Assembly (NCBI GenBank): GCA_030407315.1
Contig: JALQPE010000083.1
Location: 124,001-188,000, forward strand
Source of the DNA: Asparagopsis taxiformis
Taxonomy: Eukaryota; Rhodophyta; Florideophyceae; Bonnemaisoniales; Bonnemaisoniaceae
Length of the DNA stretch: 64,000 bases
Direction of reading: 5' to 3'
How positions within the stretch are numbered: position 1 is the first letter of the stretch; every line of letters starts with the position of its first letter. The position numbers were made by a program, and so were the translations under genes. Below are positions 1 through 64,000 of this stretch, in pieces. A model generated the notes under the pieces. That model searched no databases, was not told the origin of the DNA, and saw only the letters and a list, made by a program, of their open reading frames with translations.

Positions 1-1
1 C

Positions 2-589
2 GAACTCAGTCTTGGCGGCTGCTCCCCAACGCTGCTCACCAAGGATTCCATGGCCGCACTCGCTGCCTCGGCACGCTACTCTCTTGCCAAGGTCAGCTTC
101 ACTTATTGTGTACATGTCACAGATGACGTAGTGCAGCCGTTGCTGCAGTGCCCCAATCTGCGCTCCCTATCCCTCGCCAGTTGCGGAGGCGTTACTGGTA
201 CCCTGTTTGATAACAATCGTCTCGCCCCACTTGAATTCCTCGATCTATCCTGGGTGCGTACACTCACTCACGATGGCGTTCGAAACGTTGCCACAATCAC
301 TACACTCAAGGAAGTAGTCCTTATGGGCTGTGAATCTGTTACGAATAAGACTTTTCAAGCCTTTTCAACTTCGCCCGTGCGACTCTGTCTAAAGTCCATC
401 AACATTTCGTACTGTCCTGTGCGTGATGAGGCATTGATGCTGTTCCTGAGCAATGCACCCAATTTGCGTCGACTCACTCTTGCTGAAAACACTGGTAATC
501 TGTGGTCGGTTGGGGATTTCACCATCAGCGGTGTGGAAGAGATGAGGAGCCTGTTCCCTTATGTGGACATTCGATTTACGACCATTTAA
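2..589 (+). CDS. Leucine-rich-repeat protein, 3' end (5' end outside window)
   Basis: The reading frame is open from the left edge (first full codon at 2) to a stop ending at 589, so the gene starts outside the window. The visible ~195 residues are leucine-rich repeats of the cysteine-containing, roughly 26-residue type found in F-box/LRR and AMN1-like proteins (for example CPNLRSLSLASCGGVTG and PNLRRLTLAENTGN, with several LxxLxLxxC steps). Such proteins usually act as substrate-recognition scaffolds, often in SCF ubiquitin ligases. The F-box, if there is one, would lie outside the window, so that role is inference. The ATG at 50 lies inside the repeat region and is unlikely to be the true start. 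The gene is convergent with its neighbour, whose stop codon is 117 bp away. Confidence 0.7.
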   Translation, partial: ELSLGGCSPTLLTKDSMAALAASARYSLAKVSFTYCVHVTDDVVQPLLQCPNLRSLSLASCGGVTGTLFDNNRLAPLEFLDLSWVRTLTHDGVRNVATITTLKEVVLMGCESVTNKTFQAFSTSPVRLCLKSINISYCPVRDEALMLFLSNAPNLRRLTLAENTGNLWSVGDFTISGVEEMRSLFPYVDIRFTTI

Positions 590-706
590 CAATAGTTGCG
601 CTGTACTGTTCTCCCGTGCCCTGCAACCATTCAAACGTTTACTTTTTATTTTGTTCTTCGTAAAAGTTCATGTTTCATGTGGCGGCTTCTCTGCCCGGTT
701 CAAGTG

Positions 707-1382
707 CTACGGGTTGAGATCCGCGACGTGCCACTGATCATTTGCATTGCGTGAAAACTTTTTTCGCTCGTTGGATCGCAAATTGACATAATCTACCGAG
801 CTTGGTTCCAACAACAGCAACGCAAACGGTGGTTCTGGTGATTGTGAAGAGGGTGGGTGCGAGTCATGATCATGCTCGACATTGGGAGTAAGCAGCTTAG
901 GCTCACCGGGAGTGGGCCATACAAACTGTTGGCGGGCCGAATCAGACAAAGCGTGCCATTGTTCGAGTCGAATTTGTGCTAAAGATGGATTGGTTTCGAA
1001 TGAGTCAATGATTGTTACATTACCTGTTAAACGGAATTGCTCTCTTGCTTCCTAAATGAGAGTGAAATGGTTAGCGTGGGCAAAAGGCATTACATTTTGC
1101 TAGTATGGTGGGAGTGAAACTTGGACGCACAGCGAAATACCAACAAACTTCAGCCCAAGGATTGGCGCGCAAGCCGGAGATTTTGTCGCTTCTAATGTCG
1201 GTGACAATTTTAAGTGTCGGAGTTGATGAAAGAAAATGCCAGCCGCGAAATACGACAGTTCGACACGATGCATGCCCTTTTGAAGTCAAGGAAGCGAGTT
1301 GAATAAAACGGGATACTGGTTGATGTGCTTCATTTCGAATACATTGTTGGATGAGTGGGAACCAGAGTGGATCAATTGACAT
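707..1382 (-). CDS. Alr4036-type pyridoxamine 5'-phosphate oxidase-like FMN-binding protein (2 exons)
   Basis: Two exons on the minus strand: 1131-1382 and 707-1051, joined in phase 0 over a 79 bp intron (donor GTGCGT, acceptor TTTAG). The product is 198 residues. The joined protein reads MSIDPLWFPLIQQ at the N-terminus and CWYFAEAREQFRLTGNV across the junction. The W-Y-F...REQFR-(L/I)-x-G signature is typical of the Alr4036/PPOX-like split-barrel flavin-binding family. Loss of the intron is what aligns the two halves to the family. The start is the ATG at 1382, because the frame upstream of it contains only non-ATG starts. Family members bind FMN. The substrate is not known, and oxidase activity on pyridoxamine phosphate should not be assumed. 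Confidence 0.8.
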
Positions 1383-4129
1383 TTGAATTGGAAGGGGCAA
1401 GGTGCGACGGGGCAGGACAAATAACAAAACTCGAGCTGTTGATGATGTTTCATGTTGTGTCGCTCTCCGCTCCGCTGCGCACCGCTCCCCTCCCGTGGCC
1501 TGTTTGGCTCATTGTAGTGATCTGCGCTCAGTTTTATGGAAACGAATATTGTACACTAGTGGGGTGATACACTGATACCGTACGGGGAGTGCAGGCAATA
1601 GTGTAGTGTCATGCTTGAAGGTAATTTGTTTGTAGAACCGTCGCTAATCTTCGTTCACGGTGCGTCTATGGTCGAAATCTTCAGTCCGTCGTACTTGAAC
1701 GTGTTGGGATGGCCTCGCTTACCTGATTTGTCCCTAACACAACAATAAAGCAAAGCTGACGCGACGCAGCCGCAGTTGATTGACTAAACAGCTTCGATCC
1801 TTACCATACCCAGTGCCCCGCCCCATGCGCCCCGATTCATTAACAAACGAAGGTACAGATTATCTGCATGCCTACAGACGGGCCGTCGACGCAGTGGCTG
1901 GCTGATTGACACTGGTGCTACGCAGAAAGACGATATTTACCGAGTCACACAAGTTGGCACCATGTTCCACGTCAGTAGATCTACTGCATGTCCTGCATAC
2001 ATACTGTTGCGTATGGTGCAACTTGCTATATATAATCAGTGCGCGCGCGTACTTTAAAAATGGCGGCATAAAGCTTTGCTCCACGCCATTGAAGAGACGA
2101 TGTGTAAAACACAGCGCCACGCCACGCCACGCCGCACCGCACCGCCCCGGCCACAGCTGCACAGATGTGCAGTGCTGCCACAATCATATAAAACCAGAGT
2201 CTTCTCAACGCATTAAGCTTACACTGCACCACGTACAAATTGCTTGCGCATTTCACAGCTCTATGCCCAAACTATGCACATGTGTAGCTGTCGCCAGCGA
2301 TAAAACTCAGTGCCATGCTTCCATCGTGGCACTCCGCGTGCCGTCCACTGCATCCGTAACAGACGCATTTGCCGTACCATACCATTGCGTTGATTTAATC
2401 TTGTCAGCCACGGAGGCATGTTAAATATGTCGAACACGTCGACATAAACGACCGCTTTCCGCCATAGAATGCAGTCGCATTGGCTGTCAACATTCACTTG
2501 CTCTTACATTAAAGGAATGCTTGGACTAGTGTTGTATATTATAAATGGATGGCATGAAATCACACGCGGGAAACGTGATCATATTGATGTGGCCCATCCA
2601 CGCACACTGCATCCCATCTCGTCACTGAATTCTCATCGCAGCAGTTCCGTCACGGCATACACGAGATTGCCAAGAAACTTGTCACAGGCCAGTAAATCTG
2701 CCTGAAGCAGCTGCCCAAACAACAAGCATAACGCATGCGTGCTTGCAGCGCTGCGCTGTACATCACGCAAGTGGCAAGTTAAAAAACTAGAAGCTCGCCT
2801 CTCAAGAGTCAATGTTGAAACCAAGCTGAATTCATGCACTTGTCAGCTTATGTCTGCGAGTGGTTCAACGGAACAGGGGGTTGTTGAAGCTGCTGATGTA
2901 GTTTGATCCATGAGTCACTGGAGCAGTCAATCAGAAAACGCCATGCGCTTATCTGATAGGTACTTGAATGTTAATTGCAGCTTTTAAACATGACTCATAT
3001 GACTATTATGTGACTGCTCTGCTTTGTTCCAGGTTTCTCCATTCTGAAGCACACCTACTAATCAGTCACTTGTTTCTCTATTCGTGTGGTCCACAGCTGT
3101 TGATTGCTCCACTCAGCTTGATTGATCTAGCCAGCCATTGTAGTCCATGAATGCGAATGGAGTGGTGCGGCGCTGGATGTGTTGAGCGCTACGGTTCAAG
3201 TTGAATTTTCCCTTTCTATATTAATCTCAATGACGAGTCGAGGAAATGCTGGAAGAAAGAAACTTGCGCAGTGTGGCTCTGTATTACAGAATAGCATGCT
3301 CGAAATTGGGACTGATTAATGGAAGTAACACTGTTGCCGCCACCTTGCGTAATACAATGGTCGTGGTATAAACACGCGCAGCGCGGCGTGCTGTGGCGCG
3401 GCGATAACTTATTCGTCCTCACCTTGTTACTTTTCATACGTATGAACACTATAGTATTGCTATATCACAATTTTGCCACGCCGCGTAGTGTCCAGGTGTA
3501 TGCCTGGAAGCTTCCGATCTTTTTGCGTCACTCACATGATTAATGTGTAAAACACATTGTATTAACCGAAATCAAGAGTTATGTTAGCGAGCTGCCGAAT
3601 ATAATTAAGTTCTTCGCTAGGTTCTACACTGTCTGAGCGCCCGACTGCCCGTACGCTATGCCAGGAAGAGCCGCAACAGAAGGATAACAAGGGCATGTTG
3701 GTATATTGTCTCTGCCACAAATACGTCATCACTACAATGCAAAGCAATACAATACAATTGAACAGTACAAAATCACGCCTAATCTGAACGACGAGCGAGC
3801 AACTGCTGCATGTTGTCAGGGATAAAAGTAGCGCCTAGTACGGCCATATTGGTGCCTCATGGGACAAAGCAAATCAAAATTGTTATAGCCTGACGAACCA
3901 CATCGTCGATTCTCTTCTTCTCTGCAGTTTGTTTCATACCTCTACCATTTACTGTATACGGACAACGGCTACGTTCGTCCGTTCACGAAAGCTGCAAGGT
4001 AACTCGTAGCATATAACTCCTTCGGTAGATTAGAAACGCCTCTTTTGTTTCCAATGCACAACCTTCACACTTTCACCGCTTTCATTTCACCTCGAAACTT
4101 TGTATCCCTCAGTTCCACACCCATCTACA
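1383..4129. other. Gene-poor intergenic region
   Basis: About 2.7 kb between the flavin-protein start and the zinc-finger start. Short open frames on both strands have no recognisable domain, no matching splice sites that extend them, and AT-rich composition unlike the neighbouring genes. I saw no tRNA, no rRNA and no transposon coding sequence. The region must contain the promoters of both flanking divergent genes. Confidence 0.5.
2115..2145. repeat. Short CGCCA/CGCAC tandem repeat
   Basis: A GC-rich run in which a 5-bp unit (CGCCA) occurs about three times and grades into CGCAC/CGCCG variants. It is a simple-sequence tract in an otherwise AT-rich spacer. No function can be assigned. Confidence 0.6.
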
Positions 4130-5306
4130 ATGGCTTCACGGGAGAAATCTATGTGTCTAGGAGCGCTCGAAACGCGGAGAAGAACAAGAACAAGTCAAAC
4201 CCTCTCGCTAAATTCCTCTAGCGAAACATCCATGGCTGCCAAGTCACCACCTCAGCTCAAACATCAAATCTCGTTCTTACTGAACAATACTGGAAAGGCT
4301 CCTGTTCCAGTATCGGGTAAGTTGGGTATACACAATCAATCAGTGCAAAACAATCTCATGCCTGTTGATGGCAGGGATCCCATCTCGGCATCTACACCTG
4401 ATAAAGCGGTTTCAGCGTATCAGTACACATTGGAAGAGCGAAATTCGTTCCGCTCCACATACCACCACCAGCCAAGATCGACCGGGCATAATCGTCCGCC
4501 TTCAGAGAGAAGGCGAACATGCGACCAGTGCGGCAAGATATTTGCGCAACCTGCGGATCTGAAGAAACAGTACGTGAGCCAATTTTTTCATGGAGCATAG
4601 GGAAATGCTATTGTAAGAGCTTACGAGCAAATGAATTGAAATGGTCTGAATTCATGTTCTTCGCAGCATCAAATGCGTTCACCTGAAAGAACGCCCGTTC
4701 CAGTGTGATCATTGCAGTGCTGCGTTCGGGGAAAAAGGAAACCTCAAGTAAGCAGTCACTATTTTGAATTGAAACAGCAGTATCAAAGAACTATTTGCTA
4801 ACCTCCATATATGTTCCTTCTCTAGTCGACACAAGAGATCTGTACAGTTCGTTTTTCATCACCCTATTACATTACCTAATGTATGGCATCTTCAATATTC
4901 TGACATCCTCTCAACGTGAAAATTCGCATATTTCTTTCTTCAGCAACAAAGAAAGGCCTTGGGTTTGTCTCCAATGTGGCTTACCGTTTGCTTTCCGCGA
5001 TACATTAACGTAAGTGTGGAAAATTGTGAGATTTAGCGCTGCCTTGGCTGTATTCTTACCAAACAAGGATTGACTTTTGGCTTTTTCTATTTCAGACGGC
5101 ATATTCGCGCAGTTCATCAAGATATAAGGCCCTTCTCATGCAGCTTTTGTCATTCGGCTTTCAAGAAGCGAGGTTGGTTACATTCTTTGAAAACAGATAA
5201 TTTTGTGCTGGCGATTGAATTTTCTAACATAGACAGATCGATCCCGGCAGACCATCTACACAGGCATCAAGAAGCAGTTCATGGGATAGAGAAACGAATC
5301 AAGTAA
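4130..5306 (+). CDS. Four-finger C2H2 zinc-finger protein (6 exons, one of 21 nt)
   Basis: Exons 4130-4569, 4667-4747, 4826-4846, 4944-5009, 5096-5172 and 5251-5306 join to 741 nt (246 residues). Each of the four introns that interrupt a finger restores canonical C2H2 spacing when removed: finger 1 CDQCGKIF...HIKCVH, finger 2 CDHCSAAF...HKRSVH, finger 3 CLQCGLPF...HIRAVH, finger 4 CSFCHSAF...HQEAVH. The 21 nt third exon supplies the histidine half of finger 2 (RHKRSV), which supports it strongly. The first ~140 residues are Ser/Thr/Arg-rich and of low complexity. The start is the first in-frame ATG (4130). It is a probable DNA-binding regulator, with targets unknown. This is by far the most intron-rich gene here. 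Confidence 0.85.
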
Positions 5307-6962
5307 CTGGGTAACGTCAAATTAGAGAACAAGCGATATAGACGGTTGCTCGTCAAATATTTTTCTGTATCTAAGAACTTAAAACTGCATTGTCAATGGA
5401 AGAAAGGGAAGTCTGCATATACCGGAAAGAATTTTCGTAGTGCAGGTGTAAACGTAATGTATGTTATTCTATCCATGTAAATGATAAGTTCACTAAAAGA
5501 AAGCGTATCACTTTGAGGTATGAGAATCCTGGAGTGTGTCGCCAGTCCAGTTGGCTTCAATTTTGTCTCAGGAGACTCAAGATTGTGACTTGTATGGAGG
5601 ATTGGAGTAATTTATGTTTGCACGGATACGTTGAATTGCATTGACGTGATATATGATGGAAAGTTGTCGTCTAGGGAGTGCAAGAAATGATACGACAAGA
5701 AACAGGTTCGATAAGAAACTTTGTTTTGCCAAGTATCAAATTTACGGAATGGAGGCAACGTATTGAAGATACTGAAAAGCACCGAGGCCATATTATGTGT
5801 GATTGTCACGATAGGACTTTAATGTGTCGATTGCATTACAGAATCTCGCATATAGGAAGGGTGCTGAATCTGTCTGTGAACATTCACAGTTTATAATATT
5901 ATGTTGAGGATTCCGAATAAAGTTCCACGCGGACGTCTATGCGCTATTCTAAAGCGCATAGTCTGGCAGCAAGCGGAGCAGGTGCTTTGCATCTTTTCAT
6001 CATGTATCAATAAGTTTGAATAAGCTGAAACTCATGTTACCTCAGCAATTGTTGTTGAACAGAAAGAGCTTGAGATTAGAATAAAGCGAAGCAAGTTGCT
6101 TTATGGAGGCGTTGAAAATGAAGTTTGGATGATGTAAGTATGAGTGTAGTCGATGTCGAAATAGCATAATAGGAAACACAATAGTGTGCAGCTTTGGTAC
6201 AATATATGAAGTGATAGTAAATGAAGCGATTGAATAATTTGTGGTGGGAACAGCATGGTTATAACACCAGTGCCCGAGCTGAGCACGAAACGAAAAGTCT
6301 AGAGGTTTTGAAGTGTTTGCGAAGATGGGATATATACGCAAACGTTGAAATGTCATGCGTAATTGCATCCAGTGATTGAACGCAGTTTATGACGACATGA
6401 GGGACTGGAACTGCATCATAATAGATGCTTTTATGTTCTGGATCAGGCGACGTACGCCTCAAAGGATTCAGTATTGATTGGTGCAAATATAATCCTGGAG
6501 GGACCAACTGAGATGACTCTGTTGAATGCACCCTCGAGGGTAGGTTAGATCGCTACGATATGGGCACCTGGAGAACAACGGAGACGGCAAAGCACCCTTA
6601 GTTTTTGTATCAATATGAGCAGGTAACATGTATAATAAACTTACACACAAAGGGCGCAGTTTCAATCTGTTTCAGATTGCAAAACATACTTTGCTAGTTT
6701 TCTTCCAGAGTGGAACTAAACAAGAAGGCAAAGCTGAAGCAAACTGCACAGCGTTTCACTCATAAAAGATCGGTGAGGGCGTGAATTTGTGCGTGACAAC
6801 GCGAAACACCTCGCAGAAACCTAAACAGTCCAAAAAACGCGACAATCACTTTTTCGGAAAGTGATCCGCATATGCGCTACGCTACACGTGTTGAAAAAAT
6901 CTCCCTCCCTTTGTGCCTACCACCGCCTCTGTCTTTGTTCACAAACATCGTTTCCGCCAACG
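5307..6962. other. Intergenic region, no gene seen
   Basis: About 1.65 kb of AT-rich sequence. Open frames on both strands are short, have no domain signature and cannot be joined to a recognisable protein. It holds the zinc-finger gene's 3' region and the YjeF-N gene's upstream region. I saw no repeat or RNA gene. Confidence 0.5.
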
Positions 6963-7979
6963 ATGTCCCAGTTCGCATTCGTGCCTCTTGGTCCCTCCGT
7001 CAACTCGTTCCGTCGCACCTGTTCCCAAACATGCACATCCTTCGCACCTCCACCCACCTCCTTCCATGTCAACCTTTCCAGAATGGCGACACCGAGCCCG
7101 CCTTCCAGCAATGAAGATCCCGCTTTTCCAAACGCACCCAAACCGCAAACTCACATGGATACACAATTCGCCCTTTCCAGTTTCAAGCATTCCATAGCTC
7201 TAGCAGACGGTGATATTCACCATGTCGCGAAAACATGTGCGCACGGATTTGTAGACGCTTTTGTTCAATGCTACAATATCGATGAAGCTCCTTCACTGTT
7301 TTTCGTGTGCGGCACCGGGTTCAACGGGCTGGTCGGCTTGTATGCTGCTGCTGAACTCAAACGAAGAGCCTTTGAACCAGCTGTTTACGCTGTCAAGGAA
7401 TCGCGCCATATCAACATACACGATTTCTGCTCAGAGCAGGATATCCCTTTTTACGACTTTGTGCCAAGCACACTAGAATTTTACTTCCAAGTCGTCATTG
7501 ATGCATTGCTCGGGCTAGGTTTTGATGGGGGAGATATTCGGCCGGAGTTTTGGGATGTATATGGCATGCTTGTCTCAACGCGTTGTGCGATCGCTAGTGT
7601 AGATGTGCCGTCCGGCTGGGATCTCGAGACTGGGCCTCGCAAGATTGATTTTACGGCGGATACATTTGTCAAACCGGAATTGTTAGTTTCCCTTGGAGCG
7701 CCGAAAAATGGTTCTAAGATGTTTGCGGGTGGATTCCATTTCATTGCCGGACGTCATCTTCCGCACGAGTACCTTGCCGAAAACGGAATTGAGGTGCCAC
7801 TATATCCAGGATTGGATTGCCATAGTGTTTTGTTTTCTAGCAATCCATTCCGATACCAGGAGAACGGCTCGACGTACGGCAAGTTGGGACAATATAACGC
7901 CACGCTGTACACCAAGAATCCGAAACGGACATGGGTGGACATAGATGACGACATGGACTTGTGGGATGAGTTGGATTAG
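6963..7979 (+). CDS. YjeF N-terminal domain protein (NAD(P)HX epimerase-like, diverged)
   Basis: A 338-residue intronless protein. After a Pro/Ser-rich leader with a second Met at residue 41 (MATPSPPSS), a YjeF-N Rossmann domain runs from about residue 62 to 260. Conserved blocks are VVIDALLGLGFDG, IASVDVPSGWD and a VKPELLVSLGAPK segment followed by GGFHFIAGRHLP, matching NAXE/AI-BP proteins, which epimerise damaged NAD(P)HX. The usual GxGNNGGDG loop is replaced by GTGFNGLVGL and lacks its Asp, so epimerase activity is doubtful. An extra acidic tail ends WVDIDDDMDLWDELD. The start at 6963 is the first in-frame ATG; the two Met starts suggest organelle and cytosol forms (inference). Confidence 0.8.
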   Translation: MSQFAFVPLGPSVNSFRRTCSQTCTSFAPPPTSFHVNLSRMATPSPPSSNEDPAFPNAPKPQTHMDTQFALSSFKHSIALADGDIHHVAKTCAHGFVDAFVQCYNIDEAPSLFFVCGTGFNGLVGLYAAAELKRRAFEPAVYAVKESRHINIHDFCSEQDIPFYDFVPSTLEFYFQVVIDALLGLGFDGGDIRPEFWDVYGMLVSTRCAIASVDVPSGWDLETGPRKIDFTADTFVKPELLVSLGAPKNGSKMFAGGFHFIAGRHLPHEYLAENGIEVPLYPGLDCHSVLFSSNPFRYQENGSTYGKLGQYNATLYTKNPKRTWVDIDDDMDLWDELD

Positions 7980-8034
7980 CGCGGCATGATGTGATTTATA
8001 TATGGGTGTAAATTAGTCTCGTATTGTACATGAT

Positions 8035-9021
8035 CTACAAGTTGTACGTCTTACTTAGCAGCAGTCGAAGAAGAGCGAAGTTTCCAATGGCATGAGGTAT
8101 GGCCGAAGTTGTAATCTTGCCGCTGTAGCGCCACGTCAATCCACAGAAGATGCCAGAGACGGTGGAAATAGCGGCGAGACGATAATTTGGAAACTCGAAT
8201 CCCATTTTGGACTTTTTCAGATGCGCAGCTCCGAAAAGCATAGAGGCAAGGAGCAACGCAATCAGCGATTGCTGCCCTAGTCTTTGCTCCAACATGTTCT
8301 GGATAAGACCTCTGAACAAGAGCTCTTCTGTGACCGCATTCATGTACATACCGAACAAAATCGGTAGCTCTTTCGCTGGTTTCAAACCAGTTGGTCTTTT
8401 CAATTTGCCAAAGCCAATGTTTTTCGCGAGCGGCACTGCAAAGAGGCAATATAAGAGTCCACTTACCAACCCAATTAGGATGTCAGCAGGCGAGAACTTG
8501 AACGAGTAGCCCAGCTCTTTGGCGTGGTCCAGCTTTGAAAATGGTCGGAGCACTGAGAAAGTATTCACAATGTTCAGAGAAGCAGTGAGGAAGCCCCATT
8601 GAGAGACGGAACCCGTTGGAGAAAAATCTTTGGAAAGTAACTTGAATTCGATAGGCAACCATATGATTAGAACAGTAACCAAATCGATTAGCTCGGAGAT
8701 GATTGAATTATAATCTTGCGGCTTGGTGAGTTGCAAAACTGCAGGGACAAGCGCATAAAGAAGATAAGATATAAGCATGGAAATTGCTCCAGGACGTTTG
8801 TCGAGAATCGCTGGCGTGCCGGATAGCGCTACCGGAAGAATGACCAGTATTATGGTCCATGCCGCCGGCCAACCGTGACCAAACTCGTCAACAAAAGTAG
8901 ACGAGGAATAGGCCAGAAAGAGAATAACCCAAATCATAGAAGCTGAAGATTCGAATGCATGTGCACGACCTCCTGCCTGCGGCATTTTCGGTAGCTCGCG
9001 TTCATTATTGATGTCATCCAT
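8035..9021 (-). CDS. CPBP-family intramembrane metalloprotease (CAAX protease/Abi-like)
   Basis: A 328-residue polytopic membrane protein. The C-terminal half carries the CPBP motifs: EELLFRG (motif 1, two glutamates and Arg), an FGAAHL-type motif 2 and HAIGN in motif 3, separated by hydrophobic helices. Further membrane segments precede them. Related proteins include Rce1-type CAAX proteases and plastid-envelope SCO4/BCM-like proteins. The bacterial-like spacing and long N-terminal membrane part fit a plastid or other organelle location, but I see no clear transit peptide. The start is the first in-frame ATG at 9021. It is divergent from the proteasome gene and convergent with the YjeF-N gene (55 bp between stops). 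The substrate is unknown. Confidence 0.8.
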   Translation of the reverse strand: MDDINNERELPKMPQAGGRAHAFESSASMIWVILFLAYSSSTFVDEFGHGWPAAWTIILVILPVALSGTPAILDKRPGAISMLISYLLYALVPAVLQLTKPQDYNSIISELIDLVTVLIIWLPIEFKLLSKDFSPTGSVSQWGFLTASLNIVNTFSVLRPFSKLDHAKELGYSFKFSPADILIGLVSGLLYCLFAVPLAKNIGFGKLKRPTGLKPAKELPILFGMYMNAVTEELLFRGLIQNMLEQRLGQQSLIALLLASMLFGAAHLKKSKMGFEFPNYRLAAISTVSGIFCGLTWRYSGKITTSAIPHAIGNFALLRLLLSKTYNL

Positions 9022-9508
9022 TGCTTGCACCGACTTGTGAGATATAGAATGAGTTGTAAAGAATGCCTACAAAGGCGTCAAGAAGGTTTGATGGCAAGTT
9101 TTGTCAGGGACCCTCGCCGCTTTGTGATGAGAAGAACTAATTCGAAGCTTCTGACCTTGATTGGGGATCAACAAGTTTGCAGACGAATTCGAGTGAACGC
9201 CCGTAAAAAACCAACTTGTATACGACTTCTATTCGAATTGCATTGCTAGGCATACAAATAAGATTTGGCATTTGTAATTAGTGATTCAATTTGTCCGATT
9301 TCAGCAACTCAAGTGGATGCACTACACCATTGGGACGCATTCCAGCAGCTTGTGTTCCATCACATCGAAGCACTCACACCCATTAACCATCATCCAGACG
9401 TGACTTCAACACTTCCCTCATTTTAGACATTCTCAATTGCAGAGTGCTTCGCACAAAGCAGGACAATCAGTTTGTGTTTCCGGTGTTTCAATTGCGACGC
9501 ATCTAACC
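9022..9508. promoter_or_regulatory. Shared upstream region of CPBP protease and proteasome beta1
   Basis: A 487 bp spacer between two divergent start codons. It must hold both promoters. I did not recognise a TATA box or other defined element with confidence. Confidence 0.4.
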
Positions 9509-10159
9509 ATGGAGCCAATGGGTCCGGAATGGATGTCCACAGAACATTCAATGGGTACATCAATCATGGCCGTCTCCTTTGATGGTGGTGTGGTGCTCGG
9601 AGCAGATTCGCGAACAACAACGGGTGCCTACATTGCAAATCGAGTGTCGGATAAGATCACTCCATTGACTGATAAGATCTATTGCTGCAGATCTGGATCT
9701 GCTGCGGATACACAGGTTATATCCGACTACGTTCGATACTATCTCTCCATGCATGATATCGAACTGGCTGAGGAACCTGTAGTTGGAACCGCAGCTCGTC
9801 TGTTCAGAGAACTTTGCTACCAAAACAAGGGAATGCTTATGGCTGGCATTATTGTTGGCGGTTACGATGCGCGTCACGGCGGCCAGGTTTTCACAATTCC
9901 TCTTGGAGGCGCCCTTGTCCAGCAACCGTTTGCGATTGGCGGCTCAGGATCCTCGTACATTTACGGCTATTGCGATGCCAACTACAAGGAAGGGATGACA
10001 AAGGAAGAATGCGTCGAGTTTGTCAGAAATGCACTTTCATTGGCAATGGCCCGCGATGGAAGTTCCGGAGGTGTTATTCGAATGGTCATTGTCGACAAAG
10101 AGGGCTCGAAGAGAGAATTCATCCCAGGGAACAAGCTCCCAGAGTTTTGGCAAGGCTGA
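9509..10159 (+). CDS. PSMB6: 20S proteasome subunit beta1 (caspase-like)
   Basis: A 216-residue N-terminal nucleophile hydrolase. A 16-residue propeptide ([16 protein letters not shown]) ends in Gly before the catalytic Thr ([19 protein letters not shown]), so processing between Gly16 and Thr17 is expected. Asp and Lys of the active site are in GADSRTTTG and NRVSDKI, and the SGSAADTQ and [11 protein letters not shown] segments are typical of beta1. Length and sequence fit PSMB6/Pre3, which cleaves after acidic residues in the core particle. The start is the ATG at 9509; upstream in-frame starts are not ATG. No intron. Confidence 0.95.
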
Positions 10160-10352
10160 TCTATTCACATTTGTAAATCCTCTAGACTGTGCAAGAATAA
10201 ACGCTGAAAACGAATTACTTTACTGCGTCGTAGTCGTCAATTTTCGTGCCGAGGCATTTCACTTCTAGGTGAAACTGCCACTGGTATTTCAATCTCTATC
10301 GACATGAACAGCTCTAATCTCCTACCATCCTAACCCACGCATTTCGCACTGA

Positions 10353-12232
10353 TCAGAAAGATGCTTTCAGCCTGTCCTTCAGGAGCGTCTTGAAGATGGC
10401 AAAAATATCTCCACCAACGTAGTCATTGTCCACAACGTTGACGAGGTGCAAAGAACTGCGAAGCTTTGTCAGCAGTGTTCGAGAGCTGCTCTCTTGTGGA
10501 TACAAATCGCCCCAGACATTTTCCCAAACACTGAACGCTTCGGCCTTCCAGACTTTGAATGACTGTGGATCCATCACAGTCGGTTGCATCACCTCACGGT
10601 CTGGAAAAACACCCCAAGTCACCGCACATGTAGTCTGTTGCTTCGCATTGGTTCGCAATTTGTCGCTATCGTCCGTTGCTGCGTAAATTGTAAGAGATGG
10701 ATAGTTCTTTGCTGCTTCGAACAGAGCATCGACGTCCTCAGATTTCGCAAAAAACTCAATGTATGCCTTCTGATAAACGTAACCGCCAGCACTTCCCCAT
10801 CCCACTGTGACGTCGCTTGATGGAGCGGCATTTACTCTCGGTTGGGAGTTGATTGTGAGAATACCGTTGCGGTTCAGCCAGACGAGAGGTCCTGAAATAA
10901 CTGTTGTTTCTGTTGCCAGCTCTTCAGTCTCTGACCATGGCAAGCGCTTCAGCTCACCCTTCTGGAACCGCGTAAAGACGCTGATGACATCTTCAAAGCT
11001 GTTCAGTTCTCCATATCGAGCTGCCGCATCTTCTCTGTGTTTGGATGATGCCCAACCGCATCCACCAAGAAGATGGTACGCAGCGAGATCACCATATGCA
11101 GGTGATCTATTGTCACCCCAGCGGCCGTTGGGATAGTCATCCCACGAGGCGGTTCGGTCGAGGTAAGACTTTGGTCGGTTGGCCCAAAAGATAGGGCGCA
11201 CATCTTCTTGACGGCGTTTGTCCACAGTCGCCGGACGCCATGGTAGGGACCGAATGGATTCAGTCTGAGGAATGAGATCGAGTTTATCGATTATACCCAT
11301 AACCGAGTTTTCAAGGTTGAGAGAGTAAAAGTGAATCCCTGGACAGAGACCCGATTTGAGAATACGTTGACACATGTCCACACCGAGACGAATTCCAAAC
11401 TCCTTGACAGCAGAATCGTCATCCTTGATCGGCTCCATGGCATCTAGTATAGCTTGTGGAACGATGGTCTTGCAGAAGCCTGTCATGCGCTTGAAGCCAG
11501 TATAATTCTGGATGGGAAGGATGCCAGGAAGTATTGGAATCGTAATACCATCCTTGCGACATCTAGTAACAAAGTTGAGGAAGGCATCAACATCGTAAAA
11601 CATCTGTGTAATAATAAAATCAACCCCGGCATCGACCTTTTCTTTAAGATGTCGCATCTCATCATCGTAACTCATTTTGTCGTCAAGGAAGCCAGCAGGA
11701 TGCCCCTCTGGGTAACCAGCAACACAGATTCCAAAGTAGTCACCGTAATTAGCACGAATGAAACGGACGAGATCGGTCGCAAACTCAAAGCCATCCTCAC
11801 ATTTGGTCCACTCTTGCCTGCGGGAGGATCACCGCGAAGAGCAAGAATGTTCCTAATACCGAGTGCTTTGGCTCCCTCTAAACCCTCCAGAACTTTACCG
11901 GCGGGCATGTTAGTGCAGGTGAGATGCATCATTACATCCACTCCGAGATATCTCTGAATATTTCCGGAGAGCTCGAGAGTGAGATCTGAAGTAGAACCAC
12001 CAGCTCCCCAGGTGACATCGCAAAAAAGAGGCTCGGCAGCAGTCATGCGTTCCACACGCTGGTAGAGATTTGTGACACCAGTCTCAGTCTTGGGTGGGAA
12101 GTACTCGAAGGAGAAGAAAGGGCGGCCTTCATTCTCGCGATGGCGGATCTTGTCGGCAATTTTGGGCAAATGACGCAAGTTGGGATCCATGTCAAGTAGC
12201 GGAGGGTTCTGAGACTCTGTCGTACCCTTCAT
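10353..12232 (-). CDS. MTHFR: Methylenetetrahydrofolate reductase, interrupted by one frameshift
   Basis: The N-terminal segment (from the ATG at 12232) carries FSFEYFPPKTETG, CDVTWGAGGS and LTCTNMP, ending in NILALRGDPPAG. The family sequence then continues in another frame as EWTKCEDGFEFATDLV, YFGICVAGYPEGHPAG and on through the FAD-binding barrel and the eukaryotic C-terminal regulatory domain (WGVFPDREVMQPT). The frame changes within 11812-11819, where the sequence reads GCAGGCAAGAG. One additional base would restore A-G-Q-E-W, and no GT-AG intron can explain it. Otherwise the gene is intact at about 620 residues. MTHFR reduces methylenetetrahydrofolate to methyl-THF for methionine synthesis. 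The cause may be sequence error, a recent mutation or frameshifting. The gene is convergent with the proteasome gene. Confidence 0.85.
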
Positions 12233-12565
12233 TAGTATCGGGCTGGTACTATAATGGAAAACGAACACGTGATTTCCCTGTGATAGCAAGTGAGATGAGA
12301 GCGTGTGGAGTTGAATACCGCTTCAACCCCAATCGAACACGGGATCACAGGGCAATAAATTCAGAGGACATAAGCCTACCAGACATATTGACCACTCCTC
12401 CCCATCGGACCAAAATAACTGGACCGTTTTCAGACCTCACATGATTTCAGTATGACTCGGGAAAAAGCGCGCGGAAAAAAAGGTTGCAGTAATTGATGCG
12501 CATGCTGATTATCAACCCTCCGATACCACCCAACACGCAGACTTGTGCTACCTCCGTTTCGCGTA
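12233..12565. promoter_or_regulatory. Shared upstream region of MTHFR and POLD2
   Basis: A 333 bp spacer between divergent start codons. It contains a 9-bp inverted repeat (12276-12284 and 12344-12352). No recognised promoter element. Confidence 0.4.
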
Positions 12566-14068
12566 ATGCCTTCCGCTAATCCTGTTGATGAAGTTTCTGT
12601 TATTCGTCAAACCGCGGAACTAGATCTCAAACCGTCTCAGCGATTCATCCTGCCGAAAAAGAAGAAATATTCGCCTCAATATGCGCATCTCTACTTCTGT
12701 CGATTGAGCGCAATGCGCCCACATGTCCTGCAATCAGCAAAGTCTACTTTTGGCGAGCCGAGTGACAATCTGCGCTACGCGGATCGCATTGTGGACGCTG
12801 CCGCAAATTCTGATGTCCCAACAGTCATTATCGGTGTCGTGTTTAGACAGATGGATGCGAAACCCAGCATTCTCGCGCAGTACGATGTCGTATCTACAGA
12901 CTTGATTCCGGCACCCCCACCCCGGTCACTCAATTCGTATGTCCGCGACGACGATCATTTATTTATTGAGGACGAGAACGGAAGATGTTCACTTGATATC
13001 TCGCAGCTCTCCAACGACGACATTCCTCCGTTTTTCGTTACCGGCTTTGTTGTAGCCGTGAAGGGCGTAGAGGAAAAGACGACTGGTTCCTTCAAGGTTT
13101 CTGCCTTTGCCAGTGTCGGACTCGCGCCCCAGCCGTCGCTCCCTCCCCTTTCTTCAGACAAATATATTTGCCTCGTTTCTGGATTTGCGTTCGGTCACGT
13201 GAATTCCAACCGCCTATCTCAGGAGCTTTTCCTGGAATTCATTCGTGGAAACATTGGGAGTCAACAGGAAGTGGCGGCGAGTGCACAAATTGTACAGCTG
13301 ATTGTGGCCGGTAATTTAGTCCCGCACGTCAACGACACAGAACATGGCGCAGCTGCAGTTTTGAAGTCACATGCAGCGCTGAAAGCTGGTGAGAAAGAAC
13401 GTGCAGCATCTCCCATCGTAGAAGTTGATCGCTATCTCTCAGCACTATCTTCAGCTATACCGGTCGTTGTCATGCCGGGTGAAGCCGACCCCGCCAACTA
13501 TCTCATGCCACAGCAGCCACTTCACCGTTGCCTTCTCCCGAGTTCGTCTCGCAATTCCAATTTGGCACGCGTGCCCAATCCCTGCGAATATTCCCTAGAT
13601 CACAGAATTGTACTTGGCACTTCTGGTCAGCCAGTTATCGACTTTGATCTGTACCACAAGTCGTGCATCAAGAGGGAGGATGGCAGTCCAGCAGAGCCAA
13701 CGTTACCCGCTGGTGAGACCGTGCTGGATATTATGGAAGTCATGCTCAACGGACGACACATTGCGCCGACTTGTCCAGATACATTAGGTTCGTACCCTTT
13801 TTATCAGCAGGATCCATTTATCCTGGATCGTACGCCTCACATATTCTTCTCGGGTAATCAAGCAGGTTTCGCCACCAGGCTGACGCGGTCAACTCTAAGT
13901 CAGACGCAGGGTACATCTGCAGGGTCGATGCAAATAGACAGTGAATTCGGTATGGAGAAAAGCGTGAGATTGATTTCAGTCCCCCGGTTTGACGAAAGTG
14001 GTCAAGCCGTGCTTGTCAACTTGAGGACACTTGAATGTACAGTGAGAGAATTTGCCATGACGATGTAA
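12566..14068 (+). CDS. POLD2: DNA polymerase delta small (regulatory) subunit
   Basis: A 500-residue intronless protein. The N-terminal OB-fold part includes the YSPQYAHLYFCRLSAMRP block typical of p50/Pol31 proteins. The C-terminal part is the inactivated calcineurin-like phosphoesterase domain: YICLVSGFAFG, a VDRYLSALSS...VVMPGEADPAN stretch, LPQQPLH-like LMPQQPLHRCLL, and APTCPDTLGSYPFYQQDPF near the end. The subunit holds the catalytic p125 and helps bind PCNA at replication forks. The start is the first in-frame ATG at 12566. Length is close to that of animal and plant POLD2. Confidence 0.93.
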   Translation: MPSANPVDEVSVIRQTAELDLKPSQRFILPKKKKYSPQYAHLYFCRLSAMRPHVLQSAKSTFGEPSDNLRYADRIVDAAANSDVPTVIIGVVFRQMDAKPSILAQYDVVSTDLIPAPPPRSLNSYVRDDDHLFIEDENGRCSLDISQLSNDDIPPFFVTGFVVAVKGVEEKTTGSFKVSAFASVGLAPQPSLPPLSSDKYICLVSGFAFGHVNSNRLSQELFLEFIRGNIGSQQEVAASAQIVQLIVAGNLVPHVNDTEHGAAAVLKSHAALKAGEKERAASPIVEVDRYLSALSSAIPVVVMPGEADPANYLMPQQPLHRCLLPSSSRNSNLARVPNPCEYSLDHRIVLGTSGQPVIDFDLYHKSCIKREDGSPAEPTLPAGETVLDIMEVMLNGRHIAPTCPDTLGSYPFYQQDPFILDRTPHIFFSGNQAGFATRLTRSTLSQTQGTSAGSMQIDSEFGMEKSVRLISVPRFDESGQAVLVNLRTLECTVREFAMTM

Positions 14069-14481
14069 ATATACGAGCGCTTATGGTGTTGTCCACACTA
14101 ATCTATACGTCTAGTAGACAATGTTTACATGTTTTCTTCATTTCAAGATACCGTATTTCATGAAGTTGTAGACCCTACATAATCTATTCAGTACAGCGTC
14201 AAACAACTGTTGAATGGATACTCGTAACTCAGTTGTAAGCTATTTCTGCGATGACGATGCCAGCTGCTTTGAATCTTCTGAGAATTCATTCAGCGATTGC
14301 ATCACCCAAGACCGGGCAGTTGATCTGAAGCATGTTAACGACTTTAATGGATCACTGATATTTTGAAATCGCTTAAAATATGTATGTTTTTCGTGTAATT
14401 CACTGCACTCAAGTTCACCAGAGGCGGACATCACGCGGCGAAGGTTTGATCTTTCTATCCTGCACCAAGTTGCACAGCCTG
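14069..14481. other. Spacer between POLD2 and the uL3 gene
   Basis: 413 bp, AT-rich. An in-frame ATG at 14380 could extend the uL3 protein by 34 residues, but the extension does not look like a targeting peptide. No other feature seen. Confidence 0.4.
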
Positions 14482-15315
14482 ATGGCTACCCTAAGATTGC
14501 GGCAGTTGTATTCGCGGGTTTATCGATCAATTTGTACAACTGCAACTCCGGCTCCACAGCCTGGATCCAGAGGTGAACATCGACCATGTGGGCTATTGGC
14601 ACGCAAGGTGGGAATGATGAATCTGTGGGACAATGAGGGAACGCGGCACCCAATTACAGTGCTTTGTATTGATCGCTGCCACGTCCTTCAAGTGAAGGAA
14701 CCTCGCGAATCGGATCGATGGGGCCGGTGGTCAATCCAAGTTGGGGCGGGGCCGAAGCGACCGTTCAAGGTGAACAAGGCGCAGCGATACCACTGCGCCA
14801 AAGCAGGCGTGGAACCCAAGCAGATTATGGCGGAGTTTCGCATCCACCCAATGTTCAAACTAGATATTGGGACTGAGCTGCGTGCCAACCATTTTGCAGC
14901 TGGGCAGTACATCGATGTTACGGGAACTTCAATAGGGAAGGGTACGCAAGGTGTAATGAAACGATGGGGTTTTGCGGGAGGTCCAGCTTCGCACGGAACT
15001 AGTAAGGCGCATAGAAAGGCTGGCTCAATTGGTATGTCTACCAAGCCAGGAAAGGTTTTCAAGGGGAAAAAGATGGCTGGACGAATGGGGAATGAACGGG
15101 TGACGGTGCATAATCTAATGGTGTATCGCGTGGATGCTGTGCGAAATTTGCTTTATGTCAGAGGGGCTGTGCCAGGCAATTCTGGAGGATGGGTTCGTGT
15201 TAGAGATGCTGTGAAGAAGTTGTACAAACAGCAACACGCGCCGCCCGCTCTGCGACAAACGACGGATTCAGTTTCAGAGTGGGAGAAGGGTGTGCTCCAA
15301 GAAAAGACGTTGTAA
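14482..15315 (+). CDS. MRPL3: Organellar (probably mitochondrial) ribosomal protein uL3
   Basis: 277 residues. A basic, Ser/Thr/Arg-rich leader (MATLRLRQLYSRVYRSICTT) precedes a bacterial-type uL3 core: GLLARKVGMMNLWDNEG near residue 45, then VTGTSIGKGTQGVMKRWGFAGG and RKAGSIG...KPGKVFKGKKMAGRMGNE, the long loop that reaches the peptidyl-transferase centre. The leader's amphipathic arginine pattern argues for mitochondria over plastid, but plastid uL3 is a real alternative. I chose the ATG at 14482 because translation from there begins directly with the targeting-like leader. No intron. Confidence 0.85.
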   Translation: MATLRLRQLYSRVYRSICTTATPAPQPGSRGEHRPCGLLARKVGMMNLWDNEGTRHPITVLCIDRCHVLQVKEPRESDRWGRWSIQVGAGPKRPFKVNKAQRYHCAKAGVEPKQIMAEFRIHPMFKLDIGTELRANHFAAGQYIDVTGTSIGKGTQGVMKRWGFAGGPASHGTSKAHRKAGSIGMSTKPGKVFKGKKMAGRMGNERVTVHNLMVYRVDAVRNLLYVRGAVPGNSGGWVRVRDAVKKLYKQQHAPPALRQTTDSVSEWEKGVLQEKTL

Positions 15316-15449
15316 AATTTATTTGGAAAAGTAGTTTTCATCGTGGTATCGGGCCTAACCTGTGTGATGCGCCCAAATCTGAATTTAGTCATCTTCGTCT
15401 CCCACGCTGATTAACGACCAGCAAACTGCTATCAGGGCTCGAATCCATT

Positions 15450-16133
15450 ATGTCCTTCGACGCTGCTGCGTGGGTGCCCTCGTCGGTCTGCACTTTGCAC
15501 GGAAATGGGACAGCCGTGTCAAATTCGCCTTTTCTCTCTGGCGCCAACCTGTGCTCACCTCGATATGTGTCAAGTTTTGTGGCGCGTCGCTTTGGAAGCT
15601 TGCGGCGAAGTAGTAGCTCATCACAGGTAGGTTTTCAGAGTAAAACTTCACCATCTTCGCACAATCACAATCATGGACACAGTCACGAACACAGTCACAA
15701 TCACAAAGTGCCATGGGATGGTACGAACATAGACCCCGAAAAGATGGTAAGCCAAGTGCAATTTACCGAGTCAGGATTGATTCCTGCGATCGCTCAACAA
15801 TATGACACTGGGGAGATACTCATGATGGCATGGATGAACGCTGAATCGATTCGGGAAACTATGCTGCATGGACGCGTTGTGTACTACTCGAGATCACGCA
15901 ACCAGCTGTGGAGAAAGGGAGACACTTCGGGACAGATTCAGGTATTGAAGGACTTGTTTTTGGATTGTGACGGTGACACGATTCTAGTCAAAGTAGATCA
16001 ACTCGGCGTAGCATGCCACACTGGGCGTCGATCATGTTTTTACACTGCTTTCCGACCTCCAACAGGCGAACCGGAGATAACTATGGATGTGCTAATGGAT
16101 CCAAAGGAACTGTACGGGTCGAAGAAGCAATAG
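15450..16133 (+). CDS. HISI: Phosphoribosyl-AMP cyclohydrolase, plastid type, with His-rich linker
   Basis: 227 residues, intronless. An N-terminal Ser-rich, low-acidic stretch of ~65 residues looks like a plastid transit peptide. It is followed at about residues 70-87 by a His-rich segment alternating H with N/G/S/E, then the catalytic domain. Domain signatures: AWMNAESIRET, YYSRSRNQLWRKGDTSG, the DCDGDT metal-binding aspartates, and GVACHTGRRSCFY with the zinc-binding cysteines. It opens the ring of PR-AMP in histidine synthesis. Plants carry HisI fused to HisE (PR-ATP pyrophosphatase); here the protein stops after the HisI domain, so HisE must be elsewhere. The His tract could bind metal (inference). 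Confidence 0.93.
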   Translation: MSFDAAAWVPSSVCTLHGNGTAVSNSPFLSGANLCSPRYVSSFVARRFGSLRRSSSSSQVGFQSKTSPSSHNHNHGHSHEHSHNHKVPWDGTNIDPEKMVSQVQFTESGLIPAIAQQYDTGEILMMAWMNAESIRETMLHGRVVYYSRSRNQLWRKGDTSGQIQVLKDLFLDCDGDTILVKVDQLGVACHTGRRSCFYTAFRPPTGEPEITMDVLMDPKELYGSKKQ

Positions 16134-16169
16134 CGAGTAAACAGTCGAATGTAGAGATGTGCCATGCAG

Positions 16170-16340
16170 TCACTTTTTAAACTTTTTCTCTGAGAAGAGC
16201 ACGTGCATGTTCACAACTGGATCGAACTTCATCAGTTCCAGTTTGTGCGGTATTGTTTTCGGATTTTTTCGCTTCACATAGTAGTAGCCAGTTCCGGCAT
16301 TTGACATCAGTCGGATGAGAACAGATTTCCCTTTGGCCAT
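16170..16340 (-). CDS. MRPL33: Ribosomal protein bL33, mitochondrial type (56 residues)
   Basis: A small gene, ATG at 16340 to TGA ending at 16170. The protein begins MAKGKSVLIRLMSNAGTGYY, continues YVKRKNPKTIPHKLELMKFD and ends in KKFKK. This is the full length and pattern of bacterial/mitochondrial bL33: the K-x-x-x-I/V-RL-S-A-G-T-G-YYY start, the (K/R)NP turn and the L-KFDPVV end. The zinc-ribbon cysteines of some bL33 proteins are absent, as in most mitochondrial members. There is no cleavable presequence, which is normal for mitochondrial L33. It is convergent with the HisI gene (36 bp between stops). Confidence 0.92.
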   Translation of the reverse strand: MAKGKSVLIRLMSNAGTGYYYVKRKNPKTIPHKLELMKFDPVVNMHVLFSEKKFKK

Positions 16341-16783
16341 CGCTCGAACTTGGAGAGAGAGTGTTTCGCAAGCAGAATGTTCGTTGGAGACCTGGTTAGT
16401 TGAGAGAGCTTGCGGTCGGTGTTCGTTTGGGTAACCGCGTGTGATCCAGTAACCGCCTCATATACACGTGTGAACAGGAAGACCGGTAGGCGCAAAAGTG
16501 AAATTGAAAGAGTTATTTCAAATGTGGGTTGATAGGTTGGCCTCCGCGATGTTTCGTACTGACTTGTGTACAATTACATTTGCAGTCCAACAGATACCGT
16601 GTAGACAATCCTTCAATCGAGCCCACCCGTGGCTATCTGCATCTACTGCCTCCAATTTCTTGCCCCGTAAATCAACCACGATCAATTTGTTCCAACGCCT
16701 CCCAAGATAAATCTCGCTCGCCGCTGCCTTTCCGCCGTATCTGCAAGCGAGGTTTTACCGGTTCTCAACAACCAGAAAGCAAC
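16341..16783. promoter_or_regulatory. Shared upstream region of bL33 and AP-3 delta
   Basis: 443 bp between divergent starts. Short open frames here are not coding by any sign I can see. No defined element recognised. Confidence 0.4.
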
Positions 16784-19634
16784 ATGTTTCAAGGCATTAT
16801 CTTCCAGCAGTCGCTGCAAGATCTTGTCAAAGGAATCCGAGCACATAGACGCGATGAAGATGAATATATTCGAACCAAAGTTGCAGAGATTGGCGCAGAA
16901 TGCAGAAGCTCTGACATTGCCAAAAAGACCACCGGAGTCTTGAAATTGACGCATGTAAGCTCCATCAGTCAACAGCTGATCCCCATTCAACCTCATCACT
17001 TGCAACAAAAGCTAACCTTCTTTTCCACTTCTCCACTAACAGTTACAAATGATGGGTCACAACATCTCGTTTGCTTCATTCTACATCGTTGAAGTCATGA
17101 GCAATCCGGATTTTGCTTCAAAGCGGATAGGGTACCTTGCAGCTGCGCAGTCTTTCTCACCAACAACCGACGTACTTCTTCTGACTACAAATCAGTTTAA
17201 AAAGGACTTGACCAATGGAAAGCTTCAAGATTGTTCTCTTGCTCTTTCATGTCTATCCAAATTGGTCACGGAGGATCTTGGTCGCGACTTGGAACACGAC
17301 GTCAGCCTACTGCTCAATAGTCCTCGCCCGTACATCCGCAAGAAAGCTTTATTGGTTTTGTATCGCTTGATTATGGTCCATCCCGATACGCTTCCTGTGG
17401 TAAGTGCGCGCTTCCGTGAACGATTAACCGATACAGACCCAAGTGTCATATGTGCTGCCGTCACAGTCACTTGTGAGCTTGCCCGAGCATCCCCACAGAG
17501 CTTCCTCTCCCTCGCACCTGTTCTATATCAGCTCCTCACAAACAAAGATAGCAACAATTGGATGCTGATCAAGATTGTTAAATTGATGGGTGTTCTAACA
17601 CCGTTGGAACCGCGTCTAGGGAAGAAGCTTGTGGAGCCACTCACGGCACTCATGCGAACTACTCGCGCAAAGAGCTTGTTGTACGAATGCTGCAGCACTG
17701 TTACTTCCGGTTTAATGGCCCATCCAGAAGCTGTTGAACTTTGCGCGCAGAGGCTTGGCGAATTTATGAATGACTCAGATCAAAACCTGAAGTACCTGGG
17801 ACTGCTGTCTATGCGAAAGTTGATTCAGGCACATCCACATTTCGCGCTGGAGCATAGAGATAATATCTTGGATTGCTTGGATGATGAGGACATAGGAATT
17901 CGCATGCGTGCATTGGAACTGGTTTCCGAGTTTGTTAAGAAGCGTACATTGCGAGAGATTTCGCGAATACTTCTGCGAAAACTCCGAAGAGCATGCGCGG
18001 AGGGTTTCAGCGTGGAGGCTATGGTGCGACAAAATATATCCGGTAGCGCAATCCAAGCACAGTCAGATCCACATTCGAATCTTGTTGACCAAGAAACTCC
18101 TTATAGGGAGGCTCTTGCGATGCAGCTTTTACGAGCCGGAACATACAGACGTGGCAAGGATGCGAAGCAATCAGGATATGAAATTCTTTTGACTGGCGAT
18201 GATTTTGCGTGGTATGTCACCACAATATTGGGCGGTCTGGCTGAAATATCACTGCTCTCAGCAAAAGTCAGAAATCTTATTGGAGACCAGCTACTGGAGC
18301 TAACATCCCGCGTTGAAGCTGTACGTAGTATAAGCGTCAAAGTGGCTCTCAGTCTACTGGCTTCGAAGAAAAGTTCCTCAATTGCTTCAACAGCAATTAT
18401 GAATCCCAGCAAAGATAATGGCGAAGTTCCTGGTAGCATCATTGATGGTGATGCGGAACAGACCACAGAGGCAGCAGAAGATGTAACTCCTCAATCTCAA
18501 CCGGAACGCACTGATGTCGAAATGCAAGGGCCCGATATTGAGTTATCTGCGAGTCTTGCTGGTAGTACTGCTTGGATTGTTGGGGAATATAGTGAACTAA
18601 TCACCGATCACCTTGCTGCCGCCAAGATATTGACTGCATTTCCGATCGGTGCTCTCGATTCAGCTGCACAAGTTAGGCTACTTATGGCCTGCGTGAAGAT
18701 CTATTCATTATGTCCAGACGGCAGTGCTGGAGAAATTGCTCAACTTCTTGAAGAGTATATCGAGATTCTCGTGGACAGTCCATTTCCAGAAGTTCAGGAG
18801 CGAAGTTGGTTCTTCAAGGCGATTTTGAAAGATGTCAACTCCGGCTCTCGTGAGATTTTAGTTGCTCTCTTTGAAGGAAAGTTGAAACCTGTCGATGCAA
18901 GAGCTCAAACAAAAATTCCATTGCCAGAAGGGCTTGATCTGGAACAACCTCTTCTTGATACTGGATCAGAATCACTGTACTCGTATCTCGTGAAGCACAT
19001 TGGAATTGAGGAGGAAGAAGTCGTGGAGGAGGACGATGAACTGTTTAAAGAGGCTATATATTCTAATAGTGCGTTTGCACCAGGCATAGAAAACATGGCT
19101 GAAGGTACAGTTTCGAATCAGACTACACTCCTGAGTAATTTACCGAGTTCTGCGAACAAAGAACATAGCCCGTTCTATCTGGGATCTACACAGGACAAAG
19201 AGAAGACTTCCGAAAGAATTGTTGATCACGGTACAGATCAAATGTCTCGTTACGGTTACGATGCGGAAAAATTATCTAGCGAGGCAGCTGTGGTTATGGC
19301 AGAAGAAAATCCATTGGGGCTGGATATAAGTGATGAGGATCGGGCACCAGGGTCTGGAATAAGGCCCCAAATAGATGAGAGATTGCAAGCTGCTTTCGAT
19401 GACGCGTTCGCTGGAAATGAATCAGAGTCTCGAGATGTGAGCAAATCATCTAAGCGTAAGAAGAAAAAGGATAAGAAAGAGCGGAAGAACAAAGGGAAGG
19501 GGAAGGCAGCGCAGAATGGTCAAACTACAGAGAGCAGCTTAATCGACTTCGACTCAGTTCCTGCCACATCAGCATCTAATGTGGGCGAATCATCGTCAAG
19601 ACCGAGACATCTTGCAGATGTTTTGTTATCCTAG
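16784..19634 (+). CDS. AP3D1: AP-3 complex subunit delta (2 exons)
   Basis: Exons 16784-16954 and 17043-19634 (phase 0, 88 bp intron, donor GTAAGC) give 920 residues. Exon 1 encodes the conserved start MFQGIIFQQSLQDLVKGIRA, and the junction reads LTHLQMMGHNISFASFYIVE, as in AP3D proteins. Next come the KRIGYLAAAQSF and LLTTNQFKKDL blocks of the adaptin trunk, an armadillo-like solenoid to about residue 600. The C-terminal hinge is acidic, followed by a lysine-rich tract (KRKKKKDKKERKNKGKGK). AP-3 sorts membrane cargo from Golgi/endosome to vacuole or lysosome-related organelles. The ear domain seems short or absent. Confidence 0.9.
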
Positions 19635-19744
19635 TTGCGAAGTGAGTGTCGTATGTAGCTTGTTCAGCTTGAATCACTGCTGCATTTACTGCAGCAGTGG
19701 ACTTCCAATTACACCTAACTATATATACAAATGAACTGTATCAT

Positions 19745-21085
19745 CTAAACGAATGTAAGAATAAGGGTGCGGCTGAAATCCAAGCCTTTCTCTGTAACAA
19801 CGAGCTTGGTCCCCGATGTCATAAGATCAACGAGGGACTTTTCCAAGTTCTTCGCGGTGGCCTTTTGAAGCACTGCTGGTGCAGATGCATAAATGGTCTT
19901 GCCCGCTTCAGTACGCAAGAACGGTGATGTAGCGCGCAAATCCGGATCAATCGCAATCTCTTCCAGAAATTCACTGAGCTTCGTATCCCCTTTCAGTTTC
20001 ATTTCCATCGGTGCAGGCGCACCGCAAACTGGACAATCGTCACGCTTCACATTCTGGTATGTTAGCGTGTACACCCCCATTTTCCCATTGTACATCATAT
20101 AGTCATTCATGTTATCGGCGATAGAGGTTATCATCTTCAATGCTTCGTTTGCACACGAAGCGGCGACAATCGCATTCGTCGAAGCTACCGCTGGAATGAT
20201 GTTCTTCGCAACTCCCTGCGTTAAACGATAGGTCACGCCCTTGATACCGAATTGTTGCGCTCGCGCCTTGGCATGTTCGAAAAGCCACTGCGTATGCTCT
20301 GGATTGTCCATATCGAGTTTGACGTCGCCAAATGGCTTCAGCTTGCCCCACAGTACAACGTTTGCATATTCGATACAGTGTTCGGGTAGGCGGGGAGTGT
20401 TTGCAATGGTACATAATGGATAGTTTTTAGCGGGCGGAAAGAGACTCAACGTACACTCAAAACAGGAAGTAAAGCGTGGGTATATAACACGAGCTTGACC
20501 TTGGAATCCTTCAGTGCCGCCATCTATGAGTGGAATGACTGTCGATTGTCGCCAACTGCCGTCAATGTCCTGCTCGACAAGACTAACAAGCATGGCATTG
20601 AGCCAGCGCCTGGCGTCGATAGAGTCGAGACCTGCGATGATAATCTTGAATTGACTGTAGAAATCTTGATCGAAATCCTTGATGTTTGCGTGATAAGGAA
20701 TAACGGTTGTTCCAGGTACTTTGGACATAATGAATTGTGCAGCCACGAGAGCTTTAGGTTTGCCGACATCTTTTGCACGGAACAGAAACTGTCGATTGAG
20801 ATTTGTGACATCGATTGTGTCTAAGTCGATTACATGGATGTTTCGAAAACCGGACAGTGCCACGTTTTTGAGTAGCTCACATCCTAATCCACCAGCGCCG
20901 ATTATGAGAATTTTACAGCTCTGTCGGAGAAAGATTTCTGTGTTGGTGGCTTCCGATGGTGACAGGTACTGGCTTAGTGTTGTGCTGTTTCGTAATAGAT
21001 GGCCAAGTCCTCCCCATAGAGGACCATCAGGTCGCCATCCTGGTACATCTGGGGTCTCCCCTGTTGACCTCGAATCTGTTTGCAT
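19745..21085 (-). CDS. UBA3: NEDD8-activating enzyme E1 catalytic subunit
   Basis: 446 residues, intronless. The adenylation domain contains ILIIGAGGLGCELLKN (nucleotide loop) and DLDTIDVTNLNRQFLFR. The catalytic cysteine lies in YPLCTIANTPR, at about residue 225. CFECTL and the later CPVCG pair supply structural zinc cysteines. A C-terminal ubiquitin-fold domain follows (MELKLKGD-like MEMKLKGDTKLSEFLEEI) that recruits the E2. With APPBP1/NAE1 (not in this window) it activates NEDD8 for cullin modification. The ATG at 21085 is the first in frame. It is convergent with AP-3 delta (110 bp). Confidence 0.95.
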   Translation of the reverse strand: MQTDSRSTGETPDVPGWRPDGPLWGGLGHLLRNSTTLSQYLSPSEATNTEIFLRQSCKILIIGAGGLGCELLKNVALSGFRNIHVIDLDTIDVTNLNRQFLFRAKDVGKPKALVAAQFIMSKVPGTTVIPYHANIKDFDQDFYSQFKIIIAGLDSIDARRWLNAMLVSLVEQDIDGSWRQSTVIPLIDGGTEGFQGQARVIYPRFTSCFECTLSLFPPAKNYPLCTIANTPRLPEHCIEYANVVLWGKLKPFGDVKLDMDNPEHTQWLFEHAKARAQQFGIKGVTYRLTQGVAKNIIPAVASTNAIVAASCANEALKMITSIADNMNDYMMYNGKMGVYTLTYQNVKRDDCPVCGAPAPMEMKLKGDTKLSEFLEEIAIDPDLRATSPFLRTEAGKTIYASAPAVLQKATAKNLEKSLVDLMTSGTKLVVTEKGLDFSRTLILTFV

Positions 21086-21395
21086 ATCTCGGTGAAGCGA
21101 TGGAAAAGACTGGAGATTGTTTGAAAGGTAGACCGGCTGTTAGATCAAAGTGAGATTGACTTGCGTGATTGCATGAAAGGGATGAGTTACAAATGTAGCT
21201 GACGGGGTCAAGCCGATTCTAGCCAAAAGAATGTTCAGAACGGAAACGATCCTCGCTTCTCTGGAGAGATGTTCAAACGGAAGCTTCGGTAGTGAACATT
21301 GCTTGCGAACTGCTCCATCCCCTTGGTGCCTTCGGTGATTCAGCAGAGAGTGGCCAGCACTATGCTAGGACATCTGGAAGATGTCATACATAGTC
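21086..21395. other. Spacer between UBA3 and tRNA copy 1
   Basis: 310 bp upstream of UBA3 and downstream of tRNA copy 1. No gene or repeat recognised. Confidence 0.4.
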
Positions 21396-21400
21396 AAAAA
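21396..21400 (-). terminator. Pol III-type T5 terminator of tRNA copy 1
   Basis: Five T residues on the minus strand, immediately after the trailer helix of permuted copy 1. Runs of four or more T end RNA polymerase III transcripts. Confidence 0.75.
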
Positions 21401-21416
21401 GGAAGTGGAGCCTTCA

Positions 21417-21501
21417 TGGAAGGCTGATATCATACCATTTGACTACAGGCGCGGGGAGCTGTCAAGTACGCCCGCCGGGAATCGAACCCGGAACCTCAGC
21501 T
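21417..21501 (-). tRNA. Permuted tRNA-Gly(UCC), copy 1
   Basis: On the minus strand the 3' half (bases 38-73; 21467-21501) comes first, then a 14 nt intervening sequence (21453-21466), then the 5' half (bases 1-37; 21417-21452). Rejoined at 37/38 it gives a complete 71 nt cloverleaf: acceptor GCGCCTG with CGGGCGT (G1.U72 and U6.G67 wobbles), D-stem GTCA/TGAT, anticodon stem TCAGC/GCTGA, loop CTTCCAA with anticodon UCC, 4 nt variable loop, T-stem CCGGG/CCCGG, loop TTCGATT, A73. Leader GGAAGTGG (21518-21525) pairs perfectly with trailer CCACTTCC (21401-21408). The central helix C32-C35 with leader GATG has three of four pairs. CCA is not encoded. The B box lies upstream of the A box. Confidence 0.92.
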
Positions 21502-21546
21502 GTCATCGTGTGTCGAGCCACTTCCGGTATAGAAGAAGCAACTTTA

Positions 21547-21556
21547 TGTATTTATT
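21547..21556 (-). promoter_or_regulatory. AATAAATACA element upstream of tRNA copy 1
   Basis: The 10-mer AATAAATACA ends 45 nt before the first base of the 3' half. The same 10-mer sits 44 nt before copy 3. It is AT-rich and TATA-like, and may guide Pol III start-site choice (inference). Confidence 0.45.
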
Positions 21557-22035
21557 CCATGTTTCCTGATGTCGAGTTTCAGGAAGTACTATCAACGTGT
21601 ATGCGTCGCACACTTTGTAGTAATCGAAGTGTCCAAGTACACTTCCTATTGGCACAGGAAGAACAAAAATTTAGAATAATCCTAACCGAGTACCTGTGGG
21701 TTCAGGAAACCTGCACTCTGACCGGAGGCATTCTGCACGCCGCAAGATTCTCTAGAACAGCTAACCCCTCAGGAATTTTTCTCATCACCCAGTATGGATA
21801 CATGCTTCCACCAATACGTCAGATCATCCTTCAGTTTACTCGAACCCATGTCTGACCATAAGAGAAGCAAATTGTATTCATGAAAATATGACGACTGATG
21901 CACTCTAAAGCTTGTGATCCCTCTTTGATATGTCGTGGTCACGCCGAAATGTAAATCAAAGATGATTTGTTGGAAAAGAAACTTGCACATGCATCAACTC
22001 TCGCAAAATTGTTCATTCCATGGCGTCGAGAAATC

Positions 22036-22040
22036 AAAAA
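22036..22040 (-). terminator. Pol III-type T5 terminator of tRNA copy 2
   Basis: Five T residues on the minus strand, 15 nt past the end of the 5' half of permuted copy 2. Confidence 0.7.
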
Positions 22041-22055
22041 CTCGAAACGTTGCCG

Positions 22056-22144
22056 TGGAAGGCTGATATCATACCATTTGACTACAGGCGCACCATTGCG
22101 TAGCGGATTTACACCCGCCGGGAATCGAACCCGGAACCTCAGCT
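22056..22144 (-). tRNA. Permuted tRNA-Gly(UCC), copy 2, with G3.U70
   Basis: The order on the minus strand is 3' half (22110-22144), 18 nt intervening sequence (22092-22109), 5' half (22056-22091). The 5' half is identical to copies 1 and 3; the 3' half differs by one base, C70 to T, making G3.U70. The splice region fits a canonical bulge-helix-bulge. C32-U33-U34-C35 pairs with leader GAGG (one G.U), the 3-nt bulges are C36-A37/C and U-C/A38, and the outer helix is formed by trailer GGCA with leader TGCC. The trailer CGGC is at 22052-22055 and the leader GCCG at 22150-22153. Excision would release leader and trailer and join A37 to A38. CCA is not encoded. Confidence 0.92.
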
Positions 22145-22384
22145 GACCTCGGCACGCAACTGGTTTGTGTAGCAGTGTTTTACGTACTTGAAGACCACAT
22201 ACATACTGTAATGTATTCAAGAGCAGATTCAATTCTCTCCAGACACTAGAAAATTTTCATCCGAGGTTTTCCGGAAAGCGAGCCATTAGCCTTCGCTGAT
22301 TCAATGTGGGCCGTATCATGATTTCGGTGATATCGTCTGCGCCATATTAACAGAAAGACGAGACGACTTTGGAGAGGGGAAATC

Positions 22385-22723
22385 TAGTGTCTATCGGACA
22401 AGCGGCCTCATATGAGGCCACTTTTCACCACCCTAATAGTAACGTAAATTTCTTCTGAGATGGAAAACTTTTTTGTCGGAAAGACGTCTCAGCGAGTTTC
22501 ATGGTTTGGCAGGGCTGAACACTGTGAGAAAGTCAAACTTTGCAGCCGCTAGATCACATCATCGGTTCTTCTATCTTTATGGCTTCCTGAACACCATTAA
22601 ACGCAGAAAAGTTGCAAATTTTTTTTTTTGAAGTTGAACTGCCAGAACAAAGGCTGTTTTTTCGTAATTTTTGGCCAATTTTCTCGGCCTCATGAGGAAA
22701 TTTGCTTTTCCGATAGACACTAG
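22385..22723. mobile_element. MITE-like inverted-repeat element, 339 bp
   Basis: The left end (22385-22404) and right end (22704-22723) are inverted copies with one mismatch over 20 bp, both starting CTAGTGTCTATCGGA. Just inside the left end is a perfect 16-bp palindrome (22405-22420), and a related CCTCATGAGG lies near the right end. The interior is AT-rich with no coding capacity. These are traits of a small non-autonomous DNA transposon. I could not define a target-site duplication, because the ends themselves (CTAG) are palindromic. It sits between tRNA copies 2 and 3. Confidence 0.55.
22405..22420. repeat. 16-bp perfect palindrome GGCCTCATATGAGGCC
   Basis: Self-complementary across all 16 bases, directly adjoining the left terminal repeat of the 339 bp element. 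It could fold as a hairpin or bind a dimeric protein. Confidence 0.7.
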
Positions 22724-22879
22724 TAGAGAGCTACACCACACAGCATTAGGTACATCACGCCAAATATTTGCGTAGAAATTTATCGTGAAGGCACGTGGCC
22801 CAAGTTAAACTACTTTCTAGAGCCTATCATAGGCTCAAATGTGATGATTTGGTCTGACAGCCAATTCCGGCATGTATCC

Positions 22880-22889
22880 AATAAATACA
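22880..22889 (+). promoter_or_regulatory. AATAAATACA element upstream of tRNA copy 3
   Basis: The same 10-mer as upstream of copy 1, at nearly the same distance (44 nt) from the first base of the 3' half. Conservation of motif and spacing suggests a promoter role. Confidence 0.45.
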
Positions 22890-22933
22890 CAGAGAGGACT
22901 GGATTTCGTGTGAGCGGCGCAACATACGATGTC

Positions 22934-23018
22934 AGCTGAGGTTCCGGGTTCGATTCCCGGCGGGCGTAGTTGAAGAGCCAAAGCGCCTGTAGTCAAATGG
23001 TATGATATCAGCCTTCCA
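22934..23018 (+). tRNA. Permuted tRNA-Gly(UCC), copy 3
   Basis: On the plus strand: 3' half 22934-22968, 14 nt intervening sequence 22969-22982, 5' half 22983-23018. Both halves are identical to copy 1, so the rejoined cloverleaf is the same 71 nt glycine tRNA with anticodon UCC and discriminator A73. Leader GAGCGG (22912-22917) pairs with trailer CCGCTC (23027-23032). The 16 nt leader gap and 8 nt trailer gap between splice sites and helix match copy 1 exactly, although the helix sequence is different. The central helix has three of four pairs. CCA is not encoded, and no uninterrupted version of this tRNA is present in the window. Confidence 0.93.
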
Positions 23019-23041
23019 TGAAGGCTCCGCTCTCGCCCATC

Positions 23042-23046
23042 TTTTT
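23042..23046 (+). terminator. Pol III-type T5 terminator of tRNA copy 3
   Basis: Five T residues nine bases after the trailer helix of permuted copy 3. Confidence 0.7.
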
Positions 23047-23518
23047 GGTCGGGATCCACGCTAATTTTTGCTCTGCGATTTCGAAAGATGGTAGCCCATT
23101 TTGCTGCATATGTTCTCGAGCACCGATTTGCAATTCAATAACACGACAGATAGAAGTTTATCAAGTAAAGTTGACTCTCACGATAGGTCCGTTTGCTTTC
23201 ATTCACTAATGTTGCCTAGTTCTCAAAACGTCTAGTAGAGGTGCTCAACATCTCCGTCTCACCCGCAGTTTGCTTTGCAAATCTGCATGTGCAATAGTCT
23301 TCACACACTTGTCCTTTGTCCAATTCGAGATTTTTCAGGTACACCCAATCAAGTCCCGCGCAATCATACTCCCTAGCAAACGTCACCTATTTTCAACCAC
23401 AGAGTCACCAATGAGCAAACCCTTCTGAGACCTCATCATCTTCATCTACAATCAAGTCATTCACCAACTCCGATTTCCGCTATCAAAGTTTCTCCTCGCG
23501 CTTCATTCCCACAGAATC
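23047..23518. other. Spacer between tRNA copy 3 and the CYP38-like gene
   Basis: 472 bp. The last ~200 bp are C/T-rich and A-poor on the plus strand, as expected for a 5' untranslated leader. No other feature recognised. Confidence 0.4.
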
Positions 23519-25118
23519 ATGCCAATTCTACAGCCAACATCCCTTCAAATTTCGGTTGCGTTTTGTTCCAAACCCCCACTCGAAGTTATCAAACGTCCCC
23601 GAACAAAATCGCTACAACCATCCTGCAATGCAAATTACTCCAAACTCTCTCAATGTGCACCCTACATATGTGCAGCAGCTACGGCAGCGCTTCTTTTCAA
23701 CCCAGCCCCCGTCTTAGCCAAAGGCGTACTCTCCTCTAATACAATTCTTCGCCGATACGTTGCGACAGACGCCGACTCTATTCTCCGCTATGCACTCCCG
23801 TTACCCGGCGAAAGACCAGGTCTTACTGACCCAGTCCCTATCCGTCTCGTGCAGGACAATTTGGAACGACTCGGTGTAGACGTGCGCGCTCGCGGAGCAG
23901 CCGGCCTTATTTCCGGCCGAAGGGATCTCGCAAAGTTGCGTTCAATGCTTTCTAGTGAACGCGTCAATCTTCTCCTTGACGTACCGGCAAAACATAGAAG
24001 CACTGCTGCAGAATATTTGTCAACTTTGGATGGGCTTGTCGATCAACTTGAGGAGGAACTTGGATTACCAGCCCCATCTGCATCTCCTTCGCTCTTTCCA
24101 CAACAACTTGTTGCCGTACAAGAGACAGTCCAAGATATAATGGAAAGTCGTAACACTATGTCCCGGCGTTCTAACTTTGATGGTATGTCTTCCCAGAAGC
24201 CATGATCCGTTTTTTTTATTTGCGATAACACTCTAACCTTAAAGTCTCTTTATTTCTACGACATAGCCCTTGTTGTGGATGGACTGAGGCGTCAGGCCTT
24301 GGATATTGTTTCTGATATTGAGAAACTTTCCGTGGACGGAACAGGACTCCCCTACCGAATTCCACGCAGATATAACTCGTACGTTTGGCACTGATCGACT
24401 CTTGTGTCATATTATGGCCATGTGATTACTGACAACAAATGAATTGTATTGCCGCGAACTCAGGTTGCCTCGGCTGGAGGGAAGAGCTACTGTGGAAATA
24501 AAGTTGGTTAAAAAGGATGGAGCGCAATGGAAGAACCAAGATGGTTTTCCAGTTTCAAAGGAGGTGTCTGTCACTGCCATACTGGATGGCTACTCAGCTC
24601 CACTCACAGCCGGCAATTTTGTCGACATAGCTCGTCGTGGATACTACAATAATACGAGTGTACTTTCTTCGCAGAGAAATTTCTTTGCTCAACTGGGGGA
24701 GCGGGAGGATGACAAGGAAAATGGATTTAAAGATCCTACGACAGGAGAGCGGAGACAAATCCCTATGGAAATTTTAGTTGACGGAGACCCGTCTCCTACG
24801 TATGGTGGCACACTTGACGACTTGGGAATAGGTGACTTACAACCGACTCTTCCAATTTCGGCATATGGTGCAATGGCCATGGTACATAGCGTAGAAGATG
24901 CCAACGATGCATCGTCTCAATTTTACTTTTTTCTCCTAGATCCAACGTCGTACCAAGCGAGGTCGTATGGGGGAAGCGTACTCACTGGGAGTGTTTCCAC
25001 GTTCGGTTACGCGCGCGACGGCAAGGAATACCTTGCACAACTTGAGCGCGGGGACAAAGTGAAGTCGATCGCAGTAATTTCCGGTATGGAGAATTTCAAA
25101 CAGTATGGAGAGAACTAG
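23519..25118 (+). CDS. CYP38: Thylakoid-lumen cyclophilin-like protein, CYP38/TLP40 type (3 exons)
   Basis: Exons 23519-24182, 24267-24378 and 24464-25118 join in frame to 476 residues (donors GTATGT and GTACGT). The N-terminus is bipartite: a Ser/Lys-rich plastid transit region, then the hydrophobic AAATAALLFNPAPVLA ending in a V-L-A signal-peptidase site. The next ~200 residues are the helical domain of CYP38 (LPLPGERPGLTDPVPIRLVQ), and the C-terminus is a divergent cyclophilin barrel (TAGNFVDIARRGYYNNT, YGAMAMVHS). The exon 2-3 junction reads PRRYNSLPRLEGRATVEI, matching the family. CYP38 assists photosystem II assembly in the lumen and is generally regarded as lacking isomerase activity. 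Its presence proves a plastid-bearing host. Confidence 0.92.
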
Positions 25119-25298
25119 GGATAAGAAAAAATGCCACATTGTTTCGCATGACTCTGAGGCGCACTTGATGAGATATGCAGAAGGAAAACGTTTAGATGAG
25201 ATTGATAGTGTAGAAATCGATAGATGAGATTGGGTTGCCGAAGCAAATTATTACTTGTCAGAGCTTGTTCTCAACCAAGCCATACCAGATGAAACCTC

Positions 25299-25832
25299 TT
25301 ATTCCTGTGCATGTTGCTTGGTCCAGTCGCGTGCAGTTTGCATGGCCACAACTTCTTGTGACTTCCACAACTCAGCGGCATCATTATTAAGCGGATCATC
25401 CGGGTTCGGCGCAGATAGCAGTGCTTGAATAGAGAGCAACACTGTCCTGATTTGTAGCGCAGGGCTCCATTTGTCTTTGAGAATATCGAGGCAAATGCGA
25501 CCCAAACGGTCGATATTGGGGTGGTAGATGCGTGTGAGGAAACGGACTTTGGGCGGAGCCATTGGGTAATCCTCCGGAAGGAAGAGCTCTAACTTGAATC
25601 TACCGGTCGCATACGGACTCTCCTCTGGTCCAATAATGACAACCGAGAATAGTCGAGCGTTGGTTTCGCTGGGAACAGCACTGATGCCTGGTACGGGCTC
25701 ATTCTGAAGACGTTCTGTCTCCTAGACAATGCAATGTAGATGACGATGCGTTAGAAGATTGACTGCAATGCAATAAAAACAGAGGCAATGGAAGCAACGT
25801 ACCTTCATGATGCGTTTCGGTAGAGAACCCAT
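25299..25832 (-). CDS. UBC13: Ubiquitin-conjugating enzyme E2 N (UBC13) (2 exons)
   Basis: Exon 1 (25803-25832) encodes [10 protein letters not shown]; exon 2 (25299-25721) the rest, phase 0, donor GTACGT. The protein is 150 residues, the usual E2 size. It carries the HPN motif in [20 protein letters not shown] with the active-site Cys, and [18 protein letters not shown]. The [25 protein letters not shown] and [13 protein letters not shown] segments are distinctive of UBC13/UBE2N. With a Uev partner it builds K63-linked ubiquitin chains for DNA-damage tolerance and endosomal sorting. Convergent with the CYP38-like gene. Confidence 0.94.
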
Positions 25833-26353
25833 GGTTGCGGATAAAACGCTTCGACGGCCCAACTGTGGAGGAAACAGCCAGGGCTGGGGCCGTGTGTTCT
25901 CTCGGTTTGAGCAAGTATAAAGATCACTAGCAAGCGTTATCTAGGTGGAAGAAGGGCGCTTTGCTGCTGACGAGAGAGTGCTTTGTGCGACTAGTCGGAG
26001 GGTGGGCAGCGGCGCCTCATAGATTGGCGTTCTCAAATCACAGCAACTGATTTACTGTAAGCATTCGGAAAACAGCAAAATGTCAAAAATCTGCTGTTGT
26101 AGCCATTCCCTTTCCAGTGTTGGTGGATAACATTATCGCATCACTTCCACTCACTTTCGAGTCTGAATTCTGTTCGCAACTTGATTTGATTTGCTTCGCT
26201 CCTTCACTAAACTGCGATGCTTCGTTGTAGCCACGAGAAAAGCCAACATCTATAGGCAACTCGTGGTTGGACAACTTGCAGCTTCATCCCATCTATCTCT
26301 ATGTTTAGACTTGGTCCAACATATCTCTGTTAACACTACTGTTTTACATACTT
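25833..26353. other. Spacer between UBC13 and VPS18
   Basis: 521 bp holding the UBC13 promoter and the VPS18 3' region (both genes on the minus strand). A short open frame at 26083-26274 has no recognisable signature. Confidence 0.4.
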
Positions 26354-29300
26354 CTAGTTAGTTTTGTTACCAGCTGACGCTTCTACATTGCCCACAACAG
26401 CCGCTTTCAATGGCAGCATGTGTCCAACATCAAAGGGTGCGTCCAGAGAATAAATCGCTTTCATTCCACAAAGACCACACTCTCTATTGCTTTCACCATG
26501 TATTGCAGACATTCCAGCTCGGTGCCCGCATGGGAACATTCGAGATGTGTGCCTCGACTCCCGCTGTCTACTCTCTCTCCACCGTTGCGATTTCTCCAAG
26601 TCCTCCCGCAAAGCACCAGTTACCTCTAGCGCAACAATAGCATCATTTTTCGCACAATTGGCCAACCGCTTATGTTCTTCCAAAGAATCTGCAACGGCCG
26701 ACTTGATACGCTCAGTTACGCTTTCAAATTGCGCCATATTTGTCAGTACATCCTCGATGTGCAAAAGACCTTTGCTTCTTTCTACTACACCAACCGGGTC
26801 ATCACTCTTACTTGCCACTAAGCGCCAGAGAGAGTGCTTCACGTTCTCAGGTACATTTGATTCCCCCAATAATGCAACCTTGGATTCTGCTAGCTTCGGG
26901 TCGATTTCAACCGCCAATGATATAGCTGCTTCATGTAGATCCAGTGCCTGGTACAAATACACACAAAGCCGGAAAAATCCCGCGCTCCTCGCTGACCTTA
27001 GAATAGGTCCAACAATATTTTGTATCTCAGCAGTTGTTTTCGTCGTAACTCTGGGAACAACTAGTCGTTCATAAGAATCTTGAGCTTCACTTTCTGTTCC
27101 AAATTCAGAGTGCAATTGGAAAAGAAATGTCACTAATGTGCTCCATTCATTCGAAGAAGACGCCGCCGAAGAACCATCTATCTCCTCAGAATCCTTCACG
27201 TCCCAGTCAACCAAAATTTCGCGCAAATAGGTAACTGCTGATTCATAGGCATCCCTAGACATCCCCTCATTTTTAACTTCGCGCGCTACTCGGGCAAGAC
27301 CCTGAGCCAAAATTAGATGATCTGCGTATTTTGCATTCTTTCTCGTAGAACTTGATATTGCTGCAGCCACCTTCTGGGGCGCCAAAGCAAGGAGAGCACC
27401 GGATAGACTACTAACCAGTCGACTGTATGTATCTTGATCAGCAATTACGCTTTCTTTCTGCAAAAGAGAGATGGTTTGGTCAATCTTTTCCTGACGAGAG
27501 GAAAGTTCAGATGCTGTCAACACATCCCCCGATAATAGTGCAAGATTCCACGCTTCTTCATGACAGCCATTTCTCGTCAGAATATTAATTGCAGTGGTAA
27601 TATCCAAGTCTTGATGTCGATCTGCAAGGAAGTGGCCAAAGTCTTTCTTGACTTCATCTCTGAGCTTTTCATCAACTTCAGAAGACACCTGTGAAGCATA
27701 AAGTTGTACCAAAATTGTTGCTATCACAGTCCTTTGCGTAGGCTTAGAATTATCCATTCTATCCAGCTTCCTCACCAGGTATGTGATGATATGTTTGTTA
27801 GTCTGCAGTCTAAGACCCACTGCAAGTGCAGTCAAGCTCGACAAATCAAGTGAAGGCGAAGATGACTTTGCCTTGGAAGATGTTGAACATGCGTCAACAA
27901 TATCCAAAATAACAGCTTCGATGGGGCGGTTTGTTTTTGCATACAACTGTGCAGCAACATCCCAATTTCCCTCTAAAGCCGCATGATCGGCCTGCGCTTC
28001 TAGCACTGCTTCTCTGGTTTGCACTATCGTGGAGTCATCAGCTATGTGCGATGAAACCAGTGGTGCGAGGGCCATAGCCAAATCAAATCGACCCATTGCC
28101 TTTGCAGCCTTCCAGGCTTCTATCTGCTCTTCGCTTGATGCAACGAGACATGCAAAGTCTCCGTCTTCTGTATAAATCCACAACGTATCCGTCAGGACAT
28201 CGCGAGCAAAGCCAGCAGCAGGAGAGGAAAGAAACGGTCTACTCGTGACATTATCCTCCCACCCCAATGAGGTTCTCATAATAGCATCACGAGAACTTCT
28301 TGGAGTAGTGGGTGAATCACTTTTTGAAACCGAAAATCTACGTTTTGGTGAGGATGGAGACCAGTCTCCTCTATTCCTCTCTGGAGACCTAGAATGGTCG
28401 ATGGGATTCCATACAGGAATACGCTGTGTCAACTGACCGGATATATAGTTGAAAGCATACACACTTCCAGGGTAGAGTACAAGAACATGAAAGGCGGAGA
28501 GATTACACGCTAGGGGAACAGCAGAACCGCTTGTTTGTTTGAGACGATCCCACGAAATTGTTTCCTTATCAACCACAGATGCGACAACTGTTGAACGAGA
28601 AGCCTTTGAAGGCGACGTATCTGATTTCTCACTGCGCCGCCTTCGGACTGCAAGCTGGGCATGGGTGACGCCTGCATTTGATGCCCATACAAAGCGACGA
28701 GACGCAAGGCCGGAATTACCAGTCATAAATTGGAGTTGGGATGGAAGCAGTGTATCTTTTAGTGTTGACGACGACGCGGACTGTACATTATGTTCAGTCG
28801 TGCGACTAACAACGGTAACATGTTCCTCAGTGAAAAGCTCTTCTAGAGAAACAGCATCCGAAAAAAGATAGAGCGTAGAAGTTGTCGCAACTGTTCCGAC
28901 ATATTTTCCAGCAACTTGTTCCACTCTAATACCGTCAATGGTTTCGCCGTTCGGAGCGGACCAAAGTTTGGCAAGCACATCATCCTTCTCGTACTTATCA
29001 TCAATGACAAGAGAGAAAAGAGCTCCAAAGGCAGTGCCGAGCAGAGCAACACTTGCACTCTTCGGTGGTGCACGTGCTGATCTCGCGGGCAGTCGAATTC
29101 TGATCCATGAGCACGAGACGCAACGGAGGCCACGAAGCTTTGCAAGCCACCGGGGACGTACGAGACCTGTTCCAAGGGCGTGGTATCCATCGGCATTGCG
29201 GAGAATTATCAGTGCTGAATATGTGTACGGGTCTGCATGAATGCGCCAAACAGCATTATCTAGACGACCAACGCCGAGACGGCCGCGTACTTCATCAGTT

Positions 29301-29485
29301 TTGTTGGATAGGGTATCGTGGCGAAGGATGCGACCGGTTGAAGTGCCGACCCAGAGCAGACCACCTGTCGCGGATACTGCAGTAATGGAGTCCGAAGTTG
29401 CGATTTGCAAATGTGTTTGCGGGGGACGAAGTGTGAAAACAGGGTTCCTTGCTGTGGGCGTTGATGGAGATGGCGATGTCTGCAT
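26354..29485 (-). CDS. VPS18: VPS18-like subunit of HOPS/CORVET, with reduced RING
   Basis: 1043 residues, intronless. The N-terminal half is a degenerate beta-propeller (ITAVSATGGLLWVGTSTGRILRHD) and the C-terminal half an alpha-solenoid with clathrin-repeat character. Near the end, an ISLAVEIDPKLAESKVAL...LWRLVASK stretch and LLHIEDVLTNMAQFESVTERIKSAV correspond to the Pep3/VPS18 block that precedes a coiled coil and RING. The expected C-terminal RING-H2 is only partly present: FPCGHRAGMSAIH and ECGLCGMKA remain, but the first CxxC pair is not seen. VPS18 is a core of the tethers acting at endosome and vacuole. The family call rests on domain order and the C-terminal block, so it is less certain than its neighbours. 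Confidence 0.75.
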   Translation of the reverse strand: MQTSPSPSTPTARNPVFTLRPPQTHLQIATSDSITAVSATGGLLWVGTSTGRILRHDTLSNKTDEVRGRLGVGRLDNAVWRIHADPYTYSALIILRNADGYHALGTGLVRPRWLAKLRGLRCVSCSWIRIRLPARSARAPPKSASVALLGTAFGALFSLVIDDKYEKDDVLAKLWSAPNGETIDGIRVEQVAGKYVGTVATTSTLYLFSDAVSLEELFTEEHVTVVSRTTEHNVQSASSSTLKDTLLPSQLQFMTGNSGLASRRFVWASNAGVTHAQLAVRRRRSEKSDTSPSKASRSTVVASVVDKETISWDRLKQTSGSAVPLACNLSAFHVLVLYPGSVYAFNYISGQLTQRIPVWNPIDHSRSPERNRGDWSPSSPKRRFSVSKSDSPTTPRSSRDAIMRTSLGWEDNVTSRPFLSSPAAGFARDVLTDTLWIYTEDGDFACLVASSEEQIEAWKAAKAMGRFDLAMALAPLVSSHIADDSTIVQTREAVLEAQADHAALEGNWDVAAQLYAKTNRPIEAVILDIVDACSTSSKAKSSSPSLDLSSLTALAVGLRLQTNKHIITYLVRKLDRMDNSKPTQRTVIATILVQLYASQVSSEVDEKLRDEVKKDFGHFLADRHQDLDITTAINILTRNGCHEEAWNLALLSGDVLTASELSSRQEKIDQTISLLQKESVIADQDTYSRLVSSLSGALLALAPQKVAAAISSSTRKNAKYADHLILAQGLARVAREVKNEGMSRDAYESAVTYLREILVDWDVKDSEEIDGSSAASSSNEWSTLVTFLFQLHSEFGTESEAQDSYERLVVPRVTTKTTAEIQNIVGPILRSARSAGFFRLCVYLYQALDLHEAAISLAVEIDPKLAESKVALLGESNVPENVKHSLWRLVASKSDDPVGVVERSKGLLHIEDVLTNMAQFESVTERIKSAVADSLEEHKRLANCAKNDAIVALEVTGALREDLEKSQRWRESRQRESRHTSRMFPCGHRAGMSAIHGESNRECGLCGMKAIYSLDAPFDVGHMLPLKAAVVGNVEASAGNKTN

Positions 29486-29713
29486 CGTCGGAGACTCGGC
29501 TTCTCCGAAAGGTATGAATTGTCTACATGCGACAATGACTTGGTAGGAATCAAGTTGGCATGCAATGGCGATTGGATGGTCATACGTATTGCATCATCGC
29601 CAAAATACCCAAAATTGATGGTGGAAGAACAGCCAATCACTGAATGCGAAATTTGTTTCCATCCGACAACCCATTCTCGATCTCCATCGCCAATGTAGTG
29701 AGATCCTGCAGCA

Positions 29714-31279
29714 ATGAAACTGTCTCCGTGCTTCACGTCACCTCCTCCACTCCGAACAGTCATTCCCAAACCAACTACCCATCGATGTCTGCTTCGCAGT
29801 CCTACGCGGCTTGCTACACTAACTACCACCATATCATGCAAGCTTCAAAACAATCAACGCCAGGACGAACAAGCCATCATCTCAGAAGCACAATACGTCC
29901 TCCAATCAATAATATCTCAGCTCCAAAATAACCCTCCTGATGAACAGCAGCCCCCGACATCCAAAGCTCTCCAAGTACTCCAATCCTTCACTGAAACATA
30001 CAGCAAGTTATCCAAACTCCCCCACATAACACTTCCAGACTTGACGCCAATCCTGTCAAAACGCAGCACAACATCGAAAGCAATGCAGCTACCATCTCTT
30101 TGCACCGATCTCCTCGACCAGATATGCCAACCATCTCCCGAGCAACAGCCGCCAACACCAGAGGCGCCAATATCCCGGTCCGTTGCGCGTCTCCGCGAGC
30201 TGCGTCGCGCCCTGTTCACCAAGCGTGTTGCAGGAAGCGCCAAAAACCGTAATGTGAACCTACTCGCAGTGCACATGGACCATCTACGAGCGCATCGGTG
30301 TGTCCGCGCGCTGCCAGCATATTCACACACCCTTGCGCGCCTCGCGCAGGACGGTGCGCCGTTCCGGGCGGCATTGGAGCTGGTGGGGCTGCCTGCGTGG
30401 AATGCCGGCGCGTTACTCGGGCTGTACGGCGACGCATTGGGCGCCCTGGCGATCCCGGATGGGCGCAAGCGGCAGCTGCACGCGTGGAAGAGGGCTGTGA
30501 CCGGCGGTGGGGATATGGGCTTTTCGCAGAGGTTTCGTCTCACGCATATAGCTAACGGGGCGCTCGTGTATTTGGAGGAAATGCAGGCAAGGTTTAAGAA
30601 GAGGTGTAGGATCGGGGCTGCGTATCCGGGAGTTTTGTTGGAGGAGGTCGGGATATTGGTGCTTGGCGAGGAGCATTTGGAGCCGCTGGGAATTGAGAGT
30701 GGGTTTATGCAGGGATTACCGCTGGTTGCATGCACGCCAGCTGGGATGCTGTGGCAGCGCGTCGAGAGCAAGTTTTGGGAATGGGAACAGGAGGCGAAGA
30801 CAGTTGTTCTTGTGGTTTGTGATGCTCCGTACGAATTTGTTAGAATGGACGTGGGTGGGGAGAGATTTCGGTTTAAGATAGGTGGTGAGACGAGAATGGA
30901 TTGTGGAGTGTTTGTTGAGGCACAATTGGCAATGCTTTGTGCGGGCAGGGTGGTGAGAAATGCGCATGTGATATGTTATAGTGTTCTTGGTGGGGTGGTT
31001 GTGTATGAGATTGAGAGGGATGATGCAGTTTTACGGGATGTTATGTTGGGTTTAAAGCAGTGTGCGGATAAATGGGTGCCGCCGGCACCGGCCGACGAGT
31101 TTGTCGGGATTGGGGCGGATAGTTTGGAAAAGGTCAGACGCGGATGCGAGCAGGCTGTCAAGTGGAAGATTGAGGAAGGGAGAGCGGAGAAGATATTGCA
31201 ATGGATGCGAGAAAGTGAGATGGAGTGGCAATATAAGCGCAATGTTGAACCATTTTTATATCAACGAATAAAGCAATAG
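29714..31279 (+). CDS. Unrecognised protein with plastid-type leader (521 residues)
   Basis: A long intronless ORF divergent from VPS18 (228 bp between starts). The first ~45 residues (MKLSPCFTSPPPLRTVIPKP...) are Ser/Thr/Pro/Arg-rich with no acidic residue, as in plastid transit peptides. Residues ~45-160 are Gln/Pro/Ser-rich. From ~160 onward a folded-looking domain with RLRELRRALFTKR, LARLAQDGAPFRAALELVGLP, a GDMGFSQRFRLTHIANGALVYL region and IESGFMQGLPLVACTPAGML follows. The residue order faintly recalls YqaJ-type nuclease folds, but I cannot place it. GC content is high from about 30180 to 30560. Real gene by length and composition; function unknown. Confidence 0.65.
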   Translation: MKLSPCFTSPPPLRTVIPKPTTHRCLLRSPTRLATLTTTISCKLQNNQRQDEQAIISEAQYVLQSIISQLQNNPPDEQQPPTSKALQVLQSFTETYSKLSKLPHITLPDLTPILSKRSTTSKAMQLPSLCTDLLDQICQPSPEQQPPTPEAPISRSVARLRELRRALFTKRVAGSAKNRNVNLLAVHMDHLRAHRCVRALPAYSHTLARLAQDGAPFRAALELVGLPAWNAGALLGLYGDALGALAIPDGRKRQLHAWKRAVTGGGDMGFSQRFRLTHIANGALVYLEEMQARFKKRCRIGAAYPGVLLEEVGILVLGEEHLEPLGIESGFMQGLPLVACTPAGMLWQRVESKFWEWEQEAKTVVLVVCDAPYEFVRMDVGGERFRFKIGGETRMDCGVFVEAQLAMLCAGRVVRNAHVICYSVLGGVVVYEIERDDAVLRDVMLGLKQCADKWVPPAPADEFVGIGADSLEKVRRGCEQAVKWKIEEGRAEKILQWMRESEMEWQYKRNVEPFLYQRIKQ

Positions 31280-31426
31280 AAACGGATACGGAGTGGATTT
31301 GTGCAAAAATGCGTTACAATGGGCCAAAGATCAAGTCTTGATTACTTCATCACATTGCGTCCAAACCCCATGCGCACACTCCGACCGTCCGACCCATCAT
31401 TGTGAATCTTAGCGATCCGCGCCAAA

Positions 31427-32653
31427 ATGCCCACATCCTTCTCCGTTCAAGTAGCACCCTTGACCGCCGCTGTACAGAACTACGCATGGGGTCTGCCAGC
31501 CTCGCCGCAATGTATCGTATCGCGCATCTATTCCGCAAATTGCAACTCGCCTGTCGATTCGCAGCTGCCATACGCCGAACTATGGGTCGGCACGCATCGT
31601 TCCGCTCCCGCACGCGTCGGCTCCGACACGCTATCCGATTATCTCCAGGCGCACGGTCTCCCAGCGCAGGTGCCGTATCTGCTCAAAATTCTCAGCGTGG
31701 CGCGCCCGCTCAGCATTCAGGCGCATCCTGATCGCGCCTTGGCCGCCCAATTGCACGCCGCCAATCCCGCCGCTTATAGAGATGCAAACCACAAGCCGGA
31801 GATGGCCGTTGCGCTTACCGCGTTTGAAGGCATGTGCAACTTTCAGTCCGCACACCTCATCGAGAGCAATCTGCGCCGCTTTCCGTCGCTGCTCGACCTC
31901 TGCGGCGGCCAGGACACCGTCAAGCTTTTGTTGCGTCCCGAGAGTAAGAAGGAGGCGTTGCGTAATGTGTTTGGCTCGTTGATGAAGGCGGAGGTGAGTG
32001 ATGTGCACCGCGTGTTGAATGACGTGTTTGAAATTGCCAGTAATGAACGCTCGCAGATGGATGATTTGTTTCTCAGACTTGTCGGTTATTATCCAGGAGA
32101 TGTTGGATGCTTGGCGGCGTACTTACTCAATCATGTGCGCATTTCGCCGGGTCAGGCGTTCTTCATGGCCGCCAATGAACCGCACGCCTATCTCAAGGGA
32201 CAGTGTGTGGAGATTATGGCGTGCAGTGATAATGTCGTTCGAGCAGGTCTCACACCAAAGTTTAAGGACGTCTCAACTTTGGTGGACATGTTAACTTACC
32301 AGGACGGCCCACCCAAGATTATGGACGGTCATGTTGTGGATAAATTCAGTCGCGTGTACCAACCGCCTGCTGAGGAGTTTGAGCTGACCAAGGTCGTGAT
32401 ACCAGCTGGAGAAAAGTACGAGTTACCAGCAGGAAAGGGAGTAGGTATGATCATGGTTGTCGAGGGAGCTGGTGCGTTATCGTTGGCGGACGGAGGTCAC
32501 GATGGAAAAAGTTTACCCCTTGCAATGGGCAATATCTATGTTGTCACGGATACAACAACGCTTGTTGTTGAAGCATATCATAATGTGACAAATTCGCCAT
32601 CTCCAGATTTGTTTTTCTTCTGTGCTGGAGTGAACCGGTCGTTTGCCGCCTGA
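31427..32653 (+). CDS. PMI: Mannose-6-phosphate isomerase, type I
   Basis: 408 residues, intronless. It interconverts fructose-6-P and mannose-6-P, feeding GDP-mannose for glycans and cell-wall polysaccharide. Signatures in order: VQNYAWG near the start, YAELWVGTH, PLSIQAHPDRALAAQLH (zinc-binding Gln and His) and DANHKPEMAVALT with the zinc Glu. FFMAANEPHAYLKGQCVEIMACSDNVVRAGLTPK holds the last zinc His and active-site Arg. The start is the ATG at 31427. Mannose use fits both the nearby dolichol kinase gene (N-glycan and GPI synthesis) and the sulfated polysaccharides of red algae (inference). Confidence 0.95.
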   Translation: MPTSFSVQVAPLTAAVQNYAWGLPASPQCIVSRIYSANCNSPVDSQLPYAELWVGTHRSAPARVGSDTLSDYLQAHGLPAQVPYLLKILSVARPLSIQAHPDRALAAQLHAANPAAYRDANHKPEMAVALTAFEGMCNFQSAHLIESNLRRFPSLLDLCGGQDTVKLLLRPESKKEALRNVFGSLMKAEVSDVHRVLNDVFEIASNERSQMDDLFLRLVGYYPGDVGCLAAYLLNHVRISPGQAFFMAANEPHAYLKGQCVEIMACSDNVVRAGLTPKFKDVSTLVDMLTYQDGPPKIMDGHVVDKFSRVYQPPAEEFELTKVVIPAGEKYELPAGKGVGMIMVVEGAGALSLADGGHDGKSLPLAMGNIYVVTDTTTLVVEAYHNVTNSPSPDLFFFCAGVNRSFAA

Positions 32654-32755
32654 CTTTGTAGTTGATACCTTTACTGCGTTTAGATATGTAATGCGAGCGA
32701 CAAAAATGCGCATTGAGAAGCCGCGGTTTGCTAACTGGCTCAATTACATTGCGTC

Positions 32756-33746
32756 CTAGTTTTCGATTTCACCGACTAGATGCAAAGTCTGCACTGTGGG
32801 TGTGTAACCATCATAGTCTTGTCTGTCATCATTTCGGCCAGGTGCGTCTGCCTCGCGGTTGGCATCCTTTTCGGCATCAGTTCTCACCTCCTCTTTCGGA
32901 ATTAAGACTGAGAATGAAGTAGCAGTTGGCTCCAACCAAACTGTAAAGCGATGGGTGCCGTTGCGTAAAACATCGGGAGTTTCAAATGATCCAGGTTTTA
33001 CATTTACCGACCCAATGCGATGCAGACGGTCAACGTGCTCCAAAAGCCATTCTTTCACGAGTTGCAATGACTCTGAAAACTCAACTTGTGTGCGAGGAAA
33101 AGCAGGGGGTACAGGGCCGGTAGTCTCACTCGATGAAGCCGCTTTTCGAGCCTTGAAAATTACCGGAAGTACTTGAGTAGAACTTACTTTGAGATGGTAC
33201 CGGCGAGTTACCCACTCCATCCCAGTATTGGAGGCCATGTGGATACCCGAACTGTGCAGGAGATCAGCCAAAACTGAAATACAGAACCATGATCACATGT
33301 TAGTATGAGTATAAAGCAAGTAAGCAAGTAACAAAGCATTCATTATTCAAGTCTCAGATCTCATAATAATACAGCATTGAGCGATAGATTCAGCAAGGCT
33401 CCGAAAAGGCCTTGTTTGCGACACTAGATGATGCCGAACTGCGAGAGATCTACAGCCAGGCGTTTGAATACCGTGCCACAAAGGGCTGGCTGTAATTCTG
33501 ACAGCCATTAGCGGACACCTTGATGTCTTCCGCATCCTAGGTTTGCAATATGTCGTCATGGACCCTTGAATGCTAGCAAACGGGTTCATGTGATTGATGT
33601 ACGTACCAAATGCAGATGGGTGCTTGATGTACTGCACTGCAATATCACAGCGAATAGATTGAAAGCCGTTGCTCCAATGACCTCCGTCCAGGCTCAGCAC
33701 GATCTGCCCATTGTCAATAGCTTGAAAGGATCGAAGGGCATCACTG
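32756..33746 (-). CDS. Unrecognised spliced protein (5' end unresolved)
   Basis: The last exon (32756-33273) and a preceding exon (33607 to about 33746) join in frame over a 333 bp intron: donor GTACGT, acceptor TATTTCAG, phase 1, giving KHPSAFVLADLLHSS. Upstream of about 33746 the frame meets a stop, so at least one more 5' exon exists; I did not find it with confidence. Readable protein: NGQIVLSLDGGHWSNGFQSI, then ADLLHSSGIHMASNTGMEWV, then a LQLVKEWLLEHVDRLHRIGS helix and HRFTVWLEPTATSFSVLIPK. No family recognised. It is convergent with PMI (102 bp) and divergent from SF3A2. Confidence 0.5.
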
Positions 33747-34123
33747 CTGGTTCACATAGCGATGAACTAAAATTGCACGAAAAAGGCGGGTTGTGGTTTC
33801 CGAGCGACAGCCACCCGGTTGGTTTGAAGCCAAGCAGCCCGACAGGTTTTATAGCGTTTCGAAGATGGCAGATTCCGAGAGCTGTCAATTTTTTTCAAAA
33901 AATGAGCTCGACGTTTGTAATGCGCTGATTGTCTGTACATGTGTCTACTTTTCTACTTATGATTATTGAACAACGCGTGGATCAAATACTTTGGGATCTA
34001 CGACACCTGCCCGCAACAATTCTGCTTCACTCATCTGACGTCGTCGGCTTTCCTCGATATTCAATTGCGGAGCAACCTCTTCGTCTGGGGCACTTTCCGT
34101 TGCGAACGAACAAATAACTCGAC
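33747..34123. promoter_or_regulatory. Region between the spliced orphan and SF3A2
   Basis: 377 bp that must contain the SF3A2 promoter and probably a missing first exon of the minus-strand orphan. One candidate is the ATG reading MSEAELLRA on the minus strand near 34036, followed by GTGTCG, but no splice pairing is convincing. Confidence 0.35.
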
Positions 34124-34873
34124 ATGGCCAACCGTGACTGGGGCTCGAAGACAGGCGGTGGAGGTGTGGCTTCGAAAGACCATGAGAATCTTGCGCGAAA
34201 GGAACGTCTACGGCAGCTTGCCATGGACACAATTGACCTAAAGAACGACCCCTACTTCATGCGCAATCATCTCGGAACGTACGAATGCAAGCTATGTCTC
34301 ACGCTGCATGGCAACGAAGGAAACTATCTAGCGCATGCGCAGGGGCGCAGACATCAGAGTAATCTGCAGCGACGCGCAGCAATGGAGCTCAAGAAGGAAG
34401 CTGCCAAGCCTCGGGCGCCCATAACAGCGACGGCGCGCTCCACGATGCGTCGCCGATTGCGCATCGGTCGTCCGGGCTTTCAGATTACCAAGCAGAAGGA
34501 CCCGATTACGCGCCAGTTCAGTCTGTTGTTTCAGGTCAACTATCCGGAGATTACGGACGGACTGCAGCCGCGTCATCGGTTCATGAGTGCGTTTGAGCAG
34601 AAAAAGGAGGAGCCCGATGGTAGGTATCAGTATTTGTTGATCGCTGCCGAGCCGTATGAAACGGTGGCGTTCAAGATTCCAAATAAGCCCATTGATAAGA
34701 CAGAGGGGAAGTTTTACACAAATTGGGATCGCGATACTCTCAACTTTACATTACAACTCTACTTTGAGAATCCGCAGGCGGCGAACGGCGCTCAGCCCGA
34801 CAAGTCGCATGGAGATGCGCAAGCCAGCAAAAATGTACAGGATCCATTTGCTGGCATTGAACATCCTGTATAG
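34124..34873 (+). CDS. SF3A2: Splicing factor 3A subunit 2 (SF3a66)
   Basis: 249 residues. It starts MANRDWGSKTGGGGVASKDH, nearly the family consensus. The matrin-type zinc finger is YECKLCLTLHGNEGNYLAHAQGRRH, followed by the NLQRRAAMELKKEA helix and GRPGFQITKQKDP, QFSLLFQVNYPEI and RYQYLLIAAEPYETVAFKIPN. SF3A2 is part of the U2 snRNP and binds near the branch site. The proline-rich C-terminal repeats of the animal protein are missing, as in fungi and many protists. Its presence agrees with the introns seen here. Confidence 0.95.
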   Translation: MANRDWGSKTGGGGVASKDHENLARKERLRQLAMDTIDLKNDPYFMRNHLGTYECKLCLTLHGNEGNYLAHAQGRRHQSNLQRRAAMELKKEAAKPRAPITATARSTMRRRLRIGRPGFQITKQKDPITRQFSLLFQVNYPEITDGLQPRHRFMSAFEQKKEEPDGRYQYLLIAAEPYETVAFKIPNKPIDKTEGKFYTNWDRDTLNFTLQLYFENPQAANGAQPDKSHGDAQASKNVQDPFAGIEHPV

Positions 34874-34972
34874 AACGTGCGCTAGTGCTTCCTTGCGATG
34901 TACATATTGTTGTGCTATTCACTCTGCAAGTCTTTCCATTATGGTAGATCGCCATGATGCAATATCTTGCGT

Positions 34973-35687
34973 CTAGTTCTGTTGCATATGTTTTGAGATC
35001 CATTCCAGACCTTCATATAAGCCTTCACCTTTCACAGCACTACACGCCTGTACCATACAACCACACCGAATTACTGTTAGTCACAATCGTTATAATCACA
35101 ACATCTCTCCACTCAACCGTCCACTTACCTGTATGTGCCAATCATGCGTTCGAATAGTATGTAAAGATAACGCTTCAGACAGCTCGGCAGGCGAAACAGC
35201 CTCCTTCAAGTCTTGCTTGTTTGCAAAGATGAGCACACACGCGTCGCGTAGTTCATCACTATCAAGTACGGCATGCAGTTCTTTCCTTGCAAGGTCGAGA
35301 CGATTTGCGTCCGCAGAGTCTACGACCATTATAAGCGCATGCGTATTGATGAAGTACGTCTTCCAAGTTTGGCGCAGCATATCCTGTCCACCGAGGTCCC
35401 ACACCTGGAAGCGCATGTTACGATATGTAACTTCCTCGACATTGGAGCCAATCGTTGGGTATGTGGACACTACTTCACCAAGATGAAGTTTGTACAAAAT
35501 TGTAGTCTTACCCGCTGCGTCCAGTCCAATCATGCATATCTAAAAAGAGAGATAACGCAATAGAATGTTAGCGCAGTGATTCGGAAAATCGCAGCGCAGT
35601 CTTGCGAAAGACGCAATGTGTGCAATGTACCTTGACCTCTCGAAACCCTGACAGCCTCCTCCATAGTTGCGAGAACAGTATACCCAT
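34973..35687 (-). CDS. ARL5: ARL5-type small GTPase (3 exons)
   Basis: Exons 35631-35687, 35129-35539 and 34973-35047 join in phase 0 to 180 residues (donors GTACAT and GTAAGT). The N-terminus [12 protein letters not shown] gives a Gly2 myristoylation site and amphipathic helix. GTPase motifs: GLDAAGKTT (P-loop), [10 protein letters not shown] (switch I), WDLGGQD (switch II), NKQD, and [13 protein letters not shown] (SAK-type). MGILF, SNVEEV and HDWHIQACSA are specific to ARL5 within the ARF family. ARL5 recruits GARP to the trans-Golgi network. Confidence 0.93.
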
Positions 35688-36115
35688 CGCAACATGCGTT
35701 GATGCGTGCGACACGGGCAGACCGCGTCCGCGAACGGGACCTTGGCGTGGATATGTAGTAAATACCAAGCAAAGGTGCAGCTGGTCGGAAACTCGGGCTG
35801 CAACGAAGAATAGAGGGCGCAACTCGATGAGGAATTGGCAGCGCAGCACAGTGAAAGTGAACAAGTTCACAGGCAACACAAGTTGAGTCGTGTGAACGCT
35901 GTCATCAATCCGAATAAACGACCAATGGCCATCGATCGCGCATAAATTTCTCAATTTCAACAAATATCTGCAACCACTCACAACAGTGCTTTCCAATTTG
36001 AGCGGGAGTTCAGTCAGCAAACCTACGCGTCACCATCTGCTCTCTTCCAGACCCAGTGTCCTTTTCAAGCTATCGTTAATAGTGCGTTCTTTCCTTTTTG
36101 TCTGTCTGTGCCGCT
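35688..36115. promoter_or_regulatory. Shared upstream region of ARL5 and gamma-tubulin
   Basis: 428 bp between divergent starts. The gamma-tubulin side is C/T-rich near 36060-36110, as in a 5' leader. No specific element recognised. Confidence 0.4.
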
Positions 36116-37519
36116 ATGCGCGAGGTGATTACAATACAGGTGGGCCAATGCGGCAATCAAGTGGGTACTGAGTTTTGGAAGCAGTTGTGCGCAGAACATG
36201 CAATTCAACCGAACGGTATTTTAGAGGATTACGCCACTGAAGGTGCCGGAGATCGAAAGGATGTGTTCTTCTACCAAGCTGATGATGAGCAGTATATCCC
36301 ACGAGCACTACTTATTGACCTGGAACCACGAGTGATAAACAGTATCCAGAACTCGGCTTATCGCAATCTATACAACCCTGAGAACATCTTTATTGCTCCA
36401 AATGGCGGAGGCGCTGGCAACAACTGGGCGAGCGGCTATAGGCAGGGAGAGGAGAAGGAGGAGGAGCTGCTGGAGATGATAGACCGTGAGGCTGATGGCA
36501 GTGATTCGCTTGAAGGATTTGCACTGTGCCATTCTGTTGCAGGCGGTACAGGGTCTGGATTGGGATCATATCTACTGGAAAAGCTGAATGATCGTTTCCC
36601 GAAAAAGCTGATACAGACTTATTCTGTGTTTCCAAATCAACAAGAAAGTTCGGATGTTGTCGTGCAGCCGTACAATTCTTTGCTGGCACTTAAGAGACTA
36701 ATGTTGAATGCAGACAGTGTGGTGGTGCTTGATAATACAGCACTGAATCGTATTGCGGCTGACCGATTGCATCTGGAGAACCCGACATTTGAACAGGTGA
36801 ATTCACTAGTGTCAACGGTGATGGCGGCGAGCACAACGACTCTACGTTATCCCGGATATATGAACAATGATTTGGTCGGACTGATTGCATCACTGATTCC
36901 CACACCGTCGTGCCATTTCCTGTTGACGGGATACACGCCGCTCACCGTACTGGATGGGAATAGAGCATCGGGTTCAAATGTGCGAAAAACGAGTGTACTT
37001 GACGTGATGAGAAGACTGTTGCAGCCGAAAAATCAAATGGTATCCGTGCCAACGAGAAATGGAGTATATATGTCGATTCTAAACGTAATACAGGGGGAAG
37101 TGGATCCTACTCAGGTGCATAAAAGCCTACAGAGGATTCGAGAGCGTGGGCTTGCCGACTTTATCAAATGGGGGCCAGCATCGGTTCAAGTCGCTTTGTC
37201 GAGGAGAAGTCCGTACTTGAAGACGGAACATCGTGTGAGCGGTTTAATGCTGGCCAACCACACGAGCATTCGGACGTTGTTTTCTCGAACGGCCGCTCAG
37301 TACGACAAGTTGCGAAAGCGCAACGCGTTTCTAGAGCCGTACAAGAGGGAAAGCCTGTTTGCGGGGAGTTTAGAGGAGTTTGATTCAAGTCGTGAAGTGG
37401 TTCAAGAACTGATCGACGAATATAAGGCTGCGGAGAGCGAGAATTATATCGAGTGGGCAGCCAATGGCGGGAGCAGTAAAGGAAGTGGAAGTGAGGCGGA
37501 TGGACGTCGACGAAGCTGA
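36116..37519 (+). CDS. TUBG: Gamma-tubulin
   Basis: 467 residues, intronless. [21 protein letters not shown] begins the nucleotide-binding domain, and [13 protein letters not shown] is the tubulin signature loop. Gamma-specific segments are [20 protein letters not shown] and [20 protein letters not shown] (alpha and beta tubulins differ here), so it is not beta-tubulin. The start is the ATG at 36116; six upstream in-frame codons lack an ATG. It nucleates microtubules at poles; most red algae lack centrioles but keep gamma-tubulin. The C-terminus is Gly/Ser-rich with a basic end (GRRRS). Confidence 0.95.
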
Positions 37520-37900
37520 TGAAGACAGGTATCTTTCACAAATGTAAATAGATGGTAACAATTGCTTACAGAAAAGTGCACCAATCATATTGGTTTATTG
37601 TTTGCGACGTGTGATCAGCGCAATCAGCAATTGACAAGTATGCACAGCATATAATGCCACCATGTCACATCTCTGCTGTGTTCGCACGCACGGTATCCAC
37701 ATCAACTCACCACTTGCCGCCGCTGTCCAGTCGAGTTGCAGTTCTCAGCGCCACCAACATTCTGCTACTGGTCGGTCGCTGCCGCTCGTGCGCTGGAAAT
37801 CACTTTCCATTTTGGGGTGCCGGCATTCTGCCGTCGACTCTTGTGTACTCTTATACAACCGGCCGTTTCTGTTACCTGCCGTCAGCCATAGCTATTCGTC
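37520..37900. other. Spacer between gamma-tubulin and the eIF4B-like gene
   Basis: 381 bp. The second half is C-rich and probably the 5' leader of the eIF4B-like gene. No other feature seen. Confidence 0.4.
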
Positions 37901-39361
37901 ATGGGTAAGAAACGTGATAACAAGAAAAAGACAAAAGTCACCCTCTCTCTCGCCGAGTTCAACCAAGGTGCAGGTGTGGGCGGAGTCGACCCGGACCTCG
38001 CCGCCCTACCTTCGGCGCCCAAAGCAGCGGAGGATTGGGAGGCACAAGGCGGCCGTCCAGAGTACAACTCGCGCGGCTACAAGGAGCGCACCACATCCTA
38101 CGCCGACCGCAATCTAGACGCAGATGTAGACTTTGACGAGCGCGACTGGTCCCGAAAGGGCCCGTTGGACAATGGCGATGCCTCGGGACCTGGTCCCGAG
38201 CGCGACTGGAATGATATGCGTCGCGGCCCCGTCGATTCCGACCTCGCTGACGCTCCCGAACGCGACTGGACAGACATTCGCCGCGGTCCAATCGAAGCAG
38301 ACCATGAGCAGCGCAATTGGGACGGCATGCGTCGTGGGCCAGTCGATGCTCACTTCGAATCGGCAGACGCGGTGGAGCGCGATTGGGGCGTTCGAAAGGG
38401 TCCTATCGACGCCGCTGAACATCGCGTTATCGATGATAACACTTGGGGAACCGCGCGAAAAGGTCCCATTGAAGCCGAGTTTTCGGGAAATACAGAGCCT
38501 GACTGGACAGTTCGAAAAGGTCCCGTCGAGGCGGGTGCCGCTTCCACTCCCAACGAGCAAGCTGATTGGAGCGTGAGGAGAGGTCCCGTCGATGCAGAAC
38601 TGCCTGCAGCTACCGCCGATGTCGCTCAACGTGACTGGTCGCAGAGAAAGGGCCCTATTGATGCAGAACGAGGTTCAAACACAAATGCCGATTGGAATCA
38701 ACGCAAGGGGCCCATTGGTGCCGATCCACCCGCAGAGAGAGACTGGTCTGCTCGAAGAGCTCCTATCGACACTGATGTGAAGGCTGCTCAGAAAGGCGTT
38801 CGCGACATCGACTTTGGCGGTATGCGTCGTAGTGTCGGTCGCCCAGATTCCGAAGTTGACGACAAGGATCAATGGCGCCGCGAAAATATCACCGCTCCTG
38901 CTGCAAATCGTAGGGCTCCGAATGACTTGGCGCCGCAGGATCGCTCCCGTGTGACTGATCGCCCTGCCTCCACCGGCCATGACAGCACATCAAAGGAACG
39001 TGACTGGGGCGCCGCGAGGCGTGCACAGCCATTGCGAGGGAAGCCGCGTCAGAATAGACCGAACAGTGCACGTTCGGTAGGCCAGGACGACACTGCGCCG
39101 CCCTTGACGAATGATGACACTCCAGCAGCTGACGATGATTGGACTACAGTCCGAAACGCCGGTCAGAGGAGATCCTCCGGAGGTGGCCGTCGCCTCAGTG
39201 GACGTGACATCAGGGGAGGGTTTGCGAAGAGAGGCCCGCCACCGCGTCAGAATGCCGAGACGAACAATGGCATGCCGTCTCGCGATCGTATTCAGTCTGA
39301 CAACACTGCGAATGGATCAACCGTAACGCCGGCTGTGGCGTCAGCCGGATCCCAGATGTAA
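37901..39361 (+). CDS. eIF4B-like protein with ~11 tandem W-RKGP repeats
   Basis: 486 residues, intronless. The N-terminus MGKKRDNKKKTKVTLSLAEF matches the KKxKGKTxSLxxF start of eIF4B. From about residue 80 to 290 there are 11 units of 15-24 residues with the core (D/N)W-x(2-4)-R(K/R)GP(I/V)(D/E)A, for example RDWSQRKGPIDA and PDWTVRKGPVEA. Later come another RDWGAARRA and a basic Arg/Gly region (SSGGGRRLSGRDIRGG). I see no clear RRM. Yeast eIF4B/Tif3 has repeats of similar character that bind RNA and the 40S subunit, so a role in mRNA recruitment with eIF4A is inferred. The repeats differ at many synonymous sites, so they are old. Confidence 0.6.
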   Translation: MGKKRDNKKKTKVTLSLAEFNQGAGVGGVDPDLAALPSAPKAAEDWEAQGGRPEYNSRGYKERTTSYADRNLDADVDFDERDWSRKGPLDNGDASGPGPERDWNDMRRGPVDSDLADAPERDWTDIRRGPIEADHEQRNWDGMRRGPVDAHFESADAVERDWGVRKGPIDAAEHRVIDDNTWGTARKGPIEAEFSGNTEPDWTVRKGPVEAGAASTPNEQADWSVRRGPVDAELPAATADVAQRDWSQRKGPIDAERGSNTNADWNQRKGPIGADPPAERDWSARRAPIDTDVKAAQKGVRDIDFGGMRRSVGRPDSEVDDKDQWRRENITAPAANRRAPNDLAPQDRSRVTDRPASTGHDSTSKERDWGAARRAQPLRGKPRQNRPNSARSVGQDDTAPPLTNDDTPAADDDWTTVRNAGQRRSSGGGRRLSGRDIRGGFAKRGPPPRQNAETNNGMPSRDRIQSDNTANGSTVTPAVASAGSQM

Positions 39362-39629
39362 AACGAGGTATAGACTAAGGCTAGATTCTGATTTTTCACA
39401 CTCTGCGCTATGACAGCACGCCACAACATTCACGGTAGACTTGTGGTCAGTTTATTTCTCCAACTAGATCAACGGATTCACTCTTCACATAAACATGTAC
39501 CTATTCTAAGTCTTAGTTTCACTTATGGCTTCCCGATATCATTGGAAGCGTCGACTTATTTCTTCTCCATACACACTACATGTAAGTTACAAACAATCTT
39601 TGTATTTCAGATTGAAGCGCAAAGGGGCA

Positions 39630-42600
39630 TTAACTCGCCTCTGCAAAGGATGAGGCTTCAAAGGTCCATTCACCACGGACACCATCATACGACACGAAAG
39701 CTAAGTTGTTCCCGTCGCAGAACTGTTTGAGCTTATTTGCATACTTGTCTAGTGTTTTCTCATCCGTACTTATCTTTCCAGTTTTCTTGTCCTTCTTAAA
39801 CATCCCCTGCAGAGTTACAACAGCAGCAGCGTCAAGCTGTTCAGCCTCTCGATCCGGGTACACAGCAATTTCACCTCGTCGAATTTCTACGACATCATCC
39901 AAATTTAACCCACGTACATCTACTGGCTCCACCCATTGCACTTTACCATAACCCTTACGCCCAACCGTAAATCCTTCCACTGTTTGCAATTCTTTCATAG
40001 TTCGGGCGGAAAGGTCTGATAGGCTCGGTATAGTGTAGTAACCTTCATTCGATTGGACAGGAAGGTACTTTTCAGGGTCATATTGGTCAATAGAATCGAG
40101 AGGTGTTTTCAAGCTCCATGTCGAAGGCCGCTTCGACGCCCAAATGAAGTCCGCAGCGCTCGAATTTCGGTCGGTATTGGGTCGCTTTTCCAGTGGACTA
40201 GAAGCTGCCTTAGACCCTGAACCGTCCCGCACCGACAACGGTCTCTGCTGTGCTCGAACAACTGAATCCTGAGCGCCAGAATATCTTGATGTAGTTCCGT
40301 TCGGTGTGATCTCATCAACGTCAACCTCACCATTGCCAGACTTACTCGCGTGTCCATTTGTTTGCCCTGATGAGAACCTAGTCTGTATACCTACAGGAGG
40401 AGGGATTTTTGGACTTTCAGCTGCTTGAAGAAGTGAAAGATCCAACTTCTTAGGGTCTCGACGGGCGTTTTCTATTCGTTTGCCAGAGTTAAGGAGTGAA
40501 GCGGGGTGCGCAGGAGAATCCAGGGATGCCGGTTGAAGGGCCAGTCGTTTTGGTCCGGAGAACTGTTGTGGGGAGAAAAACGGCATCTTTCGTACTATAG
40601 AAACAGTACCAGGCGCCGAGCTGGTGGGTGTGTCTTCCGTTTTCACTATGCTCGGCGTAGATAAGGGTGTGGGTGGAATTTTCGCAGCGGGAGAACTCAA
40701 TCGACCGACTGAATTGCGCATCCTTGTGCGATGGGGCGTTCTTGCCGACCATCTTCCATCGCTAGAAGATGGAGTCCATCTATTTGTGGCGAGCTTGAGC
40801 ATAGACGCTGACGGAACAACCACAACAGAAAGAGCACCAGGCTTTGCTGTAGTTGCATTGTTCTGCGCTTGTTGTTCCAAAAGTTTTTTCTGTTGTTCAA
40901 GATCGCCCTGAAGCTTTTGCAAGTTATGTAATACCGTTCCGTAATTTGCACCAGGCGGAGCAACAGTAGCACCATTATCCTGAGTAACTGAGGAGAATGT
41001 TCCCATCAATGTCGGATTTACGCCAGCCCCTTGACCCACGGAAGGATTTTGTCCAAAGCCTGCATTTCCGCCACCCATTGCAAACGGTTGGACATTTTGA
41101 GCTGGATTAGGCTGCGCACTGAATCCACCACCACTACTGAAACCAAAGTTGGAAGGTTGCAATCCAATACCCGGGGCAGAGCCTGCATTGTTAAAAAAGG
41201 GATTCGTAGATGGCGCTGCTTGTGTGTTTGCTGATAATGCACCAAATCCAGTGCTGGATGAGGGAGCACCGAAAGGGCTACTCTGTGCATTTTGATTGTT
41301 TCCAAACAGCGTCTGAGCAGATGCAGACGAAGACTGACCAAATATACCGGGGCCTGGAGCGCTCCCAAACAAACCTTGTGAAGAATTGAATGCTGAAACT
41401 GCTGGTGCAGAGTTGGCACCGAAGATATTATTGCTGGTGTTTGCAGCAGAGCCGAACAGTGATTGCGATTGAGCGGCGCCAAATGCTGAAGAGGTATTCC
41501 CGAATAGCCCACCACTGGACTGCTGTGGTGCGGCGCCAAATGCGCCTCCACCACCAAAGGCGGGTGTAGAACTACCAAACGCATTTGCTGACGAAGAACC
41601 GAAGCTCGGGGCGGATTGTCCAAACATGCCAGCAGACTGGGTCGCACCAAACGATGAACTACCGAATGCGCCAACGCTGGACTGACCGAATACGCTAGAC
41701 TGGGAGAAAGCATTGTTAGCTCCAAATAGCGAAGTTGAGGTGTTAGCGCCAAAGGCCGGTTGTTGAGCGCCGAACGAAGCGGCGCCAAATGCATTGGAAG
41801 AGCCAAATGCATTTGAGGAAGAGCCGAAGGCTGACGGGGCACTGCCGAATAGAGTGGATGAGGGGGCAGCTTGAGAATTAGCACCGAAGAGAGAGTTAGT
41901 TGTTGCGGGTGCGGCAGTACCAGAGGCAGCGTTGCCTTTGTTGCCAGCAGCATAGTCTTCCATGCGGAGTTCTTCAAGAGACTTGGATCGCAAGGAATGA
42001 ATCATTGAAATGGCATGGTATTTTGAAGCAACACCGGGATTACCATCGTACTCCATAGTGAGCTGCCATTGCACGCCGGCGGTACCAGTGGGGTTATTGG
42101 CAGGCGTAGAAGCGAATGCGGGCTGATTGGAACCGAACAGGCTGTTGCCAGATGAAGGGGCGCCGAAGAGCGATGAGGAACTGGCGCCGAATGCATTGGA
42201 AGCGCCGAACGCGGATGAAGCGCCAAAGGCGGCGGATGAGGCACCCCAGGCGGGAGTGGACTGGGCAAAGGCGGGGGCGCTAGCTCCGAAGCCGGAGGCA
42301 GGGCGGGAAGCGCCGAAGAGAGAGTTGGACGGGGCGCCGAAGGCAGCGGATGCACCAAAGGCGGGTTGGGAGGCAAATGCGGATGAGGACGCGCCGAAAG
42401 CTGAGGACGAGCCGAAGAGGGAGGATGAGGAGCCAAATGAGGAGAAGGCTGGTTGGGATGCGCCGAAGAGGGAGGAGGAAGACGCGCCAAAGGCAGAGGA
42501 AAAGTTGGAGAAGGGCTGTTGTTGTTGTGAGCCGAAAAGGGTGTTGGATGTGGCGGGCTGAGTGTTGAAAGCTGATGAACCAAAGGGTGTCGACTGGTTT

Positions 42601-42686
42601 CCGAAGGGCTGGGGTGTCTGCGAACCGAAGGCTGGCTGCTGCTGTTGGCCGAAAGCAGGCTGACCAAAGCCTGAAGAAAAGGCCAT
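39630..42686 (-). CDS. NUP98: Nucleoporin NUP98-type, FG repeats, autoprotease site lost
   Basis: 1018 residues. Residues 1-~560 are GLFG/FG/SAFG-type repeats with few charged residues. They are interrupted at ~200-250 by a GLEBS-like segment (SKYHAISMIHSLRSKSLEEL) that binds Gle2/Rae1. A basic/Ser-rich linker follows, then a C-terminal NUP98 domain (~870-1018) with YYTIPSLSDLS and GYGKVQWVEPVDVRGLNLDD. The protein ends FVSYDGVRGEWTFEASSFAEAS. The catalytic HFS of self-cleaving NUP98 is replaced by SSFA here, and nothing follows, so NUP96 must be a separate gene. It lines the pore channel. Gene direction is convergent with the eIF4B-like gene. Confidence 0.92.
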   Translation of the reverse strand: MAFSSGFGQPAFGQQQQPAFGSQTPQPFGNQSTPFGSSAFNTQPATSNTLFGSQQQQPFSNFSSAFGASSSSLFGASQPAFSSFGSSSSLFGSSSAFGASSSAFASQPAFGASAAFGAPSNSLFGASRPASGFGASAPAFAQSTPAWGASSAAFGASSAFGASNAFGASSSSLFGAPSSGNSLFGSNQPAFASTPANNPTGTAGVQWQLTMEYDGNPGVASKYHAISMIHSLRSKSLEELRMEDYAAGNKGNAASGTAAPATTNSLFGANSQAAPSSTLFGSAPSAFGSSSNAFGSSNAFGAASFGAQQPAFGANTSTSLFGANNAFSQSSVFGQSSVGAFGSSSFGATQSAGMFGQSAPSFGSSSANAFGSSTPAFGGGGAFGAAPQQSSGGLFGNTSSAFGAAQSQSLFGSAANTSNNIFGANSAPAVSAFNSSQGLFGSAPGPGIFGQSSSASAQTLFGNNQNAQSSPFGAPSSSTGFGALSANTQAAPSTNPFFNNAGSAPGIGLQPSNFGFSSGGGFSAQPNPAQNVQPFAMGGGNAGFGQNPSVGQGAGVNPTLMGTFSSVTQDNGATVAPPGANYGTVLHNLQKLQGDLEQQKKLLEQQAQNNATTAKPGALSVVVVPSASMLKLATNRWTPSSSDGRWSARTPHRTRMRNSVGRLSSPAAKIPPTPLSTPSIVKTEDTPTSSAPGTVSIVRKMPFFSPQQFSGPKRLALQPASLDSPAHPASLLNSGKRIENARRDPKKLDLSLLQAAESPKIPPPVGIQTRFSSGQTNGHASKSGNGEVDVDEITPNGTTSRYSGAQDSVVRAQQRPLSVRDGSGSKAASSPLEKRPNTDRNSSAADFIWASKRPSTWSLKTPLDSIDQYDPEKYLPVQSNEGYYTIPSLSDLSARTMKELQTVEGFTVGRKGYGKVQWVEPVDVRGLNLDDVVEIRRGEIAVYPDREAEQLDAAAVVTLQGMFKKDKKTGKISTDEKTLDKYANKLKQFCDGNNLAFVSYDGVRGEWTFEASSFAEAS

Positions 42687-43106
42687 GACAAAGTTGTGCG
42701 TTGGCTCGCGCGGGAGAGAGACGGATCGGGGTAGTAGTAGCCAGGCGTGTCGAATTTGTACACGTAGGCGCCAGCGCCAGTTAATGCTAAAGATTGCATT
42801 GAAATTGAACGACTAGATAGTGTACAATAATGTAGACTGTGGCGTACGCGTACAGTACAGTTGCTCTGAGCTGCTACGCTCTTGTTACTTGTAACAGGTG
42901 CCAGCACAGAATATTCTTTTAAAATCTCATTGATTTGAAATTTTTACCGCGCCAGACATCCAAAATAAACTATGATCAACCACTTCTCGTCAACTCCCAT
43001 ACCGACCGTACTTGTACTAATGGTCTTCTACTCGTCTCGCAACCAACTGCAACTGCGTCGTCCGTCCAGTCCCGGCTAGCAACCGTTTCATCACATTCGG
43101 CTCGAC
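42687..43106. promoter_or_regulatory. Shared upstream region of NUP98 and the SET2-type gene
   Basis: 420 bp between divergent starts; AT-rich centre near 42900-42970, C-rich flank on the SET2 side. No element recognised. Confidence 0.4.
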
Positions 43107-46100
43107 ATGCCGCAGTCCAACACCACCAGCGACCCATGGAATCTTCCAGCCCGTCGTCTCGGCTGCCAACTATCGCGTCTCCAACATCTCATGCAACAAA
43201 TTCAACCTCCTGTCCAGCCCGCCCAAGACTTTCAAGCACATCGTAACGCCGCCAGTCCCTCCCTCCCACTGCCTGCCGTGGAGCCAAATATTCCCCGTCG
43301 TCGCATCTCGGCTCGCGCCCAGCACAAGAATGCAATTCTCAAACGCTCTCGCGCCGCAATGCTCCAACATCCGGACAGAGCGCTCAGCACCGACCACGCA
43401 GCCATCATGGCTCATTGCGCAACGAAACTCGCTGAATTTGAGAGTGCCCCCCCTGCTCGAATCCCTGATCCGCGTCCGACCCCCCCTCAAAAGCCCCCTG
43501 CAGACAAGCCGCAAACGCGCACTCCGAAAAGTAAGTCCCCCCACGCTATCGTCATTTCAGACTCGCCCAGGCCCTCCAAAACAATTCTTCCTACTCAACC
43601 CCCTCCCGTGGACACCTCGCATCCAGATAACCAATCCGTTCTTGATAGTATTCTGGCGTTTGCGAGAGGCGAGACTACCGCCCTGTCAAAAGTTGAAAAA
43701 GGTCTCAAGAAGACTGTTCTGCGCACTCGCGTTTCACTTGCAACTATCAAAGGATGTGAGCAATTCGCCAATGTTAATGTGTTTGGGTACATTCGCGCTT
43801 TGTGTATCATTCATACAAACGAAATTGCTATTCTGAGAGCAAACGGCGCCGCCAACGTGAGGGAACAGGTCAAATCTCTCTGTTCCCACGTATCCCGCTC
43901 TCAATGGCGTGCCATCATATCGCAAGAAATCCCGCGCACGCGCGCCGCTCAATCAGAACTCTACCCTCCTCCCATTGAAAGCACTTCCGATGTGGTGCAA
44001 TTCGTTTTCCGCCTTGTCCAGAAAATGGCACAAGGCGATGAATCGATTGCCCGCTCCTTCATGGACCGCATGTACAAGAACGGGGTGGTGAAAGACGTTG
44101 CAGCTATGGTCATCGGCGCAGTGAAGCTCTGGCGCTCAAGCAAAAAGACTGCACAATGTCCAGAAGATAATCGAAACGACTTGATTGAGTGGTGTCTTCG
44201 CCTCTTGTCCAACTTTCTAGTTTTTGAAATAAGTCCCTTTTCACCCATCTACCATTCCCGTTCCATGGAGTCATCATATCTTCTGATCAGCTCTCTTCAT
44301 GAAGATAAGTTTATGAAGTTCCAAGACATAATTGACGTTGGATTCGAATACACTGCCCCTGTTTCCGTGCTGAGTACGCGCGAATGCCGTTTTGCCGTAT
44401 GGGATCTCGTCCAATGCCTTGTCATCCATAAGGATTGCCCCTTTCCCAACAACAGTGTACAGCGTTCTTCCTGGGAAAAAATTGCAACATCTGCGGAGGG
44501 ATACTTGTCCAAATTGATGGAATCAAATGACTTTTGGATGCTAGTGAATGGTGTAACTCAAATGGTTATCCGCACAGACAGGCTTATGATTGATGCTAAG
44601 CTTGGTGTTGCCTTCCTTGTATCATTGCTATCAATGCGATTACCATCAAAGTTACTATTGGAGAAACAGACGAAAAGCCGCAAATCTCTCCTGGAATTAT
44701 TACTTAAGATTCTAGAGAGGATAGGCAAACAGCCTCTTGCATGCTTCAAGGAAGTTCAAGATCAGCGCGATGCCTATCCTGGCCTGCACACATTTGTTGA
44801 CTTGGTACCAAGGTTAATGTCTTCTGCTGTCGTGCAACGCGAACTCTGTACGAGCACTGATACTAGACAAAGGGATAAGTATTTGGATGCGATCCAAGAA
44901 CTATTGACCAGATCGGAAAAGCTGGTCCCAGGAGCATACGATGCAGATCAGCAAATAAAGTTTGCACGCGATTGTACCTTGGGAGGAAGAATTGTTGATG
45001 CAAATGCCGATCTAGAGCGAGATTTCATTGCGAAAGAAAGCCGAAGAAGCTCGGACGACGAACGAGAAGGAAGAACCCCTGAACAACTAGCAAGTGCTAG
45101 AAGACATGCTCTTGCATTTGTGGCAAAGATATTGGGTTCTCTTGGGAAAAGTATGGAAGACGGTTCCAGAGATATTTCACAAATGAATAGCTTGCGTGCC
45201 CTGATGTCTTCCCGATATAGAGGCAGTCGACGGCTACTCCATTTATGGGATGTTGTTTTCAGGATCCAGCGCGGACTGGAGCGATTCGACATTGATAATG
45301 AGCAAGAACCTGAGAAAAGTCTGTTGTCGCCTTTAGATCGCAACTGCTTCGCCATGGTTGTAGAGAGAATTCGCTCTCAAATAGTCTCTGAACACAGAGA
45401 TCGAAGTTCCTCAGGAACCGGTGATGAAAGCGCGAAAGTTAGCTCTCCAACTCCTGGGAAAACGTTTTCTTCAAAAGGACGCTCAGTTAATGCATCTATG
45501 CCAGATGTCTCGCAGCTGAAAGAAATCCGCATGGCTGTGTCATTGGCAAAGGGCTACCGAGACTTGGATGATGACCCAACATTTATGATGAACCTCTCGA
45601 ACTCTGCGGTGGAGCTGGGGCACCAGGTACTGGCAAGGTTTGACCCCGAAAGTGATTTGGTATCCAAATGGGTCAAATTGAAGAAGGGGAACGTTTATGT
45701 TGAAAGAGCAAGAGATTTGCTCGCTAAGGAAGACAAGGTATTGGGTACAAAATGCGGATGTATTCCAGGAAATCCGAAAGAAAATGGAGATGACTTTGAG
45801 AACAAAATAGCTTGTTCAAACGATCTTTGTGAAAACCGTTCGACGAAAGTAGAATGCGTACCTGGAGAGTGTGGTGCGGGCGTATATTGCCAAAATCAGC
45901 GCATGCAGAAGCTCGAGTATGCAAAGTTCAAAATGAGCCATTTCAAGGACAAGGGTATCGGTATGATTGCCGATGAAGATATCAAGGGTGGCGCTTTCAT
46001 TGGAGAGTACCAAGGCGAAGTAATCTCTCAAAAACTATTTGAGCAAAGAAAGCGACAATATGAAGGAGAGAGACATTTCTACTTCATGACTCTAACGAGC

Positions 46101-49100
46101 AAGCTGGTCATTGATGCCAGTCGAAAGTCGCAAGCAACCCGATTCGTCAACCATTCATGTGATCCTAATGCCGAGACGCAGAAGTGGAATGCTGGAGGGG
46201 AACCTCGAGTTGGGATTTTTGCAAAACGAGATATTCCGAAAGGAGAAGAGATAACTTTCGATTATGGTGCTGCATCCTTAGCAAACTATGCAGTTCCATG
46301 CCTTTGCGGGGCAAAGAATTGTCGAGGATGGTTGACTTCCAAGAAAGCAGACGCTATTGAGGAAGAAATCACTGTCGACAAAGCAAACCTTGCTAATCCA
46401 GCAGAGAGACTAAAACCGGATACTGCGCGTAATACTCTAAAACCATGTTCCATTCCCAGTGAAGAGACTTTGGAGGATGGACTAGACATAATATCGGATA
46501 TGGCTAATCCTGGAGTGGAAGACAAACTCTCAAGAGCACACAAATATATTGCCCTTGGAAAGAATATCAAAGAATCCTGTGATATCACAAGAGGAAAGTT
46601 GCAGGAATTCGATGAATCAAAGATTGGTGATATCGCCCGCAAGAAGCTGACAGAATGGGAATCGAGTCTGAAACGCCAGGAAGACCATGAGTCGAATTTA
46701 GAATCCGTATTTTCAAGCAGTACTCTGAGAAGATCTTCTGCGGCAGAACTGAGGATTCCACGGAGAAAGCCAAGCACCGCTCCGGTGAAAGTGGATTCAA
46801 AGACACCTACCCCAAATGTCCCAAGATCGGGTGAAACCGCCAAGGTTTCCGCCACCGAAATTATCAATGTTGACGCTCCAAAGGCGCTGCCTAGTAGACT
46901 TGACGCATCTTACCCTCAGCCAGATCGTCGGAGACCGGACTTGGGCAACGATAGGCATTCAAGATCTGGCAGGAGTTCTATTGGTCATATCGACTCTAGA
47001 AGGGGTACGCGTCCTATCGGGGATATTCGCAAATCACCCAGGAAAAGCGATACCAAGGAAATCGGCACTATTGATAAGCCAGTGGTTGCAAAGAAGCAAA
47101 CATCTGGAAGAACATTTGGGGGCATCTTTGCCCCAACGCAGAAGAAGTATCAACGACCACTTCCAGTTCCAAAGCAGTCTCGTAGAACAAGAATCAAAAA
47201 TGATGGTTCGGACTCAGACTCTATGGATGCATTTTCAATAGCTTCTTCTGCAGAACCCATCATGGATGAACCGCCACTTTCACCGAGTCAATTACCAAAC
47301 GGAAACGGTGCCTGTTCAGATGATGAGTTCGTTGCAGCTCCACCAGTTGAGGCTACTCTCATGGATCGAAAGAACGATTATTCGCGCGGCGAAAGGGCAA
47401 TGGAAAACCGACGGCAGAGCTGGTCAAGGGATGTGCCACCATCAATGAAAACATCTGCAAGAACTGATCAACAGCGTCGACTCTCAGGAGTAGACACGCA
47501 TGAGTGGAATGGGAATAGGCCCAGAAACGCAGAGTGGCAACCACACCACCGCAGTTCTCCAGGCCGAAGTGGCCCCACCATAAACTCCGCTGGGGGAGAT
47601 TACCGAAGTGGAGCGGCAGTTCAGAGAACTGCAGATGGTTATAGAAGTGGTCAGCGAAACCCAGGGGTCGGAATTGCTGATGAGCGCGAAAAGCGCGGGG
47701 CCTGTCGCATGTCTCTGCCAGGGGATCACCTACTTGATCATGGTGATCAATACCCTGGGCGCGAGGATAGAAGAATGCGGGGAGGTTTAAGCGGACGGCA
47801 TCGATCCAACGAAAACACTCGGGATGACACTGATTGGGGTCGCAACCAGAATCTGGTTGGAGCTGATGGGCGTGATCGTAGGAGGAGCCTAGGATATGGA
47901 GGAGATCCGAGGCGTTATGAACCCGAATATTCGCGTGGCAGTCGATATGAGCAACCAGAGGTATACGAAGGAAGACGTAGTGGTTATGGTGACCATCGCG
48001 CACCGGCACAAGATCGAGGGGTTGAAGGTGACTGGTACCGTGACCAGAGATATGATCAGTATAACGATGAGAAACCTCACACTATTGACGGTGAAAGACA
48101 AAACTATCGTGATCCTCACGGTGAAAGACATAACTCACAAATCGGCTTTCGTGGCCGTGAGCGACAAGGGGACTGGGGACGGACTGGATCTCCACGACGG
48201 TATTCCAAATTCAACGGGAGGGGTCCCGAACCTGAACTTGGGCCGCATCGCGAAGCGAATGAGTTTGAGCAGGAGAGAAAACAAGAACCATCTCCACATA
48301 GAAGGAAGACTGTGACAGCAGGACCGAAATCTGAAGATGCAAACCGCTTGCGGGGTGAGAATGCGCAGGGTAGCCCAGCTGAGGTTGACCAGCGGAAAGA
48401 TACTCACCCTGCAAAAGTTATATCGGAGGTCGTGGCGACTAGTAAGGTATCGCGGAAGCCAGAAAGTTGCGATGGAGCGAAAGAGGCTCAGAAAGAATTA
48501 CCCAAGCAAGTCGATACCAAAATTGTAACATCTTCACCTGTGCGAGAAGCGAAATCTGGGGAGAAGCACGTGGAGGAGATCAAGGAGGTTGTGAAATCTA
48601 CCAATGTTGACATGGTGAGGAAGAGGAACGAAGAGACGAAAGTTAAAGCGGCAGATGATGTAGAGGGTTCAACGAAGCACAACAGTGGTGTGGTGCCGAA
48701 GAAGCCTTCATCTGATGGCGATGCGAACACTAAAGCAAGCGCGGCAGCAAGTACAATAGGGAGCCCTGCTTCAAAAGGCGGTTCATTACATGCGCAAGGG
48801 AAAGAGGAGGTTGCGGATAACAACGGGACTGGAGGTGAAAGTTCAGGGAAGAATGCACCAGTTGGGGTGCAGCGGGGGAGCGAAACCTGGAAGCCTGTAT
48901 TGGATCGGATGGGGAAAAGAGAGTCGGAAACGGGGAGTTTGCGAAAAAGTTTGGGGATGAAGCGATCCAATTCTTCTAGTGGATTCTTAGAGGGATCTCG
49001 GAAACGGATGCATGTGCAAAGCACGAGTCCAAGAAGAGATAGTGGACAGAAAAGTCGTCGACGGATGTCTGGAGATAGACTGGGTAGCCGTTTTTCGGGT

Positions 49101-49268
49101 GCGACAACACAGTCTAATTCGTATGACAAAATTCGACAAAACGGTTCTGCTTCGTTTGACAAGGTGGGTAGCAAACGAGAGCGACCAAATACGATGAACG
49201 TAGTGAAAGGGAACACTACGAGCGATTTGCGAGCGCTGTTGGCATCAAAGAAGAGTAGGAAACAATGA
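43107..49268 (+). CDS. SET2-type histone H3K36 methyltransferase, very large
   Basis: 2053 residues in one exon. A Pro-rich N-terminus and a helical region (to ~870) precede an AWS cysteine cluster at ~882-930 (CGCIPGNPKENGDD, ACSNDLCENRS). The SET domain follows at ~935-1055 with GEYQGEVIS, RFVNHSCDPNAETQKW and GEEITFDYG, then post-SET CLCGAKNCRGWL. AWS-SET-postSET order with CxCxxxxCxG is the SET2/NSD/ASH1 class, which methylates H3K36. I see no SRI domain by eye, so ASH1/NSD remain possible. The last ~900 residues are charged and disordered: Arg/Asp/Gly/Tyr-rich (~1480-1740), then Lys/Ser-rich with repeated RKR nuclear signals. Confidence 0.88.
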   Translation: MPQSNTTSDPWNLPARRLGCQLSRLQHLMQQIQPPVQPAQDFQAHRNAASPSLPLPAVEPNIPRRRISARAQHKNAILKRSRAAMLQHPDRALSTDHAAIMAHCATKLAEFESAPPARIPDPRPTPPQKPPADKPQTRTPKSKSPHAIVISDSPRPSKTILPTQPPPVDTSHPDNQSVLDSILAFARGETTALSKVEKGLKKTVLRTRVSLATIKGCEQFANVNVFGYIRALCIIHTNEIAILRANGAANVREQVKSLCSHVSRSQWRAIISQEIPRTRAAQSELYPPPIESTSDVVQFVFRLVQKMAQGDESIARSFMDRMYKNGVVKDVAAMVIGAVKLWRSSKKTAQCPEDNRNDLIEWCLRLLSNFLVFEISPFSPIYHSRSMESSYLLISSLHEDKFMKFQDIIDVGFEYTAPVSVLSTRECRFAVWDLVQCLVIHKDCPFPNNSVQRSSWEKIATSAEGYLSKLMESNDFWMLVNGVTQMVIRTDRLMIDAKLGVAFLVSLLSMRLPSKLLLEKQTKSRKSLLELLLKILERIGKQPLACFKEVQDQRDAYPGLHTFVDLVPRLMSSAVVQRELCTSTDTRQRDKYLDAIQELLTRSEKLVPGAYDADQQIKFARDCTLGGRIVDANADLERDFIAKESRRSSDDEREGRTPEQLASARRHALAFVAKILGSLGKSMEDGSRDISQMNSLRALMSSRYRGSRRLLHLWDVVFRIQRGLERFDIDNEQEPEKSLLSPLDRNCFAMVVERIRSQIVSEHRDRSSSGTGDESAKVSSPTPGKTFSSKGRSVNASMPDVSQLKEIRMAVSLAKGYRDLDDDPTFMMNLSNSAVELGHQVLARFDPESDLVSKWVKLKKGNVYVERARDLLAKEDKVLGTKCGCIPGNPKENGDDFENKIACSNDLCENRSTKVECVPGECGAGVYCQNQRMQKLEYAKFKMSHFKDKGIGMIADEDIKGGAFIGEYQGEVISQKLFEQRKRQYEGERHFYFMTLTSKLVIDASRKSQATRFVNHSCDPNAETQKWNAGGEPRVGIFAKRDIPKGEEITFDYGAASLANYAVPCLCGAKNCRGWLTSKKADAIEEEITVDKANLANPAERLKPDTARNTLKPCSIPSEETLEDGLDIISDMANPGVEDKLSRAHKYIALGKNIKESCDITRGKLQEFDESKIGDIARKKLTEWESSLKRQEDHESNLESVFSSSTLRRSSAAELRIPRRKPSTAPVKVDSKTPTPNVPRSGETAKVSATEIINVDAPKALPSRLDASYPQPDRRRPDLGNDRHSRSGRSSIGHIDSRRGTRPIGDIRKSPRKSDTKEIGTIDKPVVAKKQTSGRTFGGIFAPTQKKYQRPLPVPKQSRRTRIKNDGSDSDSMDAFSIASSAEPIMDEPPLSPSQLPNGNGACSDDEFVAAPPVEATLMDRKNDYSRGERAMENRRQSWSRDVPPSMKTSARTDQQRRLSGVDTHEWNGNRPRNAEWQPHHRSSPGRSGPTINSAGGDYRSGAAVQRTADGYRSGQRNPGVGIADEREKRGACRMSLPGDHLLDHGDQYPGREDRRMRGGLSGRHRSNENTRDDTDWGRNQNLVGADGRDRRRSLGYGGDPRRYEPEYSRGSRYEQPEVYEGRRSGYGDHRAPAQDRGVEGDWYRDQRYDQYNDEKPHTIDGERQNYRDPHGERHNSQIGFRGRERQGDWGRTGSPRRYSKFNGRGPEPELGPHREANEFEQERKQEPSPHRRKTVTAGPKSEDANRLRGENAQGSPAEVDQRKDTHPAKVISEVVATSKVSRKPESCDGAKEAQKELPKQVDTKIVTSSPVREAKSGEKHVEEIKEVVKSTNVDMVRKRNEETKVKAADDVEGSTKHNSGVVPKKPSSDGDANTKASAAASTIGSPASKGGSLHAQGKEEVADNNGTGGESSGKNAPVGVQRGSETWKPVLDRMGKRESETGSLRKSLGMKRSNSSSGFLEGSRKRMHVQSTSPRRDSGQKSRRRMSGDRLGSRFSGATTQSNSYDKIRQNGSASFDKVGSKRERPNTMNVVKGNTTSDLRALLASKKSRKQ

Positions 49269-49427
49269 GAGGCTAGTTACCTGCTATGTTCATATCCGAC
49301 CCTGTAAAGTAGACGCTTCGATGATGTAACGGCTGCGTACAACTGTACAGAAACCATATATAAATTTTTTGCTGTCCTTCGTAATCGTCAATTCCGCACG
49401 TCGTAACAAACCACAAACGGACATGAG

Positions 49428-50858
49428 ATGCGCGTCTCCGGCCCTTCCTTAAACAACGCTGTTGAACTCACCCTTCTCAGCCTCTTGACTTTCCTCGTTC
49501 AAACGCACGCCCCAACATCAACACTCACCATCCTGCTGCATTGTGCAACATGGATACTCTCGCTGTCTACACCGATGCCCATGTTGACTGACGCCCGTTT
49601 GCGAGACATAAATGCATCACCCGCCTGCGGCGCACTACTTCCACTCGCATTAATTCCCTCACTGCCGCCCGCCTCGTCTGCATTTGCCATTGCCGCCTCC
49701 TTTGCGACGCTGTTCTTCATGAGGGCCGGATGCATCAGTACGCGCGTCGCTGCCAGCGCGGCCATTGCCACCGCGCTGTTGCTGAGAGCGTTCAATCTGT
49801 TGTCCGCAGCCGCATTGGCAACACCGCTCGTACCGGTCGCTGTGAACGCGCTCGTTACACTCTGCCCGCGCTCGTTCACGCTCGCCGAAGCGGCGCTAGT
49901 GGGTACATTTGGCACGGCGATTTTCGCGCGCATGATGCGTAGAATTTGGCTGCAGCAGACGGCAGACGGTGATATTGTGGCGATAGTTGAAGCGGCGCTG
50001 GTCGGCGCGTTACTGGTGGCTGTTTTGCCGCTGGCGGATTGTCTGCGGGGGCGACGATCGCTGGCGCGAAGTATGCTGCTGTTGCTCGGCGCGGTTGTGG
50101 CTACGTATGTGTACGCGTGGCGATTTGCGACGGGTGGCGAGCCGATCGCTTTTGTATGGCGATATGTGGTGGCGACGCGGGAACGAACGCTTTTGATGGT
50201 GTATTGGATGGCGCTATTGGGCGTGGTTGTGGCGTTCCCGCCGGCGCAGTCGGGATTGGAGAAGATTGTGGCGCGCAAATTGTATCATGTGCTGGCGTTG
50301 GCGCTGTTTGGAGGGGGCTTGATTGTGGATGCGGAGTTGACGTCGCTGGGTATGGCGGTGGCGATGGCTGGAATGATCGTAGTTGAAGTGGGACGCGTTT
50401 GTGGAGTGGGCAAGGTGGAACGGGGCGTGCAGGAGGCTACTGGTGGTTTGGTAGATGGACGAGATTGTGGGCGGGTAGTTTTAACACATATATATCTATT
50501 GGTTGGTTGTGCGGGACCGGTGTGGTGTGTGAGCTTTGGAGGCGGCGGCAACTGGGATTGGGGCTATGTCGGGGGCGGATTGGTGAGCGTGTGTGTTATG
50601 GATTCATGGGCGAGCTATGTTGGGAAACGGTGGGGTAGGCATACATGGGGCGAGGGCGGACGAACGATGGAAGGGAGTTTAGGCGGGTTTGTGGCTGCAA
50701 TTGTGTTTGGCGGCGTGTGGGGAAGAGGGATGGCGTTGTCGCGAGTGATAGTTGGGTGTTTGTTGAGCGCGGCAATTGAAGCGTGTACACTGGAAATTGA
50801 TAATTTGGTATTGCCGGCCATGTACTGTGCAGCAGCGGTGGCCGTGAGTACGAGGTAG
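49428..50858 (+). CDS. DOLK: Dolichol kinase
   Basis: 476 residues, mostly hydrophobic, with more than ten likely membrane segments. The C-terminal third carries the polyprenol-kinase signatures: RKLYHVLALALF, DSWASYVGKRWGRHTWGEGG...MEGSLGGF, and EACTLEIDNLVLPAMYC. It uses CTP to make dolichyl phosphate, the sugar carrier for N-glycosylation and GPI anchors, in the ER. GC content is well above the window average. A second ATG at 49423 is out of frame and opens only a short frame, so 49428 is the start. Confidence 0.9.
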   Translation: MRVSGPSLNNAVELTLLSLLTFLVQTHAPTSTLTILLHCATWILSLSTPMPMLTDARLRDINASPACGALLPLALIPSLPPASSAFAIAASFATLFFMRAGCISTRVAASAAIATALLLRAFNLLSAAALATPLVPVAVNALVTLCPRSFTLAEAALVGTFGTAIFARMMRRIWLQQTADGDIVAIVEAALVGALLVAVLPLADCLRGRRSLARSMLLLLGAVVATYVYAWRFATGGEPIAFVWRYVVATRERTLLMVYWMALLGVVVAFPPAQSGLEKIVARKLYHVLALALFGGGLIVDAELTSLGMAVAMAGMIVVEVGRVCGVGKVERGVQEATGGLVDGRDCGRVVLTHIYLLVGCAGPVWCVSFGGGGNWDWGYVGGGLVSVCVMDSWASYVGKRWGRHTWGEGGRTMEGSLGGFVAAIVFGGVWGRGMALSRVIVGCLLSAAIEACTLEIDNLVLPAMYCAAAVAVSTR

Positions 50859-51169
50859 ATAGAAAGCGAAGCGCGCGATTGATTGGTGCAATTGACGCCG
50901 TTCGAGCAGCGGCCGGAGGCGCACTAAAGGAAGAAGCTGACGTAACAAAATATGCCACGTGGCATTTGCGCACAGGACGAGCCGAAGCAAATCAGCGGAG
51001 ATACGCGCGTCGTCCCGCAGCGTGCGCTCCGTCCCACTAACATATTCGCCCGCCAAACAAGCCGTATGCGCGCAACCCTCCGCCGAGACCCACTTGCACG
51101 TGACGTCGTTTGCACATCCGCGAGCTGCGGTCGCCGACGAGGCGAAGCGCACTCGCATCGCGAAACGCC
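50859..51169. other. Spacer between dolichol kinase and the PUF gene
   Basis: 311 bp, GC-rich near the PUF start; likely the PUF promoter and leader. No element recognised. Confidence 0.4.
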
Positions 51170-53989
51170 ATGAGCGATCATCAAGCTCCCCGCGCTACCG
51201 TCACTGCTGCGCGACCTCCCGCCTATTTGGACACCCCCACTCGTCCCCAAGTGCGATTTCATCTGCCCGCCCCCGCTCCCGCCGACGAGCCCGCCCTCGG
51301 TGTTCCGGACCGCTCCGCCTCCGCTTCCGCTCCTCCAGACTTGGAAATTTCTTCGCGTAGCCTCTTCGCTTTCAAAGCCGATTACTCCAAGATCTTTCCA
51401 GACATTCGTCTCGACGAGCATTACGAGTCGTTTTATAACGAAAATCCAGAACGCATGAAATTACCACCACCGCTTCCCAACATTTCTTCTCCCCAATCGC
51501 ACCATCAGCACGATGTTGAGCCCGCACGCGAAACCGAACATGAACAAAATCGCGATGCTCACTTTGCACCCACCCCTCCTCCACCATCCGCTACGGTAGA
51601 TACCAATGTTTCAGCTTCCCTCCCCCCACGTGTCATACGCCCTTCCCCGACCCCGCCCGCTTCTTCTCCGCACTTTTCCGCTCTCGCCGCCGTACACACC
51701 AATTCTCCCAATGCCCTCTGTCGGGAAGATTCCAATGCTTCTTTCGACGACCTCATATTCCGCGAATCTCGTGCAATGCAGCCAGTCTCCGGTCAAAACC
51801 TCTCATCCCTCTATCGCGATGAAGAGTCGTACGATTCACAGCGTCCAGATGATTATCTAACCTCATCTGAAAAGCAGCCTTCGTCTTCACCCTCTCCGAC
51901 ACCACGTGAACCATCTCCACCTCCGCAGACTTCCGCACAATTCCATCAGTCCGATGCCTCTCATCTAGCTCGCCAGGTTCTGCACGACCCTCCGGCTCAA
52001 ACCAACATTGCTCCCCATGCTATTCGTCGTCATGTCGAGCAGCAGGCACTATGGAAACTCGAGCAAATGTCATTGGAAGAACGTGAAACCGCACATAGTG
52101 TCTACGCTGTCCCAACGCTGTTTGAGGGTGTTGCTCCCTCTCGTTCGCCATTTTCACCCTATGCATATTCGGCCTCAACTCCGGGTCATGCTCAAGCTGC
52201 TGCGGCAGCCGCCGCTGCTGTTGCCGTTGCAGCCCAGCAAACTTCCCCGGCAGCTCCATATCGTTCATCGGGCTGGCCATTGCATACAGGAGCTGACAGT
52301 CGTGCTGCAGGTAGCTTTGAAAACCGCGACGGCGTCGTTTCGCTTCCCAATTCCTTTGTGACGCCCAATGGCACAATGCCCGATATGTTCGCCCCAGAGC
52401 CAGGACCAGATGACACTCTCACCGGATTTGTCAACCCTTCCCAGACTATATCGGGCCTTCCGTACAGCAGTTTGCCCTACCGTGAAAGTGGCACATCGTT
52501 TACCACGTCCCGCGCTGCCTTGTTCCCTCCACAACATACTGCTGCTCGTCACAATGCTACTCGTGGTCGCTCGTCCTCTCCGCTACGAATGGAGCCCGGT
52601 GCCGGCTACGGCTTTCCGCCATACGGTAGCAATAATGCGAGGTATGCAAACTCGCGTGGTCGTGCAATGCCTGTTGCACCCGAGTATGTGAACGCTCAAG
52701 CCGCAGCTGCTGCAGCTGCGGCTGCCGCGGCAGTCTATCAGAGCAATGGAGTGAATATCAACGGCCCAATTTCATCACTACGTAGCTCATCACAACGTAC
52801 TGGCCAGCGAGGAAATACGCGCAATGATGGTCGCCGTGGAAATGGCGCCGATACATTTGCGCGTACAGGTCAACATGCGACTGGACGAGTAAATGCCACT
52901 GGCTCAACGCATCATGACGGGGCTCGATCAGGCACGGACCGCGGTGCATCGCCAGACCCAGCAACTGCGAATGGTGGCTTGAAAGTTTCCTCGTTCAATG
53001 ACGTCATTGGACGTGCTGAAGAGCTGGCTCGTGATCAGCATGGGTGCCGCTTTCTTCAGACCAAGCTGGAGGAAGGGAATGTGGTGTACATTAACTCGAT
53101 CTTCGAGGAGTGCTATGAGAAATTTGTAGACCTGATGACAGATCCTTTCGGTAACTATTTATGTCAAAAGCTGTTTGAGTTCTGCAATGATGCACAGCGT
53201 TTGGCACTTGTCGAGCGTTGTGCTCCAGCGATTCCGCATGTATCTACGAACATGCACGGAACTCGTGCGGTGCAGCGCATGGTAGAATGTCTATCGACGC
53301 CGGAACAAGTGAGGGCAGTCTGTGTGGCTCTCACACCGGCTGCGGTGTCATTGATGAAGGATATCAACGGCAACCATGTGATTCAGCGCTGTTTGCATCG
53401 TATGGATCCAGCACAGAATCAATTTGTATATGATGCTGTAGCTGGAAACTGCTTTGAGCTAGCTACGCATCGGCATGGATGCTGTGTGATGCAACGTTGT
53501 ATGGATTATGCCTCTCCGACTCAGCGGAACCAACTTGCGCAACAGATCAATGCCAATGCATTACCGTTGGTGCAGAATGCATTTGGCAACTATGTAGTAC
53601 AATATGTACTCGAACTGAATGACCCAGTGTACACTACGGAGATTATTCGTAGGCTGCGTGGACATCTTGCGGAGCTTTCGATGCAAAAGTTCAGCAGCAA
53701 TGTTGTGGAGAAGGGGCTGCAGCTGGGTTCTCGCGACACGAAGCGCGAGTTGATTGACGAGCTCATCTCGGAACAAGACACCATGCGACGATTGCTGCAT
53801 GATGCATATGGGAACTATGTGATTCAGAGGGCACTACAAATTGCAGAGGGCCCGCAGCTCGAAAGAATTTGTGAGGCCATTCGGCCGCATCTACATTCAT
53901 TGAAACAGAGCCCATACGGAAAGCGGATCCAGGCCAAGATCCTCAAACGGATGCCGAAAGGAATCCCGCCGCTGGCGCCGTCCGCATGA
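51170..53989 (+). CDS. Pumilio/PUF-family RNA-binding protein
   Basis: 939 residues, intronless. Residues 1-~600 are Ser/Pro/Gln-rich with two poly-Ala tracts (near 345-355 and 510-525) and look disordered. Residues ~603-939 form the PUM homology domain with eight repeats. Recognisable ones include DQHGCRFLQTKLEEG, DPFGNYLCQKLFEF, NMHGTRAVQRMVE, DINGNHVIQRCLHRM, HRHGCCVMQRCMDYA, NAFGNYVVQYVLEL, KFSSNVVEKGLQLG and DAYGNYVIQRALQI. The RNA-reading triplets (for example NxxQ, SxxE, HxxR-like) are intact in order, predicting a UGUA-type target. PUF proteins repress or localise mRNAs in the cytoplasm. The start is the ATG at 51170. Confidence 0.95.
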   Translation: MSDHQAPRATVTAARPPAYLDTPTRPQVRFHLPAPAPADEPALGVPDRSASASAPPDLEISSRSLFAFKADYSKIFPDIRLDEHYESFYNENPERMKLPPPLPNISSPQSHHQHDVEPARETEHEQNRDAHFAPTPPPPSATVDTNVSASLPPRVIRPSPTPPASSPHFSALAAVHTNSPNALCREDSNASFDDLIFRESRAMQPVSGQNLSSLYRDEESYDSQRPDDYLTSSEKQPSSSPSPTPREPSPPPQTSAQFHQSDASHLARQVLHDPPAQTNIAPHAIRRHVEQQALWKLEQMSLEERETAHSVYAVPTLFEGVAPSRSPFSPYAYSASTPGHAQAAAAAAAAVAVAAQQTSPAAPYRSSGWPLHTGADSRAAGSFENRDGVVSLPNSFVTPNGTMPDMFAPEPGPDDTLTGFVNPSQTISGLPYSSLPYRESGTSFTTSRAALFPPQHTAARHNATRGRSSSPLRMEPGAGYGFPPYGSNNARYANSRGRAMPVAPEYVNAQAAAAAAAAAAAVYQSNGVNINGPISSLRSSSQRTGQRGNTRNDGRRGNGADTFARTGQHATGRVNATGSTHHDGARSGTDRGASPDPATANGGLKVSSFNDVIGRAEELARDQHGCRFLQTKLEEGNVVYINSIFEECYEKFVDLMTDPFGNYLCQKLFEFCNDAQRLALVERCAPAIPHVSTNMHGTRAVQRMVECLSTPEQVRAVCVALTPAAVSLMKDINGNHVIQRCLHRMDPAQNQFVYDAVAGNCFELATHRHGCCVMQRCMDYASPTQRNQLAQQINANALPLVQNAFGNYVVQYVLELNDPVYTTEIIRRLRGHLAELSMQKFSSNVVEKGLQLGSRDTKRELIDELISEQDTMRRLLHDAYGNYVIQRALQIAEGPQLERICEAIRPHLHSLKQSPYGKRIQAKILKRMPKGIPPLAPSA

Positions 53990-54374
53990 GCAGGCGGATG
54001 TACTTTTACAGATCGGGGGTTAGAATGTGATGATGATAGTGCATTTTTGCACAGCTGTAGGCACGCTTGACCGCTGGTTTTGAAGCCCGTGCGGTGTGTT
54101 GTATTGCGATTGTCGAGCGTTGCCGTATGTTTTTTACTATTGCCAACCCTTTTATGTACTTAACTACTTTGTGTTGTTGTACAACAATCGAACAGTAAAT
54201 TTGTTCGGCCATTCAATTATCTTCACACACACACTACACGTAGTCGTTTATTTTTATACGCATTTCACGAGATGCCCTAGGGTATCTCTGTCTTCAACCA
54301 CACGTTTCCTACTTGACCTCACGACATTCTCCATCTCCGCTCATCTCCTTCCCGATGTACTTGTACTAATCAAA
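53990..54374. other. Spacer between the PUF gene and the plastid coiled-coil gene
   Basis: 385 bp, AT-rich in the middle and C/T-rich just before the next start codon. No feature recognised. Confidence 0.4.
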
Positions 54375-57014
54375 ATGCTCACGCCGACATTCCTCCCGAG
54401 CCTCCCGCTTTCTCCAGCCACAGCCGTCCGGCCGGCACTCTCTAAGCGTCGCATTCGCCATCCAACATGCAAGGCCGCCGGTTCCGACGAGCCCACTGCT
54501 CGCATCTCTCGTCCCGATGCAGATGCTGCCCCCATTCGTCCCGCAGAATTTATTGACGCCGATGCAGACAAGGACGGTCATGCTCAAAGCCCATCCGCAC
54601 CTGCGCCACCTAAACAAGCTGCTGCCATTTCACCTGATGACGATGATCTTATAGCTGCCCAGCCCAAAGCACCCGAGGTGAAAGATGCTCCGCCCAAACG
54701 CCCCGTCATTTTGAAAAAGAGCGCCAAGTCTAAAGCAAAGCCAGAGCCATCGGTTGCATCCGAGAAGAAGCCGACTGAGCCGGAACAGATTCCTGAGAAA
54801 CCTGTCGTTTCCGAAGAAAAACCCACATCTGAAGACGATGATGAAGAGAAGAAACCAGTCGACCCGGTGGACGCCCCCGAAGAGAAACCCATTGAAGCAA
54901 AAGCTGAACCTGCTGCAGAAACAGAAACCGCCCCTGCACCCTCTGCAAATGGCGTCAAAATGTCCCCAGAGCAAATTGAGAAAGCCAAGCAAGCAAGACT
55001 TACTGCCCAGAAAGCTGACGAAGATGCCCGAAATAAAAATAGTGCAACCCGAAAGCAGTTGTTTACCAAGGCAGAAGACATTGTACAACTTGTCGGTACT
55101 AAGACAAAGACATTCGAATTAGGCCAACAAGCACGCGCTAAAGCAGAGGTTTTCGTGGAGAACACGATCAAACTAGGCGAACCTCAGAATGCCTCTCAGC
55201 AAGATAAGCTCAAGGCATCTGCGGCAACAGCATCCAAATCAGTTGTTGCAACTATTACCAAGGGATGGCAGGAGACAGTCGCACCACAAATTGTTCAAAA
55301 ACTACCAAAGGAATTCCAAGACATTTCGAATAAGGCTCTTGCTTCCGCAGCCCTAGGTCTCTTCATCGCGATATCCCTACTTCCGAGCCTGTTTTCTGCT
55401 GGTGAGAAAGCTAAGCCCCCGCCGAAGAAGCAAATCGATGTTGAGACAGCTGCAATTGAGAAAAAGTTGGCCAAGGAGAAGAGACTATCATCGTCATATT
55501 CGTCACGCTCTTCAGCACAGAAGGAAGTATTCCCACCGGAGGGAAAAGTCTCCCCTGTTAAACCTGAGGCACCTAAGCCGCCTCCAGCTCCAGCACCTCC
55601 CAAATTGCCTGATATCGAAGATAAGGCACCTGCACCAGTCACTCCACCGCCACCACCAGTAGTTGTGGAGAAGCCAAAAGGTGTTATTGAAGCGCCGAAA
55701 CCGCAACAGCCAGTGAACCCAGCTGATGTTACGGCACCAATGGTAATGGACGCATTGAAAAAATCTCTCGCGAACAATATGTCTTTTGTCTCTGGGGCAT
55801 CATTCGAAAGCTTGACAGCAGACCCTACGGTCGTCCTGGAAGTTACCAAGGTATTCCATCGTCTGCCGGAGTCTGATCAACGAGCTATTGCTCAAACGTG
55901 TTTACAGAGCGTGCGTGCACTGGGCTTTGAAAACGTCACTCTGGTCGAAGCTGGAACAGGGGTAGAAGTTGCGCGTGCTGGATTGAACGTGACTATAGAA
56001 GATGAAGCAGCAAATCTACGTGCACAATTGTCGGCTCTGCGAAAGGAGATAGACAAACTTGCGAGTAAGAATGCTTCTCAAGAAATAGATATTGATGCAT
56101 TGAATAATCGATTAGCAGAGGAGCGGGATGAATTTGCTGCAGACCGCATGGGTCTGGAAAAGACAATTCAGACTCTTCGGAGGGATAACAGTAATCTGCT
56201 AGATGACCTCGAAGAATCCATGCAAGAAATTTCCAAGATGCCAGATCGTATAGCGCTGGAAGAACGCACGATGGAAGCGGAACGGAAATCAGAAAAGCTT
56301 GAAGATACCGTTGAAATGCTGAGCATACAGGTAACGACGGCACGCAACCAGCAGGCTGCGGCGCAGAAGACAGCTTCAGAATCGGTCGTTGCTGTGAATG
56401 AAGCGAATAAGGCGAAAGAAGATGCTTTTGGTGCGGTCCGTGGACAAGTTGAAGAGGCACAAAGAGCAGCAAATAGCAAGGCAGATGCTGCGATTGCAGA
56501 AGCGCAGAGGGCAGCAAAGGAAAATGTAGAAAGCGCAAACAAGAAGGTGCAAGAGGCGGAGCAGGCATTGGCAAACGCTGTAAAGGAGTCCACAGCTACG
56601 CTAGATTCAACAACGAAATCTTACGAGAAGCAGCTTCTAGAAGAGCGAACAGCAAAAGACAAGGAAGTGCAGACAATTCAAAGCAAATATGAAGCGCTGC
56701 TGAACGACGTGCAGCGGAAGGCCAAGGCGGAGCTGGATGCTTTGCAGAAGGAGGGGGATAAGAGGGTAGCGGAAGCGCAGAAGGAAGCGAAGACGACGAT
56801 CGATGCCATTTCAAAGGAGCGAGATGGTGCGCAGAAGGAAGTCGAACGATCTGAGTCGAGGGCGAGCAAGGCTGCAACAAAGGCTGAGAAAGAGAAGACA
56901 TCATTGCAGGCGCGAATTGCGAAATTGGAGGCAAAACTGAAGAACAAGGGGTCAGACAGCGATAGTGGGAACGGCAATGAAGCTCCTACTGTTACTGCTG
57001 GTGAGCAGCAATGA
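54375..57014 (+). CDS. Plastid-targeted membrane-anchored coiled-coil protein, unknown family
   Basis: 879 residues. MLTPTFLPSLPLSPATAVRP is a hydroxylated, acid-free leader resembling a plastid transit peptide (to about residue 35). Next comes an acidic Pro/Glu/Lys-rich region, then a helical segment with AEDIVQLVGTKTKTFELG, and one membrane helix at ~320-342 (ALGLFIAISLLPSL). A Pro-rich linker (PAPVTPPPPPVVVEKP) and a small folded-looking domain near 455-540 follow. A long Ala/Glu/Lys coiled coil runs from ~540 to ~860. The arrangement recalls plastid-envelope or thylakoid tethers, but I recognise no family. Start: first in-frame ATG. Confidence 0.65.
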   Translation: MLTPTFLPSLPLSPATAVRPALSKRRIRHPTCKAAGSDEPTARISRPDADAAPIRPAEFIDADADKDGHAQSPSAPAPPKQAAAISPDDDDLIAAQPKAPEVKDAPPKRPVILKKSAKSKAKPEPSVASEKKPTEPEQIPEKPVVSEEKPTSEDDDEEKKPVDPVDAPEEKPIEAKAEPAAETETAPAPSANGVKMSPEQIEKAKQARLTAQKADEDARNKNSATRKQLFTKAEDIVQLVGTKTKTFELGQQARAKAEVFVENTIKLGEPQNASQQDKLKASAATASKSVVATITKGWQETVAPQIVQKLPKEFQDISNKALASAALGLFIAISLLPSLFSAGEKAKPPPKKQIDVETAAIEKKLAKEKRLSSSYSSRSSAQKEVFPPEGKVSPVKPEAPKPPPAPAPPKLPDIEDKAPAPVTPPPPPVVVEKPKGVIEAPKPQQPVNPADVTAPMVMDALKKSLANNMSFVSGASFESLTADPTVVLEVTKVFHRLPESDQRAIAQTCLQSVRALGFENVTLVEAGTGVEVARAGLNVTIEDEAANLRAQLSALRKEIDKLASKNASQEIDIDALNNRLAEERDEFAADRMGLEKTIQTLRRDNSNLLDDLEESMQEISKMPDRIALEERTMEAERKSEKLEDTVEMLSIQVTTARNQQAAAQKTASESVVAVNEANKAKEDAFGAVRGQVEEAQRAANSKADAAIAEAQRAAKENVESANKKVQEAEQALANAVKESTATLDSTTKSYEKQLLEERTAKDKEVQTIQSKYEALLNDVQRKAKAELDALQKEGDKRVAEAQKEAKTTIDAISKERDGAQKEVERSESRASKAATKAEKEKTSLQARIAKLEAKLKNKGSDSDSGNGNEAPTVTAGEQQ

Positions 57015-57168
57015 ATAGAGTAGATTATTTTTTGTTGTTTCTGCAGGCGCTCTCAGCTGCAAGAAGTGTCGAGTACATTGTCATTGCATGGGTGAGAAGA
57101 ATGCTTAATGTTAGTAGGATTTTGTAGTCATCAAAGTTTAATGTTACTGAATGGGCAAGTACAGCAGG

Positions 57169-57691
57169 CTACTTATTAAAGTTACGGGGTGTTTCGGAGT
57201 CAGGTACGTAATCCAAGTCTTTGTCAGTAAATTTTGCGACGCGAGCCCCCTTTTTTGCCAGAATCTGCTCGATATTTTTCTCCTCTCCGAACCAACCCTA
57301 CGCAAACATTGGTACACATGTCAGTCAGCCGCACATTTGACAAAACAGCGCAACGCATTGTCATCTATACACATACCAGATTATCAGCAATCACATGACG
57401 GGCGCCACAACCGGGACAAGTGACAATAACAACGCCCTCGTTGTACGCCTTCTTCGTGAACGATTTAACAGCTCTGGTGTCGCATTTGCCGCAAGTGAAC
57501 ACCATATGCAGCTTTGGATTCTCACCCGCCACAGGTCCGATCGGGGGCTGCGGCGGTCGACGCGCACCGTCACAGACCAAAGCTCGCGCGGCGGGCGGAC
57601 AGTTTACAACGCGTCGAGCGGGCGGCCGCAAGCGAGTAAATGCGCGCAGAGACGTAGATCGAACGAGAGCGGCCACACGAAACGCGGACAT
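57169..57691 (-). CDS. DNLZ: DNL-type zinc-finger protein (Zim17/HEP1) (2 exons)
   Basis: Exons 57377-57691 and 57169-57297 join in phase 0 (donor GTATGT) to 147 residues. The ~60-residue Arg/Ala-rich leader (MSAFRVAALVRSTSLRAFTR) is organelle-targeting. The domain reads HMVFTCGKCDTRAVKSFTK, VVIVTCPGCGARHVIADNL and, across the splice, IADNLGWFGEEKNIEQILA. The two CxxC pairs hold zinc, and the DNL triplet gives the family its name. The protein keeps organellar Hsp70 soluble and stimulates its ATPase. Mitochondrial and plastid forms both exist; the leader suggests mitochondria but is not decisive. Divergent from the next gene. Confidence 0.93.
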
Positions 57692-58058
57692 GTTACACCG
57701 AATGTATCGTCGACGCTACGGCGCCATCGACATTGGCAACTGCATGTCGATTTGAATGCAAAGTTTGCACACTCGGAGCTGTTGTTTTTCATTATGAAAA
57801 TTCACGATATCCGTTGCGAATACAAACGCCTCACGAACGGTAATTGGCCATCGTGTGGTCCAAGTGCGCATAAACCATCCAATCAAAGTGCAGTATTTCC
57901 GTGACGCACGATCCCAAAAAATCTGCCACCGTCATCATCCAATGCACAGTCCTCATTCCGCTCTACATATCTCCTTCCAGCTCACCGTATTTCTTCCATG
58001 CCCAAGCGCACATCCCAGTCCAGTCAACCGTCTGCGAATCGTCCGCGCGTGCATCAAC
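57692..58058. promoter_or_regulatory. Shared upstream region of DNLZ and the TPR-like gene
   Basis: 367 bp between divergent starts. The frame of the plus-strand gene is open upstream but contains no convincing ATG context other than 58059. Confidence 0.4.
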
Positions 58059-59069
58059 ATGGCTCAAGTGTTCTTCATAACCTCCGCGGCCATCCCGCAC
58101 CAGCTCACTCCAGCGCGTCGCTGCAGCATCTCGGCGTCGCGTCGGCGCGTCGTGCGCACCGTCGCGCTGGACGCCAACAAGGACCAGCTGAGCGACGTCG
58201 ACAAGCAGTATCTGAACAAGGTGCGCAAGAGGCTGTTCAACGCTCGCAAGTCGATAGAGTCGGCGCGCAGCGAGCGCGCAGCCGATAATGTCGCCGATTC
58301 CGATAGTGACGCGCTGCTCACCGCGAGTCTGCCGGACAATCTGGACCAGATTGAGGACATTCTTTTCGACCGTGGCCCGCTCAACGACAATCAAGTCAAG
58401 TTGTTCGGCGGCTGGCTAGACGAGGCTGTGGCGGGTCGGAAGGCGACGGATGCCTCTGTTGCGGCCACGGAAACGGAGCGCCCGTCGCAGCTGTTGCCGC
58501 CCGAAGTGGTCGATGTGCCCGCCAAGGAAGAGCAGGCGTTGCAGCGTGCGAATGATAGTTTTGCGCAGGGTATGAATTTCTTCAACAAGGGACAGTATAG
58601 AGACGCTGTGGCGCAGTATGCAGATGCGGTGTCGTGTGTGGGGCCTGAATCGCGTCTCGGTGGTCAGTATCAGTTGTGGCATGCGCAAGCGCTGGATGCT
58701 GCTGGTGATAAGGGCGCTGCTTCTCGTATGCTGGAGGCGTTGCGTACGCATGCTGATGGAGATGTGAGAAAGGTGTCGAGGGAGTTGTTGTTTATTATTA
58801 CTGCACCTTCGTTGGACATGGCTCCGGGTTATTTCTTTGACATTCCGTCGTTGGATGATCAGCACAACACGGCTCCCATTCTCACGTCAAATTTCGGTCC
58901 GTTGAGAACAGCCCTGTTGCGGAAGAAGCCCGATCCGTACACAATTGAGTGGTATTTGGAGAAGGAACGTCAGCCACGTATGCCGGATAATTCTCGCATG
59001 GAGCTGACGATGGTGGCGACTGCGATTGGGTTTACGTTTGCGTACATGTGGCTCACGTCAACATTGTAA
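58059..59069 (+). CDS. Plastid TPR-like protein with C-terminal membrane anchor
   Basis: 336 residues, intronless. The leader (MAQVFFITSAAIPHQLTPAR, then a basic stretch to about residue 38) looks like a plastid transit peptide. The middle has LSDVDKQYLNKVRKRLFNAR and DNQVKLFGGWLDEAVAGRK. One clear TPR-like hairpin follows at ~165-240 (ANDSFAQGMNFFNKGQYRDA then VAQYADAV, and LWHAQALDAAGDKGAASRML). The last ~20 residues form a single membrane helix (MVATAIGFTFAYMWLTST). It is reminiscent of small plastid TPR tail-anchored proteins, but no named family is certain. Confidence 0.65.
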   Translation: MAQVFFITSAAIPHQLTPARRCSISASRRRVVRTVALDANKDQLSDVDKQYLNKVRKRLFNARKSIESARSERAADNVADSDSDALLTASLPDNLDQIEDILFDRGPLNDNQVKLFGGWLDEAVAGRKATDASVAATETERPSQLLPPEVVDVPAKEEQALQRANDSFAQGMNFFNKGQYRDAVAQYADAVSCVGPESRLGGQYQLWHAQALDAAGDKGAASRMLEALRTHADGDVRKVSRELLFIITAPSLDMAPGYFFDIPSLDDQHNTAPILTSNFGPLRTALLRKKPDPYTIEWYLEKERQPRMPDNSRMELTMVATAIGFTFAYMWLTSTL

Positions 59070-59264
59070 CGTGTGAAGAGATGACTAGACTAGCGCGTGT
59101 CTTGATACAATGCATAGTATTTGTAAATAGTGATTTACGTGTATCCATTGCTTGCTCAGTTCCAGTCTGTTGTCACTTGTTCTCTGCGCCCAAGTTCTAG
59201 ATTTATTTTCAGGTAGACGCGCGCCACGCCCGAATCCCAATCGCATCACGCACACTTTCAACAA

Positions 59265-60004
59265 TCACGCAGTGAGAATACAAGCGCCGCCGACTGCCTT
59301 GATCTTCTTCTCGGCATCTTTTGAGAAAAACTTTGCCTTGACAATGATGGGCTGTTTCGGCAAACGACCCTTTCCGAGAACCTTGAAGTATCCAGCCTGT
59401 GTGATATCAAGCACTGGCGCCACATCCTTCTTTTTCCTATTTTCAAGCCGGATATTCTCTGGGACTAGAGTCCACAACTTATCGATGTTGATTGTGGGGC
59501 AGAAGAACTTGTTGTTCGTCTTGTGGAAATATCTCATTCCAACCTTTCCGAAGTAACCAGGATGGTACTTATCAAAGTTAATACGGTGATGATGCTGACC
59601 TCCAGCGTTACCACGTCCACCGGCTGCAATATTCAAAGTATGTACACAATTTTCGTTAGTGCCGTTCAGACGCAACCGATTTCGCCGTTTCTACATGTTT
59701 GCAGGCTAACTTACGATGCTTGCGATGCTTCCCCTGTGTATGTCACGCGCGGATGAGAGGGAACAGCACATATCGGTTAGCATCGATCGCTGCGCATTCG
59801 CAAGGTGAATAAAGCATCTGTTTCAAACGTACGATACGGCCATGTCCCGCAGAGACATGTCCACGCTTCTTGCGATTCTTATGCAAAACGGTCGGCTACG
59901 AGAGCAGCACGAAAGGTTTAAACGAACACGATGTTAGCAAGTCGGAACGGAAGGATGGCACACGCGCAATGAAACAGATATCGGATCTTGGGTACACGCA
60001 CCAT
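59265..60004 (-). CDS. RPL27A: Cytosolic ribosomal protein uL15 (L27a) (4 exons)
   Basis: Exons: 60002-60004 (the ATG alone), 59833-59895, 59715-59733 (19 nt) and 59265-59623, giving 147 residues. Donors are GTGCGT, GTACGT and GTAAGT. The assembled start is [20 protein letters not shown], and the second and third junctions give [17 protein letters not shown], exactly the family pattern. The rest reads [20 protein letters not shown] ... [18 protein letters not shown]. It is a 60S subunit protein. Without splicing none of the N-terminal third would be readable. The splice directly after the start codon is a common arrangement in ribosomal protein genes. Confidence 0.93.
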
Positions 60005-60527
60005 TATTTAGTTGGTGTTGCACGGACGATGCGCAGGGCGACTGAGTTGGATTGGATGACTTCGCTGGTGACAATAGTCTCAGCTAATGCGCGGTTCAGA
60101 ATTTGGTTGCAAAAAGGACTACAATTGCGGCGAAAGACAGGTCGACGGCGACAATATTCTAGTAACCCTAGCTATCGATTCCCATGATTTTCTATTGCAA
60201 TTCGTAATTTGTTTTCCTCCATGTAATTAACGTAACAGAATTCGTTCGCGAAAAAGTATTGGCTATTATGGGACGACGGTCGTACTACTGCATGCAATTG
60301 GCTGTCTGATTCATGTTTTTCTATTAAAAAATAGAGATCTCCGTATTCAATAGAGCTGTCTGATTTGCTCAGTAGTAGGTCGCCGACCTGACGTGGTGGC
60401 AGTTATCGCTGCGATTCACCGTTTTCCCCTGCTCTCTACACGTTAATTTGTGGTATCAGTACCGGCCGACGCCTTTTCCGCCGACAATCGCCATTCGCCC
60501 TCCAGAGTCGTAAACTATCCTTCAACA
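60005..60527. promoter_or_regulatory. Shared upstream region of RPL27A and the PPR gene
   Basis: 523 bp between divergent starts; AT-rich around 60185-60350. A short tRNA-like A-box string near 60367 lacks any matching stem and was rejected. No element recognised. Confidence 0.4.
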
Positions 60528-62903
60528 ATGCGTTCTACACTCGGCCGCGTCACGTTGCGAGGCGCAAGCCGCCTCGTCTCGACACCCAATGCTGCCACAC
60601 GAAACCCTGCGCGTACCACTCGCTCTCACCCAGTTCCGAGAGAGTTATGCACTAATGTGATGAGCACTGATTCAAAGAGAAAATTGGAAGACACAGAAGT
60701 TGATCCAGACCGCACTCCAGCTGTCAGTGCTATCCCCGAAGAAAAGCAACCGAACGTTGAGGTAATTGTGGAAGATGCAACAGTTGCCGCATCTCTCCCA
60801 ACGGCTGCTGAAGAGATTGCAGACCAATCTTCTTCCCTATCTGATGCGGATAATGATACGTCAGCAGCAGTGGAAACTACTTTGGTTGGGAAGACCCCAC
60901 AAGCCCTTCTCACACAGCTCAAAGCGTTCATCGAAAAGAACGCCAATCGCACCGCTCTTTGGCATTATGCCAAAGCTATCTCTCAAAAAGATGCTCCACT
61001 TGTCGATGCTGACGTCATGGCATTGATGCTTCCCATTCTGGGACGCAATTCATGGGGTCCGACAGCCCTCGACACGCTCGAGCTTGCATTAGACCGTAAG
61101 TATGACCTTGGCATCGGGGTGTATAACTGCGGGCTACACGCTGTTTCACGTGGTGGTGACTCAGACAAGGTGCTTGAGCTGATCAACAGAATGTGGTCGA
61201 TTCCGAGGTCATCCGTGCCCAATGCTACAACATACAATTATCTCATTAGTGCCTTTGTATATCGTGGCAAGATGGATGAAGCTTTTGAAGTTTTGAATGA
61301 GATGAAGAAACATCTCATATACCCGACATTCTCGACATACCATGCACTCATTACTGGCTGTTTGCGTCGACGTGATCCGCGCAGGGCGTATCAAACTTTG
61401 CTCGCCGTGGAAAAGCAGCGTTTCGACATCAGCGCGATGACTATCGCACAAGTACTGGTCGTGTCCGCGAACAATGATGACTACAATTCCACGCTCGAGT
61501 TATTGGACAAATTTGAGGAAGCTCTTCCTCGTTACTCTCAGGAAGTCCATCGAATTGCAGAAGACCGTGCCCTTTATCAGATCAGAGGCCAGCAATGGAC
61601 ATCAAAGGAGGATCGCGCAACAATAAGAGGAGAACCTATTCTGGAGATCGGTGCTATATCCAATGTGTTGCATTGTGCTTTCCGTGGAGGGCGTGTGGAT
61701 GTTGCGTCCCGTGCCTGGGCACTTTTGTCCAAGTATTATCCCGACTTTGAAATTCCTACGCCGTTGTGGTATTGCCTCCTGGGTGCGTATGCTGGAGCTG
61801 GAGAATTCTCCAAGGCAATGGATATTATCGGTCATATGCGCGAGCAAGGTTTGAAGCTGTCATTGCAAAACCTCGAAATGACATTTGTACGCCCGCTGTC
61901 ATTCGATATTGCAGTTGTTGACGAGCAATTCTATAGATTATGTGATCGGCTAGGGGCAGGTTCTCCTGAAACTTTTGACAAGGCAGGGGCCGAAGAGTCT
62001 GCGGCGGAGCGGGTGGATGAAAGTGCGGACACAGCTGTCGGGGATGACACGGCAAAGGTCGTGTCGGAAGGAGCAGCAGATACAGATCCAGCCGTGAAGG
62101 ATATCAGTCCTGAAGATGCAAGTGACGAGAATGACAGTTTGGCTGAAATTTTGTCCAAGCCACCTCAAGAAGGATTACGTGTAGACGTGACAGATAGTAT
62201 GAAGCCGACCACAGTTGGTATTGATGAATTGAACTGCATCATTGCTGCTTGTTCTGCTGCTCAAGATCTTGACCGAGCATTCCAGACATATGATGAAGTT
62301 GAATCGCGCTTCAATCTTGAGAAGAACGTAGACACTTATAATGCTCTACTAGATGGTTGTGTTCAGACTAGACATCTACGAGGAGGAATGCGTATTCTGG
62401 AAGAGATGGAAAGTGTTGGAATGGAATTGAGTCCTAAGACGGTACATTTGGCTTCGAGGCTAATGCTACGGAATGGACGTGGCAGTGAGGTGTGTAATAT
62501 GTTGCGAAAGTGTCGCGAAGACAATATCGCTGTGATGCTGCAAACTTATCAAATGGTGATCCGATATCTGGTCCGCGGAAACTCAATTGATGAAGCAATA
62601 GAGTTCATTGGTCTTGGAGAAGAGCAAGGACTTTTGTATCATGGTTTGACAGCACGGTTGGACTATGACGGTGTCAGCAAGCTTCCTCGTCGGGATGGAG
62701 ATAACCGAATGGGGAGTAGTCGCAACGCAATGAATGTAGATGGAGGAGATTCGGGTAAGCCGGGCGAATCATGGACGGATAATGAAGATGAGGTTAGTTC
62801 GCAGGAAAGGGAGACAGAGTTTGCAGGAACAAATGGTCTGGATGATGCACTTGGGGAGGGTACAGCGAAGGTTGTAACTAAGGTAAAAGAAGATTCGAGC
62901 TAG
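60528..62903 (+). CDS. Pentatricopeptide-repeat (PPR) protein
   Basis: 791 residues, intronless. The N-terminus (MRSTLGRVTLRGASRLVSTP, Arg/Ser/Thr-rich and acid-free to residue ~40) is an organelle-targeting peptide. PPR hairpins of about 35 residues are visible: YNCGLHAVSRGGDSDKVLEL, ATTYNYLISAFVYRGKMDEA, STYHALITGCLRRRDPRRAY, then WYCLLGAYAGAGEFSKAMDI, NCIIAACSAAQDLDRAFQTY and TYNALLDGCVQTRHLRGGMR. An acidic spacer (~480-555) divides the two repeat blocks, and the C-terminus is acidic. PPR proteins bind organellar RNA for stability, processing or translation. Which organelle and which RNA is not determined. Confidence 0.88.
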   Translation: MRSTLGRVTLRGASRLVSTPNAATRNPARTTRSHPVPRELCTNVMSTDSKRKLEDTEVDPDRTPAVSAIPEEKQPNVEVIVEDATVAASLPTAAEEIADQSSSLSDADNDTSAAVETTLVGKTPQALLTQLKAFIEKNANRTALWHYAKAISQKDAPLVDADVMALMLPILGRNSWGPTALDTLELALDRKYDLGIGVYNCGLHAVSRGGDSDKVLELINRMWSIPRSSVPNATTYNYLISAFVYRGKMDEAFEVLNEMKKHLIYPTFSTYHALITGCLRRRDPRRAYQTLLAVEKQRFDISAMTIAQVLVVSANNDDYNSTLELLDKFEEALPRYSQEVHRIAEDRALYQIRGQQWTSKEDRATIRGEPILEIGAISNVLHCAFRGGRVDVASRAWALLSKYYPDFEIPTPLWYCLLGAYAGAGEFSKAMDIIGHMREQGLKLSLQNLEMTFVRPLSFDIAVVDEQFYRLCDRLGAGSPETFDKAGAEESAAERVDESADTAVGDDTAKVVSEGAADTDPAVKDISPEDASDENDSLAEILSKPPQEGLRVDVTDSMKPTTVGIDELNCIIAACSAAQDLDRAFQTYDEVESRFNLEKNVDTYNALLDGCVQTRHLRGGMRILEEMESVGMELSPKTVHLASRLMLRNGRGSEVCNMLRKCREDNIAVMLQTYQMVIRYLVRGNSIDEAIEFIGLGEEQGLLYHGLTARLDYDGVSKLPRRDGDNRMGSSRNAMNVDGGDSGKPGESWTDNEDEVSSQERETEFAGTNGLDDALGEGTAKVVTKVKEDSS

Positions 62904-63031
62904 GGATGGGACATCCTGAAGATAAAATAAAATTCAACGACGGAGGACAACTAAGATTGACAGCAAAATGCAGTTTTACCAAGCGAGCGCCCAAATGATG
63001 TTAGGTTCCTCGAATTGTATCAACGAATTAA

Positions 63032-63582
63032 TCACGGAGATGGAGTTTTGGGGGATTCCACTGGGGGCGAACTAGCGACAGGACGACTACGATTGACGCT
63101 GGACACCCTATTGCCACCATTGTTGTTGTTGTTCTTAGAACGATTGTCCATTCGAGTCATACGAGCCTTACGCTTCGCAGCTGCGGCCTTTCGAATTCGC
63201 TTTTCAGTGTTGGTTTCAAAATATCGGCGTCGTCGCAACTCAAACAAGTGGCCCGACTTGAGAACATCCTTCTTAAAACGACGCAGAGCTAGAGCGGGAG
63301 AGCAAAGAAAACACAAGTCAGAAACGGGCGCAAAATTGGGCGACAGAAAACGCGCTGATCCATGCGCAACGCACCGCTTTCAACCGGCTCGCTGTCTCCG
63401 ACTACGATCGTCACCTCCATCGTCGTGGGCGCCTTGGCGACCGGGGCTGCCACGCGCGTCGCGACCGGGGCGCCGAAGGCCGCGCTGGCGAAGAAGGGCG
63501 CGGCGGGACGCGTGGGACACGCGAGGCGCGCACGCGTCTGCGGGCGACAAAGCGGCGTGGCTGACGGGACAAAGGCGTTCAT
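63032..63582 (-). CDS. Plastid ribosomal protein bS21 (2 exons)
   Basis: Exon 1 (63375-63582) encodes a Ser/Arg/Ala-rich transit peptide and the N-terminus ([15 protein letters not shown]). Exon 2 (63032-63288) continues [20 protein letters not shown] and [20 protein letters not shown], then an Asn-rich tail. The phase 1 junction gives [11 protein letters not shown], the bS21 signature (donor GTGCGT, acceptor CTCTAG). The protein is 154 residues; the core is bacterial-type. bS21 lies near the mRNA exit of the 30S subunit. Mitochondria can also have bS21, but the long Ala/Pro-rich leader favours the plastid. Confidence 0.87.
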
Positions 63583-64000
63583 TGTGACGGCGGGCGGCTG
63601 CTGGTGACGGGACTGGTGCGGAGATCGAACGGAATGGGGGCTAATGGCTGGGGGAAATGGTGCCGACGAGCGGCGAGATCAGGTGGTGTGGTTGGAGAGA
63701 TGGAGAGTTTTCGCAATCGGTCTTGTGCCTTTGATTTGGTGCCAAGTGGTTGCGCGTGTGTTGAGTGTTGCTTTTTGGTGAATGAAAAATATCAAATCTC
63801 GGTTAATCTGCGAGTGATGGTCACTAGTGTGCTGCGGTGGTCAGTTGCTCGACGTGTACTTGATGGTGATTTGGCATTGGTGTCATACTTGTTGTGATCA
63901 CGATTGACTATACTTTGTAACATTGCTACAACTCTTTATCTGCATTGGTTTGATCAGCTCTTGGAGTTTATCGGAATTGATCTGCATTGCGTTCACTGTA
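63583..64000. other. Upstream of bS21 to window edge
   Basis: 418 bp. It contains the bS21 promoter. Short open frames here show no recognisable protein. Nothing else seen. Confidence 0.4.

Follow-up and report, generated by a model that had tools for sequence, protein, structure and literature searches.

How can a functional tRNA be obtained from a gene in which the 3′ half of the molecule is written before the 5′ half? Permuted tRNA genes of this kind are on record from unicellular algae, nucleomorphs and one archaeon, mostly with small genomes. The question is raised here by a locus in a stretch of 64,000 nucleotides (hereafter the window, meaning the whole stretch of DNA analysed), where one permuted tRNA-Gly(UCC) gene had been predicted. 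If the locus is such a gene, how many copies are there, what guides their transcription and splicing, and does the nucleus depend on them?

A permuted tRNA-Gly(UCC) gene and its family

The original prediction had placed the 3′ half, the 14-nt spacer and the 5′ half of this locus, called copy 1 below, exactly to the base (Table 1). Rejoined, the halves of copy 1 make a 71-nt tRNA-Gly(UCC) with an acceptor stem running from G1:U72 to G7:C66, a D stem GTCA/TGAT, an anticodon stem TCAGC/GCTGA and a T stem CCGGG/CCCGG, in which the conserved tRNA nucleotides U8, R15:Y48, G18G19, U33, T54T55C56 and A73 can be read from the sequence. ARAGORN, given the halves rejoined at 37/38, returns tRNA-Gly(tcc) with four paired stems, in agreement with the full cloverleaf and UCC anticodon claimed before; when the 3′ half is begun one base earlier, the anticodon loop grows to 8 bases and the program cannot decide between Gly and Trp. 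Standard tRNA scans had been expected to be blind to the locus. Indeed, ARAGORN finds no tRNA there on the unaltered window and Rfam none at its gathering score, a silence that fits a permuted gene. The T5 tract announced downstream is also present.

Genome search with the copy 1 locus finds six places, namely three in the window and one each on contigs C2342, C67 and C212, in a genome of 141 Mb. The rejoined 71-nt tRNA used as a query gives 12 matches, each of them a single half and two per locus; all six loci have both halves on one strand, with the 3′ half first. Thus, the prediction of a permuted gene holds, but not that of a single gene, since it is one of a six-copy family of which two more members in the window had been overlooked. 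The spacers of the six copies are 14, 14, 18, 6, 5 and 5 nt long, and none begins with CCA, which is therefore not encoded. All six retain the Gly anticodon loop with U33, the TTC of the T-loop and A73. On viral contigs the exact 5′ half is not matched, which says little.

Copy 3 alone shows a C70 to T change, giving G3:U70 together with A73. G3:U70 is the classic alanine identity element, and from its sequence copy 3 may be decaying or liable to alanine mischarging.

Table 1. Positions in the window of the three permuted tRNA-Gly(UCC) copies and of their associated elements
Feature	Position	Strand	Remarks
Copy 1, TATA-like element AATAAATACA	22880..22889	+	54 nt upstream of the 3′ half
Copy 1, leader	22904..22933	+	-6 to -3 (22928-22931) opposite C32-C35 (23013-23016) in the canonical register, 3/4 pairs possible
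Copy 1, 3′ half (nt 38-73, with B box), 35 nt	22934..22968	+	Sequence, ARAGORN, permuted model
Copy 1, intervening sequence, 14 nt	22969..22982	+	No CCA after A73; sequence
Copy 1, 5′ half (nt 1-37, with A box and anticodon TCC), 36 nt	22983..23018	+	Sequence, ARAGORN, permuted model
Copy 1, trailer	23019..23046	+	T5 end (23042-23046), likely Pol III terminator; can pair with leader
Copy 2	21417..21501	-	3′ half 21467-21501, spacer 21453-21466 (14 nt), 5′ half 21417-21452
Copy 2, signals		-	AATAAATACA from 21556 downwards; T5 at 21400-21396
Copy 3	22056..22144	-	3′ half 22110-22144 (one change, G3:U70), spacer 22092-22109 (18 nt), 5′ half 22056-22091
Copy 3, signals		-	T5 at 22040-22036; no WWTAAAT upstream

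Could two halves stand side by side in this order merely by chance? As a non-circular test of chance, a covariance model was trained on ordinary tRNAs of the assembly that had been permuted in silico with random 12-nt spacers (19 aligned sequences, zero real permuted genes). In nine sources amounting to 83,710 bases, this model gives 50.0-54.5 bits at the six loci (E 2e-14 to 5.6e-16), with 54.5 bits (E 5.6e-16) for copy 1; its remaining matches in the window are the other two copies, at 53.2 and 50.0 bits, and one at 11.1 bits (E 0.38). Below the six loci, every match from 38.1 down to 19 bits falls on ordinary tRNA genes, with cluster neighbours scoring highest. In five additional loci, four of four matches likewise overlap such genes. 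Chance pairing of halves is ruled out by the scores of this independent model.

Conserved halves in diverged surroundings

The halves are identical at 71/71 positions in 10 of the 15 copy pairs and at 70/71 in the five pairs that include copy 3. Their surroundings are far more variable. Leaders match at 6-11 and trailers at 6-19 of 30 positions in 13 pairs, the two pairs set apart being copies 1 and 2 (leader 19/30, trailer 15/30) and the copies on C67 and C212 (leader 23/30, trailer 17/30). The latter have 3 kb in common at 95.6%, and this pair may represent two alleles or a segmental duplicate; between the other copies, once the overlap of the extracts is discounted, matches do not exceed about 120 nt. 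A dispersed repeat or SINE was rejected on the shortness of these shared stretches, C67/C212 excepted, and an assembly artefact on the differences among the flanks of the six loci. Gene conversion from copy to copy could also have helped to keep the halves alike.

The C67/C212 pair allows a closer comparison. Within 100 nt of the gene, 36 of 199 sites differ, against 55 of 2099 farther away (Fisher p 1.3e-16), on a background that is itself uneven, with 48/999 in the 1 kb upstream and 20/1000 in the 1 kb downstream, beyond leader and trailer; the two half intervals have no change at all (0/36 and 0/36). Divergence falls at a downstream T8 and about 70 nt upstream, beside a TTTAAATACA element common to both, so that a hot zone of mutation occupies approximately 1430-1635 of the two extracts (L012/L013) and ends at the T8 run. 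Raised mutation around transcribed tRNA genes was reportedly described by Thornlow in 2018 for other organisms. The pattern is what would be expected of a transcribed tRNA gene under selection and, although it comes from a single pair, it is the nearest thing to expression evidence.

Putative signals for transcription

Five of the six permuted copies have WWTAAAT between -90 and -30 (at -54, -55, -55, -83 and -83), a motif picked after inspection of the leaders. Of 24 distinct upstream regions of ordinary tRNAs, 6 contain it (-39 to -49); its background in this window is 124/18,256 windows, or 104/10,733 at a GC content of 38-50%, i.e. 0.7-1.0%. The ordinary set consists of 36 genes from 26 loci judged to be nuclear, which come down to the 24 upstream regions; excluded by judgement were loci that encode CCA, the plastid loci and L027, L030 and L038. 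The TATA-like element lies 5-44 nt farther upstream in the permuted copies than in the ordinary genes, as the longer leader would require. Downstream, a run of at least five T residues is found within 80 nt in all six copies, and no T4 interrupts the spacers or halves of any of them; ordinary tRNA genes have T4 within 40 nt downstream in 34 of 36 cases.

Folding of the precursors and the splice junction

In the canonical bulge-helix-bulge, nt 32-35 pair with leader positions -6 to -3, and cuts are made inside two 3-nt bulges. Do the six precursors keep this structure? G is found at leader positions -3 and -6 in all six copies, and the canonical offset allows 20 of 24 central-helix pairs, the best of 59 offsets. 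Counting one copy per related pair (copy 1 and that on C67), so as to have four lineages, gives 14 of 16 pairs with p 3.5e-5, with the leaders having been inspected by eye before the offset test and the offset being that of the textbook geometry. All four canonical pairs are possible in two leaders (copy 3 and C2342), and three pairs in each of the other four. When leader-trailer duplexes of each copy with its own partner were compared with exchanged ones, the own set ranked 3 among 720 at 30 nt, 6 at 25 nt and 7 at 40 nt, though the test was weak at 20 nt (62/720). Single duplexes are unremarkable, the fraction of shuffled trailers doing as well being 0.027-0.236.

Free folding gives the permuted cloverleaf with a leader-trailer helix in two of the six precursors (C67 and C212). 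In the other four, alternative folds are more stable by 2.2-5.2 kcal/mol, and in three of these four the alternative includes a hairpin between AGCCTTC in the 5′ half and GAAGGCT in the trailer. When the cloverleaf is imposed, none of the six has the canonical bulge-helix-bulge as its best fold, and the pair probabilities of that structure are at most 0.15; instead, the partner of nt 32-36 is the leader, in a shifted register, in four copies and the trailer in the other two. The best-energy fold of copy 1 pairs nt 32-35 with the trailer, not with the leader. Holding the canonical register would cost, in kcal/mol, 1.6 in copy 1, 2.4 in copy 2, 4.7 in copy 3, 3.2 on C2342, 7.0 on C67 and 5.7 on C212. 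The evidence for a bulge-helix-bulge is thus mixed: sequence conservation favours the canonical register, and the energy model does not.

The AGCCTTC/GAAGGCT hairpin, of 7 bp and at 23009-23025 in copy 1, can also form in copy 2 and in the copy on C2342, and it would compete with the anticodon stem. The leader of the C2342 copy is little shared with copies 1 and 2. The hairpin may be what remains of a former intron, or may act as a folding switch.

A proposed route to the mature tRNA

Splicing of such precursors calls for a tRNA splicing endonuclease. The PF01974 profile matches four places in the genome; compared with solved structures, a protein on C1878 resembles Sen2 (E 7.7e-13) and one on C5 resembles Sen34 (E 3.3e-18). 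The Sen34-like gene appears with identical scores at three places (C5, C1662 and C1663; L061-L063), which are either duplicates of recent origin or repeated assemblies of one gene.

Judging from sequence, the six loci are probably functional nuclear type II (37/38) permuted tRNA-Gly(UCC) genes, matured via a circular RNA. The permuted-tRNA reading of the original prediction gains support from the order of the halves, conservation confined to them, the 37/38 junction, the absence of outer remnants, the presence of Sen2 and Sen34, the TATA-like element in five of six copies and the T run in all six. We infer the steps of transcription, cutting, circle formation, ligation, end processing and use in translation as follows. 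RNA polymerase III would be guided by the TATA-like element upstream, in place of A and B boxes in the correct order, and would produce a transcript in the order leader, 3′ half, spacer, 5′ half and trailer, terminating at the T run. This precursor would fold into a cloverleaf with the spacer closing the acceptor end, and the leader, the trailer and the anticodon arm would form a bulge-helix-bulge, mostly a relaxed one. The Sen2/Sen34 splicing endonuclease would then cleave at -1/38 and 37/+1, and a presumed ligase would join nt 37 to nt 38 to give a circle, from which RNase P and tRNase Z would excise the spacer. After addition of CCA, the resulting tRNA would decode GGA.

Contiguous genes and other explanations

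Does the nucleus have any other tRNA-Gly(UCC)? GGA makes up 118 of the 379 glycine codons in ten stop-to-stop ORFs of the window, so that a tRNA reading GGA is needed there. A contiguous tRNA-Gly(UCC) gene had been named as the finding that would speak against the original prediction. None was found in the nucleus, although the tRNA census behind this result is incomplete: the RF00005 search of the genome omitted existing contiguous genes for Ala(AGC), Ala(CGC) and Gln(CTG). A contiguous copy of the exact rejoined 71-nt tRNA is absent from the genome search even at E 10, and a plant-like tRNA-Gly(UCC) query, run without a positive control, finds no contiguous nuclear copy. Contiguous Gly(TCC) genes are located on the plastid contig and on the bacterial-looking contig C1424, whose tRNAs encode CCA.

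It might be possible that the permuted loci are real and perhaps even transcribed, and that an ordinary contiguous nuclear tRNA-Gly(UCC) supplies the cell, leaving the permuted copies as dispensable extras. We consider this unlikely, yet a census that omitted two Ala genes and a Gln gene could miss a diverged contiguous Gly gene as well. Both queries, the exact one and the plant-like one with the reservation just made, argue against it, as does the fact that the contiguous genes which were found belong to a plastid contig and to a bacterial-looking one with encoded CCA; nor do six copies with nearly invariant halves look dispensable. At the opposite end, permutation might be the only nuclear form of tRNA-Gly(UCC) in this seaweed lineage, so that all GGA decoding would pass through a circle, and the permuted Gly gene might be ancestral to red algae, kept and amplified; since Cyanidioschyzon too has permuted tRNA-Gly genes with a 37/38 junction, such a gene may be ancestral and not the oddity of one extremophile. 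This stronger proposal is doubtful at present.

Two further readings deny that the loci are tRNA genes in working order. One takes them as pseudogene remnants of tandem tRNA-Gly genes that have lost their outer halves. Such a history matches one of the routes to permuted genes proposed in PMC3978253, in which a gene is duplicated in tandem and the outer segments are then lost. The acceptor-stem change in copy 3 would suit decay, and so would the failure of energy folding to favour the canonical processing structure. Remnants would hardly be expected, however, to keep nearly invariant halves amid diverged spacers and flanks or to have promoter-like and terminator-like signals in common, and traces of the outer halves are absent within 150 nt on the side tested at all six loci, where the best local scores stay in the range of shuffled sequences. 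We regard this reading as highly improbable. The other would make the loci a tRNA-like regulatory RNA with a leader-trailer stem, comparable to YrlA, instead of a tRNA precursor. YrlA is a Y RNA-like molecule of bacteria. Its family (RF02553) has, in its alignment, tRNA-like arms in permuted order within a closing stem, a layout to which the leader-trailer stem here is similar, and among six sub-threshold Rfam matches near copy 1 it is the only one that spans the whole permuted unit (23.8 bits, E 0.018). This score is nevertheless far under the gathering score of 69 bits; the genome-wide search gives four weak matches, none of them above the cut-off and none at the six loci; and YrlA is not a tRNA, while all six copies keep a complete Gly anticodon loop with U33, the TTC of the T-loop and A73. 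A regulatory RNA of this type is barely credible, and functional permuted tRNA genes are the reading followed below.

Ordinary tRNA genes of the assembly show some arrangements of their own. On C787 (L067) and C927 (L068) a search other than the RF00005 one shows contiguous genes for tRNA-Ala(AGC), Ala(CGC) and Gln(CTG); 13 nt separate the Ala(CGC) gene from the Gln(CTG) gene, and this pair may be co-transcribed.

Relation to known permuted tRNA genes

The original prediction had confined permuted tRNAs to a few algae. This is too narrow, since the 2014 review PMC3978253 counts a red alga, four green algae and a nucleomorph, six algae in all, besides one archaeon, with 34 permuted genes among them and type II as the commonest; Amorphochlora and Auxenochlorella were added as hosts later (PMC4494063, PMC12633428). 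PMC13353863 has the term a single time, within a reference. Judged by the titles listed, full-text searches, with subscription journals mostly outside their coverage, gave no report of permuted tRNA genes from a multicellular red alga.

The closest counterparts are the two permuted tRNA-Gly(CCC) genes of Cyanidioschyzon merolae with a junction at 37/38 (PMC3978253, Table 1). They and the present genes have in common a red algal host, glycine, the type II junction at 37/38, an unencoded CCA, a short spacer (7 nt there, 5-18 nt here), a TATA-like element upstream of most genes and a T run downstream. Those Gly genes, however, contain an intron at 55/56 and have the anticodon CCC, whereas the genes described here have no intron and the anticodon UCC; and C. 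merolae, a unicellular extremophile, has junctions at several positions, in contrast to six copies of one isoacceptor in an apparent florideophyte (PMC3978253). In Table 1 of PMC3978253, the permuted genes of prasinophytes and chlorarachniophyte nucleomorphs are also type II in all but one case, with spacers of 5-64 nt, but they specify Ser, Cys, Leu, iMet, Arg and Asn, with no Gly, and they belong, like those of Auxenochlorella, to the green lineage. Thermofilum pendens shares the order of 3′ half before 5′ half; unlike here, its genes are archaeal, with a junction at 59/60, encoded CCA and spacers of 7 and 1 nt.

The gene type itself is already known; its host, a florideophyte seaweed to all appearance, is unexpected. 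A six-copy family in a florideophyte-looking genome of 141 Mb indicates that a larger genome, too, can retain and multiply the permuted arrangement, and it adds a lineage for comparing permuted genes with those of C. merolae. Because standard scans miss permuted genes, tRNA annotations of seaweeds may lack isoacceptors. The copies can also be taken as a natural experiment, in which nearly invariant halves set against diverged leaders, spacers and trailers may reveal the parts that splicing and end-trimming enzymes need. How does the endonuclease recognise these precursors, if they fit the canonical bulge-helix-bulge so poorly in energy?

The host of the assembly

The photosynthetic organism of the assembly looks like a florideophyte on the evidence of its plastid rbcL sequence. 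The assembly has a single match to the RuBisCO large subunit, on contig C469, and among the 120 of 7999 matches listed for this protein, it is 96% identical to Gracilariaceae and 95% identical to Pterocladiaceae, Gelidium and Gracilaria records, the top score among these 120 belonging to a 680-aa protein. We infer that the window and the plastid contig come from one organism. A cyclophilin encoded in the window has cyanobacterial proteins, and no named alga, among its listed relatives, which fits a plastid-bearing host. For gamma-tubulin, Rhodosorus at 79% is the best named red-algal match among the 120 listed, where others reach up to 94-100%.

On C469, the 224-kb contig with rbcL, the tRNA matches are repeated at an offset of 177,170 bases; this is probably a circular plastid genome, some 177 kb long, whose assembly contains an overlap. 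Several short contigs carry CCA-encoding tRNA genes (L058 on C1424, L028 on C1328, and L037, L057, L032, L053 and L043) and are probably bacterial companions of the alga or organelle DNA. Ordinary genes for tRNA-Arg(CCT) and tRNA-Asn(GTT) form inverted pairs on several contigs (L040, L041, L060, L045 and L052), with their starts about 0.5-0.7 kb apart.
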